A stretch of DNA of 64,000 bases, from positions 8,181,943-8,245,942 of the forward strand of contig OX387603.1 in NCBI GenBank assembly GCA_947568835.1. The letters run 5' to 3'. This document shows positions 1-64,000 of the stretch, one piece after another (the stretch's first letter is position 1; each line of letters starts with the position of its first letter). This DNA comes from Protonemura montana. Taxonomy: Eukaryota > Arthropoda > Insecta > Plecoptera > Nemouridae. Position numbers and translations under genes: made by a program. Under the pieces are notes generated by a model. The model worked only from the letters and a program-made list of their open reading frames with translations. It searched no databases and was not told the origin of the DNA.

Positions 1-2309
1 ATATTACTTGAGCCACGTCTTATGTGGCAAGCATCGCGAAGCTCTTGACTATTTGGTTGAAGACAAAATTTCACGTTTCCTATCGAGTATCTCTCAATTC
101 GATTTTGCCAGTACGGATGCCTCGGGAAATGTTCGATTCAATGAAATTCTTTGAGATCAATTCCTTTCTTTTTTCGCTTTCCTCTTTTTTTTCTCTAAGT
201 CATTATTGATCACTTAATTTGTTGTGCAGGTCAATAAAACGTCGTAAATGAGACTATTACCATTGCTCCATATCGAATTGGGAACTCGAAGCAATTCAAA
301 GGCTTGTCGACCCGGCTCACATCCCTGTTCTCGAACTATAGGATTGTTTGTTTGGTGATCACCCATCCAGTACATGACTCGGTGCTATGTTACTTAACTT
401 CGGTAATCAAACAAGAAGCAATAGGGTGTGAACAAATTCAAACTGTGCTGAATGGATACCTACGGGTCTCCGTGCAAGAGAAACGAATTAGAATTTATAT
501 GTTACACCTCTCCAAACGCAAGGTATTGGGTGTACGAAAACATACCTACACATACCCACATTCGAAATGGGTGTGATAAAATTTGTGAAATAGATGTTTA
601 TTGGTTTCTTAGCGATTACCTTCCTCGCTTCGTGCTGGAAGTAATGTCTACTTTTTCGCTCCCTAGCGGGTCATAAAATAAACAGAGGAAAAAATAACGC
701 ATCTTTTCGCACTTCACTGTTCTTCACGCCGGCTGTAATTTTACAATAGCAGAAATAAATTCTAGATAAAGTACGAGTAAACAAATGGTGCTTGTTGTGC
801 TTCATGAATTTTTATACCACACAAAATACCGTAAATACACTTCCCCGAAAAACGAGACATTTCCAAGATCTGCTTTCAATTGTATTGTACCTTTGTACGT
901 GATAAGGATAAGCAATGTACAAACAATTGAATTCAATATTCAGTATGCAGTTAATTTCCAATGCAAACCTCATCTACGGTACGACCGCAAATATAAAGGA
1001 GGTGGTAGATTCATCCTTAAGTCAATAAATTGTCCAGTTTGCATAAGATGAGTTATGAATCAGGGTAATATATTAAACGAGGGATGATATAGCTAATAGA
1101 GTGTGCGGTATAATGAGCCGCAAGTAGGTCGGACAGAGCACCAAATGAAAGATTCGAGATCAGACATGCATTTGAAGACGCCAAGCGAGATCTGAAACTT
1201 GTAACCTAGCCACCGGAATTAATATTACATGTCATGGAGTTTCATGCACATCATGAAATTGTGGTCATTATTAATGAGGAAACACAACCTATACACTAAA
1301 AGCTGTGATCATCTTAAGCAAATAGACGTAAGAAATTTGTTATGAGCTCTAAATGAAGTGAAAGGTAGGGGAAAAGGGTGGTTGTTTGGACCGACAACGA
1401 CTTTAGGAGATGGTGAAATTATTTCGCTGCCATTTTGAAGAAAATATGTACACACATGGAGTTTTTCCTGGCTGACGTGACGGAAAATGTTTACTAAACT
1501 TTTTTTTCACACCGATGATGCGGCTTTGAAAATTAAAACGGCGCTATGCGAGGAAAAAAAAAACAAGTGGTCAACTAGCAAATTTTTTAATTAAACAACT
1601 TCTGCACATCGGACGCTGATGGTTGTTTACGCTTTTCAAACAATTAATAGAGAGACATGCGTTTCGCTAAATATTTTATTAATCAACATCGCATGCAGGT
1701 AGGTATTTAAACCATACTTCACAGTAATTCTGTCAGTGTAAATTATTAGTCCGACAATTTGGTCTGCTAATATTTATAAAGCTTGTATTTCACAACGTCC
1801 GGACGTATTAGCTGGAGGTACAGTAAAATTTAGGAAACTGGTACTTACATAATTTTCCTGCCATACGCGCTCTGCACTCTGCCAGACATTTTCTTTGTCC
1901 AGGGAAATTTAAATTTAAATACGCTCGAAAGTCTATAAAGATGACAAAACATGCGATTCCACGGTGATTTTAATGGTGAATTAGAGCATTTTTAAAAAAT
2001 AGCTTAGATGTGGAATCCCACATAAAATATTGAAAGAAAGGTTATATAATCACAAAACTTTCACACAGCAGAAGCCTGATTAAATATATCGGAAAAAAAC
2101 AATAAAAAATAAAATTAGCGAAAAAAACCCGAACAGTTCGGAAACTAATTACCAATTTGCAAGAACAGGAAACTATAATATAAACGCGTTTAAATAAACA
2201 ATCCTCCAGCCGTTATTTGGGTTAATAACCATACATTCCCTTGATGATTTAGTGTAATGACCTATTACAGTAATAACAATGGAAACAGCTCTTGAATGTT
2301 ATTTCTAGA
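1..2309. other. Gene-free AT-rich stretch
   Basis: No reading frame here resembles a known protein or pairs with convincing splice sites. The only recognisable item is a short 5S-like relic near 354-410. The rest is AT-rich non-coding DNA with short homopolymers. Confidence 0.55.
354..410 (-). repeat. Relic of 5S rRNA-derived SINE head
   Basis: The stretch with the order GGTGATCACCCATCCAGTAC ... TTACTTAACTTCGGTAATC is a diverged copy of the 5S-like core seen in the better-preserved SINE copies at 2664 and 50896. On the minus strand it keeps the 5S internal-promoter order (GAAGTTAAG, then GATGGGTGA). Nothing of the SINE tail is recognisable. It could instead be a 5S rRNA pseudogene fragment. 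Confidence 0.5.
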
Positions 2310-2590
2310 TCTCGATGAGGTTTCCCTCCATCGTCGCCTTCCCTCTCCACTCCACGTCCGATTCCATTAATCAACGTGGAAATAATTGCAAGTTCGCACA
2401 CGCCGCTAAGTGTTTAATTACTGGAAGGCATTGTCGAGAGGGCCGCGCCTTCTTCGAACCAACTCCTCAAGTCAGCGGGAGAACACCTCTAAATCAACGT
2501 CATTTTGTCAATAGTTTTCACGTCGCCGTCGGCACGCACAAGCGGAACTTTGCTCGTTTATTTCAAGATCATTACCTCTCCAAATGCTAA
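2310..2590. promoter_or_regulatory. Candidate conserved non-coding element (tentative)
   Basis: A compositionally distinct block of higher GC sits inside AT-rich DNA. It contains several homeodomain-type TAAT cores (CCATTAATCA, TTTAATTACT, CTAATTGG). A 91-codon plus-strand frame runs across it but has no recognisable domain, so a coding role is not supported. The regulatory reading is inferred from texture alone. Confidence 0.2.
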
Positions 2591-2663
2591 TTGGGTTGGG
2601 AATACATTCGATTTAAACACATTCAAGTTGTCCATTTGGAAGAAAGTTTGAGTTTGGTATACT

Positions 2664-3106
2664 TATTAGTATTATTTGTGGTGTTTAACGACGCACTGTT
2701 TTGACAACTGGCCCTGCGGCACTGGTCTAATTGCGTCGGTGAATGAGTGGATGATGATGAGGATGATGATGCACCTAACCTAGCCTAGAAGGGAGGAGGG
2801 GAAACCCGGTACCGGCACGTAGCCTACTCCTGTCGAAAAGCACCAAGGGGACCACCGGCTTCACGTCCCTTCCGAAGGACGGTACAACTAGAACAGCAGG
2901 ATTCCTCCACAAATCCATGCTGTCGAGAGGTTGATAAGCAAGGCGAATGAAGTTGCTGTACTAAATTTCATCCCTCCAACCTCTCTCCCGAACAGAACTG
3001 GTCATGTGTATAATGGTCACCCATTCAATACCTGACTCAGCGCGGTGTTGCTTAACTTCGGTGATCCAACGAGAACCGGTGTTTCCAACACGCCAAACCG
3101 TTCGGT
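2664..3106 (-). repeat. Full-length 5S rRNA-derived SINE (SINE3 type), copy 1
   Basis: On the minus strand the element begins with a 5S rRNA-like head: CACCGGTTCTCGT, then ATCACCGAAGTTAAGCAACA, then AATGGGTGACC, which match the 5S internal promoter region. A unique body follows, and it ends in a short ATAATA-type tail. It is flanked by an 11-bp direct repeat, TTTGGTATACT, at 2653-2663 and 3107-3117, which is the target-site duplication expected of LINE-mediated insertion. A near-identical copy lies at 50896-51308 and truncated copies lie at 13741, 34154 and 59109. Confidence 0.88.
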
Positions 3107-5097
3107 TTTGGTATACTAAAACTTTTCAAGGAATAGGTAAAATAATGTGTTTCGTTGTTGTGTGAAGAACTGATCAGCCTCTATGTCCACGCTATCTTGA
3201 GTCAACCACTTTATGACGGACTTTCTTACTTTATATAGCCACTACAATCCGCTCAAACCGGACAAAAACCAAGAAACACATCCATCCCCTCGCAATTTAC
3301 TGACAGTGGCTTACCCACTCAAACATACCACGTCCTAGAGACAATTGGGATATCCCAAACTTCCAGTCTGACCTAACTTACTGAAATATTGATGAGATGA
3401 CCGACGCCCATCAATAATTAAACTAAGAAGGCAGTATCTTCAGATCGGTAGAATGTTATTTAAGACTTTTCCTTTAAGGCCAACTTGTACGCATGCATCA
3501 GTCTCGATATTGGAAGACCTCAAGTCCCGGAGGGCGAACTCGCGCGTGAGAGGCTGGCTTATGGTGCTGTGTACCCGAGGTGGCCTGAGCCACGCTATCT
3601 GAGGCACTTCAAGGAAAGAGGGGAACTCCCGGGATGCAAAGGTGAGAGTGCAAGTGGTCGGATGAGTGTTATGTTATCATATATCCTGATATGCAAAAAA
3701 CCAATTCGCTATTTCCTTTTTCCAATAAAAGATGAGCACTCTTGATAAAAATACGCGGGAGTTCTGAAAAGCATGTAGTCAAAATATTGATCCTGATTCC
3801 TGGCACGTTTCTTGGATTAAAAACCGACGCGTTCTACAGCGCCGCGTGGATTACAAGAGAACCTTTAGCCCGGGGTTAAATTTTTTATCTCATCTCGTTT
3901 GGGATGCAATATGTAAGTGGCTAGAGATCATCCCAAAGCACGCAGGAAATTGGTCAAAGCATGAGATCGTCTCACAAGGCCGAAAAATGGATATCCGATC
4001 TTCTTTAATATTTGCGTGCTTTTCACTGTTTTAAAACGTTTGTGTGGTCGTGTGCTTTTAGTAGCTTTTAAACCGCAGCAGTAGCACGTGCAGCAGATGA
4101 ATCTTTCGGAAGTAAAACAACCTTAACCTTCCAATGAAGAGGAAATAATGTTCACTCGCTCCTCATGGTGGCTGTTATTCCAACCTGGCACTAGCTTTAA
4201 AGCAATGAAAAATGCATTTCATTGCATACGGAAATGCAATTGTTCTTGATTGCCTCGGCAAAGCCATTTCACTTTACAACTACACCAGGATTACTTGGAA
4301 ATGACACATTTTATTACCATTCCAACCTTTCAAATTGACCTACATGACTAAGCTATAACAAGTTTTTCCATTTATATTATTTTTATCTGTATCGAAACAT
4401 ATTTTGTAAAACGGATTACTCTGTCAAACGATTAATAGATTTTCATTCCATCAATTCAATTTTGATCTTCCAGTGCTTCGCTGTAGACACTGGAAAATGT
4501 GACACACTTTCCATCACTTTCTTTGCTCATTCCAATCCTTGACGCTCGCGTCTCATGAGACAATCGAGCCGACGGAAAAAGCGTCAGTCGACAAGCATTG
4601 TTCCGCACGTTCTAAAATTCAAACGGGCTGTTCTCCGTTTTCTGATCATGCGCACGATTGTCTTCTTCTGCTACGCCATTAAAATGCCACTCACGAATCA
4701 GTTTGGCTAGCGAAGAAAACTGCTCGGTTCGATTGATGTCAGCGAACGAGTCGAGTCTTGAACTAACTTCGCGAAGTTATTCTACACTTCGCACTTTGCC
4801 CGTCGCTGTTGACACGGTGTCGGAGAGCGCGGCGATTAGTACCACGTTAAATATTGAAACTCGGCTCTTTTAACGAGTAATTTGGTAGTAATTCGAAATC
4901 GAACAAGTCTGAACGTTCAATTTGTCAATCACGCATAGCACAAAAAAAAAAAAAAAAATGGTGTGTGAAATGAAGCGAATTCATTTCTAAATTCGGTTCA
5001 ACTCGTGAGTTCTAATCGCATATCGTTTACATAACTATCCGCTACTAGTTACCTAAAGGAACCGGATCCAGAAAACAGAGATGATGTTAACCCTCAT

Positions 5098-5215
5098 GTA
5101 TCTGGGGATAAAGTTGTTATCACCATGGTAACAATAACTTGAAATCTAGACACGCTGTTTGTGATTGGTTGATAATATTTATCACCATGGTAACAATAAC
5201 TAACAATCTTGAAAT
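5098..5215. repeat. Palindromic X-box-like repeat, copy 1
   Basis: Two copies of ATCACCATGGTAACAATAAC lie about 60 bp apart, with TGTGATTGGTTGAT between them. The palindrome CCATGG flanked by GTTA/TAAC resembles the RFX-factor X-box (general form GTTNCCATGGNAAC). ATTGG is an inverted CCAAT box. A second copy of the same assembly is at 25880-25975, so this is a dispersed repeat, perhaps a MITE, rather than a unique promoter. Confidence 0.5.
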
Positions 5216-6449
5216 TCTTTCTTATATTTACTTGGACCTTACATGCATTTACCTTCAAACTTTTCTAAAGTTAAAAAATTAAAAATAATAATACGCTCAA
5301 ATGTATTTGTAGTTATAGGTTAAAATTTACTCTTTATATGAACCTAATTCAGTATTACAATTGTGTTTGTGCTAATAATTAGCTATATGTTACTCTGAAT
5401 AAATTCTTTGTTCACCAATAACTTTTCTGGGCTAAAAACCCACATTTTCAGAAAATACTTTCAAACTACCAATTTCACCATTAAAATCGTGGGATCCAGC
5501 AACCGGTAACAAAACAAGTTAAGCCTTCACACAAAAATATATTTATATAAATCGTCCTGCCCCACAATTGGCAGGATTTTATTTATTCAGATCAAAATAC
5601 ATATCCACACCGCGCGCAGCGGTGATCGCGCACTGAATATTCAAGCAGAGTATCAGCGTTTTCGGGCACGTCAACCACTTGTTCGGTGAAAAAGGGTCAT
5701 TTCGCCCTTTTTGCTGCCCAATAATGCTTGCACTAAATCCCCACGGGTCACGATGAAAACACAAGAACAGCGCACTGCAACCAAACATATTATTATTTTA
5801 TAGCATTTAGAATTTTGATGCATTAAAAGTTGAGTTCCATTCGTTCTCGAATACGTAATGCAATTCCTAATAACGTCAAACCAGAAACCACACACATGTG
5901 ATAATTTAATGAGCATTCGTGTTCTTGTGCACATACAATACCTGAACGCGAGTGCGGGTTCGAGCCTCGAAATAGAGCGTTGTAAAACAGCGACATGCTA
6001 GAGCTGCACATTATCTAGCTCGTGCAATCATTATGATAGAGAGTATTCAGTATAGTGCTAAACCAACCTTCCAGCCGACGGTGCAATTACTTATAAACGT
6101 AATTAATTCGATCTTAATTGATAGGGGCTCTGCTCCACAATGGAATTGTCTGCACCGATCAGTTATAATCATAGTATGATCATCGACGTCATCAGCTGGT
6201 TCGCAGGCGATAGAATTGGATCAGCATGCTGTCGCTGAGGGGCCTTGATCACTTGTAAATGTCCTGTGTACCCTCCCAAATATAATCAAGAGTTTGATGT
6301 ACTGATTTTGTAATAAATCATTACTAGTCGCGACTTTATGAATTTACAAAGTATCTCCATAATTTATTTAAATAGTTTTTAAGGTTATTGTATCATCCTT
6401 TCACTGACAGCTTGCACCAAATGGTTTAGTAGAGGAAACCTGGTGTCGC

Positions 6450-6520
6450 TTCGAAGTTAGGCAAGGCTGCACAGTTCGTTAATTGGTGACCATCACACTT
6501 ATGTGGGAGAGAGAATGAAG
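6450..6520 (+). repeat. Degenerate 5S-SINE core relic
   Basis: CGAAGTTAGGCAAGGCTGCA is followed by TTGGTGACCATCACAC and a GGGAGAGAG run, in the same order as the head of the 5S-derived SINE. It is heavily diverged, so identification rests on the order of short matches. Confidence 0.35.
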
Positions 6521-9500
6521 GGATACGATTAGGCCTAGGATAATTTATTTGTAGGATAATTACTTATTTATCATTATTTTTAGTCTTGAACCGCTATGAG
6601 ATTTTGCTTGATGGTTGTCCATTGATATACACTGACATTTGTCTCATTGAAACCACTTACAACAATTGCAGGCATTGACAGAGAAGAAGTAGTATTGTCG
6701 ACATCAATAAAAATCAAGGAATCGCAGGGCGAGCTAAGTTTATAGGTAAACACTATCCAGCCTGCAATTTTCCCGCGTATCAGTTTCACATTCATTCCTT
6801 TCATAAACTTTCTACCATTCCTCAGATTTCTTTTCTCAACTTCAATTTATTCCATTATTCCATTCCTTTTTTCGTCAACCCATTCCTTTTTTTCCATAAA
6901 CCCATTCCGATTTTATCCCAGATTCAATCCTTTCAATATATTTATGTATCCACGTTTTACGAGCTGGATTAGTGAAGAAATCCCTGGCGTTTGCGTTGTA
7001 ACCATGTCCTTCGCGAGGACTGCTGTCGGTCGGGTTAGTTTTCACGGCATTGCATGCATTTAGCTTGCTCAGAGAATCACCACTTCTCTCGATTATCACG
7101 GTCATACTAAACATACTAATATTCACATTAATATTCCTCGTTGCCTCATTATGACATTAGTATCACATGGCCATTAGAAACCCACAATGCGTCGTTAAAC
7201 ACCATTACTCAGTTAAACCACAGAAGATTTTGTATTATCAAAATACCTTTGCATCAGAACAGTCGTGTTGTAAGTACGTCAATTCGCTCCGAAGAGCACC
7301 ACCTATTTACGCCGAGTATCAAGTAAATCCGCCCTGGAAGTTTTATACTAGCAGTAAACCTATGCATAGAGACTTCAGGACTTCAGGATCTTTAGCCTTC
7401 CGCCCAAATCTCTGTTAGTTTTGTGTTCAGATGCTCTAGAACATTATAGTCTTCGCAGTAGTGAATACAGAAGCCGGCAGTTCATTACTATTTTAACAGT
7501 CAAGTCTTGTGCTGTTCGTGGCTCCAACGCCAGCTGCATACTCGGGGAAACGCTGGAAACTCGACGAGATCTGCGTTGCAATCACAGACCACGGAGCGAA
7601 TACTTTTTCACAGAAAGCGAACAGCTTTGTTTCGTATATCATCGTAGATACGCTATGAGAGCATAGTTTATTCATGAAATATCCAAATGGGAAAAACTGA
7701 AAAAGATCCAAGTTCGCAGTGGGAGTTTGAACGGTTTTTTAAGCAGACCCGGCACCTCCACCACCTACGCTAGAGCAATTTTTAGATGGTTGGCTAGCAT
7801 CACTACATCGCAGAGAGTACACAATTACTGCTAGCCGTTTCGCAATTTTTTCGCTGGACGGTGGCCACACATGGTTTTTGTCATCAGTCAGCTGCGTTGT
7901 ATCGTTTAATCAATCACAAAGCGTTATTTTTAACGCTCTAGAGCAGCGTGGTACAAACATTTCTCTCCTGGGTGAAAAGTTAAACTTTCTATGGTGGTGG
8001 CTGTTCGTATATAATTTTTATAATCAATTTAATACATAATTTATCAAATTACAAAGCCCATAAAAGGTCAATTTTTTTTATCACCTTTTGCGTAGCTTTA
8101 TAAAGACTTGTAATTCGAGTCTGGTGCAGTCTAGCTGAGATTAGGTCGCATTTTTCACTGCTGTACTCTGAAAATGTCACGATAATCTTTAGCAGAACGG
8201 CAGCCTCCTATGCAGCAGTCCGCTCCATCTGCAGAAGGGCAGCGAGCTGCGGGTGATTGTCTCATCACTCATACGTCACTCTGACAGCTCCCCCTCCCCC
8301 TCTCTAACCCAGCAGGTACGAACCGGGCGGTACCGATTACAGTATCGATCTCACAGCAGCAAATTCCGTAATCATGGATAAATGTTCAGATGTTGTTCAT
8401 TTTACATAATTGAGGAAAGTTGGTGTATTTTGGCTCCACCACATGAGTTTTCTCACATTATTATTGCGAAGATTTCCTCTAATGATCGATTATAATTTGT
8501 TTTAAGTCTATAATTGTATCAATCTTCATGGAAACACCTGAACCATCAGACTAACATCGAGCGGCGAGACACATCATGAGTTGACTCGGGTTATGTCACC
8601 ATTTTATTGGAATTAAAAACTTTGAGCAAGCTGAAGTTGTCTCACACACATGCTGTAATTTAACCCTGTTAGATAATCTTACAGCTTATATACTCCCAAA
8701 AAAAGAAGCGACTGTCTCAGCTTGGGGACGTACCATGGGTTAGATTTGGGAACTTCGTGCAGAAGGCAACCGGTATTGAGACTAGAATGCAAAAATGTGC
8801 AAAGGGTGCACAAATAGATCACGTTTTGCTATAGAATCGGGCGGCGTTGTAAAAAAAAAAATAAATAAATAAAAGAAAATGCAAATTTAGAAATTAACCT
8901 AAAAACTAAGGAAACAGCTTTTACATTGCAGATCCACGTTTATTTACTTTGGGATGTGATCTGCGTATCAATAGATACGTAAAATGTTTGAATGCGTCTA
9001 TAAAATATGAACGTAGGTTATAACCCGTGCTGCTTCCATTGGTAAAGGGCTGGAATTGCTAGAAGGGCTAGAAAGAGTAGAAGGGCGATGAAGTAACGTT
9101 TTTCAGCGGTTTCTTTTGAATGTACTTCCCACTTTGCACGAGCTCTAAGAATGTCTTGAAAAGTCGCGCAATTTGTTGAAGTGCTAGCACCATTGCAGTG
9201 CCAACGGCTGTAATAGTAAGTACATGTTTACGAATAAAGCGTTTCAGCGGGAGCGTATGTTCGCGCGAATCGCTCTCCGATAAATACCATACCTTTGCAT
9301 CTCTTCCGCTCTCTCGTTGTCACTTGCCGTCTTCTTTGTCGTCGCACGGTGCTTGCTGGCATAGAATAGAGGTAGGTCAACCTTCCCGGATTCTTACCTT
9401 TAAAGTGTAAAAATCCGTGCCTTCTCATACAATTTTCTGTCTCGCGATAAATTTGATAGAAATGGAGAGGAAAACTTACGCGAATATGTTTCTCACACAA

Positions 9501-12500
9501 CAGAGATTTTCGTTCTTTCTTATTAAGTCTCTGTTGCCTTCAATACATTTACTTTTTACCGAAAAAAAGTGTCGTTTCGGAGATTGGAGCGCCGCCCGTT
9601 AAAGGTATCGCGTCGCGACGCTGGGCTAAGTAGCGCTATTCAAGCGGAACTAAGCCATTTGAATTCTACTTCGAAGTTCGAATTCCCCTGCGGTAGAAAT
9701 GTTGGGATTTGCAGCTGGAAAACGCTACGTATCTGCATCGACTAATTCTGTGACTTTTGAAGCTCATACGTTTACGAATGAAGTATTATCGGATGGTTCC
9801 ACGTGACTTGCTAATCATTCTCTAGTAATTGATTTGAAAAGTATGGAATCCGATTGGGAATTTCCTGCTACTTCTGTCCGAAGCTGGCTTAAAGTAGAAA
9901 AGATAGCTCCAGCTCTCGAACCGACGCGAGAAAAAGTAGGCATATCGTGAACGGGACGGGAGAGATTACTCTCATCAATAGCGCCACAGGGCGGATTGAA
10001 AAGGCCCGATTGAGGTGTCGGATAAGAGCTCATTCTTACTTCCAACTCTACTTGTTACAATACCGATTCGTTTCGACTTGATTCCTAACTGACTTTATGA
10101 AAAATGTACTTGGAAAATGTCTCTATCTTGCTTTTGTGCACGTTCAATTAATTTTGGCACCGGCAGTTTCCTGCTTGAACATTTAGTGTTTGTTTCCATC
10201 GTAAATAAAATTTAATAATGACAAAAAAAATGTAATCGTGTTAGGTACGCTACTTTTAATGAGTTCCTACACATACCACAAAAAAATATAAGAAATTTCT
10301 TAAAAACTAATAAACTTGTGTGAAATGACTTAATATTCAAAAATTATTATCTAGATAAATATTTCCTCCACTAATTGGGTCTCAAGAGCAAGAAATAATC
10401 TAATGAAAAATTAAACGAAGTGAAATAAATTCTATAAGTCAGTGCTCGTTAACGTGTTGATTTTGAGAAATGTTTTCGCACAGATCTCTAAAGCACTTCA
10501 TAGAGAAAAGACCGCGAAATGAAAATCGTTATTTCAGCGAGGGAAATGATAATAACGTAGATGTGTGTCGTCGGCGTGTGCAGCATTCCTAGCAGATCGA
10601 AGCTAGCAGTGCTTGAAAATAGGCTTCCATGAAATCGAGATCTATACATCATGCAGCATGACACAGACTTTGTGATAATCATTTCACTCGCAAAGAAGAT
10701 CCACGTGTAACAGCAGAACTCTATGAAGAATAACTGCATCCACACATTTCCACTTGCCATGTTTCCTTTTCCCTCTAGTGGAAATTTCATCTCCTGAGTT
10801 TTCATATTTGTTTTTGTTAGTGCATGTGAAGATTGAATGCGTTCACAACTGTCTCATCATATGAGGGTCGAAACAACGTGAGCTTTACTCTCAAACCGTC
10901 TGCAAGAATTCAGGACACAAGAATCATGTCGTAACGTAACACTTAGTTTCGGAAACTATCTTATCCTTCAGAGTTCAATCACAAGCTGGGAAATGTGCTG
11001 GGTCAAGTTGATACCACCATATACTATTGTCGAGAACTTTGAATCACCAATTGCTTAGTCCCGACATTTCAGACCGCGTTCGGTTTAAACGCCGTTTGGG
11101 GCGACGCAAACTTTCCTCCAACCATTTTCAGGTTTGCGCTCGTCTAGTTTAAGTAGAAGCAATCAAGAATTTCAAAATTGTTCTTCATTTTCGTACATAA
11201 ATCAACGAACAGTGACACGCTGAGAATTTAGAAAATTCATTTAATCTCACAGAATGAAAAAGTGATTTGTTTATAATATAAATATTTAATTAAACTGTCA
11301 TCGATATTAAATTCATAATATATATTGAAGGAAATGTAATGCATCGGTACTGAGTAACTAGCCTATAAACGCACGGAAAAACAAAACTAAAATAATGAAT
11401 CGCTCTCCTTATCCTATAACCATTGGATTTTCACTTTTCCTATTCCAGTACAGTAGGTTTACTCAACAGAAAAATCCAGTACACTGCAGTGTACTTAATA
11501 ATTCTATACAATCTAGCTTGATGTTAGTTTTTGGGTCGCTATTAGCAACACAGTACCACTATTTGTTTGATCTGTTTGATTGAATAATAAATAAAATAAA
11601 AGGGGTACAATTATTGATCCCTGCGAGACTCCTAGGTTCAGAGCGTAACTGTTTCTGTGTCTCATGGAGTGCAGCGACATTTTATTTTTAAACTTGAGAC
11701 ATTGATGGTCCACTGCTGCTTTAAGTAAGAAGCCACATTAAGCTCGCATTGTGTTCAGCCCATTTTTGTTTGCTCCTCGTAAATGGAAATTCAGAAATTC
11801 AACAGAAAACTTGAGCTACTTCATCTCATGCCAAACTATTTTAGAAGCATCAAGTTGAACAGAAAAACATTGACTACCCAATTTAGACCCCTAAACACTT
11901 TTACACCCTCTATCCATTGTATTATGATAAATCTATTCCAGACAACGGAACGGCAGGTCGCGCATGACAAGTTTCTTGCCTCACGCAGCTACAGATGTCG
12001 CTCAAAGTCTTCGCTTTGTCTAATCTTCCGCTGTCACATTTACATGCATATAGGGCGCTAGCAAATTTATTCTATCGTTTTGGTTCTATAGTAGGTATAT
12101 TAATTAATTTCATTTCACGCCTACATGTTCTCGAATAAAGGGAAGTACGCATTTAATACAACAAGCGCATAATTGTAATGTAATATGTCTTTGCATGAGA
12201 GTCGAGACACATCATTTCTCATGTCAGCAATCCTTAATAGATCAGCCATTAACACAAGTCCTCGTGGCTCTTTCTGTCGCTGTGATTTCACTGTCACTGT
12301 CACACGCTTCAGCGTCAGGCATCTTAAGTACATATAACTTCGTAAAGAAAAGAGGAGGATATCTTGCCTCGCCGCCCAGGGAAAATACACGAGGATGATG
12401 TTAGAGAGCATAAGAGCACAGAGCGTAGACCATGAGAGGTTGGCTTACATCGATCCAACTCCTAGTTGAAATTCGCGTCAGTAATCTTGGAAAAGTGGTC

Positions 12501-13740
12501 GATTTCAGTGGAAGTTTGGCGTCCCGCGAACCACGACACCGATCGGTGACGTATCGACGTCGTTAGAATGTTAGCGTCGGTTCTTCTTTGTGGCGCCTTT
12601 CTTAAGGACTTGAGAAGAGACAGCTCCTTGAAGAATGTGCGCAGTCGTTAGTGGTTGACGCTTCGATGGATGTGTTGTACATTTTTAACACGTGGCTGAA
12701 ATAATTCCGTTCTATAGACACTGTGCGCGGTAATATTTCTTGTTTAATATTTTTTATGCTGTTACATAGGAAAGGCTAACGTTTGCCAAAACAAAAGGTA
12801 GGAATTTAAAGCTTTAAATGCGTGGATTGTAGAATATGGTAATGGCATTGGCCTCTACCAGAATAAAAAGAGAAATTAACAGAGACGGTAAAGAAATAAT
12901 CTGAACGCTACGCTATCTGTATTCCGTTTAAGGTTTTACAAAAAACAAAAATGTAACACGAGTCTGGTGAACGTGACTTATAGAAAAGTTCATCTTCGTT
13001 TTGCCACCACGGTTTCTAGGTTACTTATCTAGGCAGCCCGGGTGTGATTGAATAGAAGAGAAAATGACAAGGATATGACCAGAACTAAATCCATAAAAAA
13101 TTGGCACTCGTCTGATTTCCCCCGTTGTTCCTCAGCGTTGCACTTTAGGATGAAGAGTCAAAGAAACTGAGAAAATTATTCTATGGTGATCTAAGAATGA
13201 CGAATAGAAAGCATGTCGCTATCCTTGCAGTATACAATTTGAAAAGTGCACAGATCGGTTGTCAATAATGTCAAAGAACATTTGGAAAACGCATAAAACC
13301 CATCGCTTTTTCGAGTTTTCATTGTGATTTGTCGACTGTGGAAACTTGAAAAGTGTGGGGAAATGAATCACATCGAGGTCCACGCCATTCTTTGTGTTCG
13401 CTAGGCCATTGGTGAAAAACACCACAAACACTTGAGAGAGAATTTTTAAATTTTGAAATTCGAGAATTTAGAATCTGGAGCCTTAACTTGACGCAGTGTT
13501 TTATGAAAATAAGTTCCACTTCAATGTTGGCTTTTAAAGTACTTATACATAAACCATGCACTCACACTGCTGTGTTAATATAAAGAGAATTACATTACTA
13601 CTGTAGTTCTTAATTCCTCAGAGATTGTTCCACGTTAAAAGAAGACACAATGACAAAAAAGACAAAAAACTACACCGACCCCAGCGCTCTATGAATGTCC
13701 CTTGTAAGACTACTTCTTGATAGACATAACGACACAATAT

Positions 13741-13911
13741 CTCCACAAATCCATTCTGTTGAGAGGTTGATAAGCAAGGCGTGTGAAGTTGCTGCACTAA
13801 CTTTCATCCCTTCAACCTCTCTCCCGGACAGAACTGGTCATGTGTATGACGGTTACCTAATCAATACCTGACCCAGCGCAGTGTTGCTTAACTTCGGTGA
13901 TCTCACGAGCC
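13741..13911 (-). repeat. Truncated 5S rRNA-derived SINE, copy 2
   Basis: It matches the head half of copy 1: CCTCTCTCCCGGACAGAACTG, then CTTAACTTCGGTGATC when read on plus. It lacks both the distal tail and the extreme 5S end. Like copies 1, 3 and 4 it lies in minus orientation. Confidence 0.8.
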
Positions 13912-15336
13912 AATTGTCACCAAGATACTAATATATACTATATACATATTATATAAATATACTATATATATATACTTTTTATTTACATTTTTTGAATGTT
14001 GTTATGTTGTTGTGCGTAATTTTAATGTGTTAAAAAAGGCGTAAGGCGTCAGCGGGTAAATAAGGTACCTACATATAAGATTTTTGACACTATAATTTGT
14101 GTATTAAATCCAGTCCCGTTCTAGAAAGAAGGCGAGCTCGTACCCATGACAACTTTTAAGTGTCCCTCTCATCCAAAAATATCACGTGCTATTCAAAACC
14201 ATCGTTAATTTGAAAACGAAATGAATATTTTCCGATTGAGAAAATATGAATGCAATTTCTATAGGCGTTAATCCAAGGGTACTGCAGAGTTCCCGGCGAT
14301 AAAATTTCAGGGATTCTGGATACCAATCGGCGACAGAATGCTTCGATGTGAAAACAGGAAAAAAAAACGTCCAATGAATTGAATTGATAAATTCACCGGA
14401 TTCTGTAACAGATGAACAGACTCGGGATATTGTATAAGAGCAATATTGGCAAAAACAAGAATTGTCTTTTCTTTCTTTGTGTTTTCGAAGGAAAGCAACC
14501 TGCTTACAAATATAAAATGGAAAACTATCTATGCAAAATCCACGCCTTGGTTACATTTATTTCAAAAAGAGAAAGAAATACCATCAAAATTTCTGCTTGT
14601 AAACTTTGCGTTTTGAGCGGATAAAGAAAAAAAACTCATTCATTTCTTGAAGGTATGACAGTAGGTAATAGAGGCATTGGTCAGACCCAGAAAGAGAGAG
14701 AGATAGAGGGAGAGAAAGTAACTGAATTCCCTTACATAGACGGGTCAATTATGAATTGTGATCTATATCTTGGCAAAACGGATTAATTTGTGTTTGGTTT
14801 TTCAATCCCCTATGTATATTCATTACTCCGCTTAATATTTTTGTTTAACAAAAAATAAGATGGAATTTAATATGGATATATTTTTAAATAAATATGAATA
14901 AAGGTATTCGTACAATAATGTAATCAGTATATCAGTATATGCTATGCGAATGTTTATTTAATTAATAAAAGGGTGAAAACGCAGTACGGACCGACCCTTC
15001 CAGCCCAACTTCGTACAGGACGAGTTTGCAAGAGTTACAGCTCCGAGATTAGAATTGCGCCAGTTTCTGAAATTATTTTAAGGGAATGTTAATCTAATCG
15101 AAGACTTCCTGATTGGAAAATGGAACATTGAAAACGGGGTTTAAAAGGTTGCTATTTTGTGTATAATCATTGAACTACAACAGACTTAAAAGAAACTGGT
15201 CTATGAAAAAAGTACAATTTGCTTTGAAAATACAGAGCAGCCTTTATCATGTAATTGAAGCAATCATGAAAAAAACGTAACTGTTCTGCCCGGGGCTAGC
15301 ACAGAACGTTTTAAACGAAAGAGTCCTTCAAGTGCG
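13912..15336. other. Gene-free AT-rich spacer
   Basis: It starts with a TATATA-rich stretch (about 13925-13980) and includes a GA-rich run near 14690-14720. No supported gene is visible. The spacer ends at the left terminus of the transposon. Confidence 0.5.
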
Positions 15337-15351
15337 TACCCATACAGCACA
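15337..15351 (+). repeat. Left terminal inverted repeat of the transposon
   Basis: TACCCATACAGCACA pairs with the right end at 22555-22569 in inverted orientation with one mismatch. The first TA may be target-site sequence. Similarity falls off immediately inside this 15-bp core. Confidence 0.7.
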
Positions 15352-15610
15352 CGGACATTGTATGGACATACCATAAACATCCCGTCGGGACATAAGGGAT
15401 ATTCGTTTTATATAAATTGGACGTTGTAGGGATGTACGTGGCAAGTACTTATGTCTCACTTTTTTACATCCCCTGTACGTCCCAGGAATAATCCACCGGA
15501 TGTCGCAGGTATATACCAGGGATTTTCTTATATATATGCCACGGACGTGCCTTGGAGGTTCCAAGGGATGTACCACATATATCGTCGGGATATTGTCTGC
15601 ATATCGATTT
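15352..15610. repeat. Left subterminal repeat region
   Basis: It contains repeated short words such as GGGATATTC, AGGGATGTAC, CCAGGGAT and CGGGATATTG in both orientations. These are related to the GGGATATCC words near the right end. Such arrays are typical transposase-binding regions of En/Spm-like elements. A 172-codon plus-strand frame (15451-15969) crosses this region but looks like a by-product of the repeats. Confidence 0.55.
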
Positions 15611-15899
15611 TATGGGATTTAATGAGTTATTTAAAAAAAACTAAAAATTCTGTTGCATATTTATTATTGTATTGCAGTGTACAAAATTCGACCTACAGAT
15701 TGGTCATAAAATGGGGTAATCAAGTGGATGCTATGCTAAACATCACGTTAGAGGCAACATGGAAAATCTCTTGTCTAGGCAATATAGTAACTAATGTTAA
15801 TGATAAGATTCTCCTTAAGTTTCTAATTCTTCGTTCTGAAGATAAGGACATTTCACATAATAATATTGAAAGAAAATGGGAAGCAGCCACACACAAAAT

Positions 15900-16440
15900 A
15901 TCTTCCCTCATAGGCTCAAACCAATCACAGCCATCATCGGCATTGGTAACACATGTTTGGCAAAAATAATTATAATTGCTGTTTAAGCCAACGGTAGGTT
16001 GAAAAATGACATCTTTTCTGCCAACTAATATGTCTTTACGGAAAGATGATATGAAACAGATATACATACATTTTTCACGTCTTGATATTGATAGAATATC
16101 GGTATCTGACAACGGTTGATATCATCCACGCAAAGTCTTAATATTGAGAGAAAATTGAAAAACAGTATCTCTCGTACCTCACAGCCATCGTCGGTATTGG
16201 TAACTTCACACACCCAAGCATACAAAGAAAAATGAGTAACTCTCATCCCGGACTGGCATCAATGGCTTGATTAGCAACTAGTTACGATTCAGAACCAAAA
16301 TAAAGTGAAAATAAAATCTCTCTTACCTAACTGCCATCATTGGCTTGATAATAATGGTTACGATACAAAACCAAATGTAGGTTGGAAAAGGAAATCTCTC
16401 CTTCCTCAACGCCATCATTAGCTTGGTAACTATGGTCATG
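15900..16440. repeat. Degenerate tandem repeat inside the transposon
   Basis: The words GCCATCATCGG, GCCATCGTCGG, GGCATCAATGG, GCCATCATTGG and GCCATCATTAG recur at about 15932, 16185, 16256, 16332 and 16411. Each is followed by TTGGTAAC or a variant, and some are preceded by ATCTCTCNTACCT. The last four units are about 71-79 bp apart. They lie between the left end and the DUF4806 gene. Confidence 0.6.
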
Positions 16441-16797
16441 AAATATAACTAATTTGCACTTGATCATTAATACTATCTTTGTCTACCACTGGGCAGATAA
16501 TTGACGATCACAATAAAGATTTTTACAGAATATATGATCATTGGAAACTGTATCTAAGAAATATACTGCAAGAACTGCATTTATAAATACAACACTCGTA
16601 AAAGACAAAAATTTACAGGACACTTAAACTTGAGCTTAACTTAAATATGAGTGATGAAATTGTGTTGGCTGGTTGTGAAAGTTCAGTTTAATCCGTAATT
16701 TGGGAGTTTTCAGGCCTGAAAATGCATCACAAATAAATTACTGTTTTTGATAACTTATAACAACACCAAGCCATACATTATATACAAATATATTTAC

Positions 16798-18393
16798 TTA
16801 CAAAATATTAGTAGCACGCAAAAGCCGCTCCTTGGATCTAACCAACCAACATTGGATGGCCCCCTCTATCTCCTTCTCGCTGGCAGTTTCGTTGAGTTTT
16901 AGTACAGCTTCTGAAATTGGAGTAATTTATAAGCGGTTTTATTATTAATCGGGCCGATCATTCTGATGAGAATCCAAATGTAATAATTGAGCAAAGACCA
17001 ATGCTTTTACATTATACATACGTTTGATGACTTTAGCAAGAGTCAGCTTGCTAAAAGAATTTTTCTTTTTCTTTCCTGGCCAACTGTAACTGACAGCTAC
17101 ATCTGATGTAACCACACGCTCCATAATGCGAGCAACGCTGTTCTTGACAGAACATCCCCCCACTCGAGAAAGCTCGTTTATCTAAAAAAAAAAATTATTT
17201 ATTACAATTAATTTGGTATGTTGTTATTGAGTTTTTTTGCTTTGAAACAGTACTACACCACCAGTTCATTCAGATTTTTTACATACCAGGCCCAAAAAAA
17301 TATCAATTTTCTCCAGTTTCTTTTCCAGGATGTCTAAACTATTCAGAGACTTGACAGGTAAAAGCAGCTCAACAAGTAGGTTTGTCCTAGCTGGTGCCTC
17401 AGTGTTGGCAGACTTGCTGCTAGCAGCCAATAGCAGATCAACGCCTGCTCGGAGCTGCTGAAGTTCGACCTTCTGCCGGGTCAGCAGACGAATTACTTCC
17501 GATTCAAAGCCTGCAAAAAAGGCATTAATAATAGTTCACAAAAAAAGAGATAGTAAACTTAAGCTGAGAAAAGGCTAATTTATTCAGCTTACATTCACGC
17601 CTGCGAGAAGGTGGAGAGTGAGGTGGCGGCCGGCTAGGTGTATCTCGATCACGTGTCGATGGAACAGTTCTGTCTTTACCAGACTGCGAATACGCTATTC
17701 TCCGGGGCTGCGACATAGAGATCTGTTTCCGAGGCTGCGTCGAGGGAGAATGTTCCTGCGGCTGTGCTACGGGGGAGTCTTGAGGCAGTGACATAGGGGA
17801 GAGCGGTGAAAAAGGGGGGAGATCTTGCAGCTGTGCTGTCAGCGATGATGCACCTTGCATTGTGGCTTTCTTATTTTTTTTCTTAGGTGGTGCTGGAAAT
17901 TCATCATCGGAACTCATTTCACTGGAGTCACTGAAGTCTGTCGTCAGACGGGAATAGGTAGTTCCTTTTTCTGCTTTCAGCTGTGCAGTTGCCAAGTCAG
18001 CTAAAAAATGAGAGCAAAAATCACTTGTTTGTCGGCACCCTATGAATGTAACAAATTGCCATGCACATTTAAATTTAAATGTGGACATCAACCATGGCCA
18101 AATCAACAAAATGCATATGAAATTCACAAGTGTGAATCAACAAAAATGCCATGCAACGCGATACAACAAAATAAATCAGTTTACGTACCATACCTCCCCA
18201 TAAGTTTAGCGGAATACATTGGCCAGTTCTTCTTGGGGAGGTCTTCATTCCTAATGGCTGCCAAAACTTTGGCAGTATCCACTGCTTTTGGCGGCCAGTA
18301 ACATTGCTTGGTTTTCATAACAAACCATGACTGTGGTACCGCATCAACAAAAAGATTACCATTGTCGGTTATCGACACCACGCAGAAGGCCAT
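16798..18393 (-). CDS. DUF4806-domain protein of the transposon (5 exons, 369 aa)
   Basis: The model joins 18393-18189, 18000-17593, 17510-17287, 17181-17022 and 16910-16798. All introns have GT..AG ends and the phases close exactly. The total is 1110 nt ending in TAA. The N-terminal exon has the W-rich start often seen in this family (residues about 20-35: PQSWFVMKTKQCYWPP). The middle is a low-complexity Ser/Pro/Gln linker with a basic PPKKKNKK stretch suggesting nuclear location, followed by a Leu-rich helix (about 215-275). The DUF4806 domain starts near residue 280 with NELSRVGG and includes SWPGKKKKNSF. DUF4806 has no established biochemistry. Its place beside the transposase suggests a DNA-binding accessory protein like En/Spm TnpA, which is inference. 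An acceptor-like TTTGTTTCAG just upstream of the ATG suggests a 5' UTR intron. Confidence 0.78.
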
Positions 18394-18629
18394 TGTAGCA
18401 AACCTGAAACAAATATTGTGAGTTAATAAAAAGTAGTGGATCTTGGTTTTTTTTGCAAGATGCCCAGGCTACCAAGGAGAATGTACTTGGTGCTTCTCTG
18501 CTTCACCGTCAGAGCGTGAGAGAAGGGCAAGAGAAACCTAGTCTAGGGGCACCATAATTGTGTACACTATTACTGATCATAGCTTGAATTAGCTATCCAT
18601 GTGGCTGTGACATAGGGGATGCTTTTACC
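18394..18629. other. Spacer between the two transposon genes
   Basis: It separates the transposase stop (18630) from the DUF4806 start (18393), both on minus. The only notable signal is the acceptor-like tract just upstream of the DUF4806 ATG, which would let an upstream leader exon splice over the transposase ORF. Confidence 0.4.
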
Positions 18630-20765
18630 TTAGCAATGCAGAAGAGGAAATACAACATCAGTGTTGCCTAAAGTAAACCGAACTAATTTGGCGCAAATCT
18701 TACTGATTGGCCAGAATTTTCGATTCGACAGCGTGTGCACTTTGTAAATGCCTAGCTCGGACGAGTGGATTGGCTTCTCGAAAAGATTTTCTCTGGCTTC
18801 AAACAACCTGCCAATTACAAACATTTGACCTTTTCTCGAACTCACTATGTTCTCGACAATAATAATGTCGTCCTCATCGCTAAGAACACAATTATTAGCC
18901 TGGTCAATGCGAAGAGAGAAGTTTTTGAAGTTGGCTCGTTTGTATTGGGGATCTCCAAAATCCTTCAGCAGAGGCCCATTGACATGTACAAACGAGAAAA
19001 TTATTTTGCTTTCTGATTGACTGGCAGTAAATACGGATGATTGGTTCTTAATTTCTTCATAACGTCGGTGGAGCTGTTGCAGTGGCTTATCACACTTTCG
19101 GACAAGTTTCTTCAGTTCCTGCATGAAATTCTCGAAAGCAAATGCACTGAAGTTATCGAGTGCACCCAGTTTTGCAGCATCCTGCGCAATGTGGAGCAAA
19201 CCATGAACATTGTGCGAAACTAACGCTTTCCCGTAAAGCTTTGCAAAGCGCTCAACAAAAAAATGCAGCAGTTCGTCAGCGTACACGTTGTGAGTGGCGC
19301 ACATATCTGGTGATGCCAAAATTCTCACGGCGACATGGAGTGTCAGAAAATGGAGGAATAATTTTTTGGGCAATACTTGCAGCAACACAACCGGCCCACT
19401 GTAAAAGAGAAATTGGCGGAGCTCCGTAGCCTTCCACCGATCAATCGATTTTAAATCCCGAGGCTTTCTGGCAAATTCGACCGGAACACAGGTTTTTAAC
19501 AGTAAGAGTTTCGCAGTAACTCGATTGACCTGCCCCATGGACAGCTTCGTTGGCAATTTTCCACGCATCCAAAGAAGAATAAGTTTTTTTGTCACTCCCA
19601 GGCAGATGAGGTGCATGTAGTCCAGTGGAAATTGGGACACATGTCCAAACCCTGGTATGGTTTCCAGTGGAGAAAGACCAACATGATGTTCTTCTTGGCG
19701 GTGCTGTTGGAATGACGCGTCCGTTCTCAGTTCGATATTTTTACTGTATGGAAAGCACACTCTATTTTCGATGTAGTTTCCACGTTGGGTGCACTTGGTA
19801 CAGCTGTAAAAACCCGAGTGTCCCTTGGTACACGTCACAAAAGATTTAGCCGGGGCATCACATATAAACGATGTGGTCTTGAATTGCCTCACTTTGCCCT
19901 GGATTGAGATGCCATTGGATGTTAGGTTTACAGCCTCTTCTACAAATTCTCTCAAGAAATCATGTGGAGAATGTGGCTTTACATCCCCATGGTAGCACCC
20001 AATGAGAAATGGTTTGTTGGAAATTTCTCGCACCAGTCCTAAAATTGGCCACAGTTGGCTGCCCGAAGCTTTGGCAATTGGAAGACCATCTATTCCCACA
20101 ACGAGTTTGATGGTTGTGGGTATTTGTCTTTGAGCAATACTAATTTTGCCTAGCAAATATTCAATGCCATTTTTTATCCCGTGGTGCCAGTATTTACCGG
20201 GATAAACGTTTTGAACGCCGGTGGAACGGGGAGTCCCAAGTAAAATGCGTGCATCTTTTGGAAGGTTGACATGGCATGGGTGTGAGTGTAGCACTGTTAG
20301 TAAATTGTTAACAACACTATGATGCACATTATCTTTCACTGCCCAGGAAGCCAGTAGGTCTTGGAACGACTTGTCAACTGAATCGAATCGCACATCTGGA
20401 TCGCAAAACTCACTAGGCTCATACTGGTCGTTCAAAGGTCTTTCGATGGTCGAGGCTTGCTCATCAAAACTTGACTCTTCTGAAATATCAGAGCGTTGGT
20501 CTGATATCAAACTATCTACATCGGCGGCATAAATCGGGCTCTGGACAGGAGAAATCTCATGACTGGAAAAAAGCTGAGGGTCGTCACTGTCAATTTCTTC
20601 AGATGAAGATGCCTGATTAATATATTGAAGTGCTTGGCTCGTTTCCTGCGCTACAAGCCTGTCTCTCTGTCGGTGGGATTTTAATTTTGTGCCACTCATG
20701 GTTGTCTTTGAAAGAAGAGCTGGAAGTTCAAGTGTTTCTGTAGAAACATTCTCAGTAAGAGGCAT
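18630..20765 (-). CDS. TNP2-like transposase (intronless ORF, about 711 aa)
   Basis: The open frame is continuous. I start it at ATG 20765 because the three codons upstream begin with TTG and an acceptor-like TTTATTGCTAG immediately precedes. The first ~150 residues are acidic and Ser-rich, perhaps regulatory. The catalytic core resembles the TNP2 transposase family: GIDGLPIAKASGSQLWPI (about 224-241), a zinc-knuckle-like GHSGFYSCTKC (about 315-325), PLDYMHLICLGV (about 380-391), and HGLLHIAQDAAKLGALDNF then FAFENFMQELKKLVRK (about 521-557). Candidate acidic catalytic residues are D226, D303 or D382, and E545. That assignment is inferred from family patterns. The role would be cutting and rejoining element ends. 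No stop or frameshift is seen, so it may be functional or recently so. Confidence 0.85.
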   Translation of the reverse strand: MPLTENVSTETLELPALLSKTTMSGTKLKSHRQRDRLVAQETSQALQYINQASSSEEIDSDDPQLFSSHEISPVQSPIYAADVDSLISDQRSDISEESSFDEQASTIERPLNDQYEPSEFCDPDVRFDSVDKSFQDLLASWAVKDNVHHSVVNNLLTVLHSHPCHVNLPKDARILLGTPRSTGVQNVYPGKYWHHGIKNGIEYLLGKISIAQRQIPTTIKLVVGIDGLPIAKASGSQLWPILGLVREISNKPFLIGCYHGDVKPHSPHDFLREFVEEAVNLTSNGISIQGKVRQFKTTSFICDAPAKSFVTCTKGHSGFYSCTKCTQRGNYIENRVCFPYSKNIELRTDASFQQHRQEEHHVGLSPLETIPGFGHVSQFPLDYMHLICLGVTKKLILLWMRGKLPTKLSMGQVNRVTAKLLLLKTCVPVEFARKPRDLKSIDRWKATELRQFLFYSGPVVLLQVLPKKLFLHFLTLHVAVRILASPDMCATHNVYADELLHFFVERFAKLYGKALVSHNVHGLLHIAQDAAKLGALDNFSAFAFENFMQELKKLVRKCDKPLQQLHRRYEEIKNQSSVFTASQSESKIIFSFVHVNGPLLKDFGDPQYKRANFKNFSLRIDQANNCVLSDEDDIIIVENIVSSRKGQMFVIGRLFEARENLFEKPIHSSELGIYKVHTLSNRKFWPISKICAKLVRFTLGNTDVVFPLLHC

Positions 20766-20849
20766 CTCTAGCAATAAACCCAGAGGTAACTACAAAGTAT
20801 TGCATATTAGCCGGCTAGGCCAAGGATGACTAAGCCACTACCCTAACAG

Positions 20850-21145
20850 AAGCATACAATATTGTAAACTCACCAATAAATAAATTGTAAGCCAGGAGCT
20901 CAGACCCTTGCTCTACAATACTGCTGTTAATATTAGGTTTTCCTCTCCACAAGAAAAATTAAGCTGAGCTGAAAACAGAAAAGTGAATAGATTTACAGGC
21001 TAGGTGTCATTTATTAAAGTAGCTTACGAACCAAGTAACTAGTAAGGTCCATGAGGCAAGGCAAGGCAAGATAACCTTACAAAGACGCTGTAAAAGTAAT
21101 AGTATTATGATATCAAAATATATAATGATTAAGAATGCATCTTAC
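20850..21145. other. Presumed intronic or leader DNA of the transposon
   Basis: No coding frame is visible. On minus there is a possible second leader donor near 20873 (GGTGAGTTTAC). The rest is AT-rich. Confidence 0.3.
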
Positions 21146-21310
21146 CGTTGTATCCTCAGATTCTGTTGCTTCTTGATGCAAAAATCCACAAGGCAAAATC
21201 CACATAAAGCCCGAAATCAGAATTGTACTCAGAGATCGTAGCACTGCGAGTCGAGCAATCACTGAACAGGCAAGATGGCTTCTATGTTTACATCACGTGA
21301 CAATATTGCG
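21146..21310 (-). promoter_or_regulatory. Candidate transposon promoter and shared leader exon
   Basis: On minus, a GTAAG donor lies at 21145-21141 just below an exon-like stretch. Further upstream is GAAGCCATCTTGCC (plus strand CAAGATGGCTTC, 21271-21282), which resembles a YY1-type initiator site. A spliced 5' leader could join acceptors before the transposase ATG and before the DUF4806 ATG. No frame in this stretch continues into either protein, so it would be untranslated. This is inference from splice signals. Confidence 0.35.
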
Positions 21311-22350
21311 CTCAGTGATCGGCTTTGTTCGGTCGCTTCCGACTCCCCGTATTTTTATTTTTTGATTCGGTTTCACATTTAATTGTATTTAGATGAATTA
21401 ATTAATTCGACAACCGATATGAAATCGAATCGATGATATTATATCTACGCAATCGATCCAATATTAACCACACCACCGAGCGTGGGAAAGATACGTCATA
21501 ATGTGATCTAATCGTGTGGTCTGACGTCACACGAGATGAAAATAATATGTAAATGCTCTCAAATCACCGATATTTTGTTCTTAACGATCGAATGACACTT
21601 CGTGGCGCGATTCTGAAAGACGATCGAGATACAGCGTAAATTGTACGATGGGGTAGGTTGGTTTGATTCAGCTAATCGATTCAATCAACACTTTTAATAG
21701 TGTTGAAACGAGTCCCAGGCTGCGATGACAAGGGTACACCCACTTATGCTTGTTCAACCATAAAACATACACTCCTTTGCTCGTATAATCAATCAAATCA
21801 GGTAAACCAGAACATCAACACAACCGCGAAGACCCTGGCAAGCTTATCAGGACACTAACTTGCCAGATTTTAACCTTTGAGAGAGATAAACGACCAGAGT
21901 AGAAGGCTAAGTGTAGCTAAAAACTACGCTTTGACTCTTACAAGAGACTCTCACGCAAAGTCAAAGGACCATAACGACTGTTTGATATAACATTCAGATA
22001 CCTATTGATCTCGTCTACATTTTATATAGACGTTTCTTTCAGCATAGCTAGAAAACTGAGCGAGTAAATGACAAAAAACTTGGATCACCCAAAATTGTTT
22101 TTTTTGCAAAGTAAGAGATTCAGCCATGGTTTCATATTGTGAGCTCGAGAAATTTAACAAATTTGAAACGATCTTGAAACTTATTTTGTCGGAGGTTTCG
22201 TGAGTTGAAATTAACATAGATTACTCATTTTTCATCGCTGAATCGACTGATCAACACGGCATATCTATGCGTTCCAAATTGACGTAATAGTTTGTGAAAT
22301 ATTAGACAAAGTATGTTTGAAAAACTTACGAAGATAATATTGTGGTCCAT
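21311..22350. other. Non-coding right arm of the transposon
   Basis: No supported gene is visible. The DNA is rich in ATCGAT-type words near 21400-21470 and AT-rich beyond. It lies between the putative promoter and the right subterminal array. Confidence 0.4.
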
Positions 22351-22356
22351 TGCCGA

Positions 22357-22554
22357 ATGTCCCCGGGATATCCCCACAATGACCAATTTTAACGTGTTTT
22401 CTGGCATGTCCCCGGGATATCCTCACAATGACCAAATAAAATGGGCTAGGGATGATCCATTTCAGCATGTACCCGGGACATCCCCACAACGTACCATTTT
22501 CATAGGATGTTTTTTGAACATTGCGTACGTCCTGTGGATATCCCAGGGATATCA
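22357..22554. repeat. Right subterminal repeat array
   Basis: Three units of the form ATGTCCCCGGGATATCC followed by CCACAATGACC lie at about 22357-22385, 22405-22433 and 22466-22494 (the last with variants). An unrelated-looking stretch is followed by GTGGATATCCCAGGGATATC just inside the terminal repeat. Regular, near-palindromic GGGATATCC units are likely transposase-binding sites. Confidence 0.7.
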
Positions 22555-22569
22555 TGTGCTGTGTGGGTA
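22555..22569 (-). repeat. Right terminal inverted repeat of the transposon
   Basis: TGTGCTGTGTGGGTA is the inverted partner of the left terminus with one mismatch. The terminal TA is shared by both ends and may be the target duplication. Confidence 0.7.
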
Positions 22570-25236
22570 GCTTGTGCATTGAGCCGAGTTAATTGAACGT
22601 AAATTAGACGGGTCCACGTGCCAATTTGGGGCTCCTAGCCTCTGAACTTGGTGATTTTAGCTAGCGAATGGACTCCTTGTCAGCACAAATAACCGTCGCG
22701 TTCAACGTAGCGGTACCGAATTACAATTGAAACCCGTTTCCACATTGTGTTATTTTATGAACCTCTTTAAAAAAACGGTGGAATTAATTGAAATATGGAA
22801 CCTTATCAGCAAGAAATTAATTAGTTGGGTCTTCTTATTTCTGAGTCGACTCGTCTTTCCGATTTTACAAAGATCGTTTAGACCCCAAAAGCGGCTTACA
22901 AAATTATGTAAGTACGTTGCTACGCAACATTATTCCAATCTTGGTCTGAGTTTCTATGTTCCAATTTAGCTAGTCTATGTTCCTGATATGGCCATCTTCT
23001 GAATAATATCATAACATTGAAGGTATAATATCTGAAGGGTGCCAGCTTAGAGTAAGGGTACCAGGGCGCAATATCGTTGTACTTGCACCAGAAAACTGCT
23101 TGGAATTGATCAAAGCAGGGTGTAAAATTCAATCCTTTTAGCGAAGAATTACAAATGATCAGTTACCTACGTGCTGAGGAACGGTTCCTGATAATTCCAG
23201 GACCTGTACGACCTGTATGATCTCAATGACCTTCACGACCTCTATTATGTGTAAGATCAACTAGTCTTAAATATCCTTTCAAGTTCCGTGACCTTAGACC
23301 GCATTTGTCACAGCACAATGCACAGTGAAATTTGGGTTAATACATACAAAATTGGAACGAAAAATGTGGAGTGAAAAATTAGGCTTATTCCCTTTGGTAC
23401 AATCAACGGTAAAATATTAGAGTATCCGCTCTTTATTAGTGATTCTACGCGCCGACAGGTTGCGTTGAAGGTACTTGATAATATTAAACTCAAATACATA
23501 CATGAGTAATAAAACCAGTGTTCGTGGTTCCCCGTACGCTCTAGGTTCGCTGCTCGCTACTTGAGCAGTTCGAACGCACAAAAGGCTGGCGGGGTAAACG
23601 AGTCGCAGTCGCAACCGCTGCGTACAATGCAAACACGAGTACACAGCGAGATCACATCTTACTAAACAGTGCACTCCATTCTGTTTCCACCAAGACAAAT
23701 ACAAGCCAGAAGCCGACGATAAATTATTACCTCAATTCCTGGGTTCGAAGCTATGGAACTCAAAGAGATAGAATATTGGATATTTTGTAGGAAACTGGAG
23801 GTACTACCATTAGTAATGCGTATACTGGAGCGTTACAAGTTTCAGGAAGGTAGTGAGTGTTCCACGTTCATCCAATAAAAAGTTTTAAAATTCTTTGATC
23901 GAATATTAGAATATTCTTCCAATGAAATTGATATACGTAAAGGTCCTGACTCCTGCGTATCAACCTACCCTTCGGTATTGGGCCAGACAAAGTAAAGCCA
24001 AAATTTTATCGAGCGTCTTAGCTCTATTTTTGCTTTGACATCAAAGTAAAAGCAGAATTTTTAAAGAAGAAAATGAATTGTTTATTTCAATTCTTTTGAA
24101 CATTTTTCCCGGATTCGGTGCTAATGGGTGTGTAAAGTAAACAGGCAGTTAATGGATTGCTAAGCGCCACGGGCACTCGTTATACAGAAGGCGAGCAATA
24201 AGAGAGTAGAATTCTAATTCCTAAATGTTATTCAAGCATGATGTAAAAAAAGGAAAGCTACAGTCTAGGGTTTTGTGATATTATCGTCTCCAGACCTGAG
24301 TTGGCGATGGCGTAGGTAGTGAATGGCAGCGTTCCAATCTTCCAACGCCGTGCAATGCAGAAGCAGCAGTGGTAACGTAAATGTGCAAACACGATTGCTC
24401 GATTCATGTTTGAGAGCTCTTATATCGGTGCTCAATGGACCAATGTGGAGATAGTCCAAGGCAGAGTCCGCGAGCTGGACACTTTTTTACGCCAGCTATT
24501 CTTATCTCTACGCCTGACAGAACCGGCTACTCTACTATAGCACTTATGTGTGCCACACCGAGCATTGTACTGGACTTATTTACATCATCGCATTACTTCC
24601 ACAACGTTATCTGCAAATTCCTCTCGCGAGAAAAAGCCAGCCGAATAAACATTGGGTGCTCGTTGCTTTTGTTTTGGGCCGTTGCAATTAAAATGAAAAT
24701 ACCGATTCGGATCGATGGAGTTGGCTATAGTCGAGCAGTGCAGAGGTTCGAAGGCGTAGTCCATGCGGAACAAAAATCATGGACCATCAACAGAGAGGAA
24801 AAAAAAAGTTCCGGCTGAGCCACGCGTCCCTATGGAGCGAAACTTTGATAAATTAGATTTTTACACAACGTGTGGGATGATATTTCAGTCGGAACTGTAT
24901 GATACCAATTACTTTTGCCATTTTCGAGTTACTGCGAAGTTAAACTCCCAGAAGTTTTATAATGTAAGATTTTCTATTCACTGCTGCGTTCCTCACGCCC
25001 AATGCACACACTCCGAAAGAGTGTTTTTGATTTTTGCATTTCATTCCAACCTCCGTAGTGAATAGGCGCAACCTTCTTAAGAAACCTTGCTGTATTTATC
25101 ATCAATCTACCTCGGAGGTTTCTTTGTCTAGACCAGCACCGCGAGTTTCAACCTTTTTTAAACGAAATCTTGAGTTTTTTCAGCAAAGAAAGTCTGTCAA
25201 CGCGACTTTACAGACACACGTGTTAGGTTGGAAGAC

Positions 25237-25262
25237 GGGGGGGGGGGGGGGGGGGGGGGGGG
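25237..25262 (+). repeat. Poly-G tract of about 26 bases
   Basis: An uninterrupted G run is followed by GGAGGAGGAGG. It could form G-quadruplex structures. Its exact length may be unreliable because of sequencing error in homopolymers. Confidence 0.85.
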
Positions 25263-25502
25263 AGGAGGAGGATTTTGCCGACAGGAGCAGAGTGGAGGCT
25301 GCAGTAATTTCCTAGGCCGGGCATTATTCCCGGCTTAGCCGCTACGGGTTTCATTTCCAGCGGAATTCAGGCGCGCCGTGGATTTATGACGATGACGCAG
25401 TTCAGACACGCTGGGATGATATTATGTTTGGCTCTACTCTCACCCTCCCCAGGTGAGGTGTTTGACTATGATACGCAATCATTTGCGTTAACCTTATGAT
25501 GA

Positions 25503-25518
25503 GGGGGGGGGGGGGGGG
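25503..25518 (+). repeat. Second poly-G tract of about 16 bases
   Basis: A second uninterrupted G run lies about 240 bp downstream of the first. Its length is subject to the same homopolymer uncertainty. Confidence 0.85.
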
Positions 25519-25879
25519 TGATTTTTTACAGGTTTATTGGTACATCTAGTTATCATAGGTTTGAGAGAATCGTGAAAAAAGCTGGAAAGTTCAGTGCAGG
25601 CAAATGTTGTCACATCCGTTACGTTTCTGTGTAAGGTTTGGCAGTGGCAAGATGCATTGTTAAATCAAGACATTTTAAACTCAAGAAAATACAAGAACTC
25701 ACCTGCATCTGATTTCTTGTTGCTACGAAGATGTTTACAACTCACGACCGCAGATAGATGTATACCTACGTATTTTTATAACTTCTTGGAAGCAAATCAG
25801 GACCGTATTTTTACAACATTCAAATAACTCTTAGATCGGTTCCGCAAAGCAGAACTTAAGCGTAACCCCTATTTATTTA

Positions 25880-25975
25880 TCTGGGGGTACCATGATTACC
25901 ATGGTTGTTACCATGGTGATAACATTATGGTAACAACCACTGAAAACCTGGAAACACCTTCTGTGATTGGCTGAT
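25880..25975. repeat. Palindromic X-box-like repeat, copy 2
   Basis: It contains GATTACCATGGTTGTTACC, then CATGGTGATAAC and TTATGGTAACAACC. About 30 bp later comes TGTGATTGGCTGAT. The order and spacing match the copy at 5098-5215, including the shared flanking TTATCTGGGG-like sequence, so both derive from one dispersed element. The motifs resemble an RFX X-box followed by an inverted CCAAT box. Confidence 0.5.
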
Positions 25976-27616
25976 CATTTTTAAGTTCCGGGGTTGAAAG
26001 TCTGCTTGTGTACTCTTTGATTTGTTCGGTCAAGTTCAGTGGAGCTCAGAAACATCATCTCGTCAGTTGCTTTTATTTAGTAAAATAACGCCGTAGAAGT
26101 TTCATGGGCGGCGGGAAGTTTAGCGAAGCTTTACTCGTCTGCTGTTTTTTTTTGACCAACGACAGCTAGTTTGGCTTTCTTAGACGTCACACCATAAAAC
26201 ACGGTGAAGAAAAAAAATGGACCATTATTTAAAACCAATGAAGCAAGCGGCGGAAGCTTTATTGTACAATAAATAATAAAAATCTGTCCGCTTTTTTCTT
26301 GTTTCCTGTTACTTTTTTTTTATTTGTGCACTATATGTATATACACACTAACATTTAAGTTTCCTTGGAATATAAAGAAATTCTTGCTTCCATTTTCATG
26401 CCAAACTGAAACAAAGGGAACGAAGTTGGAGGTTTTTCGCTCAACATCTCATTCCGAGAAGATTTCTCGTGAAGTATCATTTTCTTCAGATCGTTAGAGA
26501 CAGATGCCATCATCTGCTTTAATCTTGAGGCAACAGACAATGTAATATTTCTATTTTCTGCAGGCTTTTCGGGTAACGCATCTAATTGGTTCATAAAGAA
26601 GACATAATACTCACCGAGGGCGCCAGAGCAAAAGTAATACATCAACCGAGTTAAAAGAACCAAAGGTCATGTCTAATGAAAAGGAATTATAGTCTTAAAA
26701 ATTACTCTACTCCCATGGCTTTACTTCTTAATTTAAATTTGACGCTGCATGTCTTATTTTAATGCCAGGTTACTCTATAAACAGGCATATTAGAGGAGGG
26801 TAAACATAAACTTTTCACGAGCGCCTTGCGAAGAATTCCCTCAAGCAATTTTTCCGTGGCATTTATATTTTGCATAGTTATATTTTTCACACGCCCATTG
26901 CCTTCCGTTGACTCTCATTGTAAACTGAAAAGGAGCGCCTTGTAGAGGAAAGACTAGTCAATAAAACCCGGCTCCTACGGTCTTCAGTGCATTTAGCACA
27001 ATCAACAAAGATTACTCAAACAAACGACCGACGCGTAACGCACATAAACTTCTAAAAACTAGGATTAACTCATCACTACAAAACGATTTTCTTTTATTCA
27101 CTCCTTAAAGTTCCTTCCCCAACGACGGCACAGTAAACGATTTCAAGATATCGTCAGACCTATACCTACGCCAGCATTTCCCACTCTTCACCCGGGAACA
27201 AGATTGGTTTGCATTTTAGAGTCTATGTTTACTCCCGATGCGCTCCTTTAGGATGTAAATCGTCGGCTTCCTGTGGCGATATCAGCTGGGAGGAGGCAAG
27301 CCGCTGACGTCACAGCAAGTCCTGAGTCCCTCTCGCTCCCTAGTGGCGGCCGACTTCTGGAAAACGCCTGCTAGTAAACATTGATCTCTAAGCTGCGTTA
27401 CTTCGTGGATATTATCGCTTAGGTGCAGCCACCCCGTTGCAGGTGTATGCAGCGCCATGCACAACTTGTAAGCAACTGTCGACAACGTTAATAGAGCGAC
27501 GCATAATTAACTGATGCATTTGTGTGGTCATTGTAATTTCATTTGAACTACGTTGATGCTCGGTGTAACACAAATTTGCGGAAACTGTTGTTGGTAAAAC
27601 TATTAAACGTTTATCA

Positions 27617-27950
27617 AAGCGGGAAATTTTCCCAAACATCGTTCAGAGTAAACAACTCTTGGGGACATTGTGCATGACGCAGTGAATAGTCCAGGGAAAT
27701 GGAGAACATTTCATTAGTTTTAACCAAGGATATATAGCGTTCAAGATTCATATTAGCGAAGTCTTTGATGATATCAAAGCAATCAAGATGTAAACTCGTA
27801 TCCTTGTGGGTACTTACAAAGTTACATTTATGTACTTGTTCGCTTGACAGTGGACAATAATACATAGCTAAGAACAGCACGAGAATTGTTGTAGTAGTGC
27901 CACCCCGGACGCAGCTAAACACAGAAGCACGCAGGAGCGAGAATAAATGA
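27617..27950 (-). CDS. Possible exon of a small secreted protein (unconfirmed)
   Basis: The frame encodes a hydrophobic TTILVLFLAMYYCPL stretch, like a signal peptide, followed by about 75 residues with four cysteines. It ends in WENFPL and TGA. No in-frame ATG precedes the hydrophobic part, but TGTGTTTAG just upstream could be a splice acceptor, with the start in an unseen exon. I do not recognise the family. The composition looks more protein-like than most chance frames here, but chance remains the simpler reading. Confidence 0.22.
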
Positions 27951-28039
27951 CGGTGCCATATTTCACTGGATCAAATTGCTTCCACAGAATGTAAATGATA
28001 TCAAGTTAGAGATGGAAGAAGCCACACAATCGGTGGTTA

Positions 28040-28150
28040 AATTCGCTGCGGCCGCGTCTTGAATATTAAATTAAAAGAAAGGCGGTCGCGCGTGGCGTCT
28101 GACGGCAACGCGCCGCGCGCGATGAAATTCCGGAAAGTGTGCGCGGTTAG
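28040..28150. promoter_or_regulatory. CpG-rich patch, possible promoter
   Basis: A short block dense in CpG (GCGGCCGC, GGTCGCGCGTGG, CGCGCCGCGCGCG) stands out from AT-rich surroundings. No gene start can be tied to it. It may be a promoter of an unseen transcript or just a local composition island. Confidence 0.25.
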
Positions 28151-31100
28151 GAAAATGTTTTTCCTCCGAGCTGGAAGACAAAACAAGCGCGCTGAGGCGG
28201 TGGGACGAGATGACAATACCAATACTTATTATTAGTTACCGAGGTAGTTCTTCTTGGGAACCAGCGCATGGTACTAACATTTCGGTTTGTAAGCGTGGCT
28301 TTTGTGCAAAGAGTTAAGCTGTGCATGGGGGTATTCTTTTTATTTTCTAACCTTTTTGGTTTTATAAAATAAAGTCTTACATTATATTTTTTCGTTCTCT
28401 GAGAAAACGCCATCTTATTGTATTGCACACTTAAATAGTGTTACAATAAAAGAACTGCGCAAAGAATAGTATAGAATAGGTAGAAGAAGTAGATGACTAG
28501 TATATGCAATAACTGTATATCATTTTAGATTAATTTCCACTCATAATTCACATCTCTCTCATCGTAAAACTCAAATATAGACATCCATTATATCTCTCAA
28601 ATCCGTTTGCACAGAGCAAATGCTGCGCTTCCCAATTCCTTTATTAGAAAATAGGTTTTACTCGCTGCTTTAATGAGCTAACAATGTCACCGAAAATGCG
28701 TGGGTGTCAGAGGGTGGCAGCTGGTGGCAGGACGGAGCAAGCAGGTGGCAGGAGGTGAAATCAACAAGAAATCCGGTCGCTACGCTCTGGAGGCACGGTT
28801 TCGATGCTGAATCCACCCGACTGGTGGAGCTCAATGACGCGTCACGTGTGTGCCAAGAGACTTATCATTCCCTGTCACTTTCTACACTCGTCTTTGCTTA
28901 ACACATCTTGAACTAGACTATTTAAACATTGCTTCATAGTTAGTCAGAGTCACAGCGCCAATGTTGAACGTTTTCTAAGCAAACGAGCCGGTAACATTTG
29001 GTAACGGCTGAGGCCACTAGATAGCGCATGCGGCTATCATTTAAAAAAAACCTCTATAAAATAATTACGACTTAAACTAACGATACATGTTTATCAATCG
29101 TTGAGGTTAGCATAAATAGAGATAAATCGAGTGTGAACCTGTTTCAAATATGAGTAATCTGCGAGAAAAAGCGAATTGAAACTTCTCAAAACTCGAAATG
29201 ACGGTGTCTCCACCACCGACGATCTTTTTTGTCGGTACTTTAGTTATCTGTAGATTATTTTAGCGAGAACAGTGCAGCATAAGCGTTGTTATATGATCAA
29301 CAAAAATATACTTTTTTAAGACACCGTCCAGGAAAATGTCAAAAAAACTCACTCACGCCGCCCAACCAATTCTACTAGTTACGACAAAGTGGTCTGCTCA
29401 CAATCAAATTCATGACACTGTCATAAACATGCCCACAACATCGGGTACATTGGACAGGAAACTTTTTTATTGCCTATTATGAACGTGCTACAAAGCCTAG
29501 CACCAATTAGCGAGCATTTTTTACGCTTGGGATTACATAGAGCAGCCAAAATGAGTGCGCTATGACGGACTGCCTACCCTCTCACCACCTAACAAGCGCG
29601 GCAATTGAGCAGAAACTCGAAACGGGGTTGAAACTTTCGTTCGTTGTTCACGCCTCTCTGGTAAGCAAATAAAAACCTACTCGTTGATTCGAATAACTAT
29701 TTTGCTGGGCCTCATAATGCCACCGAACATAAAGCTCAGGCCTTCACAGCAACATCAAAGTCTAACGTTGGGTACATGTCTCGAAGTGTGGCCATGATCG
29801 CACTGGATTTCTCGCGGTATATGAAGATTCCATGGGGTATCATTACTTGCACAACGCCATGCCCTTACCATCGCCCTTGACACTTGACAGCTGGATTTCC
29901 ATCGACCTCATTTCAAGGTCAAATACAACACCGAGTCAAATTATAATTATGTGTACTTGTATGATTTTTCTCGCGTTCTTTGAATGGGCACTGATTTTTT
30001 ATATAAAAAGCTACAGAACGACATATAATCTCCATTTTATTTGACGTTAACGACACCTAATACCCCCCTAATTTAGGAGTCCGAAATGGCGTGAGAGGCT
30101 AATGCACCCCTTAATCCGCAGAAGCTTGTAAGAAAACGACCTTGAAATACTCGATAGCCGTCAATAATTTCTCTCTTAGTACCTTCATTAACGTGGACGG
30201 CTACTGTCAAAACTAGCTCAATTATCTGATCTGAAAATACTTGAAAGTGTACAGATTTAAGATTTTAATCTCAGATATTTACTAACCTTTCCCCTAGTCC
30301 CATCAACAGCATTTTTATGTCAATTCTCCCACTATTTTTTATTCTAGAAATCTCTATCAAAAACCGTGCTATGTGCATCATAGTTGATTACCAAATGTAG
30401 CCGATTCGTATCGTCTAAAGACGATTCAATCATTTCCATGGAAATGGAACAGCCATTGTTTCTTGCAAGTCGTTCGAGATCTGTCTCAAAATCCTTTCAA
30501 TGTTATTAAATATTTTGTCATTTTATTTGATTTCCAAGCAACGACACTAAAAGCTCAGCACACAATTCAATTTGCTGCAGAGATACTTCGAAACAAAAGG
30601 TCAAAATTTCACGTCACTGATGAAGCTATAACGAAACCAGACTCCACGTGTATTTGCACAAGTTGAAAAAGCGTCGCTAGGCACTCAAAGCGCTGTAATG
30701 TAGTGCCAGTGATGCCCCTTTATAGATAGATATATGTATCCTATAGGTAACGGTAAAAGAACGGTTTTGCGTGCCGGATATAGCGTTTTTGCAAATGGCA
30801 CGAATTTATTATTCTCCCAGTCAGTAGGGCGTGAGCTGTAGACATTAACGCTGCCGCTTTTGCACGCAGCCCCGAGCAAAATCGACTCGATCCATTGTTG
30901 TAACATGTGAGGGGCATAGGCAGACCACTGATTGTCTCTCGTGGACAAAGTGCTGAGTTCATTCCGTAATTCAGATGGATGCGGCATTCAAACACGCTCT
31001 TTGTACAGGCCAAACTGATTTCAAGATAGGATGATGAGCACTTACAAAAATGAATACCCTCGATTTGATCATTGCTGTAATGGTAAAAAAAAATAATCTG

Positions 31101-34100
31101 GCCATTTTAGAGTCAATGCGATAGGTTATTAATAGACAATGTAAGCTGATTAGATATAGGATTTTAAAACAGATCCGAAAACCAATGAGCGAGAGTTTGA
31201 CCAACATTTGGCATATCTTTGCTTCGACAACGAAACAAAATACGGCACACAAAAATGAATCTTCCGTTCAGTCTTAACAAAAAAACATATCTTTTATGTG
31301 CACGTTACGCGCATAGTACATTTCTGTGGGCAACGCAAATATCTCTGAGCACTCCCGTGACTTTATGTGTTCTTGCCTTCTCATCTTGATTTGATCTCCA
31401 ATAGATGAAACGCGGACTGTCAACGCTGTGCTCGAATGACCGAGAAGAAAATCCTCCGGCGGGCAGAAGTATCAGCTTTCTAATCAAGTTAGATAGATAC
31501 AAGAGACGTCGAGACATATTTTTATGGCTAGCTACGCCAAAGAAACGTCGAGCTTTAGCTCTATTATTATTTTTTAACGACGCATGGTCGTGATGTTCGC
31601 GCAGCTCGTCGCAAAAGATATTCTTCCCAAAGCTGGCGGCTCTTTCCAGATTCTTTGTTGTACGGCTGCCTTGTAATATGAACTTTTCGTCTCAACTCGG
31701 ATCACAATGGAAGTTAATAAAGGCTTAAAATAGGTCCTTGCGTTTGCATGGCGTGCGATCCCACCGCTGGCGCCATATGTGAACAAATGGTTATCTGTAT
31801 AAGACACTTTAAGAGAGTGTTTTGAAAAATATGTGTATGATCTCTGTAGAAAAAAGCGTAAGCGTTATACTTAAAGTGGATTTTCTTTGCTTTATGAAAA
31901 GCGCGAAGATATGTTGGAGACAGATTGGGAAACAACAAGATTCAAGTCACCAACTCATATACCTATTATGAATTCAAGTAAAATGTCGCAAAGTTATTGA
32001 ATTCATCTAAAAGTTATCTGCATAAATATCCCGCTGTTTACTCTCTTTTCCAGTGGAAGTAACGCCTCATCTGTAATTACAGAGCAAGCCATACTTCAAG
32101 ATTAATTTTTGATTATTTAGCAAGCATACGACTCTCTGGGAGAAACACTGCCAAAAACTTTGTTCGGAACTAGATAAATCCTTGTTCTGACAATTTTCTG
32201 GTTGTTGAAAATAAAAGTTGGTAACACGGTGTCTCTGGAGTCACAGTCGGACAAGCTAGGCCAAGTTTCGGGTGTTGACTGCAACGGTTCCGCACCGGAA
32301 ACCAACCGGTACCGGTACCACCACGCTCACAAATACACCCCGTGTACCTGCCTAGCGATCGTTTTATAGACCTTCAGGGCACTGATTAAAGATTCCTTCA
32401 CGTGCAGTCTCGTGGCATCAGACTTTTTTCTTCCCCATTTCAATTGGAGCAATTTTTCAATTTAACACTCGACGAGGCAACAAGATTGCACGTGTAGTTT
32501 GCTGCTCAGATGTTCGCCGGAAGTTGCTGTCCCGCTCCGCTAGAAAATTGAACCTATTACTACTCACAAAGTGTACCTAAAGGGAATAAAACGGATCATC
32601 CTTTACATCTGATTTTCCTGCATTGTAAGCTGTGAGCATTTTCGAGTTACCTCTCGCAGAGTTAAATTATTTTTTTTCCGTTTCTAATCAATTTTAAATT
32701 GTGTTTACTATTAAAACATTGCCTAGACGAACGAGGAACGAGGAACTATGAGTATACACTGAAGTGATGAGCAAATACGATTGTAGATTTCAACACTTAA
32801 TGTTTGTCGAGAACTCACTAAATTTGTGGTGAGCCCGCGATCGTGCGACGCTTTGCCGAACTAGTGATTCATGGGAGCATAATTTCCATCAAAATCCCAG
32901 TGGCATAATTAGAGCAGCACTGCAGCAGAGTTTGACGTTAAAATGTAAAAAAAAAAAAAACACACATCGAGAAGCGGAACCTCGATCGCAAGGTGATTAA
33001 TAATAATAATCTTCGTGGGGTATCGTTTAATTATTTTCCGTGTCAGGATCGTGGAAGGTCAGGGATCAGCTGATGCTGCACAAGACAACCAAATATGATT
33101 GATGAAGAAGGGAGCAGCTGAGATGGAGGGTCTCGATTCTGTATGCATTATATGCAACATATGTTGATACTCTGTAGCCTTTCTTGAACGTGAACGTTGA
33201 ATTATTTAAATCGCAATGTAACGTAGTTTTTTTTGACACAAAATTGTATAAATAATTAAAAATATCGGCATATTTGTAATTTGACACTAGCGCAAAAAAA
33301 AAACATAAAGACTCAGATTTGGGTTAATGATGTGAGTAAGTCTCATCAATTTCATTAAAGCTCACCAACAAAAGCTACGTCTTAATAGCTGACGATAACC
33401 TTTAAAAAAGTTTGCATTTGGTGATAAGGTTGGAAGGCAACGTGCATACGAAAGTGGGGGAAGAGAGTTCATTACCGGCCCGGGAATGTAATCTGCAGAC
33501 ATGGGGGTACGTATCAGTACACGAGAGAAACTCCGCCACATTATTGACTATCTCTAGATAGATACTGAGACAACCAATGAGAAGGGGTTGTACGGACAAT
33601 CATTTTCATAGTACGAAGTAGGAAACTGACAAGCGAACTCTGAAGTATGCATATCAGTAATTAGTATTAATCCACCAATCCACGCAGTCGATATTTTGAT
33701 TGAAAATGGTGTAATCAGCGTCAGCATTTTGTTAACAAACTCTGCTAAAGTCAGCAAATAACTGCTGTTAGCATATACCTGATGACAGTGCTAAAAGTAA
33801 TTCAAGTCAGCAAAGCGTGATGAACGTGCTGATAGTTAAATAAATAGAAAGTTTCTTTCAAAACTAGTGCTAAGGTTAGATAAAGTATACATAAGTCTAT
33901 AAACCATAAAAAGTGCTGTTAGTCCTCGAAGTCAGCTGGGTGAACTTCGGGAGATAGCCGCAGGATGTAAAAACGTCGCTACTTTACTGCAGAGTGGATG
34001 CGAACGAAATGAAATGCAAATGCGACGTGTCTTGGGTCGTCGTCGTCTCATAACTTCTGAAGACGGATGCGTCGCTGCACAAGTTTGAAGACGAAGCGTG

Positions 34101-34150
34101 TGTGGCGTGCTGGTGATTGATTTCAAACTAAACATCGAATTATGTGCTGG
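28151..34150. other. Gene-free stretch
   Basis: No supported gene. A small GGTGGCAG-type imperfect tandem lies near 28711-28755, and GGTACCGGTACC occurs near 32308. Recurrent GTCAGCA/TGCTGTTAG words near 33715-33930 suggest a decayed repeat. Frames such as 30685-30987 (minus) have no recognisable domain. Confidence 0.45.
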
Positions 34151-34153
34151 GCG

Positions 34154-34373
34154 AACTCGAACAGCAGCATTCCTCCACAAATCCATGCTGTCGAAAGGTT
34201 GGTAAGCAAGGCGAATGAAGTTGCTGTACTAACTTTCATCCCTCCAACCTCTCTCCCAGACAGAACTGGTTATGTGTATGATGGTCACCCATCCAATACC
34301 TGACTCAAAGCAGTGTTGCTTAACTTCGGTGATCTCACGAGAACCGGTATTTCTAACACGCCAAACCGTTTGG
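34154..34373 (-). repeat. Truncated 5S rRNA-derived SINE, copy 3
   Basis: It contains the head half of the element, from the 5S-like end (AACACGCCAAACCGTTTGGT at the right border) through CCTCTCTCCCAGACAGAACTG to AGCATTCCTCCACAAATCC. The distal tail seen in copies 1 and 4 is missing. Confidence 0.82.
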
Positions 34374-35782
34374 TACTATACTTTGGCAAGGGTTGGGGCG
34401 AAGAGGGGTACCTCCATGGCGCTCGGAAGTTTGTAATTGGTTCGATAATGTAAATCGTAGACACTTTCACGAGCGATGGCAAACTTTGGGTGACATTCAG
34501 AGTGTTGGCCGCTCAATTGAATGATTGATTTTATTAAGAAAAGGTCTGTTTTTAAAGAAATCATTTCTTTCTTGTTCGCTTCGCAAAGCTAACTTTCTTT
34601 CGAAAATCAGAAAGTTTTGTATACGTTTATTGGGGAAAATTTAGTAATTACGCTCAAGTTCTTGGAACTGTCTGAACTGGAAAATGCGAATCTAATCAGT
34701 TCTAACTGGTGCTCCAGATGTGCGATGCTAATTGCGTACTTAGTTTTATCGGATTTTAGATACGAATTTGAATTTACTAATCCACAGTCTAATCGGGCTA
34801 GAACAGAGTCTCAATTCGATAAGAAAAAAGATAATTTATACTTCATAGGGGAACTTTCCGGTAGACTAGCTAACATTTTCAACTTTTTCACTTTCTTTCA
34901 AATCAATTCTCCTATCGACATAATTTCAGTGGAATATTTATTCCTGTTTTGTGCTCTCACACGCAGCTGGACGGATTAATTCAGTTAATCCGCAGTTTCC
35001 AGTCCGCACTAATTGCCTATCTTCACGGTTCATCGGACACTCTCATTCCAAGCGCATTAATTTTTCAATTGACGAGTTAAAAGGTTGTCAATTTCATTTT
35101 ATTCGTCAACTCATTGAATTTTCCTAATGCTTTTCGTTGGCCTTTTGCCATCCTATAGACATGACTATTATTATTGGAAACTCTCCATCGGCTTTCCGCT
35201 GCGAATGTCCGCAGCTCACAATTTTGAACCACATATTGGGAGTGCGTTCACCCATTCAGTGGACATTATTTTAACCTGTATGGGCTCACCCTTAACAGAA
35301 TTACCGTTTCACACCACCCGGGGATATAGCGTGCGTAAAGCCGCGTAAAAAGTGCGACGAGGAACAACAACTTCCACGCTAACACAATAAGCCATTTTCA
35401 CAAACGAATACCGTGATCCATGGAGGGCTATTATTACCTCATGGCTTAAACACACAAATGTTATCACATTATAGAAATAGCTGAAGCATGTTCCGTACAA
35501 AGTGTAGCTATTTAATTTAAAAATGAATCGATACACTTCTGAGTGATTAATTACCAATTTTGATTCGTTTGGATATAAAATGACGACATTTCCAAACGGA
35601 AATATGGATTCCAGCCGCAGTTTTTTTTTTTACAGAAATATCGAAGCCAAGTTCGACGATGGCTCTTTTTTTCCATCCAACCACTCGGAATGGTCATATA
35701 TAACTCCTTTTTTATTTCTTCATTCTAGGATGCCCGACTGAGAGAGTCAGCTTAGACTGAGGAGTCAGGGCACAAACAGGGA
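34374..35782. other. Upstream flank of the small membrane-protein gene
   Basis: No coding exon is supported. A 120-codon frame at 34617-34979 has no recognisable domain. The polypyrimidine tract and CATTCTAG at about 35705-35729 look like a splice acceptor, so an upstream untranslated exon probably lies in this stretch or farther away. Confidence 0.4.
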
Positions 35783-38700
35783 ATGGCGAGCGAGGTGGAG
35801 ACAGGAGCGACCGCGTCAGGGCCAGTAACAGCGCCTCACAATAAGCGGCCCACGACGATACTGGTCTACCCCACAGGTAAGCAACTACAGGTGTGGTCAC
35901 ATAAGCGCTAATGCGCCATGGTATTTGTCAGTTCGTTCACGAATCGTTCGTTAGTTCATGATCTGTTCATGATTTACATGAACTCCAAAAGACACTGAAG
36001 TTTTTGATTGAAGTTCTTTCAAAATAAGATCTAAATTCTAAATCATCTGTGATTGTAGCTTACCAAAATAGAAGATTAAAAAACAAACGCGTTTTCGAAG
36101 CATGGTTGAATAATTAAGGTCAATAACGACGTGGTAGCGTACTGTGATAGCCGGAGCTCACGAGCTGCCTCATTTCCTGTCATGTATACCGTGACCGAGG
36201 TGGAGAACTCTACCACCACGTTCACAGATGCTGTGGTATTGATACCACGTGTGGAACAAAGCATGGATGGGACTTGTTTGAAAATGTCATTGGTAAATGA
36301 GAAGTGAAATGGTGAGGATAAAGTTTGTATCAACAGTGTGCAACGCTCGACGAGGATTCGAAATTGGATGAGGTGTACTGTGATGGACACTTTTCTGTCT
36401 CCTTCAGAGGAAACTGGGAAGTTTTGCTGGTATCTGCAATCGTTGAAATGTCGTCCACCTTTATAGCGTCCCCCACGAGCTATAGAAACACATTTTGCAA
36501 GCACTTGGAATCCGGGAAATGTTGGTCTCGTAAAATGGATACGTTAGCCCGAAATCAACTAGATGCGTGTTCAGTGTTCTCTTGTAGGCAGGTGGAAATA
36601 ATTCAAAGTAGTTTTCGTGGAGAACTCTATAAAATTTGCGCAGCACTTAGTTGAGTGTGTGGAGTGTTTACGAGTTAAATTGTTTTAGTGAATTGTGTAT
36701 GGTGTTTAAACGGTGTTTTCTCTAATGCCACTTGTTTTTGACGCCAGGTGGAAGGAAGGTTTTGTTGGAATTACGAAACTTTTGTCAACGTTTTGACCAA
36801 AACGTTACACGACTAAAAACATGTCTCGACAGAACAAACATCGCCCTTTATTTGCATTTGCAAATGATGATTCATAACCTGCTTAGCCGTCACAGGAGTT
36901 CAACATGGTTGCTCCAGACTCCCAATAGATATACGAGGTGCATGCAAACCCACTGGCGCTTATTTGCGATCAATTTGGAATCCATACCAGATATCATTTA
37001 GTTTAAAAGTAAAGCGAGTGGACTGCATCTCCTGCCCTAACCTTGGCGATGGCCTTGAAACAGTGACTTCGCTGTTTTATTGGAGCAGACGCACTGAAAC
37101 TAACGACTTATTAAAGCAAAGTTTTAACATTTCTTAACGCACTGTCAGTTAAGATAAATGCTACGGACAAACACCGAATTATTGAAAGAAAGCCAAATGT
37201 TTCTGTGGGATAGGAAAAGAAACGAATTCTATCCCATTGCTCTCGATTGTTAACATGATGGGTTCAGTGTCTGGAATTTCCACTGAAGTTGAAGATAAAA
37301 TAGCTTTTTTAACGGGCTTGCCCGAAGTTAGTCGAAATTTATACTTTATCTGTGAATTTTAAAAACAAAAATGTGAAGAATTTTTGGCTGACGGTTGGGT
37401 ATGTGGTGCAACCCAGAGGTAACGTTTACCGGTGCTTTCCATCTTTGTTTTGTGTAGCTAGCTGTGGCACGGGAAAGTTCTTAAGCTAGACATTTTTCCA
37501 TTATTACAATGAAAGTTTCAAACTTTTTATTCTCATGGGAGAGAAAGTCGCCAGCAATAATATGTTTAAAAGAAAGTGAAATAGTTAAAGTACTTGGATT
37601 CTACCATCCCTGAGTTTCTACGAGCATAATGCATTTTTTATCAATTTAGGGCACGGCTCAGACTGTTAATCTAGTCTTCGAAAGATTCTTTGGTACTTCA
37701 GCTTCATTCAGATTTGTGTCCGCTTAAAATGTATGCATTAACTCGCAGAGATTTAGAGACTTAGTTGTCTCTACGACGAGTAAAATAGGAAATTAGCAAA
37801 TGGCCACCACCGTCCTTCTGTTTTGTGTCCTTCAGGTTCAGACGCAACCAAATTAAGTCTAAATCACTCCAGGATTTTCCTGCCACTCCTTGTACTCCTT
37901 AGTGTATTCATTCAGGACACAATATCCCGGCTTGAATATAAATTGTAAAGTACAGAAGCACCATAGGTAAACGTTCGTGTAATCCACAAAATCAGTCACC
38001 AGGAATAACTTGCCGAAATTGAAAAACTTTGTCGCCAATGTCTAGCCGGGCATAGACATAATTCAATTTTTAAAGTGGCTGAATTTTCTTGTGACAGCTT
38101 AATTACGTAATTATTATTCCAAGCTAGTGCGCGAAGATATTCAAGAAGGTGATTACCAACGGTTTTACATACTATATATGTATATATAAGACTTCCCAGA
38201 TGTTATTGATTTAAGATATTACATTGGAAAGTTTGCGCTAAATATGATACTTACCTCGTTGTTGTTATGGAACTCAGTTTTGAAAGTTTTTGACTGCATT
38301 TTATCTTATAGTCCTACCGAACAACACATCACTTTGGCGAAAGCGGCTTACAGGTGGTTAATTCGCTTACCATACAGATACATGTTTCATAAGATTGATA
38401 AGATGAAGACGGACAAGCGAGGGTCCCACGGTACGCTTCGGCAAGACAGCATAATATATTATATATATATAACACTGCTCTGGGAGATAAAAACAAGTAA
38501 TTACTTTGATGAGGGCGACGGAAGAAAGGTAGCGTCGACGTGGAGCGTCGGGGTGTCGTTCGTTTGGATTACGATTTACGTCGTGAGATGCCGACGCCTG
38601 GCGACGCTCGACGCTGCTAACTCCTGTAAAAGCTTTCGCACACTTTTCCGTACTTTTCCAACAGCTTTTAGCTCAAACATCTGCTTTTCCTCGCGCTGAC

Positions 38701-41700
38701 ATCCCGCGATAGAAGTGAAATCTGCACTAACTTTTATATTCTAAAATTAGTTTATGACACTCTTTAACGGACGAGTGAGCGAACACACGTTTATCTTTTT
38801 ATACTGATCTTTAACACAAAATGAGATGCAGGGAAGAATATTTATTATTTTCTTCCCTAACTGTAGGACACACCTTTTTTGTGTGAAATATGAGCAAAAA
38901 TGAAAATAAATGAAAATTATTTTTTATTATGCTCCGTTTTACTAATAAATCTACCGTGAAAGACTCCGATGCTGCCTGAGCTGATAGCGAAAATGAAAAT
39001 ACAAGACATTTTCGAAACATAAATTGTCCCCGCTAAGTCGCTTGCCTTCGCAAAAACATCTTTCATTTCATCATAATAGAAATAAAGCCATTTGCGGTCC
39101 ATTACTTCAGCTTTCAGGTCCACAATAAAAACCTGGGTCGCACGTTGTACTCAATGCTGGAACGATATCTGACAGTGAATTTCTTCCGAGATAAAACTGG
39201 AAAATATAGCGTGACCCAGACATGAATCTAAGCCTAGGGGAAAAAATCCATGTTGACTCTTGCTGTATGAACAAAGCTACGGCAAACAACGGCGATGTGC
39301 ATGCATCGAACTGCCGTTGTAACGGTAATGATGTAAAAATATGACGGTTATTGAAGAGAGAAACTCTGAAAATAGCATGTGACAACTCACGTCACGTGCT
39401 GATGTGATGCAGCCGCTGGTATAAGTAATACAATTTTGGGAACAAGAAACTGCCACGGTCATAACGTTTCAAAACCCTTTTATTTTAAATAGTGGCTGAC
39501 GCAGGAGAACTCTTGTTGACACCAATCAACTATGACGAGTTTCGTATATCATCAAGGTGTGCTTTCATCGAAGATCTCACATGTACTGCAAGATATCTTA
39601 CATTCTCATGCTCTGAAATTTCATACACATGTCATAAATGCCCTGCATAACTTAACCTTGCGGCAAACCTAATTAATGCCCAGCCATGCTAGGCATATCG
39701 CTGGCGTCCCTGGAGAGGTGCCCTCCAAAATACACATTGAAATTAATACCGTTGGCTAGGCCGGCGCCGTGAGGTATGTACTTGGCGGGAGCAGGGGCCG
39801 AGGGACCTTAAGGGCAAGGGTTAGCTCTAGCTCGAGGGCTTTCAAGAGATTCCCGATAACAGAATTAAATAGAAAGGACGCTCCGGCAGACAATTTCGAC
39901 GGCCATCTTATATAGCGTCAGCCGGATTTATGGTCAGCGCGGTTAATGCCATAAAGCCCTTTGGCCGGAGAGCTAAATTGGCGACGTATTTGTCAAATTA
40001 CAAGCGATTTGCGCAAGAAATTTAGCGCGAGATGATGGTTGAACTTCGCTGGAACTTCCCGTTCCTATTTGCCAGATGTTGTGGCTGTAAAATGAAGTTT
40101 ATGTGAAGACGATTGTGGCAATACACTCGTTCATGAACGATAGTCGTGTGAAAGTTAAGAAAAAGCCTCGATCTTTTGTTTAGACATCTTACCACCGACT
40201 CTGAAATCCCATAAAAGTTTTTAGAAAACATCGTTAATGAAGATAAACAGAGATACATACTGTTTGCAGGAAAATTTCCAAAACAATTTTGATACTGTTT
40301 GAATATTGTAGACTAGAAAGTATACCTCCAAGCAAACCCCTCAAATTATAAACTCGAAGCAGTTGTTCAAATGTCCATAATTTTTTCTTCCTTATGTCTA
40401 CTTTTCCTAATTTTAGCTCTAGTTTTCAAATGGAAAGATCTTATGCAACACATATTTTGGAAATAGCCTGTCTTTAATTGCTGAAATTGTTTAAACATTT
40501 ACTTACACTGTGCCAACACTTTATCTTCCTCACTTCTTGGCAAAAATCTCTACTTTCAGAATCGGGGATTGGGATAAAACTTCCCACGTAGCCAACCACT
40601 GCAAACACGTTTGCTAAACCCGCTTATCCAATTAACAACAACGCTGGCACCGCGTGCTAACTGTCTGTAACACCGGCTGTTGTTTTTCTTGTTTCAGTTT
40701 CTCCCGAATCGATTGTGATACCGATCGTGTCGTGCATCCTCGGTTTCCCGCTCCTGGCGTTGCTAGTGATTTGCTGCTTGCGGCGACGCGCAAAATTGGC
40801 GCGGGAACGAGCGAGGCGGCGAGCTGGGTACGTAACAAACGAGCTGGGTACGTTAAGTGAAGAGAGTCAACTCGTTGCAACTGTTCCGCCTAATGAAACC
40901 AATCTTAAGTACTATGATATCAAACTGGCCACTCTTTACCAATTCATAGCTCTCTGCTTCAACCCAACCTTCATGACCCCCCCCCCCGAACTTGCTTCTC
41001 ACCCTCCTTGCAAACGACTAACTTTGCGTCAGTTTCGGCACCTGACCCCTCCGTGACGTCAGGACGTTGCCGGAGGCACGAGATGCTTTACGGTGAGGTT
41101 ATTAAAAATTGCTACCCTGACAGCTGATGGCTCAATCTCGGAGACACATTCCATATTAAAAAGGCGTGCACTTCTTTATTAATGGTTTTGCTCTTTTGAT
41201 TTAACGCGGGCCTTCACAGCTTGTGGTCTGTACACAAGCGAAAAGATTTTCATTTACATTTCTGTATTAATATATCATTTTAACGACGTTTTTAGGCAAA
41301 CAAGTGGAAATGAAGCGATTAATATGTGTTTGTGGTCTAACATAGCAGCATTCTTGTGTTTAAATGGGTCTGTTTTATTTTGATATCGGGTCCGCAATCT
41401 TGAATCTTATCCAAAAAGAAAGCTGGCTCCGCGAGGGAAAGGATTTTACGAGAAGAGGTAATAGTGAAACCATGAAATGCTGGAGAAAATCGTTTGGCGC
41501 TCTGAAAAGGCTAGTTCACACGCGGACCGAATTTCCACTAAAGTGATATGTCACCATTTTGGTCAAGCCGTAAACAATAATTTGACCAATTCACCAACAT
41601 GTTGTGGGAAATAAATTGGATGTATTATTTGGACGTCGCTTTGTGGCGTGCGTTCCTCTTCGAAGCTCGGAAGTGAACGCAAACTCACTCTGCTATGTGG

Positions 41701-44700
41701 CACATTTTTTTTGGTATTGTACCTCGTACAATTGTTTAAGCCCTGGCCAAAATTCCCGCACACCACTGGAAGACAATAGGGCAGGCGGCTTTAATACAAA
41801 TCACTGCCGACGATATTGTAAAGCTGCACCAGAGAACAACGGACGAAAAGTCAATAAAGCGTGCCTTTATTTTCTCAAAAGCCATTTCGCAACACAAACA
41901 TGAGAGCGAGCAAATATCACGAAGATCTCGCTGCTATATCTCTGTTTCATATATACGTCCAACTCCAATCATTTCTCTCCTGATTGGTTTAATCTTTCTT
42001 GTTATATCCTCGGGTCATAACCGTGACAATGGTCAGCCCAGCTCTCCGATCTCTTGACTCTCGAGAAGGCATCATACCATGCCACCGATCCACTCAAACT
42101 TGCCGCAATCACTTGGATTTCATCCAGTGAACGAGGGGTTCCAGTATTGATTTCGGATTGTGTTCGATAAAACCCTGTACCTGGGGCCCTAACAAGGTTT
42201 CGAGAGGAACAGAGAACTTCTGGGTCGGTGCCCATTGAATCGTATCCATGGCGTCTTGCCAACTTCATACCCGCCAATGATATGCAAGAATTCATCACAA
42301 TAGTTGCGAATTGCGATGCTGCGCGATGCCCGTTGTACAATGGTCATCGCTAGTTATCGATTTTGAAATTGTAAGCTCTGCCAGTAAATTGAAAGTTAGG
42401 TATATTATTATGTAGCGAAGAATAATCAGACTGAAATGACTGAAGTTTATTTTAAGTGCATTTGTTTTGAATATTTGGAAAGATAGAAATACATTTAAGG
42501 TTCATTTGTAAATAAGAAAAAAATATAATCTTTTAATAGCTTATAATTAATAGGTAATGGTGGATGCATAACAAAACTAAAATACACTCAACGAGAGAAA
42601 GACTCAAAAATGTCAAAGTCCAAGTTAAGACGTCTCTGGCTGTTAATCTCTTAATTTGGTGGTACGACCCAGGCACTGTCGCGGATACACAAGGAACGAG
42701 CTAGCGGTGTGTAATACAATCCTGCTCGACCCGCTAAAACCTTGCGGGAATCGCGACAGTTCGGCAATTACATTACGCCGTCTAATTCTCCTAATTCCCC
42801 ACTTCCGGCCAACTAGGACCTACGACTCCCACTGGGGAGCCCACTGGCGTCAGAGCGCATTTTGGAAGCCATTTCGGAACCCCCTTTCTCCCCACACGAA
42901 GAACGGGACAAGCCTCAGAGCCAGAAACATTTTTGGAAGGTTCACAAAGTTTACTAGCCATTTGGGAAAAGCAGCCCAACGCAAAATGTATTATTGTAAA
43001 AAATGTGACACGTTGACAAAGACGATATCAAAATTAAGTGTGATAAGGGATCGATGTGTCTGGTGTGAATGATATAAAAAGCAATAAGAAAAATCTGTTT
43101 GGGGCCCTGATAAACTGCACTTTGACGACCTAAGAATGTTATCCGCGTTTCATTAGCGAATTTACCTCCGCAATATTTACAAACATACACGTGGGAGTAG
43201 ATGTAGAAGCAGGAGTTGCACACCGTATAGCTAGTAGGAACACATTAAGAGCAAATCTTTTCTGCACGTGTTGTTGTCACTCTTGAACTAAATGTCTGAG
43301 GTGCCAGTAAAGGTAGTTGGACCGTTGGCTAAGTTGAATTTATACTCCCTCTGGGTGGTGCGCACATGTCTGTGCTAGAGCGCAATAAACTGCAAATTGG
43401 GAATCTCGGGGAGAATTTGTTACCCACGACTAGCACAGCTGCTGTCTTGCGATTGACCGTTACTCTTCGGCTAGCAATGCCAATAATTTATCATCCAAAA
43501 TTTCAAAAGCGAGTTAGGAATGTTCCGAAGATGTAAGTCCGCAACGCCACTTTACCCATCAGATTCTGTTTCATTTCGCAAAACGACATAACACGACTGT
43601 TTTTCTGTTTCGAATGTATTCCACTTTTTAAGATATTGAAATGGTATTCACCTCTTCTCTACAACATGGTCCATGAATCCTGCAAGGCTATTTAATAACA
43701 CCCAGCAGAAGAAATAACTGCAGTTAGAATATTAATGGAAGATAATTGAGTTGTGACTGCAGATTGGGATAAATCAGCTAAGAAATGTCAGATACATTTC
43801 TAACTGGATATTAAAACCCGTTTTTAGAACACAGCTACAACATTTTACTAATCCATTAAATAACAGGTACCTATTAGTACCTGCGTTAAATTTGTGTATC
43901 TATTTTATTTTTCTGCGTTACCTACTTTTGTGTGATTTATATCAAAATCAAAGCAACCGTCACAATTCCTATCCTTATCCACGCAAATAGGGCAAGAGTT
44001 GACGACGGCAACAACACCGAGGAGGCACAGGAAATTCGATTTCAACTGACATTTAATTATTTACGGAGATTCGAGAGCGACCCGTAATTCGAATTCCAAG
44101 CGTGAGCAGTGTCTGGCAAGACACTGACGACATGAGCTGTCAGAAAGATTCATCAGCTGTCTCTGGTGGTCATGCCAGCCAAACGCCTTAGTTTGACGTT
44201 GATTTGGATTGAGAACTGAACTTGTCTTTTTTGTTTCAGAAATTGCGATGATCGTGGTACCTTATCGCTGGTGCGATTCAGTCCAATTCACCGACTAGGT
44301 ACGTTTATGCTACTGAGAATTCTATTTTTATTCTTTTTGGAGGGAATTCTTGTTCGTTAGGGTGATCGGAGGACGAGGAAAAGAGAGCAAAAAAGGACGA
44401 GTCCATCGTTATCTATTGTACAACATGTATATATTTTTCCACGATCGATTTAGTGAGCTGAATTTTTTATTACATTAGGTTGACACGTAATTATTTTAAT
44501 AAATAGCTCTTAATAAAGTTAAACTATGCTCGGTGGAAAGTAAAGTACTTCACTAAACTATCTTGTGTCGTCCGGTAGCAAACGACCGCAGCTTACTACC
44601 CAGGGATAGCAAACAAATCTTCTTCACCAATTCCCTTCGGATGATCTGTCCTGACTCCTCCAGCAACATTAGAGACATTTGGGTCGGCAGTTCTGAATGG

Positions 44701-45721
44701 TTTAGTAGCTAGGTTCTGTACATTACACACACAGATCAATCATTTGACGAAAGTTAAAATAAAATGAGCAGCGATAACATTTTCGTTGTGTTGCACTCGG
44801 TCAAAGCAAAATATCGATCACCAGCAGAGATTTAAGCACATTCCCTAGACGCACAAAGCAAGAGCAGCCCCTAGAGCAAACTAAGCGCATGTTCACATAA
44901 TTATATTTCCTACATAAAGACATGATTGTGATAAAAGTTCCATAGAAAAAGTTATTTCAATAATTCTAGCAGCTTCACAGTATTCTTTAGAGCGGCAAAA
45001 ATGTTTTGACTTGAATTCTCCTAAACGCAGCCCGCAGAGCAAACTTGGCTCCTCCATGTTTTAATTATGACCTGTGTTGTATCTGATTCATCTAAAAGTG
45101 TGCTTAAAATTCTTCAGATAGCTTTCAGATTTCACGTTGTCACAGAAAATCGGTTTATTTATTAAACTCCTAGACGCAGCCCGCAGAGCAAACCCGGCTC
45201 ATCAATATCGCAGTTACATTGCGAGAGAAGTAATTTCAAAAGATGATAACTTTGTCTTTAGATTTGATGTTTAAAAAACTTCAGATCACTTTTCAATGTA
45301 TTGTTTGGCTGGGAGTAGTATTTTGAAATGATCTCCTAAACGCAGCCCACAGAGCAAACTTGGCGCCTCCACCCATTACAAGCATTTGTCTCATTTTCGT
45401 ACCTGATAATGTCCAAATCCTTCTACTCCTCACTCCCAAAACTTCTGACAGCACTAATGTCTATGATAAGGAACGTAAATCAACTGAAATATGTATAAAT
45501 GTAAAGGTGGATCCCATCCTTCACAACTACTGTCTTTTGTGCCTGCAGTGGCGGGTTGTGGGCGCACTGGCCGCGCAGTCAGCCTGAGTCGCGAGCGCGC
45601 CCTTTCAAGAGGCTTTCCATCGCTTGAACTGGAACTGGACACAGTGGTGGAGGAACGATCCGACGCCGAGCCTGACATGACAGCAACCACGGATATGGCT
45701 ACCACCCCAGACAGCAGCTAG
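35783..45721 (+). CDS. Small single-pass membrane protein, family not recognised (4 exons, 151 aa)
   Basis: Exons are 35783-35876, 40698-40827, 44240-44298 and 45549-45721. Each junction has GT..AG, and the phases (1, 2, 1) join to 456 nt ending in TAG. An in-frame TAG upstream of the ATG in the same exon supports the start. The protein has about 37 Thr/Pro-rich N-terminal residues and one hydrophobic helix (about residues 37-55, IVIPIVSCILGFPLLALLVI). Next come CCLRRR and a strongly basic stretch, then a Ser/Arg-rich and finally acidic Glu/Asp/Thr tail. The positive-inside rule puts the C-terminus in the cytoplasm, and the Cys pair at the membrane could be palmitoylated. There is no signal peptide. 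A second donor 20 nt downstream (after 40847) allows exon 3 to be skipped in frame, giving 138 aa. I cannot assign a function. Confidence 0.68.
35877..40697 (+). other. Intron 1 of the small membrane-protein gene
   Basis: About 4.8 kb of mostly AT-rich DNA. It begins GTAAGC and ends TTGTTTCAG. Near 35930-35985 there is a cluster of GTTCATGA/GTTCACGA words. A GC-richer block lies at 39860-39990. Frames at 36076-36654 and 38244-38699 show no family signature and are treated as chance. Confidence 0.55.
39860..39990. promoter_or_regulatory. Candidate intronic regulatory element
   Basis: This GC-richer block contains an inverted pair, TTTATGG and CCATAAA, 14 bp apart (around 39927-39957), flanked by GCCGGA on both sides. 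TTTATGG is a core bound by posterior Hox (Abd-B type) proteins. No coding frame is supported. The regulatory role is inferred from motif and composition only. Confidence 0.25.
40848..44239 (+). other. Intron 2 of the small membrane-protein gene
   Basis: It starts after either of two GTACGT donors (40828 or 40848) and ends TTTTTTGTTTCAG. A poly-C run lies at about 40979-40986. Frames at 42002-42340 (minus) and 42656-43072 (plus) have no recognisable domain. Confidence 0.5.
45018..45370 (+). repeat. Three spaced copies of a ~39-bp core in intron 3
   Basis: The core starts CTCCTAAACGCAGCCCGCAG, continues with AGCAAAC and ends near GGCTCCTCCA. It occurs at 45018-45056, 45167-45205 and 45333-45370. 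A weaker relative is near 44842-44890. The cores are nearly identical while the ~110-125 bp between them has diverged. They lie just upstream of the last exon of the small membrane-protein gene. Confidence 0.72.
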
Positions 45722-48700
45722 CAGCATGCGACGCCGGCAGCCCGCGGCGCCGGCGTCGACGTTGCCACTCAAGTGCACATCGCGGTCAACCTAACCGACC
45801 GAGCGCCACTGTGGACTGCGTTGACAGCATCACCGTCACGTCAGATCTTGAGCTGACCTCGGTTGGCGTAAAATTGGGAGATGCGAGACAGTACCGAAAT
45901 GCCTATACAGCCTGTTTTCTGTACGTGGGTCAAAACAGGTTTTGACATTACCAACAAGCATGCACGGATTGTCAGAAAGGTTCAGGACTTGCTCGTGTAG
46001 TTGGAGTTTCGTTGGGTTCGTCAAGATTTTGGACCTTAGAAGGACCTGAGCCTGGATTTCTTTAAAGTATCCTAAACTTGACGAAGCAGGGCAAATATTG
46101 AAACTGCACATCCTTCTTCGCAATGGGTTTCTCAATGCCAAAGAGTCAAAAAACACTTTCTAAATTGGTACACATTCAATCACTAGTCTTGCGTAGAAAC
46201 TTAGAACCCCTCCCCCCCCCCTCCCGTAAAAACCTATTTTGGCACCCTATTAAAATATTCAAGAAAGTTGCTGAATGGCATGACCAAAATTTAACAACTT
46301 TCTGAAAAGTTAGTCTTCTAATTCAACAGTGTCCTGTTGGAATACAAGTATCTTCATGATTGTTAGGGAACGGCAAAGAGCCAAACATTTTTAGAGCCTG
46401 CGTGTACAGATGGCCGACTTTATATTGTCTACCAGTTGGTTTTTGAATTACACTGCCTTTATGATTTAGATGGCGCATTTCATCCGAGGTCCGATTCTCG
46501 ACTAAAACTGAACGTACCATTCATTTTCTAAGAGCTTAATTTGTAAGAGAAACCCTAGTAATCATGCAGAGTTTCAGCTTCGAGAACCGGACCCTATGGG
46601 CATAGTCATTCCACGTTGTGATTCCATGGCTGGTAGATGGGTTCCCTGTTCATTTTAACTCAGGTAATACATGGCTCAGCGTAATCAAGGGGTGGAAAGA
46701 CTGCCTGCATGAGAACCGATGATCTTGCACCTCTAGCACTCCGCAGCTAATTCATTTCCACACAGTAATTAGCATAATACGTTGTGCACTTCATGCATAC
46801 AAGGTAGGCACGTGTGCAAGCATGGTTCGTGTAAGACGTAACATTGTTTTTGGGCCCAATACTTAAAATATAGCGTTTCAACGTGTGCAGGTTGTAAATA
46901 TTGTTAACCAAGTTTTAAATAAGTAGGATTAGGAAATTTAATTTTTTTGAATTGATCCAATCCAGAAAATATACAAATATCTACACAACTATGAACTTTT
47001 TTAGCTAAACCGCCAAAAAGTTACTATCAATAATGTAAGCTGTATGGGTGGAGGCTTGGTGCATAGCTTTAATACATAATTAATTAGTGGAACTGTGACC
47101 TGGCAAATGAAGACGAAGGAGTCAGAAACTAAGTGTCTTTTTTAACTACGTCGAAAGTGCAACGAAAATTGTGCAACGAATAATTTCATCCAACAAGACA
47201 ATCCCGGCAACAATATAATACCAAGACAAAGACAAAAACGAGAAAATCCTGCACTGTGTCTTGAGCACAATTTCAAATAGGTGCGCGCAAGCTTCGTTCT
47301 CATGATAAGGACCCACGGAGGTGACTTTCATTCACTCGACAGGTTCTTTTAAAACAGCCCAAAGGCAACACGACGTCTACAGAGAGGTCCGATAACGGAG
47401 CACTCCCTTGGGTTACTCTGGACCGGTCTTGCTTTACGCGTTCTAAGGTTGTGAGAAGAGGGAAATGCGAAAAAGGCAAAGTCTAGTCGTATGATGCAAA
47501 GACGTACTAAGCCTTGGCCTACTCGTTGTCAGTGCGTGATTATGGTTGTTGGGTTAATAGCCACGTGTCAATGTGTGTCCGTGGAATTCGGCAAGAAAAA
47601 GAAGCAATTTTCTCGAGGATATTCCTTTTTTCAGCGCACATGTAAAGTTTGGAATTCAAGGTTTAGTCGTAAAACTTTTTGATCCTAAGTGTAAAACTAA
47701 ATCTCTTGTCACGCACAACTTTCAATAGGTACATTGTTTATCGACAGTCTTGTCAACGCAACAACGATGAATGTATTTTTGTAGCAAAATCTCAAAAGTA
47801 GAAAAAAGTGTAGTCACCATTGAATTTTGACCATTTGTTTCCAAAAAGTGAAGCCCTCTCCACTCCCCACCGTCCTCTCATGCTGTATCAAAATTGGACG
47901 ACCACGAGGACTAAGGCATATGTTTCCTGACTTTTGTAAGCAGATCTATTGACGTACTTTACTAAGGCGATAAAATCTAAATTTGAAAACATTACCAATT
48001 TGCGCAAAGTTTTTTGAACTTATCGCAGACATTTGCTCCCTAGTTTTGTGCTCTGCTGTCAATTTAATTTAGCTTCTAAAAGAAGTATACGTTCTGCTCC
48101 GTGTTACCAAATGTTAACTATTTAAATGCTGTCCACGGGCAAGCCAGAGGGGAGAAGATGCCGGGACCTGCTTAGATGAGACTCCTTACACGCGACACAA
48201 CCTCCGTATCACACTTGATATATTCACATATGAATTTTGGGAAACGTAGAACGAAAAATGTTTGCCAAGCGGGAATAAATTCGAATTCAGTTGCACTTGG
48301 TGCATCTTTCATCTTCCTACTGAAAACAGTGTACCGCGAAAGCAGCAATTGTTCTTTCGATGAGCCCTATAGTTCAAGGAATAAGTGGACCAGAGAAATA
48401 CAAAGAAAACCACACAATTACTCTAAAAAATAGTGCCCAATAGGCTTCAACATCACATAGATCATAGAAATATGAACGCAAAGGGTTCTTAACTTAGGTA
48501 TAGGTACAGCTGAGTAAAACAGGTAGATTTCAAGTCTGTAAATCAAATAAATTGTTATTTACTCCGTCATAATGTTACACTGACAGTCCAACTTGTAATG
48601 GTAAGACCTCATATAAGGGCTTGTATTTGTCTTGTTTTTATCACCGATTGGGCTGGGTGCTGAGAAAATAGTTTTAAAAATGAAAACCCATGTGTACCTG

Positions 48701-50884
48701 TCTGTGATAGATTCCAAAAACACAGGTGCATTGATTTGTCAAGTTTTCAAGTGGCAATCAGGAGAGACGTGGTTCGATTCGTGTTCATGTAGTTAGGTAT
48801 CAACATTTCAACCCGTTTAGACTTGGTATATACTTGTCCAAATAAGCTTTATTGCCAGCTCACTACCTTCCCTACCCATTCCCGTCAGGTTATCTCAAAG
48901 AAAATTGAATCGGGATGCATTGCAATACCTGAGGTTTTGGGATACGCTAAAATATTGATTATATAGTAAAGCCTGATAATAAAAAGCTTAGTTTGCTATC
49001 AATACCCTACTAATCGATACCCTACTAATGACATCAATGATACATACGAATTAGATTGTATATGCGATTTTGGACAGTCTCGATTTTATTGTGATTTCCA
49101 CAAAGAAATAACGAGAAAGAAAGGAGAAAAACATCGTTTTTGACTGGTCTAGTTGTGGCTGTTGAGTTCATAATTGTAAGGAGTATAAAATAGGAGACAA
49201 TTCAGTATATCTATCCTTCCTACGCTACGTTTTTTTTTTTTTTTTAGCGCGAGAGCTATTACAAAGGTAATACAATTTGTATAGAAATTAAAAGAAGATA
49301 TTAATGGTTAACCTGGCCACCTGTGGCCAAACTGCACACGCAATAAGCACAAAATTTCGAATTATGCCATTACTTCCATTCAATTAATGTTTTGTGAACC
49401 ACTAACAGCTTTGGATCAAATGTTGAAACCACTGATACAAAGTGGCAATTTATGAGTTTTATGGGTAAGAGGGTCGATGGTTTCAACAAAGTTTAAAAAT
49501 TAATTGCCTGCTTTGTAGCCCACGGTCGTGAAAGGAATGCTGAAGGAAATGTAGATTCTTGAAAGTGCACAAAAGTAAGCCGTTTGCTAATTTTTATACA
49601 TTACTGAAATAAGAACTATCATTAGGCATAGAAATTCCTAAAATTCTGTTGTATCAATTATGTCACAACTGTAAATTGAGATCCCTACAACTAATAAAAA
49701 ATATGGCAATTACTATTCGGCGGTGTAAATAGCACGCTATACCTTTTCTTTCTATGAAACTTATATTTTTCAAAAAGACAACGTACTTTCCAAGGGTTGA
49801 ATGTACTGCAATTCAACTGATAGGGCAAACTTAACGGGTGTGTTCCAACCTCACCATAAAACTGCACTACTGCCAGCTTGTTTCCAGGACATATCCACAA
49901 CAGGCACTTGACGCACATTTGGCCAGTATGGACGTTAGACACAAATTATTAAGTTACAGTGGTATCTATAAAGGATGATAGTTTACATACAACCCTAAGC
50001 TTGTTCCTAGAACTCCTAAACTAGATGGATCCAAAATTACAAATAAAAAATATTAAAAAATGCGGGCTGGCTAATCGAGCTGCAGTTGAAGTTGGAGTCC
50101 TTGTAGTTGTAGTGGTACAATTTTCAATTTGTCGTCTTCACTTGTTCAATCGTTGAGTTGAACTTGTTTCAACGGTTCAATGTCTCTAAGGAGCTGATCG
50201 CTTCCCTACTACGTACTTGACAGCAGACACCTAGAGTTTTATAGATCGAACACCCGGAACTCACAGACACTAAATACAAGGAGATATAAATACTTATAGT
50301 AAAGCTTTTTGTTCCTGCGGACTTAATCCAGCCGTCGGGAACAGCAATACATTAATATTAAATACGTCGAGATACAAAACCACACGAATATGCCCACTTG
50401 AAGCGGGAGACCGAGAAATAAGGAATTCTGAACTAACAATAGACGACTGATAATTTTAGTGCACTCAATTGGAGCTGGTAACAGACTGCTCTCAGAGTTG
50501 ACTTCTTTGGGCGACGCAGCGTCCCTTGATGTTGGCTCTGATCTAATTGGCTAAATGCATTTCTAACCCCGCAAATAATAACTTAAGACCTATTGTAAAC
50601 CACTAAAATAAAATACAAATTATAATCGAAATGCTATTGGTGGCCGATTGGTTCCTTACTTCGTGATTGGTCTACCGCCTACATATTGTGGTGTCGGTCT
50701 TACTATGTTGACAAATTATCAACCCCCCCAAAACAAAGACAAGCCAATAAAAAATATGCAACAGGACCTTTAAAACTCGGCCGCTTATAAGGTCAGGCGC
50801 CGCTGTCCCACGTGTTATGTTCCACCCCACAACGAAGCCATGTGCCTTTCCACTTGAATGAACTTCGAGGTCACGAACAGAAAA
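45722..50884. other. Gene-free stretch
   Basis: The first ~120 bp is GC-rich and likely the 3' UTR of the membrane-protein gene. The rest is AT-rich with no supported gene. A poly-C run lies near 46209-46220 and a small tandem ATACCCTACTAAT near 49000-49030. The stretch 50050-50860 is compositionally different and may be an old transposon or LTR remnant, which I could not confirm. Confidence 0.45.
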
Positions 50885-50895
50885 CCACCCCTAAC

Positions 50896-51308
50896 TTATT
50901 ATTATTTGTGGTGTTTAACGACGCACTGTTTTGACAACTGGCCCTGCGGCACTGGTCTAATGGCGTCGGTGAATGAGTGGATGATGATGAACCTAACCTA
51001 GCCTAGAAGGGCGGAGGGGAAACCCGGTGCCGGAACGTAGCCTACTCCTGTTGAAGAGCACCAAGGGGACCACCGGCTTCACGTCCCTTCCGAAGGGCGG
51101 TACAACTCGAACAGCAGGATTCCTCCACAAATCCATGCTGTCGAGAGTTTGATAAGCAAGGCGAAACTTTCATCCCTCCAACCTCTCTCCCGAACAGAAC
51201 TGGTCATGTGTATAATGGTCACCCATTCAATACCGGACTCAGCGCAGTGTTGCTTAACTTCGGTGATCTAACGAGAACCGGTGTTTCCAACACGCCAAAC
51301 CGTTCGGT
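50896..51308 (-). repeat. Full-length 5S rRNA-derived SINE, copy 4
   Basis: It closely matches copy 1 over the 5S-like head, the body and the ATAATAA-type tail, with a small internal deletion. Flanks CCACCCCTAAC (50885-50895) and CACCCCCCTAAC (about 51311-51322) look like a target-site duplication differing in a C run. Read on minus, the head retains the 5S-like GAAGTTAAGCAACAC and AATGGGTGACC. Confidence 0.88.
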
Positions 51309-51322
51309 AGCACCCCCCTAAC

Positions 51323-51789
51323 CTTTGACATGTGCCATGTAATCAATCTCTCCTCAATTTTTCATAAGCATGCCCATGTCAAAAAGTTTTAAAAGATAAT
51401 GGTCATCAGCCATACCCTACGTTAATCGAATATATATCAAATTCCTGTTACTACAAGATGCTTGTGTATTTAATTGTACTGATACAGAACCTTGTGGTGC
51501 AAAGACAATGCATACTGGGCAAGCAGGTGGTGGTGTAGGCCTGACCAATTTAGAAAGTGGATGCCACTCCCGAACAAGATCAAAGTTCATTAACAAGGAC
51601 CGCTGATGGTTTCAAGACACTGCCAGACGGAGAACCCACTCCAAACCACATAACTGTTATAATAACAATGGGCCTGTTATGATGACTTAAAGTCTACCAT
51701 ATTTAAATAAAAGAACATCAGTATGTAATCTCCTTGCTTTTAATCATCAGTTACAATGCCAATATTGTCTCACTCGTCCAAACTTCTCA
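51323..51789. other. Spacer downstream of SURF6
   Basis: No gene is visible. It lies beyond the SURF6 polyadenylation signal. Confidence 0.5.
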
Positions 51790-51795
51790 TTTATT
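51790..51795 (-). terminator. SURF6 polyadenylation signal
   Basis: AATAAA on the minus strand lies about 45 nt beyond the SURF6 stop codon. Confidence 0.6.
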
Positions 51796-51841
51796 GCAGT
51801 AAAAAAAAACAATAGACTAAGATAGAAAGGCATGGTTATCT

Positions 51842-53853
51842 TTAGAACCCTGGAATCACTCTGCCTCTCTTGGATGATTTTCGCATTTTATTGTTCTTTA
51901 CTTTCTTTTGCCTTTCACTGATATTTGATGCCCTCTTCTGGGACTTCAAGTTAATTTTCTTGTCAACAGCCTCCTTTCTTTCTTCCCAGTGTAACTGATT
52001 CTTAGCCTTTCTCTGCTTTATCTTCTTCGCTGCCTTTGCCAAACGGACTGGATCATCTTTCAACTTTACGCCATCAGCCATTTGCAACGCCTTCTTCCAC
52101 ACCTGTTCTTCTTTCGCTGCCTTAATTTTTTCCAGGTCCCCAGTCATTTCAAGATTTTTCATGCTTTCATTTTCTTTATGCAACTTGTGAAGTAGTGCTT
52201 TGGGATCATAGAATTTTTTACCTCTTGGATCTGAAGATGTAGGTGTTGACTCGTCGAACCCAAACTTACTGAAGACCATCTTTCCTTCGCTATTATAGAC
52301 AGGTTTTGGAGGTTTAGTCGGCATGAACTTGATATCCTTTTTATCTTCTATAATTTTGGGTATGAACATTGAACCAGGTTCTTGGGCTCTGATTGTCTTG
52401 AGTTTTTTAGCCTGTGCATGTAAATTCTTTTTTTCTTTCTTAGTAATTTTTTTCTTCAGGCCATTTTTCATTACCCTATCTTTGTAGTCGGCATTCTTTT
52501 TCCCTGTAATGTAAAAGAAATAGTCAGCTATCTCAAATCCATAAGATAGGGTTTTGGTAGAGATTATGAATTGATTAACATTAAAAAACTAGCGTGGTAG
52601 TAAAATCCATCAAGTAGCTTCAATAATTATTACCATAATAATATATTTTACCATACATAATATTGTATACCATTCAGCCATACATTGAATTGCAAAAAAC
52701 TGTAAAATCTTGTTCACGTGGATTTTTTTCTCCGATGGTACTGTTTCATGACGCCATTTAGTGAACATTATAAAAGCTGTGAAGTACTAATTTAATTGTG
52801 GGTATCCCACTGAACTAGAGATTGAAAATTAAAATAAGCCATGTTTAACTTGGAGTGTTTTTACCTTTCAAGAGATCCAGCTTTTCGTGAAGGCCTTTCA
52901 GTTTCTCATCAATGACACTTGTTGTTTTGCCAGTTTTGGAATCTGTAACAATCAGAAGTCTGTCACTACTCACTAGTATTTGTCACTATCCTAAATTGAA
53001 GGATGGATTGAAAGATAGAAATTGCTATGGAAATTGAAAATAGCTAAGGTATTGGTAATTTAAAAAATGAATACATTAAGTGGACTTGAGATAAGGGACA
53101 GTGATGAACCAAAGATCATCCATTTTCCATATTATTATAATAATGTGATAATGTTGAAATATATATCCCAAACTTGAAATGCTGTAAAGCTAAATAAAAA
53201 CTAACTAGTAGCACTATCCAGTCTCAGCGTAGCGTGTTGCATGTCACTGAACAACTTATAGGCAGTGACATATCTAAGAACGCTCAACTCTCTTTTCATT
53301 TCAGTCCTTGCAAATGAACATATGAAGCACAGTTCTGCATTCTATCTCAGAGTTAATAAACACGTAATTAAGTATGTTACCTGCTTCAATAAATCTGGCA
53401 TGGCCGCGAGGTAAAAATGTCACTGCTTTATCCTTCTGCGAATCGGTACCACCAACTGAAAATGTTTTTAAATTAAGAGCATCCAGGAGGTGCAGTTTAT
53501 CTTAAGCATGTATTCTACGTGTAATTCAATTTGGAATAAAAATATTCTTGATTCTACAGGTTGTCATTTTAATTTATAACAAGCTGATATGTTACCTAAT
53601 TGATAAGTACCTAAAGGGACAGGTTTACATTTTTTAATGTTTACAATTTATGGTCACAACCAATATCCCATTTATTTTTGTCAACCTGGAAGTTCATTTT
53701 TTAGGTTATGTGGACATTTCAATACTCACCTATTTCAGTGCTAGGGATTGGCGATATCTTCAATAACTTGCTTAGAAGATCACTCGCACTAATAAATGAC
53801 GCCTTGAATGTGTTCACATCAAAGTTAACCCTTTCGCTCCCTTGAGACTTCAT
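51842..53853 (-). CDS. Surf6: SURF6 (surfeit locus protein 6 / Rrp14 family), 4 exons, 312 aa
   Basis: Exons are 53853-53730, 53455-53381, 52942-52865 and 52503-51842. All junctions are phase 1 with GT..AG, and the total is 939 nt ending in TAA. The N-terminal part is about 115 residues. The lysine-rich SURF6 domain follows, with VFSKFGFDES-like (GKMVFSKFGF), a helical KIKAAKEEQVWKKALQMADGV segment, then KDDPVRLAKAAKKIKQRK and HWEERKEAV. The C-terminal tail is very basic, ending near KKVKNNKMRKSSKRG. SURF6/Rrp14 proteins are nucleolar, nucleic-acid-binding factors needed for ribosome assembly. The length is close to other animal SURF6 proteins. It is divergent from DNAJC9, with the two start codons about 450 bp apart. 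Confidence 0.92.
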
Positions 53854-54301
53854 GACGGAAAATTAAAATCCCTCTGAGCAAACCAACACACACCTCACAA
53901 CGCTGGATCCGGAAACTTTAACCTACGATGCGACGGCTCGATCGCTCGGCCAATAAGCGTAGACAGTGCTGTCAAATTGATAATTTAAAAATAGGCTCTA
54001 AATTTGGAAAAGAAGGGAGAAGAAAATATACACGGTAATTCAGTTTTTATTAATAAAAGCATAAATCATATTTTTAAATTGAGCTTATCCCTTTTTATTG
54101 TCAATTCTTTTGTAATATATAATCTAAATCCAATGTCTGTAGGTTGTGTTCGCTAAACATGACATATATTGGCAACACTGACGTAGAGTTTGTGTTAGCC
54201 GGGAACGGGGAGCGCGCGTTGCAATTTGTCTGTCAAGTTTTTGTTTCGGTTGTCATTTAGGGCCATTCTCTCAAAAAGATTCAGTTATTCAAGTCCTCAG
54301 A
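53854..54301. promoter_or_regulatory. Bidirectional promoter region of SURF6 and DNAJC9
   Basis: This ~450-bp interval separates two divergent start codons. It includes a CCAAT box (53950-53954) in a CG-containing stretch (CGATGCGACGGCTCGATCGC) and, nearer DNAJC9, GGGAACGGGGAGCGCGCG. No TATA box is placed convincingly. Shared control is inferred from the arrangement. Confidence 0.55.
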
Positions 54302-56625
54302 ATGTCAGGATTACTAAATTTGTGTGAAAAATATTTCGGTCTTCGAGATTTGTACGAAGTACTTCAGATTTCGAAAACTGCCGATGATAAACAAAGTATA
54401 GAGAAAATTAACCTATAATAGCTTCAAGCATTGGTGTATTTGGTTCTTACATTTTCGCATATCACTAACAGCTTTCACATTTTCTTTACAGTTCGCAAAG
54501 CCTATCACAAGCTCTCATTACTTGTTCATCCTGATCGAGTCGATGAGAAGGACAAAGCTGAAGCTACCGAAAAATTCAAGGTCTTGGGCAAGATCTACTC
54601 TATTCTAAGCAACAAAGAAAAGCGAGACATTTACAATGAAACGGGCATATTTGATGAAGATGATGAGGATTGGGACGATAATCTAGGAGCATTCTTCTTG
54701 TTTAAGAAAATAACCGATGAAGATATCGACAATTACGAAAAGAGTTACAAAGGTAATGTTAAAACAGGTTGACTAATTTGGTTATTTTATTGGATTTTGC
54801 TACATTGTTGATTTTGGTTTCACTTTGGCTTTGGTAGTAATTTTCGATTGCTCACTTGAGTTGGCAATCTGGTATGTTTTCTTGGTTTGCTATTTTAATT
54901 TTTAATTGATGTCGACGCCACTTGTTTGATATCAGCTATTATTGCTGGTGATTGCAATGGAACAAATGGAAGGTTATCAATTTATAACCATCGAGCAATA
55001 TCTAAGAATTTTTGCACATTAACCTATTACCTATATACTATTTATACCTAAATAGGGTTGTACATTAGGTTACAACTTAAGCTTTTAAACATTTTTTTCG
55101 TAAGTGACTGTAGCTTTCCGAAGATTCTTAAACCACCAAAACTGCTGTACAAGTTTAAGAGTGGCTAACAATAAATATTTAAATTGGGTTTTTAATGATA
55201 AGTAAGTAAAGAACAACTACAGGCCAATGTTTGCTTCAAAACAGAATATTTGGGTACTTGAAAATACAGACAAAATATAAATGGGACTACTTACTTTGAC
55301 CTGTAAATTATATTGTAAAAGTGAAACCCCCATCCTTAGAGGTTCAAATATTACACGGCGAATAGAGCAGAGAGAAAATAGTGACGGCTGCAAAATAAAA
55401 TTTCTTTAATGTGACAGAACGAAGCCTTCCTGAATCATCACCAAATTCAAATTCACATTTTTTTGTATTTGTCTAATCTTCCATTTTCAAAATGTTGGCT
55501 AAACAGGGAAAATTAATTTTGGCCTATAAACTCTCTTGAACGCCGACTAAGAAAGATTTAAACGGCGTTGGTGAAACCGGCCCTAAATGGAGAGAGTGGC
55601 TCATTACTAGGCTGGTAGGTAGTACTAAAGCCATACCTTGGCACTCTTCCAAACACTAAAAATGATCCACTCGATTTAACACCTGAGAAGGTTTAGACGT
55701 GACTAGATAACCATCAGTAAGTATAGAAAGAAAGGGAGGTGACCCCTATTTCTTATAACATATTGATTTCTTGACACTTGCTTTCACAAGAAAGTGGGCC
55801 ATGCAAGTTCTTTTCTTTTAAAAATAAAGTTTGTGAAAATTTTTTTAAATTTTGTTGCAGGGTCAGAGCTAGAACTTGCGGATCTTAAGAAAGCGTACAT
55901 AAATGGCAAAGGGGATATGGACCACATTCTCGAAACCGTTCCATTTTCGGAAGAAAAACGAGTGCGTGAAGTTGTATTGGGCTTAATTAGCCAAAAAGAA
56001 GTTCCCGAATATGAGATTTTTGTAAACGAACCACCAGAAAACAAAATTCGTCGCAAGAGAAAGGTAAGATAAGAAACATGTACTAGAAACTTGGGTGTCC
56101 AACCAAATTTTTTAATATTTATGGGACAAAGAAGAAAGACTTAACTTAGCAAATTTTATTTGATTTTCAAAATAAATGTTGCCATTCGATTGAGTTGTAT
56201 TTCCCTATATTTATTTATATTACATTTTACAATTTTGAGCAATTTTTCAGTTATAAAACTTAATAAAGTGGTGGTTCTAGCATGGAATGAATTTCAAGGT
56301 GGTTATTGGCTGGATTAGAGCCCAAGGCTCAGAGAATTTGGATTAAAACCCACTAGAAATTATATTACTCTTGCCATTATCCAATTCAAAGTTTGGTCAT
56401 CACTGCCTATTTCAGGCAGCACGAGAGTTCAAACGCTTTGAGAAGCTCAATGAGAAGCTCAAAAAGAAGCAAGAAGGCACCGAGGATCTGCAGGTCTTGT
56501 TGAGAAATAAGCAACGGGAGCGCGGAGTAATGTTTGATGCGTTCATTGATAATCTCGCCGCAAAGTACGGAGATACCAAGAAACCTCGAGGCGCAACAAC
56601 TACAAAGAAGAGGCCAAGGAAGTGA
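54302..56625 (+). CDS. DNAJC9: DNAJC9, J-domain co-chaperone (4 exons, 255 aa)
   Basis: Exons are 54302-54395, 54492-54752, 55861-56063 and 56416-56625. Phases are 1, 1, 0 with GT..AG throughout, and the total is 768 nt ending in TGA. The J domain covers about residues 16-83, with the HPD motif in [16 protein letters not shown] and RKAYHKLSL before it. The family hallmarks [19 protein letters not shown] and [20 protein letters not shown] follow. A basic Lys/Arg-rich C-terminus ends [20 protein letters not shown]9 is known as a histone H3-H4 chaperone that recruits HSP70 through its J domain. The length is close to that of vertebrate DNAJC9. The small first exon is supported by the match of [21 protein letters not shown] to the family N-terminus. 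Confidence 0.94.
54753..55860 (+). other. Intron 2 of DNAJC9
   Basis: It starts GTAATG and ends TTTTGTTGCAG. AT-rich, with no other feature recognised. Confidence 0.7.
56064..56415 (+). other. Intron 3 of DNAJC9
   Basis: It starts GTAAGA and ends CTATTTCAG. No other feature is visible. Confidence 0.7.
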
Positions 56626-56769
56626 GGCAGAAGAGGTGGCTGCTAGCTCGACGTGTTTCAGTGTGATGGACTAAATTAATTTTAGGGTTTAAGTATTTGC
56701 TATCAGTGTTTGTCTTTAGTATGTGACTCAATTTTGATCTATGGGAAATAATTTTTTATCATTTATGTC

Positions 56770-56775
56770 AATAAA
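56770..56775 (+). terminator. DNAJC9 polyadenylation signal
   Basis: AATAAA lies about 145 nt after the stop codon and is followed by a TGTGTT-rich stretch typical of cleavage sites. Confidence 0.6.
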
Positions 56776-57244
56776 AAATTCTCTGCATTTGTAATCATGG
56801 TGTGTTATGAAATGTTTAACTAGCTGCCCTGGGTGTGCACTGGGAGAGATTTGCGTGCTTGGTTTTGCAATTTTAGAGTTTTTGATTGGCAGAAGTGCTT
56901 GCTCTTGGGTCACTCCTGGTGTACTTTTGTTGCTCAGAGAATTTTGACGGTGCAAAGGGAAATAAATAATGCATTGCCATCTAGTGGTCACGTGTTTGGG
57001 TGGTAGCTCGTTATCTTGGAGCTGGTGCCATCCCAGGGGAGAGTAGCTCAGGATTTTTTCCATGAAAGTGCCCATATATTTATCATAGATAGGTTTATAT
57101 CAATCCATTTTTGTGTGTTTTTTTTTAACTTTTTTTTATCAGTACTGTTTACCAAAGACTGTGTGCAAATTGCAACCTCACATCATGTCTGGATTTTGTT
57201 TATGCAAATTTTTAAGAAATACGTAAATCTTAGGATGAAATCTT
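56776..57244. other. Spacer after DNAJC9
   Basis: No gene is supported. The stretch ends where the tRNA-derived SINE begins. Confidence 0.45.
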
Positions 57245-57391
57245 ATTTAAATTGCAAACACTTACAATGCGCGGGGTATTTTATTATTAACAACACTATA
57301 ACCGTCTCAAAAATTGATGCCCAAACGCGGACTCGAACCCAGATCTCCACCTTTTGCGGGTGTTGCTCTGAACCTTTGAGCCATCTGGACA
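57245..57391 (-). repeat. tRNA-derived SINE, copy 1
   Basis: On minus it starts TGTCCAGATGGCTCAAAGG, with a D-arm-like A box. It continues through GGTGGAGATCTGGGTTCGAG, a T-arm-like B box (GGTTCGA), to GTTTGGGCATCA. A shared tail follows, ATTTTTGAGACGGTTATAG and later AATAATAAAA, ending in GCAATTTAAAT. The tail matches the copy at 63041-63176. The anticodon loop lacks the usual U33, so a functional tRNA is unlikely. Confidence 0.78.
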
Positions 57392-59108
57392 CTGGCTTTT
57401 TCAGACAATTTTAGTAATCTTTCTTAGAAACAAAACTATCAAACCGATTGATTTCGAGAACATTACATCGAAAGTTCAGAGATTTCGAAGGTGTTCTGCA
57501 AAATTCATCAAAATCAGACCGGCGTTTGTCCGGCGGAGAGCGAACTAACACAAATATTTTATTTCCAGGTGGACAAATTGAGTCTTCCCTATGCTCATCC
57601 AGTAAATTGACAATTAAAAAAATTGACTTTTTCTCTGTCAATTACCTTTAATCAATATAGTACCGTCCAATATTAGCCCGCACTAGAATTAAACGCAGTG
57701 CCAAATATTTTTGCCTACCATACCTTTGTGCATGGTGTTTGCTTCTTAGCATGTTGGTACAGGAGGCTACTCCTGCAATTCACTAGATGTCATACGGACG
57801 TACGGATCACTTGTGCTGCAGCCAGAAATGTATTGATTCTATTGGAGTCGATGTACATTCACCATGTTATCATGGCACGAAGGAGTAGCTTAAGTGATGC
57901 TGACAGACAATGGAGGTCAAAATTGCATCTGCAGCCATTAGAAGACTGCTGGACATAAAGAAGCTGGTGGTATTCGGTCAACTGTGGAATATTGACAAAG
58001 AGCATTGCTAATTGCCTGATTTTTGTACGATTTCGTTGCTGAAACAGTGAGTAAAGACACTGGGCAGAAAATTAGTGGTGCTGTAGCACCGCTTTGCGAT
58101 ATGAGTCGTTCCAAGCATGCTAATTTGCATAAATGGGAACCATACTTTTGGATTTTTGAGAAAATATGTCGAGGAATCATTCTCAAAACAAATTCTCGAT
58201 ATTTTTTTTTCACTTTTGCAGAAAACAGCACAATCCTGCATTACATGACTACAAATCCTACCTACTCCAATCATAATATTAAACACTTAACATGAAATGT
58301 TCTTACCTAGTAAGAGTGAACGTAATGCACAGAATGCACGGGAAACAATACAGTTGGTTGATGTCGTCTGAGCAGCCACACCACGAAAGAAATCTCGTGA
58401 TTAAGCTGGTTAATTTGCATTAATTGTACATCTTACAAAGCATGCAATGCTGTACATTAGTTAGGTATCACACTATACCTATACTGTCAACAGGATCACT
58501 AAATTAAAGAAATCAATAATAAATATCATTACATAACATTTTCTTCGCCTGATAGTGAACTGTCATCTTTGAAAACTGGTATGGCATTGTAACAATCTCT
58601 CAAGCAATCTCATTTAGTTAGGCAGTGTTTTGGCGTTCCTTACTCAGCTTCACAAGGCATGGCAATGGAGGTTGCTGGAAGGGACTATAGGGATACTAAG
58701 ACAAATATTTAAGGGAGACTAAATAATAAATTATAATCATGAGCTATACCACAGCCTCTAGCTTACAAAAAAGGTGTTTTATTCAAAACTATTCCCACTG
58801 AAAAGAGTACCATATGAAAATGTTTTGACAAGGAAATTGAAATCAGAAGTCTTGCAAAAAAGTTGCGAGGTTCTATTACAAGATCACTATGTAAGCACAG
58901 TGAAAGTCCAGCTCAAAATACAGTCCTAATTGTAAGTCCTAATTCAAATACCTTTAAAAGTAACAGTTATCAAAAGTTCTGAAAATGACTTACGGAAACT
59001 AAAAAATGCATGGAAATATAAAAAGTCAATATGACCCCCAATAAGGGCCCCATTTCCCTTCAGAAAGGCCATTAAGCTGTTTGTCTTCGACAGATACGAG
59101 CCAGCTCT
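57392..59108. other. Gene-free spacer
   Basis: Frames at 57698-57958 and 57938-58295 show no family signature. Otherwise AT-rich non-coding DNA. Confidence 0.45.
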
Positions 59109-59230
59109 GGGTTTCCCCTCCTCCTTCTAGGCTAGGCTCGTAGTCATCCACTCATTCATCTAAGCCACTAAACCAGTGCCATATTACCCGATGTCAAAAC
59201 AGTGCATAGTTAAACCCCCATTAATCAATC
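59109..59230 (+). repeat. Tail fragment of the 5S-derived SINE
   Basis: GGGTTTCCCCTCCTCCTTCT, then GCTAGGCTCGTAGTCATCC and the TGTCAAAACAGTGC stretch match the reverse complement of the distal half of copies 1 and 4. The 5S head is absent, and this is the only clear fragment in plus orientation. Confidence 0.7.
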
Positions 59231-60012
59231 ATAATCACTTATCAATCTAATCAAAGGGCCCTAACAATAAGACAAACCTTTAAATAGCCCCCCCCCCCCC
59301 CCAAATCTCAAATTACTTAAATGCATAAAGTTGCTCTCAAAAAACTCCCCCAGCACTAAAAGCTTGTTTTACTAAATTCTTCTTCTATGAGCTGAGAAAC
59401 GTCTACATTTTGCTGCATGCGATCAGAAGCTCCTATATGCTCTTTAACTCCCCTTTAACTAGAAGTTAGTTCAACTAGAAGGTAGCTAATTCATGCTAAG
59501 TCAGCCGCTCGGGCTTGTTGACCAGCACAAGTGCTGGTGCAAGCGCTTCCACGTTTTCCCTGCTGGTGGTACTCACAAGCGTTTTCTCGTGGGCAGTCAA
59601 TGAAAAGACATCTCCCACTTCGCCTGCCAGGGCGGTAGTTACATCACTTCATCTTCTACAGATTGCACCTCGTTATTGAAATAACACAAATCAAGATGTT
59701 TTCCATTCTGTATTTTATGTTGACATAACCCACCAGTACCAGGCAATCGTGTGTTAGAAATTAGTCAGGGGTTAGAAATGGTTTAGGCTCGGAATGCATC
59801 CCAAACCACTCTACCCGAAATTGTATCTACCTTTAACATCTACCTTTCGGCAAAAAACCATATGTCGTAAAAAAATCAGTGCCTAAATTTATCTATTTGT
59901 CTCGGAGATCTAATAAATCCACAAATGTATGATAAAAATAAGAAATAAATATAAACATTTCATATATAAAAATAATTTTCAACTGAATGTCTATCTCTCT
60001 GGTGAGACAAAC
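59231..60012. other. Spacer with poly-C run
   Basis: A run of about 16 C lies near 59287-59302. No gene is supported. Confidence 0.45.
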
Positions 60013-61042
60013 TCACAGAACAGGGAAATCACATTTTGAACCTAGCTGATACCTATCTTCGCTCTTCCAGCCGGCAGGATTAAAAGATTGTTGTGTTTTA
60101 AAAACGTCACTCAGTGATTTTTCTGCTCGTGATGAATTCAACTGAAGTCTGTGGAATTCAGTTTTTTTGCCTTTTTGTTTCCCACGGTTAGATCTTTCAC
60201 TGGGCTTAGACATCTTGCAGAAATTTTGTATTGTGTTCAACGTCTGAGGCATAGTTACAACTCCAAATGGATTAGAATCAGTCGATACAGTTGCCTCGTT
60301 TCTATCCTTGAATTGATTCCGACTTTTTCTTACAGTTAATGAATCAGAGAAATTACTCTCAATTAATTCGTTGGAGTAGCTTGTCCCGGAAGCCTGAAAG
60401 AAAGTAGCAAGGTTACCCAGCAGCAGCAGTAGCTTGTAAATATTGACCAAAGCTCTAATTTTTTTACGTAAATCTGTAGGCGTAAATCCGTAAATCTGAT
60501 TTTCAATTGATAAAGACTAATAGCGATATTGATCCTACCAACTTAATGTCCATTGCATACAAGCCGATATCAGAATGATTTTTGATGCACACTTGGTCAA
60601 GTGGAGAAAATACACATAACGTTTTAAAAAATACATGCGTTGTTCATAAAATAAAGGTGAGCCTTGAGATTAAGAACCAGGTGTTAACTCCAAATACAAA
60701 CTGGGGATGGAGGAGATACAGTGATACCTGTACTCCCCTCTTAGTTCCCTGTTCATTACAATATTTGATGGTAAAATTACTAATGGGAGTCGAGAATGAA
60801 GCCGTTGTACTAACCTGTTGGATTTGCTTCGAGAGATACATTTCGTCCAAATAGTTTTTATTTTGACTGTCACTTGAGCCCGAAGCCCCAAGTGTTTTGG
60901 CTTTGCAGTGAGACTGATTCAACCCAATGGTTGTTCCTCTCCCTGCAGTAGTTGTGTGGCATTTAATAGATAAAAGGGGATGCGCTGTAATGTGGCAAAC
61001 GCTAGGATCGTAATCAAAAACAGTGCCATCTTCGTAATCCAT
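60013..61042 (-). CDS. Unrecognised protein, 2 exons, 202 aa
   Basis: Exons are 61042-60815 and 60393-60013, with a phase-0 GT..AG junction and a TGA stop, total 609 nt. The N-terminus is acidic and aromatic (MDYEDGTVFDYDPSVCHITA). The middle is Ser/Thr/Asn-rich, and there is a basic patch SERSNRGKQKGKKTEF around residue 150 that could be a nuclear localisation signal. The end is GWKSEDRYQLGSKCDFPVL. No transmembrane segment or known domain is visible, and the composition suggests a largely disordered protein. An acceptor (TTTTTTTTCAG) sits 4 nt before the ATG, so an untranslated or coding exon upstream is likely. Function unknown. It is divergent from EndoG. Confidence 0.62.
60394..60814 (-). 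other. Intron of the unrecognised 202-aa gene
   Basis: On minus it starts GTTAGT and ends CTTTCTTTCAG. No independent feature is visible. Confidence 0.55.
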
Positions 61043-61771
61043 TTTTCTGAAAAAAAACAAACGTCTTAATATTTTTACCCATACCCAGCTACCCACGGTA
61101 TTGTGAATTAACGTAGATATAATGATATAATTTAAGTGACAGGTCAGGACCAGTTAACTAACTATTACCATCTATAATTTAACTATTTACAATATTAACA
61201 ATATTAACACTATTAAAGCAATCGAAGGATCACTAGTTGTAGTATACACATAACCTTAGTTTATAGGCATAGAATAAGGATATCTACCCCTTGACCTACC
61301 AAATCCCTATTCTATTATCTATGCTTATTAACAGCTACCTACCTAAAACGAGGTAGGTCATTTAAGTATCTATTAACATGCTTCTCTGAAATTTTTTTTG
61401 TTTTACTAATTTAGTCGCCGTGAACTGTCATGCTTTCGCTCCTAGCGGTGTAAAATTATACCATTTAAAAAAAATGTTTTTGAAATGGCCCATCGATTAA
61501 TATTAAATGTACATTTACAAATTTGATCAAAAACACACAATCTAATAAAAAATACGAAAAATACAAAATTAATATTCCACCTTAGCAATTTAGCTCATAT
61601 TTTTCTTTGCAAGACAATTTACTTGCATTTTAAATTTCAGTATTAATCCCAAAATGCATTGCCGTCACGTGTCTCTGTTGTTGTCGCGACCTAACTTAAC
61701 CTTAAAAAACTCAGATTCAGATTTACTTTTCTGTTCTTCTATTGAAGAAAATAAAACCCGCGATTCGCATT
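61043..61771. promoter_or_regulatory. Intergenic region between divergent 202-aa gene and EndoG
   Basis: About 730 bp separate the two starts, and part of it may hold a 5' exon of the minus-strand gene. It is AT-rich with no clear TATA or CCAAT placement. A shared promoter is possible but only inferred from orientation. Confidence 0.35.
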
Positions 61772-64000
61772 ATGGCGACAGCATGGCAGAATACTTTACG
61801 GATAACTGCATTAGCTGGAGTTGGCTTTGGTGGATGGCTTGCAGGAACAGTAACAGAGCGACTAAAAAACCGTTACGAAATTGGAATGCAATCACAAAGT
61901 GATCGCCAGTGTTTAAGCAAAGAATTGGTTTGCAAAATGCCTGGACTACCCATTTTCGGAACGGTCTCCGCAGCTACTCCAATGGAGAAAAAATTTGTAC
62001 CAATGGAATTACCATCTATTGTTCCATCGTCTGCAAGCCGCGTTTCTCAGGTTAGTGACCGCTGTAAAATTGTAATAAACCTATTTCAAATTCAATGGCA
62101 TCAGCCACTACACTGCATCTATTTTAATCATTTTCAGATAGATAATACACACTTGTCTGCAGTGCATTATAATACAATACATTAAAATACTGATGATAAG
62201 ATCCCAGCCATTGTCTAATTTCATTGAATGGAATTTCATTGGTCTTGGCTGTTAATGTTTGTAGCTTGGAACAAAAGTTAACTTACTGAATATTTAGATG
62301 GGAAGCAGGTATTTGGCCCATGATAAAGTGCAATGTGATATTTTTATTTGCTTCAAGTCTAAAACCCTACAAGAAATGAAAAGTATTATGAGCCAGTACA
62401 AATTTAGACCCAGAGCTGGCAAGCTGCCTTATGTTACTAAATTGGTGTTTTTACAGATAATGCGATATGGTTTTCCTGGAATGGATAATATAAGGTCCCT
62501 GGATGATTACGTATTGTCATATGACAAAAGAAATCGAGTAGCTCATTGGGTATTTGAGCACTTGACGAAAGAAAACACCAGACACAATGATTCGGTTGAC
62601 CGCGCTAAATGTGAATTCACAGAGGATGCTTCGGTTCACGCTTTTTTTCGGTGAGTTGTCTTCTAAGTGGTGTTACTGTATTGAAAAGAGAAGCAGCAAT
62701 TATGAATAAGTTGAAACTATCACAAATGTTGGGTTTAAAAATAAAATAAAATGTTCAAATTACACACTGCTTTTAAGTTATTATTTTTGTGATTTGTAGC
62801 ATCTGTTTCGAATCATTGCTTACAGTGTATCTATCTCGTACAGTATTTATCACACGCCATGCCAGGCCCAGATTATTGGTATATAAGTGTGTAAGGCATA
62901 CACAATAACACTGTTTACAACTTCTTTTTTTTTAACGTGAGGGAGAGGGGCCAATCGTTTATTATTATTAGGACCACTAATAACCTTTCAAAAATTGATG
63001 CCCAAACAGGGAATACACTAAAATCCTCTCAAAAATAATGTGTCCAAGTAGCTTAATTGGTTAGAGCAACACCCCATGACAGGTGGAGATCGGGGTTCGA
63101 TTCCCCGTTTGGGTATCAATTTTTGAGGTTATTAGTGATCTTAATAATAAAACACCCCGTGCTTTGCAATTTAAATCAGATTTTGCTCAGGGGCCAGTAG
63201 TATTTATTAGACAATTATAGAAATTTTGGCCTTCGAGAATGCAGAAAAGCCTGATATTGGTAGTTTGCTTCATGCATGACTTACCAACTGCAACCACCCA
63301 CTTTAAATTTTGCTTAAATGCATTGCAATCAATCTGAAGGTAATAAAGTAGCTTGTAGCTTTTGTTCTTTACAATTGAAGTCATTTCCAATTATGTGCTT
63401 ATTCTCTGCCAAACTATTTGTTTATTTTTCCATAATGGATCAGTTTACATGTCCGTTATGTACAAATCTTATTGTTACCAACAAATAGTTACTTTAATCC
63501 CAATGTTTATCATTTTAGAAATGCATATCGCTTTTGTAAAAATCTCGAAAGTGCTGATAATCAGTTTGTGCCGCATAAGCGGTCGCTTACGCCTGAAGCC
63601 AGTCGTAGCCATGTCGACAGATAAAGTGTAACTTCAGTTTCTATATGAAACCAGAATGAAAATTTTAATTTCCTAAGCTGCCAATAAACAAATAATATAA
63701 ATAATTGTCAATGAGTGACTAACTTGATGTTATTTCTGTTTCACAATTAGTTCACAAAACAAAGACTACAAAGGAAGCGGATTTGATCGCGGACACCTGG
63801 CTGCGGCCGGAAACCATCGGTGTAACCAAAAAGACGTCGAACAAACGTTCCTGCTATCGAACATGGCACCACAAGTCGGCGTCGGATTTAACCGCCACTC
63901 ATGGAACAACCTTGAAAAGTATGTGCGGAAGTTGACCCGTTCGTACTCAAACGTATACGTCTGCACCGGTCCTTTGTACCTACCAAGGGTCGAAAGTGAT
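61772..64000 (+). CDS. EndoG: Endonuclease G, mitochondrial (5' part, cut by the window end)
   Basis: Exons seen are 61772-62050, 62457-62650 and 63751-64000, running off the window. Phases are 0 and 2 with GT..AG. The first ~90 residues look like a mitochondrial leader with a hydrophobic helix (ITALAGVGFGGWLAG). The nuclease fold then begins with IMRYGFPGMDNIRSLDDYVLSYDKRNRVAHWVFEHL. The catalytic motif DRGHLAAAGNH places the His at about residue 173. NRHSWNNLEKY carries the Asn and Glu expected near the metal site. EndoG is a beta-beta-alpha-metal nuclease of the mitochondrial intermembrane space that cuts DNA and RNA. The C-terminal third is not in the window. Confidence 0.95.
62051..62456 (+). 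other. Intron 1 of EndoG
   Basis: It starts GTTAGT and ends TTTTTACAG. No other feature is visible. Confidence 0.7.
62959..63012 (-). repeat. Partial inverted tRNA-SINE fragment
   Basis: ACTAATAACCTTTCAAAAAT then TGATGCCCAAACAGGG is the reverse complement of the SINE region from the tRNA 3' end into the tail. It lies about 30 bp from a full copy in the opposite orientation, so the pair could fold into a hairpin in the EndoG pre-mRNA. Confidence 0.65.
63041..63176 (+). repeat. tRNA-derived SINE, copy 2
   Basis: The head TGTCCAAGTAGCTTAATTGG, then GGTTAGAGC, then CGGGGTTCGATTCCCCG (A and B boxes), pairs as a tRNA-like acceptor stem with TTTGGGTA. The anticodon arm is irregular. The tail ATCAATTTTTGAGGTTATTA leads to AATAATAAAACACCCCG and GCAATTTAAAT, shared with copy 1. 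A tRNA predictor may call this a tRNA gene, but the conserved non-tRNA tail shows it is a SINE. Confidence 0.78.

Follow-up and report, generated by a model that had tools for sequence, protein, structure and literature searches.

A CCC-ended transposon in Protonemura montana carries a predicted TRC-type transposase and a linked DUF4806 gene

A transposase gene and a DUF4806 gene lie on the same strand between inverted repeats in the 64,000-nucleotide stretch of Protonemura montana DNA analysed here (contig OX387603.1 of assembly GCA_947568835.1, positions 8,181,943 to 8,245,942), which is called the window and whose own numbering is used below. Are the two genes parts of one mobile unit and, if so, what would the DUF4806 protein do in it? 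The account set out below, which we regard as probable, is that of a TRC-group transposon with a DDE transposase, a TnpA-like DUF4806 partner and a transcript shared by the two.

The whole transposon is 7229 bp long (15339..22567), has both genes on the minus strand, and is delimited by boundaries that its copies have in common. Its ends are formed by 13-bp inverted repeats (CCCAYACAGCACA); the left repeat (15339..15351, plus strand) reads CCCATACAGCACA and differs at one position from the right repeat (22555..22567, minus strand), which reads CCCACACAGCACA inwards. Both termini begin with CCC (CCCAY; CCCATACAGCACA and CCCACACAGCACA), and the CACTA core is absent from the terminal repeats. A TA dinucleotide adjoins the element on the left (15337..15338) and on the right (22568..22569). 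All six copies that have both ends possess identical 2-bp flanks (TA, TG, TA, TA, TT and TA), and the outer TA is a target duplication because TG or TT takes its place in copies elsewhere; the element's target duplications are thus 2 bp long and begin with T. The original prediction of non-CACTA ends flanked by TA is borne out. Its 15-bp terminal repeats with one mismatch do bound the unit, and the mismatch stands, but the length comprises a 13-bp repeat plus the 2-bp TA duplication.

The genome contains seven recent copies, four of them with an open transposase frame, and the five that were aligned to the window copy differ from it by 0-3 substitutions each. The whole unit lies between the same ends in five copies, and only 183 bp is missing from a sixth; there are also derivatives without the transposase or without exon 1, at the start of the DUF4806 gene. 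An empty paralogous site was found for one window-family copy (C15, 93%), whose junction falls within an A-run, where the absence of the element is evident and the exact length of the duplication is not readable. For the copy at C3:14340951 the flank gave partial repeat matches only (three loci aligned) and no empty site. The ends of the unit are thus exact (CCC...GGG) and flanked by 2-bp duplications, near-identical copies are dispersed through the genome, and one paralogous site is empty; no copy points to different boundaries. The element is a young cut-and-paste DNA transposon that is probably still mobile.

The larger gene (18630..20765, minus strand) is a single open frame for 711 aa whose motifs and alignment with relatives mark it as a TNP2/TRC-type DDE transposase. 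Residues D226, D303 and E545 are the putative catalytic residues, assigned by motif, and C322/C325 and H521/H525 align with relatives. The two aspartates and the CTKC at 322-325 have the TRC spacing (aspartates some 80 residues from each other, and CXXC), and the second D and the last E enclose a C(2)C and an H(3-4)H, in agreement, at the level of motifs, with the CMCT clade. Box A (LDYMHLICLG) fits the Transposase_21 motif, as does motif I apart from one misfit (A for F/Y). The TNP2 core motifs that had been predicted are present, but a Pfam search with the 711-aa protein gave no direct match up to an E-value of 10, PF02992 (Transposase_21) included. An intermediate links the two: among 37 transposase matches in the same genome, the relative at L048 scores 33.6 against the PF02992 cut-off of 28.6 and shares 30% identity with the window protein. 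A search of the PDB with the transposase gave no credible relative, and single-sequence structure prediction gave a mean pLDDT of 33.5, too low for a fold search. Motif and conservation thus identify the predicted product as a DDE transposase.

Plant CACTA elements make target duplications of 3 bp. The P. montana element, with 2 bp, differs from them in this respect, in the missing CACTA core, in having no direct PF02992 match, and in a second gene whose name is not that of plant TnpA. It resembles En/Spm, with its TnpD and TnpA, in the TNP2 kind of DDE transposase, in the subterminal repeats, and in the second protein encoded by the same element. That second protein is a DNA-binding one in plant CACTA elements (plant details partly from the available text of PMC1636069). 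The cysteine and histidine pairs and a duplication within 2-5 bp are shared with the CMCT clade, whereas most members of that clade have ends that begin with CA rather than CCC.

A closer match is the TRC group, described in 2006 by DeMarco et al. (PMC1636069, available text, here and below) as having CCC ends and 2-bp duplications, with SmTRC1 of Schistosoma mansoni and elements in Tribolium castaneum and Aedes aegypti as members. On the strength of its CCC ends and 2-bp duplications, the element is placed in this group of animal CACTA/En-Spm relatives (CMC clade); the divergent animal lineage of En/Spm that had been predicted is therefore right, and already has a name (PMC1636069). Besides CCC terminal repeats and 2-bp duplications, the likeness extends to Transposase_21-type motifs I and III and box A, to a coding region for a second protein downstream of the transposase, and to size (7.2 kb, against 4.5-9.2 kb for TRC elements; PMC1636069). 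In contrast, the terminal repeats of SmTRC1 are 54 bp long rather than 13 bp, its alternative splicing is known from cDNA whereas here it is inferred, and its second protein, SmTRC-PrA, has no named domain in the available text of PMC1636069, where the present element has DUF4806.

The DUF4806 gene follows the transposase gene on the minus strand. Exon 1 (18189..18393) encodes a conserved V-P-x-S-W ... C-x-W domain that aligns in four families, exon 2 (17593..18000) a low-complexity linker, exon 3 (17287..17510) a helical region and the start of the DUF4806 domain, exon 4 (17022..17181) most of that domain (E 0.0022 alone), and exon 5 (16798..16910) the end of the frame with the stop. Spliced in phase through GT-AG introns, the five exons give 369 aa and a score of 28.2 bits against the PF16064 cut-off of 25. 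The placement of both genes, the open transposase frame and the in-phase closure of the five exons agree with the original prediction. A sixth exon starting at 16715 is possible: the stop coincides in part with a donor-like site (16801), and a splice from there to 16715 would add PENSQITD. PDB sequence searches with parts of the DUF4806 protein and with an N-terminal profile found no credible relative, and the predicted structure of the exon-1 domain (pLDDT 51.4, single sequence) is too uncertain for a fold search. A six-frame search of the genome with PF16064 is uninformative: it gave zero matches, as did its control, and the domain is split by introns.

Relatives of the element elsewhere in the same genome show how constant the pairing of the two genes is. 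A DUF4806-type gene is kept 0.2-2 kb downstream, and on the same strand, of transposase relatives that are 33-45% identical. Genome-wide searches found six DUF4806-type places outside the window family (the query itself excluded), and five of these lie 0.8-2.0 kb downstream of a transposase match on the same strand; among these, two duplicate a single locus type and two are weak matches (E-values 0.08 and 0.24). The sixth place is a copy without a transposase, from a linked family. Exons of the DUF4806 gene remain open in the diverged families; the product scores 45.9 bits in F36 and 20.6 bits, under the PF16064 cut-off of 25, in F38. In F33, exon 1 is present, exons 3-5 were not recognised, and box A deviates from the motif; the F33 element has CCC ends (CCCAGACAACACA) and a TA duplication, and exact empty sites at all three loci fetched confirm a duplication of 2 bp. 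Within 1.5 kb of three deeper loci of about 30% identity (L045, L046 and L048) there is no DUF4806 gene. Another locus, L037, is unusable for linkage, with a transposase match that stops early and a long gag-like open reading frame (by eye) downstream. A second, spliced DUF4806 gene thus travels with the transposase, and several diverged families keep it in one and the same position. The predicted two-gene element is supported in the window's own genome: several copies end alike, their flanks are duplicated over 2 bp, an empty site exists, and the two genes repeatedly occur together, being mobilised as a pair in the full-length copies.

Both proteins would arise by alternative splicing of one primary transcript that starts toward the right end, as in En/Spm and SmTRC1. 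An acceptor-like site precedes the DUF4806 exon in all four families inspected by eye; in the window it lies upstream of exon 1 and ends at 18404. In F36 and F38 no in-frame ATG separates the acceptor-like site from the domain, and from 20685 to 17584 the coding strand contains neither AATAAA nor ATTAAA. A bicistronic reading by way of a donor-like TAAG|GTAAAA just past the transposase stop was dropped, the site being absent in F33 and F36. The transposase would cut the element at its CCC ends; the DUF4806 protein may act as a TnpA-like DNA-binding partner on the subterminal repeats, helping or regulating synapsis.

Repeats near both ends offer candidate binding sites for such a protein. On the right (22343..22555) there are three copies of 48 nt and additional 21-nt copies with GGGATATCC-like cores; on the left (15377..15593) there are GGGAYRT sites, and a repeat search found no direct-repeat family there. 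A 78-bp tandem repeat of 2.4 copies (16252..16436) lies 3' of the genes. The motif differs between families, being GGGAYRT in the window and AATGGTAT in F33. Candidate GGGAYRT sites number 8 on the left and 9 on the right, and this total of 17 against a maximum of 6 in 2000 shuffles is overstated, the motif having been picked after the repeats were seen. In an unbiased test, the count of the top 7-mer was matched in 9/1000 shuffles for the window and 19/1000 for F33, and that of the top 8-mer in 2/1000 and 12/1000; interior stretches reached the top 7-mer count in 4/60 (window) and 6/90 (F33) controls. Statistical support for the near-end repeats is therefore modest. DUF4806 is reported second-hand to be a BEN-type DNA-binding domain (available text of PMC11075544, citing Pan et al. 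2023), a relation that sequence comparison did not reproduce, the PDB searches being without a match. This report and the repeats near the ends lend some weight to the inference, already made in the original prediction, that the DUF4806 gene would be the counterpart of TnpA.

Other readings of the DUF4806 gene differ in how much of this evidence they can accommodate. That a one-gene transposon merely adjoins a host DUF4806 gene by chance is extremely improbable: no point in its favour was found, the whole unit recurs between the same ends in five copies with a sixth short of only 183 bp, and the arrangement recurs in relatives. The gene could instead be a captured host gene, a passenger without a part in transposition; a transposase can evidently exist without a DUF4806 gene nearby, as the deeper TNP2 families do within the 1.5 kb examined, and copies lacking exon 1 or the transposase occur. 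Position and strand are nevertheless kept where transposases are only 33-45% identical, and the exons are still open in those families, which is unexpected for a passenger and makes this reading unlikely.

Somewhat less improbable, though still doubtful, is that the DUF4806 protein represses the element's own transcription or movement instead of helping the transposase. TnpA of En/Spm performs both regulation and synapsis, so this reading overlaps the helper role rather than opposing it. BEN proteins are described as regulators of transcription and chromatin (available text of PMC11075544 and PMC10080584), and a protein that binds close to the end on the promoter side would fit no less well than one that binds for synapsis. 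The candidate sites, however, lie at both ends (8 left, 9 right) and not on the promoter side alone. A TnpA-like partner of the transposase remains the preferred reading.

CACTA-type transposons have been studied mainly in plants; here an animal one is available in several copies that are almost identical, and in four of these the transposase frame is open. The element also suggests where a protein domain of unknown function may belong and what it may do. DUF4806 genes are reported to be numerous or enriched in Hydra and in an ambrosia beetle, and to be grouped on the zebrafish sex chromosome. A broader proposal, which we hold tentatively and at somewhat less than even confidence, is that TnpA has its animal counterpart in DUF4806, a DNA-binding protein of BEN type that has co-evolved with TRC transposases and with family-specific subterminal motifs, and that DUF4806 genes elsewhere are derived from transposons. 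If this is true, the DUF4806 genes of Hydra, the ambrosia beetle and zebrafish would belong to transposons or descend from transposon genes that became domesticated. Should DUF4806 genes prove to be transposon helpers, expansions of host genes counted by this domain may need to be re-read as transposon content.

The transposon foreseen at this place in the original prediction is real: its ends are shared by copies elsewhere in the genome (258 Mb searched in 34 contigs, where the window is C2:8181943-8245942). The element runs from 15339, where it begins with CCCATACAGCACA, to 22567, where it ends with TGTGCTGTGTGGG. Of the 15-bp terminal inverted repeat first proposed, the inverted repeat itself stands; the outermost TA on each side is target sequence outside the element, because TG or TT stands there in other copies. 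A whole-element search gave at least 11 matches (the genome search scores the best candidates only, and all copy counts are lower bounds). Five copies are full-length (the window copy, C3:14340951, C1:25998705, C4:2727177, and C4:2809267), one lacks the left 183 bp (C1:7513695), and one is in two pieces with an internal deletion (C3:16786765-16791880). Three relic pieces occupy two places, with two matches on C13 near 3.56 Mb (97 and 98%) and one at C12:12577542 (93%). Both ends are present in six of the at least seven recent copies, and all six have identical 2-bp flanks (TA, TG, TA, TA, TT, TA). The unit with CCC ends demonstrably inserts with a 2-bp duplication.

Five copies aligned to the window copy, the internally deleted copy being left out, carry 0, 3, 1, 1, and 0 substitutions; C3:14340951 is identical to the window copy over all 7229 bp. 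One difference, at window position 17078, splits the copies into two sets (G in the window and loci L002 and L006, A in loci L003, L004, and L005); it is a proline to leucine change in DUF4806 exon 4 by our codon reading. The transposase frame is open in four of the seven recent copies. The two C4 copies, C4:2727177-2734417 (L004) and C4:2809267-2816504 (L005), lie 75 kb apart in opposite orientation. Both have the transposase frame shifted by a shared 8-bp insertion, but their flanks differ (TA versus TT); the simplest reading is that a broken copy was mobilised in trans by an enzyme made elsewhere. A paralogous site on C15, 93% identical, is without the element of C4:2809267, and the alignment spans the junction, in an A-run.

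The transposase gene (18630..20765, minus strand) encodes a 711-aa protein that finds no match in Pfam or NCBIfam with E values up to 10. Its motifs include IKLVVGIDG...WPI (219-241), CDAPA with D303, CTKC (322-325), LDYMHLICLG (381-390), HGLLH (521-525), and FEN with E545. Compared with the TRC transposases of animal relatives of CACTA/En-Spm (PMC1636069), the protein agrees with box A, with motif I except at one position, and with motif III in its D and CXXC; it also has the C(2)C / H(3-4)H pattern that marks the CMCT clade (PMC12730594). A genome search with the protein returned at least 37 matches; other families among them are 33-49% identical to it, and a deeper set is about 30% identical. 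Relatives that span this part of the protein align at the signature residues, though not without exceptions (box A reads FEYMH in family F33, for example), and one locus of the deeper set, L048, exceeds the Transposase_21 cut-off (33.6 versus 28.6 bits). This TNP2-type set (L045-L052, about 30% identical) contains several near-identical copies; in L045 a frame runs for 1014 aa, and its N-terminal part hits a histidine-rich profile, probably of low complexity.

The F33 transposase is 42% identical to that of the window. Scanning F33 for inverted repeats of the form CC...GG, with two mismatches or fewer allowed, yielded 24 pairs, of which only CCCAGACAACACA / TGTGTTGTGTGGG, from C2:41499 to C2:51818 with TA flanks, combines one mismatch with equal 2-bp flanks; the element so bounded is 10,320 bp long. 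Independent support comes from copies of the flanking repeat at other places, whose match stops exactly at 41498, and all three empty sites fetched run straight through with a single TA. The F33 ends are proven. The empty sites came from L059 (C2:37500-41870), a long repeat close to one end of C2. It has numerous near-identical copies, several of them also close to the ends of other contigs, and looks subtelomeric.

The right end of the window element contains three 48-nt direct repeats and additional copies of a 21-nt core; the same repeat search found no direct-repeat family at the left end. The motif GGGAYRT, picked post hoc after inspection of the repeats, has 17 sites in the outer 260 bp of the two ends, both strands counted, and two in the interior; it is absent from the F33 ends, where a repeated 8-mer, AATGGTAT, has six sites and one in the interior. 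Subterminal repeat enrichment is less striking in unbiased tests: the top 8-mer count was reached in 2 of 1000 shuffles for the window and 12 of 1000 for F33, and the top 7-mer count in 9 and 19 of 1000, respectively. Interior control stretches equalled the 7-mer count in 4 of 60 cases (window) and 6 of 90 (F33).

The five predicted exons of the second gene (16798..18393, minus strand) do close in phase, and the joined product of 369 aa lies above the cut-off of PF16064 (DUF4806). Its linkage to transposases was tested mainly by two genome-wide searches using parts of DUF4806-type genes. The N-terminal 68 aa found at least 11 places, seven in the window family and four outside. In three of the four (C16:28150703, C16:28182145, and C12:14793043) a transposase match lies 0.8-1.3 kb upstream on the same strand, the two C16 places looking like duplicates of one locus. 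At the fourth, C12:12343214, the 4 kb fetched upstream contain no convincing transposase; the exons here share 88 and 98% identity with the C16 family, which suggests a derivative of that family that has lost its transposase. Exon 4 of F36 (the C1:18664513 family) found, besides F36 itself, at least two more places with weak E-values (0.08 and 0.24); each is on the same strand as a transposase match and 1.6-2.0 kb downstream of it. The probability that a random place is so linked is about 2 in 10,000 (37 matches, 2.5 kb, one of two strands, 258 Mb).

Of seven transposase loci read over the following 1.5 kb, three have the exon-1 domain there (L033, L036, and L038); L037 has a different long ORF, and L045, L046, and L048 of the 30% set have no such domain. 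Exon-1 or DUF4806-type genes also occur at L034, L039, L043, and L054, loci fetched for their transposase and hence not independent of it. Exon 1 carries V-P-x-S-W...C-x-W-x-P in four families, at 28-33% identity to the window's exon 1. The DUF4806 exons score 45.9 bits in F36 and 20.6 bits, below cut-off, in F38; exons 3-5 are not recognised in F33.

Elsewhere, the window has three 5S rRNA matches scattered along the minus strand (2986-3106, 34255-34373, and 51188-51308; 49-62 bits), two tRNA matches (57318-57390 and 63042-63115), likely host genes for SURF6 (51842-52588, minus strand, 93 bits) and a DnaJ domain protein (54422-54772, plus strand, 53.9 bits), and a run of 26 G (25237-25262).

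TRC elements with such ends and duplications have been published since 2006 (PMC1636069). The identity of a TRC-type second gene as DUF4806 was not found in print, Repbase and most subscription journals lying outside the scope; the passages on DUF4806 consulted, one from each paper that names it, make no link to CACTA elements, and no paper title was found linking the BEN domain with transposons or DUF4806. Absence of a published DUF4806-CACTA link from such partial sources is weak evidence. A passage of PMC11075544, citing 2023 work, relates DUF4806 to the BEN-type DNA-binding domain, a relation that sequence searches did not confirm.

Both proteins may come from one alternatively spliced transcript. 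On visual inspection, all four families examined have an acceptor-like site ahead of the DUF exon, and from 20685 to 17584 the coding strand has neither AATAAA nor ATTAAA. An ATG is present between this site and the domain in the window and F33; F36 and F38 have none in frame, so that, damage to these copies aside, translation must begin in an exon further upstream. Most probably the DDE enzyme moves the element by cut-and-paste, and the DUF4806 protein would bind the subterminal repeats and help the transposase, by analogy with TnpA, the second, DNA-binding protein of plant En/Spm.
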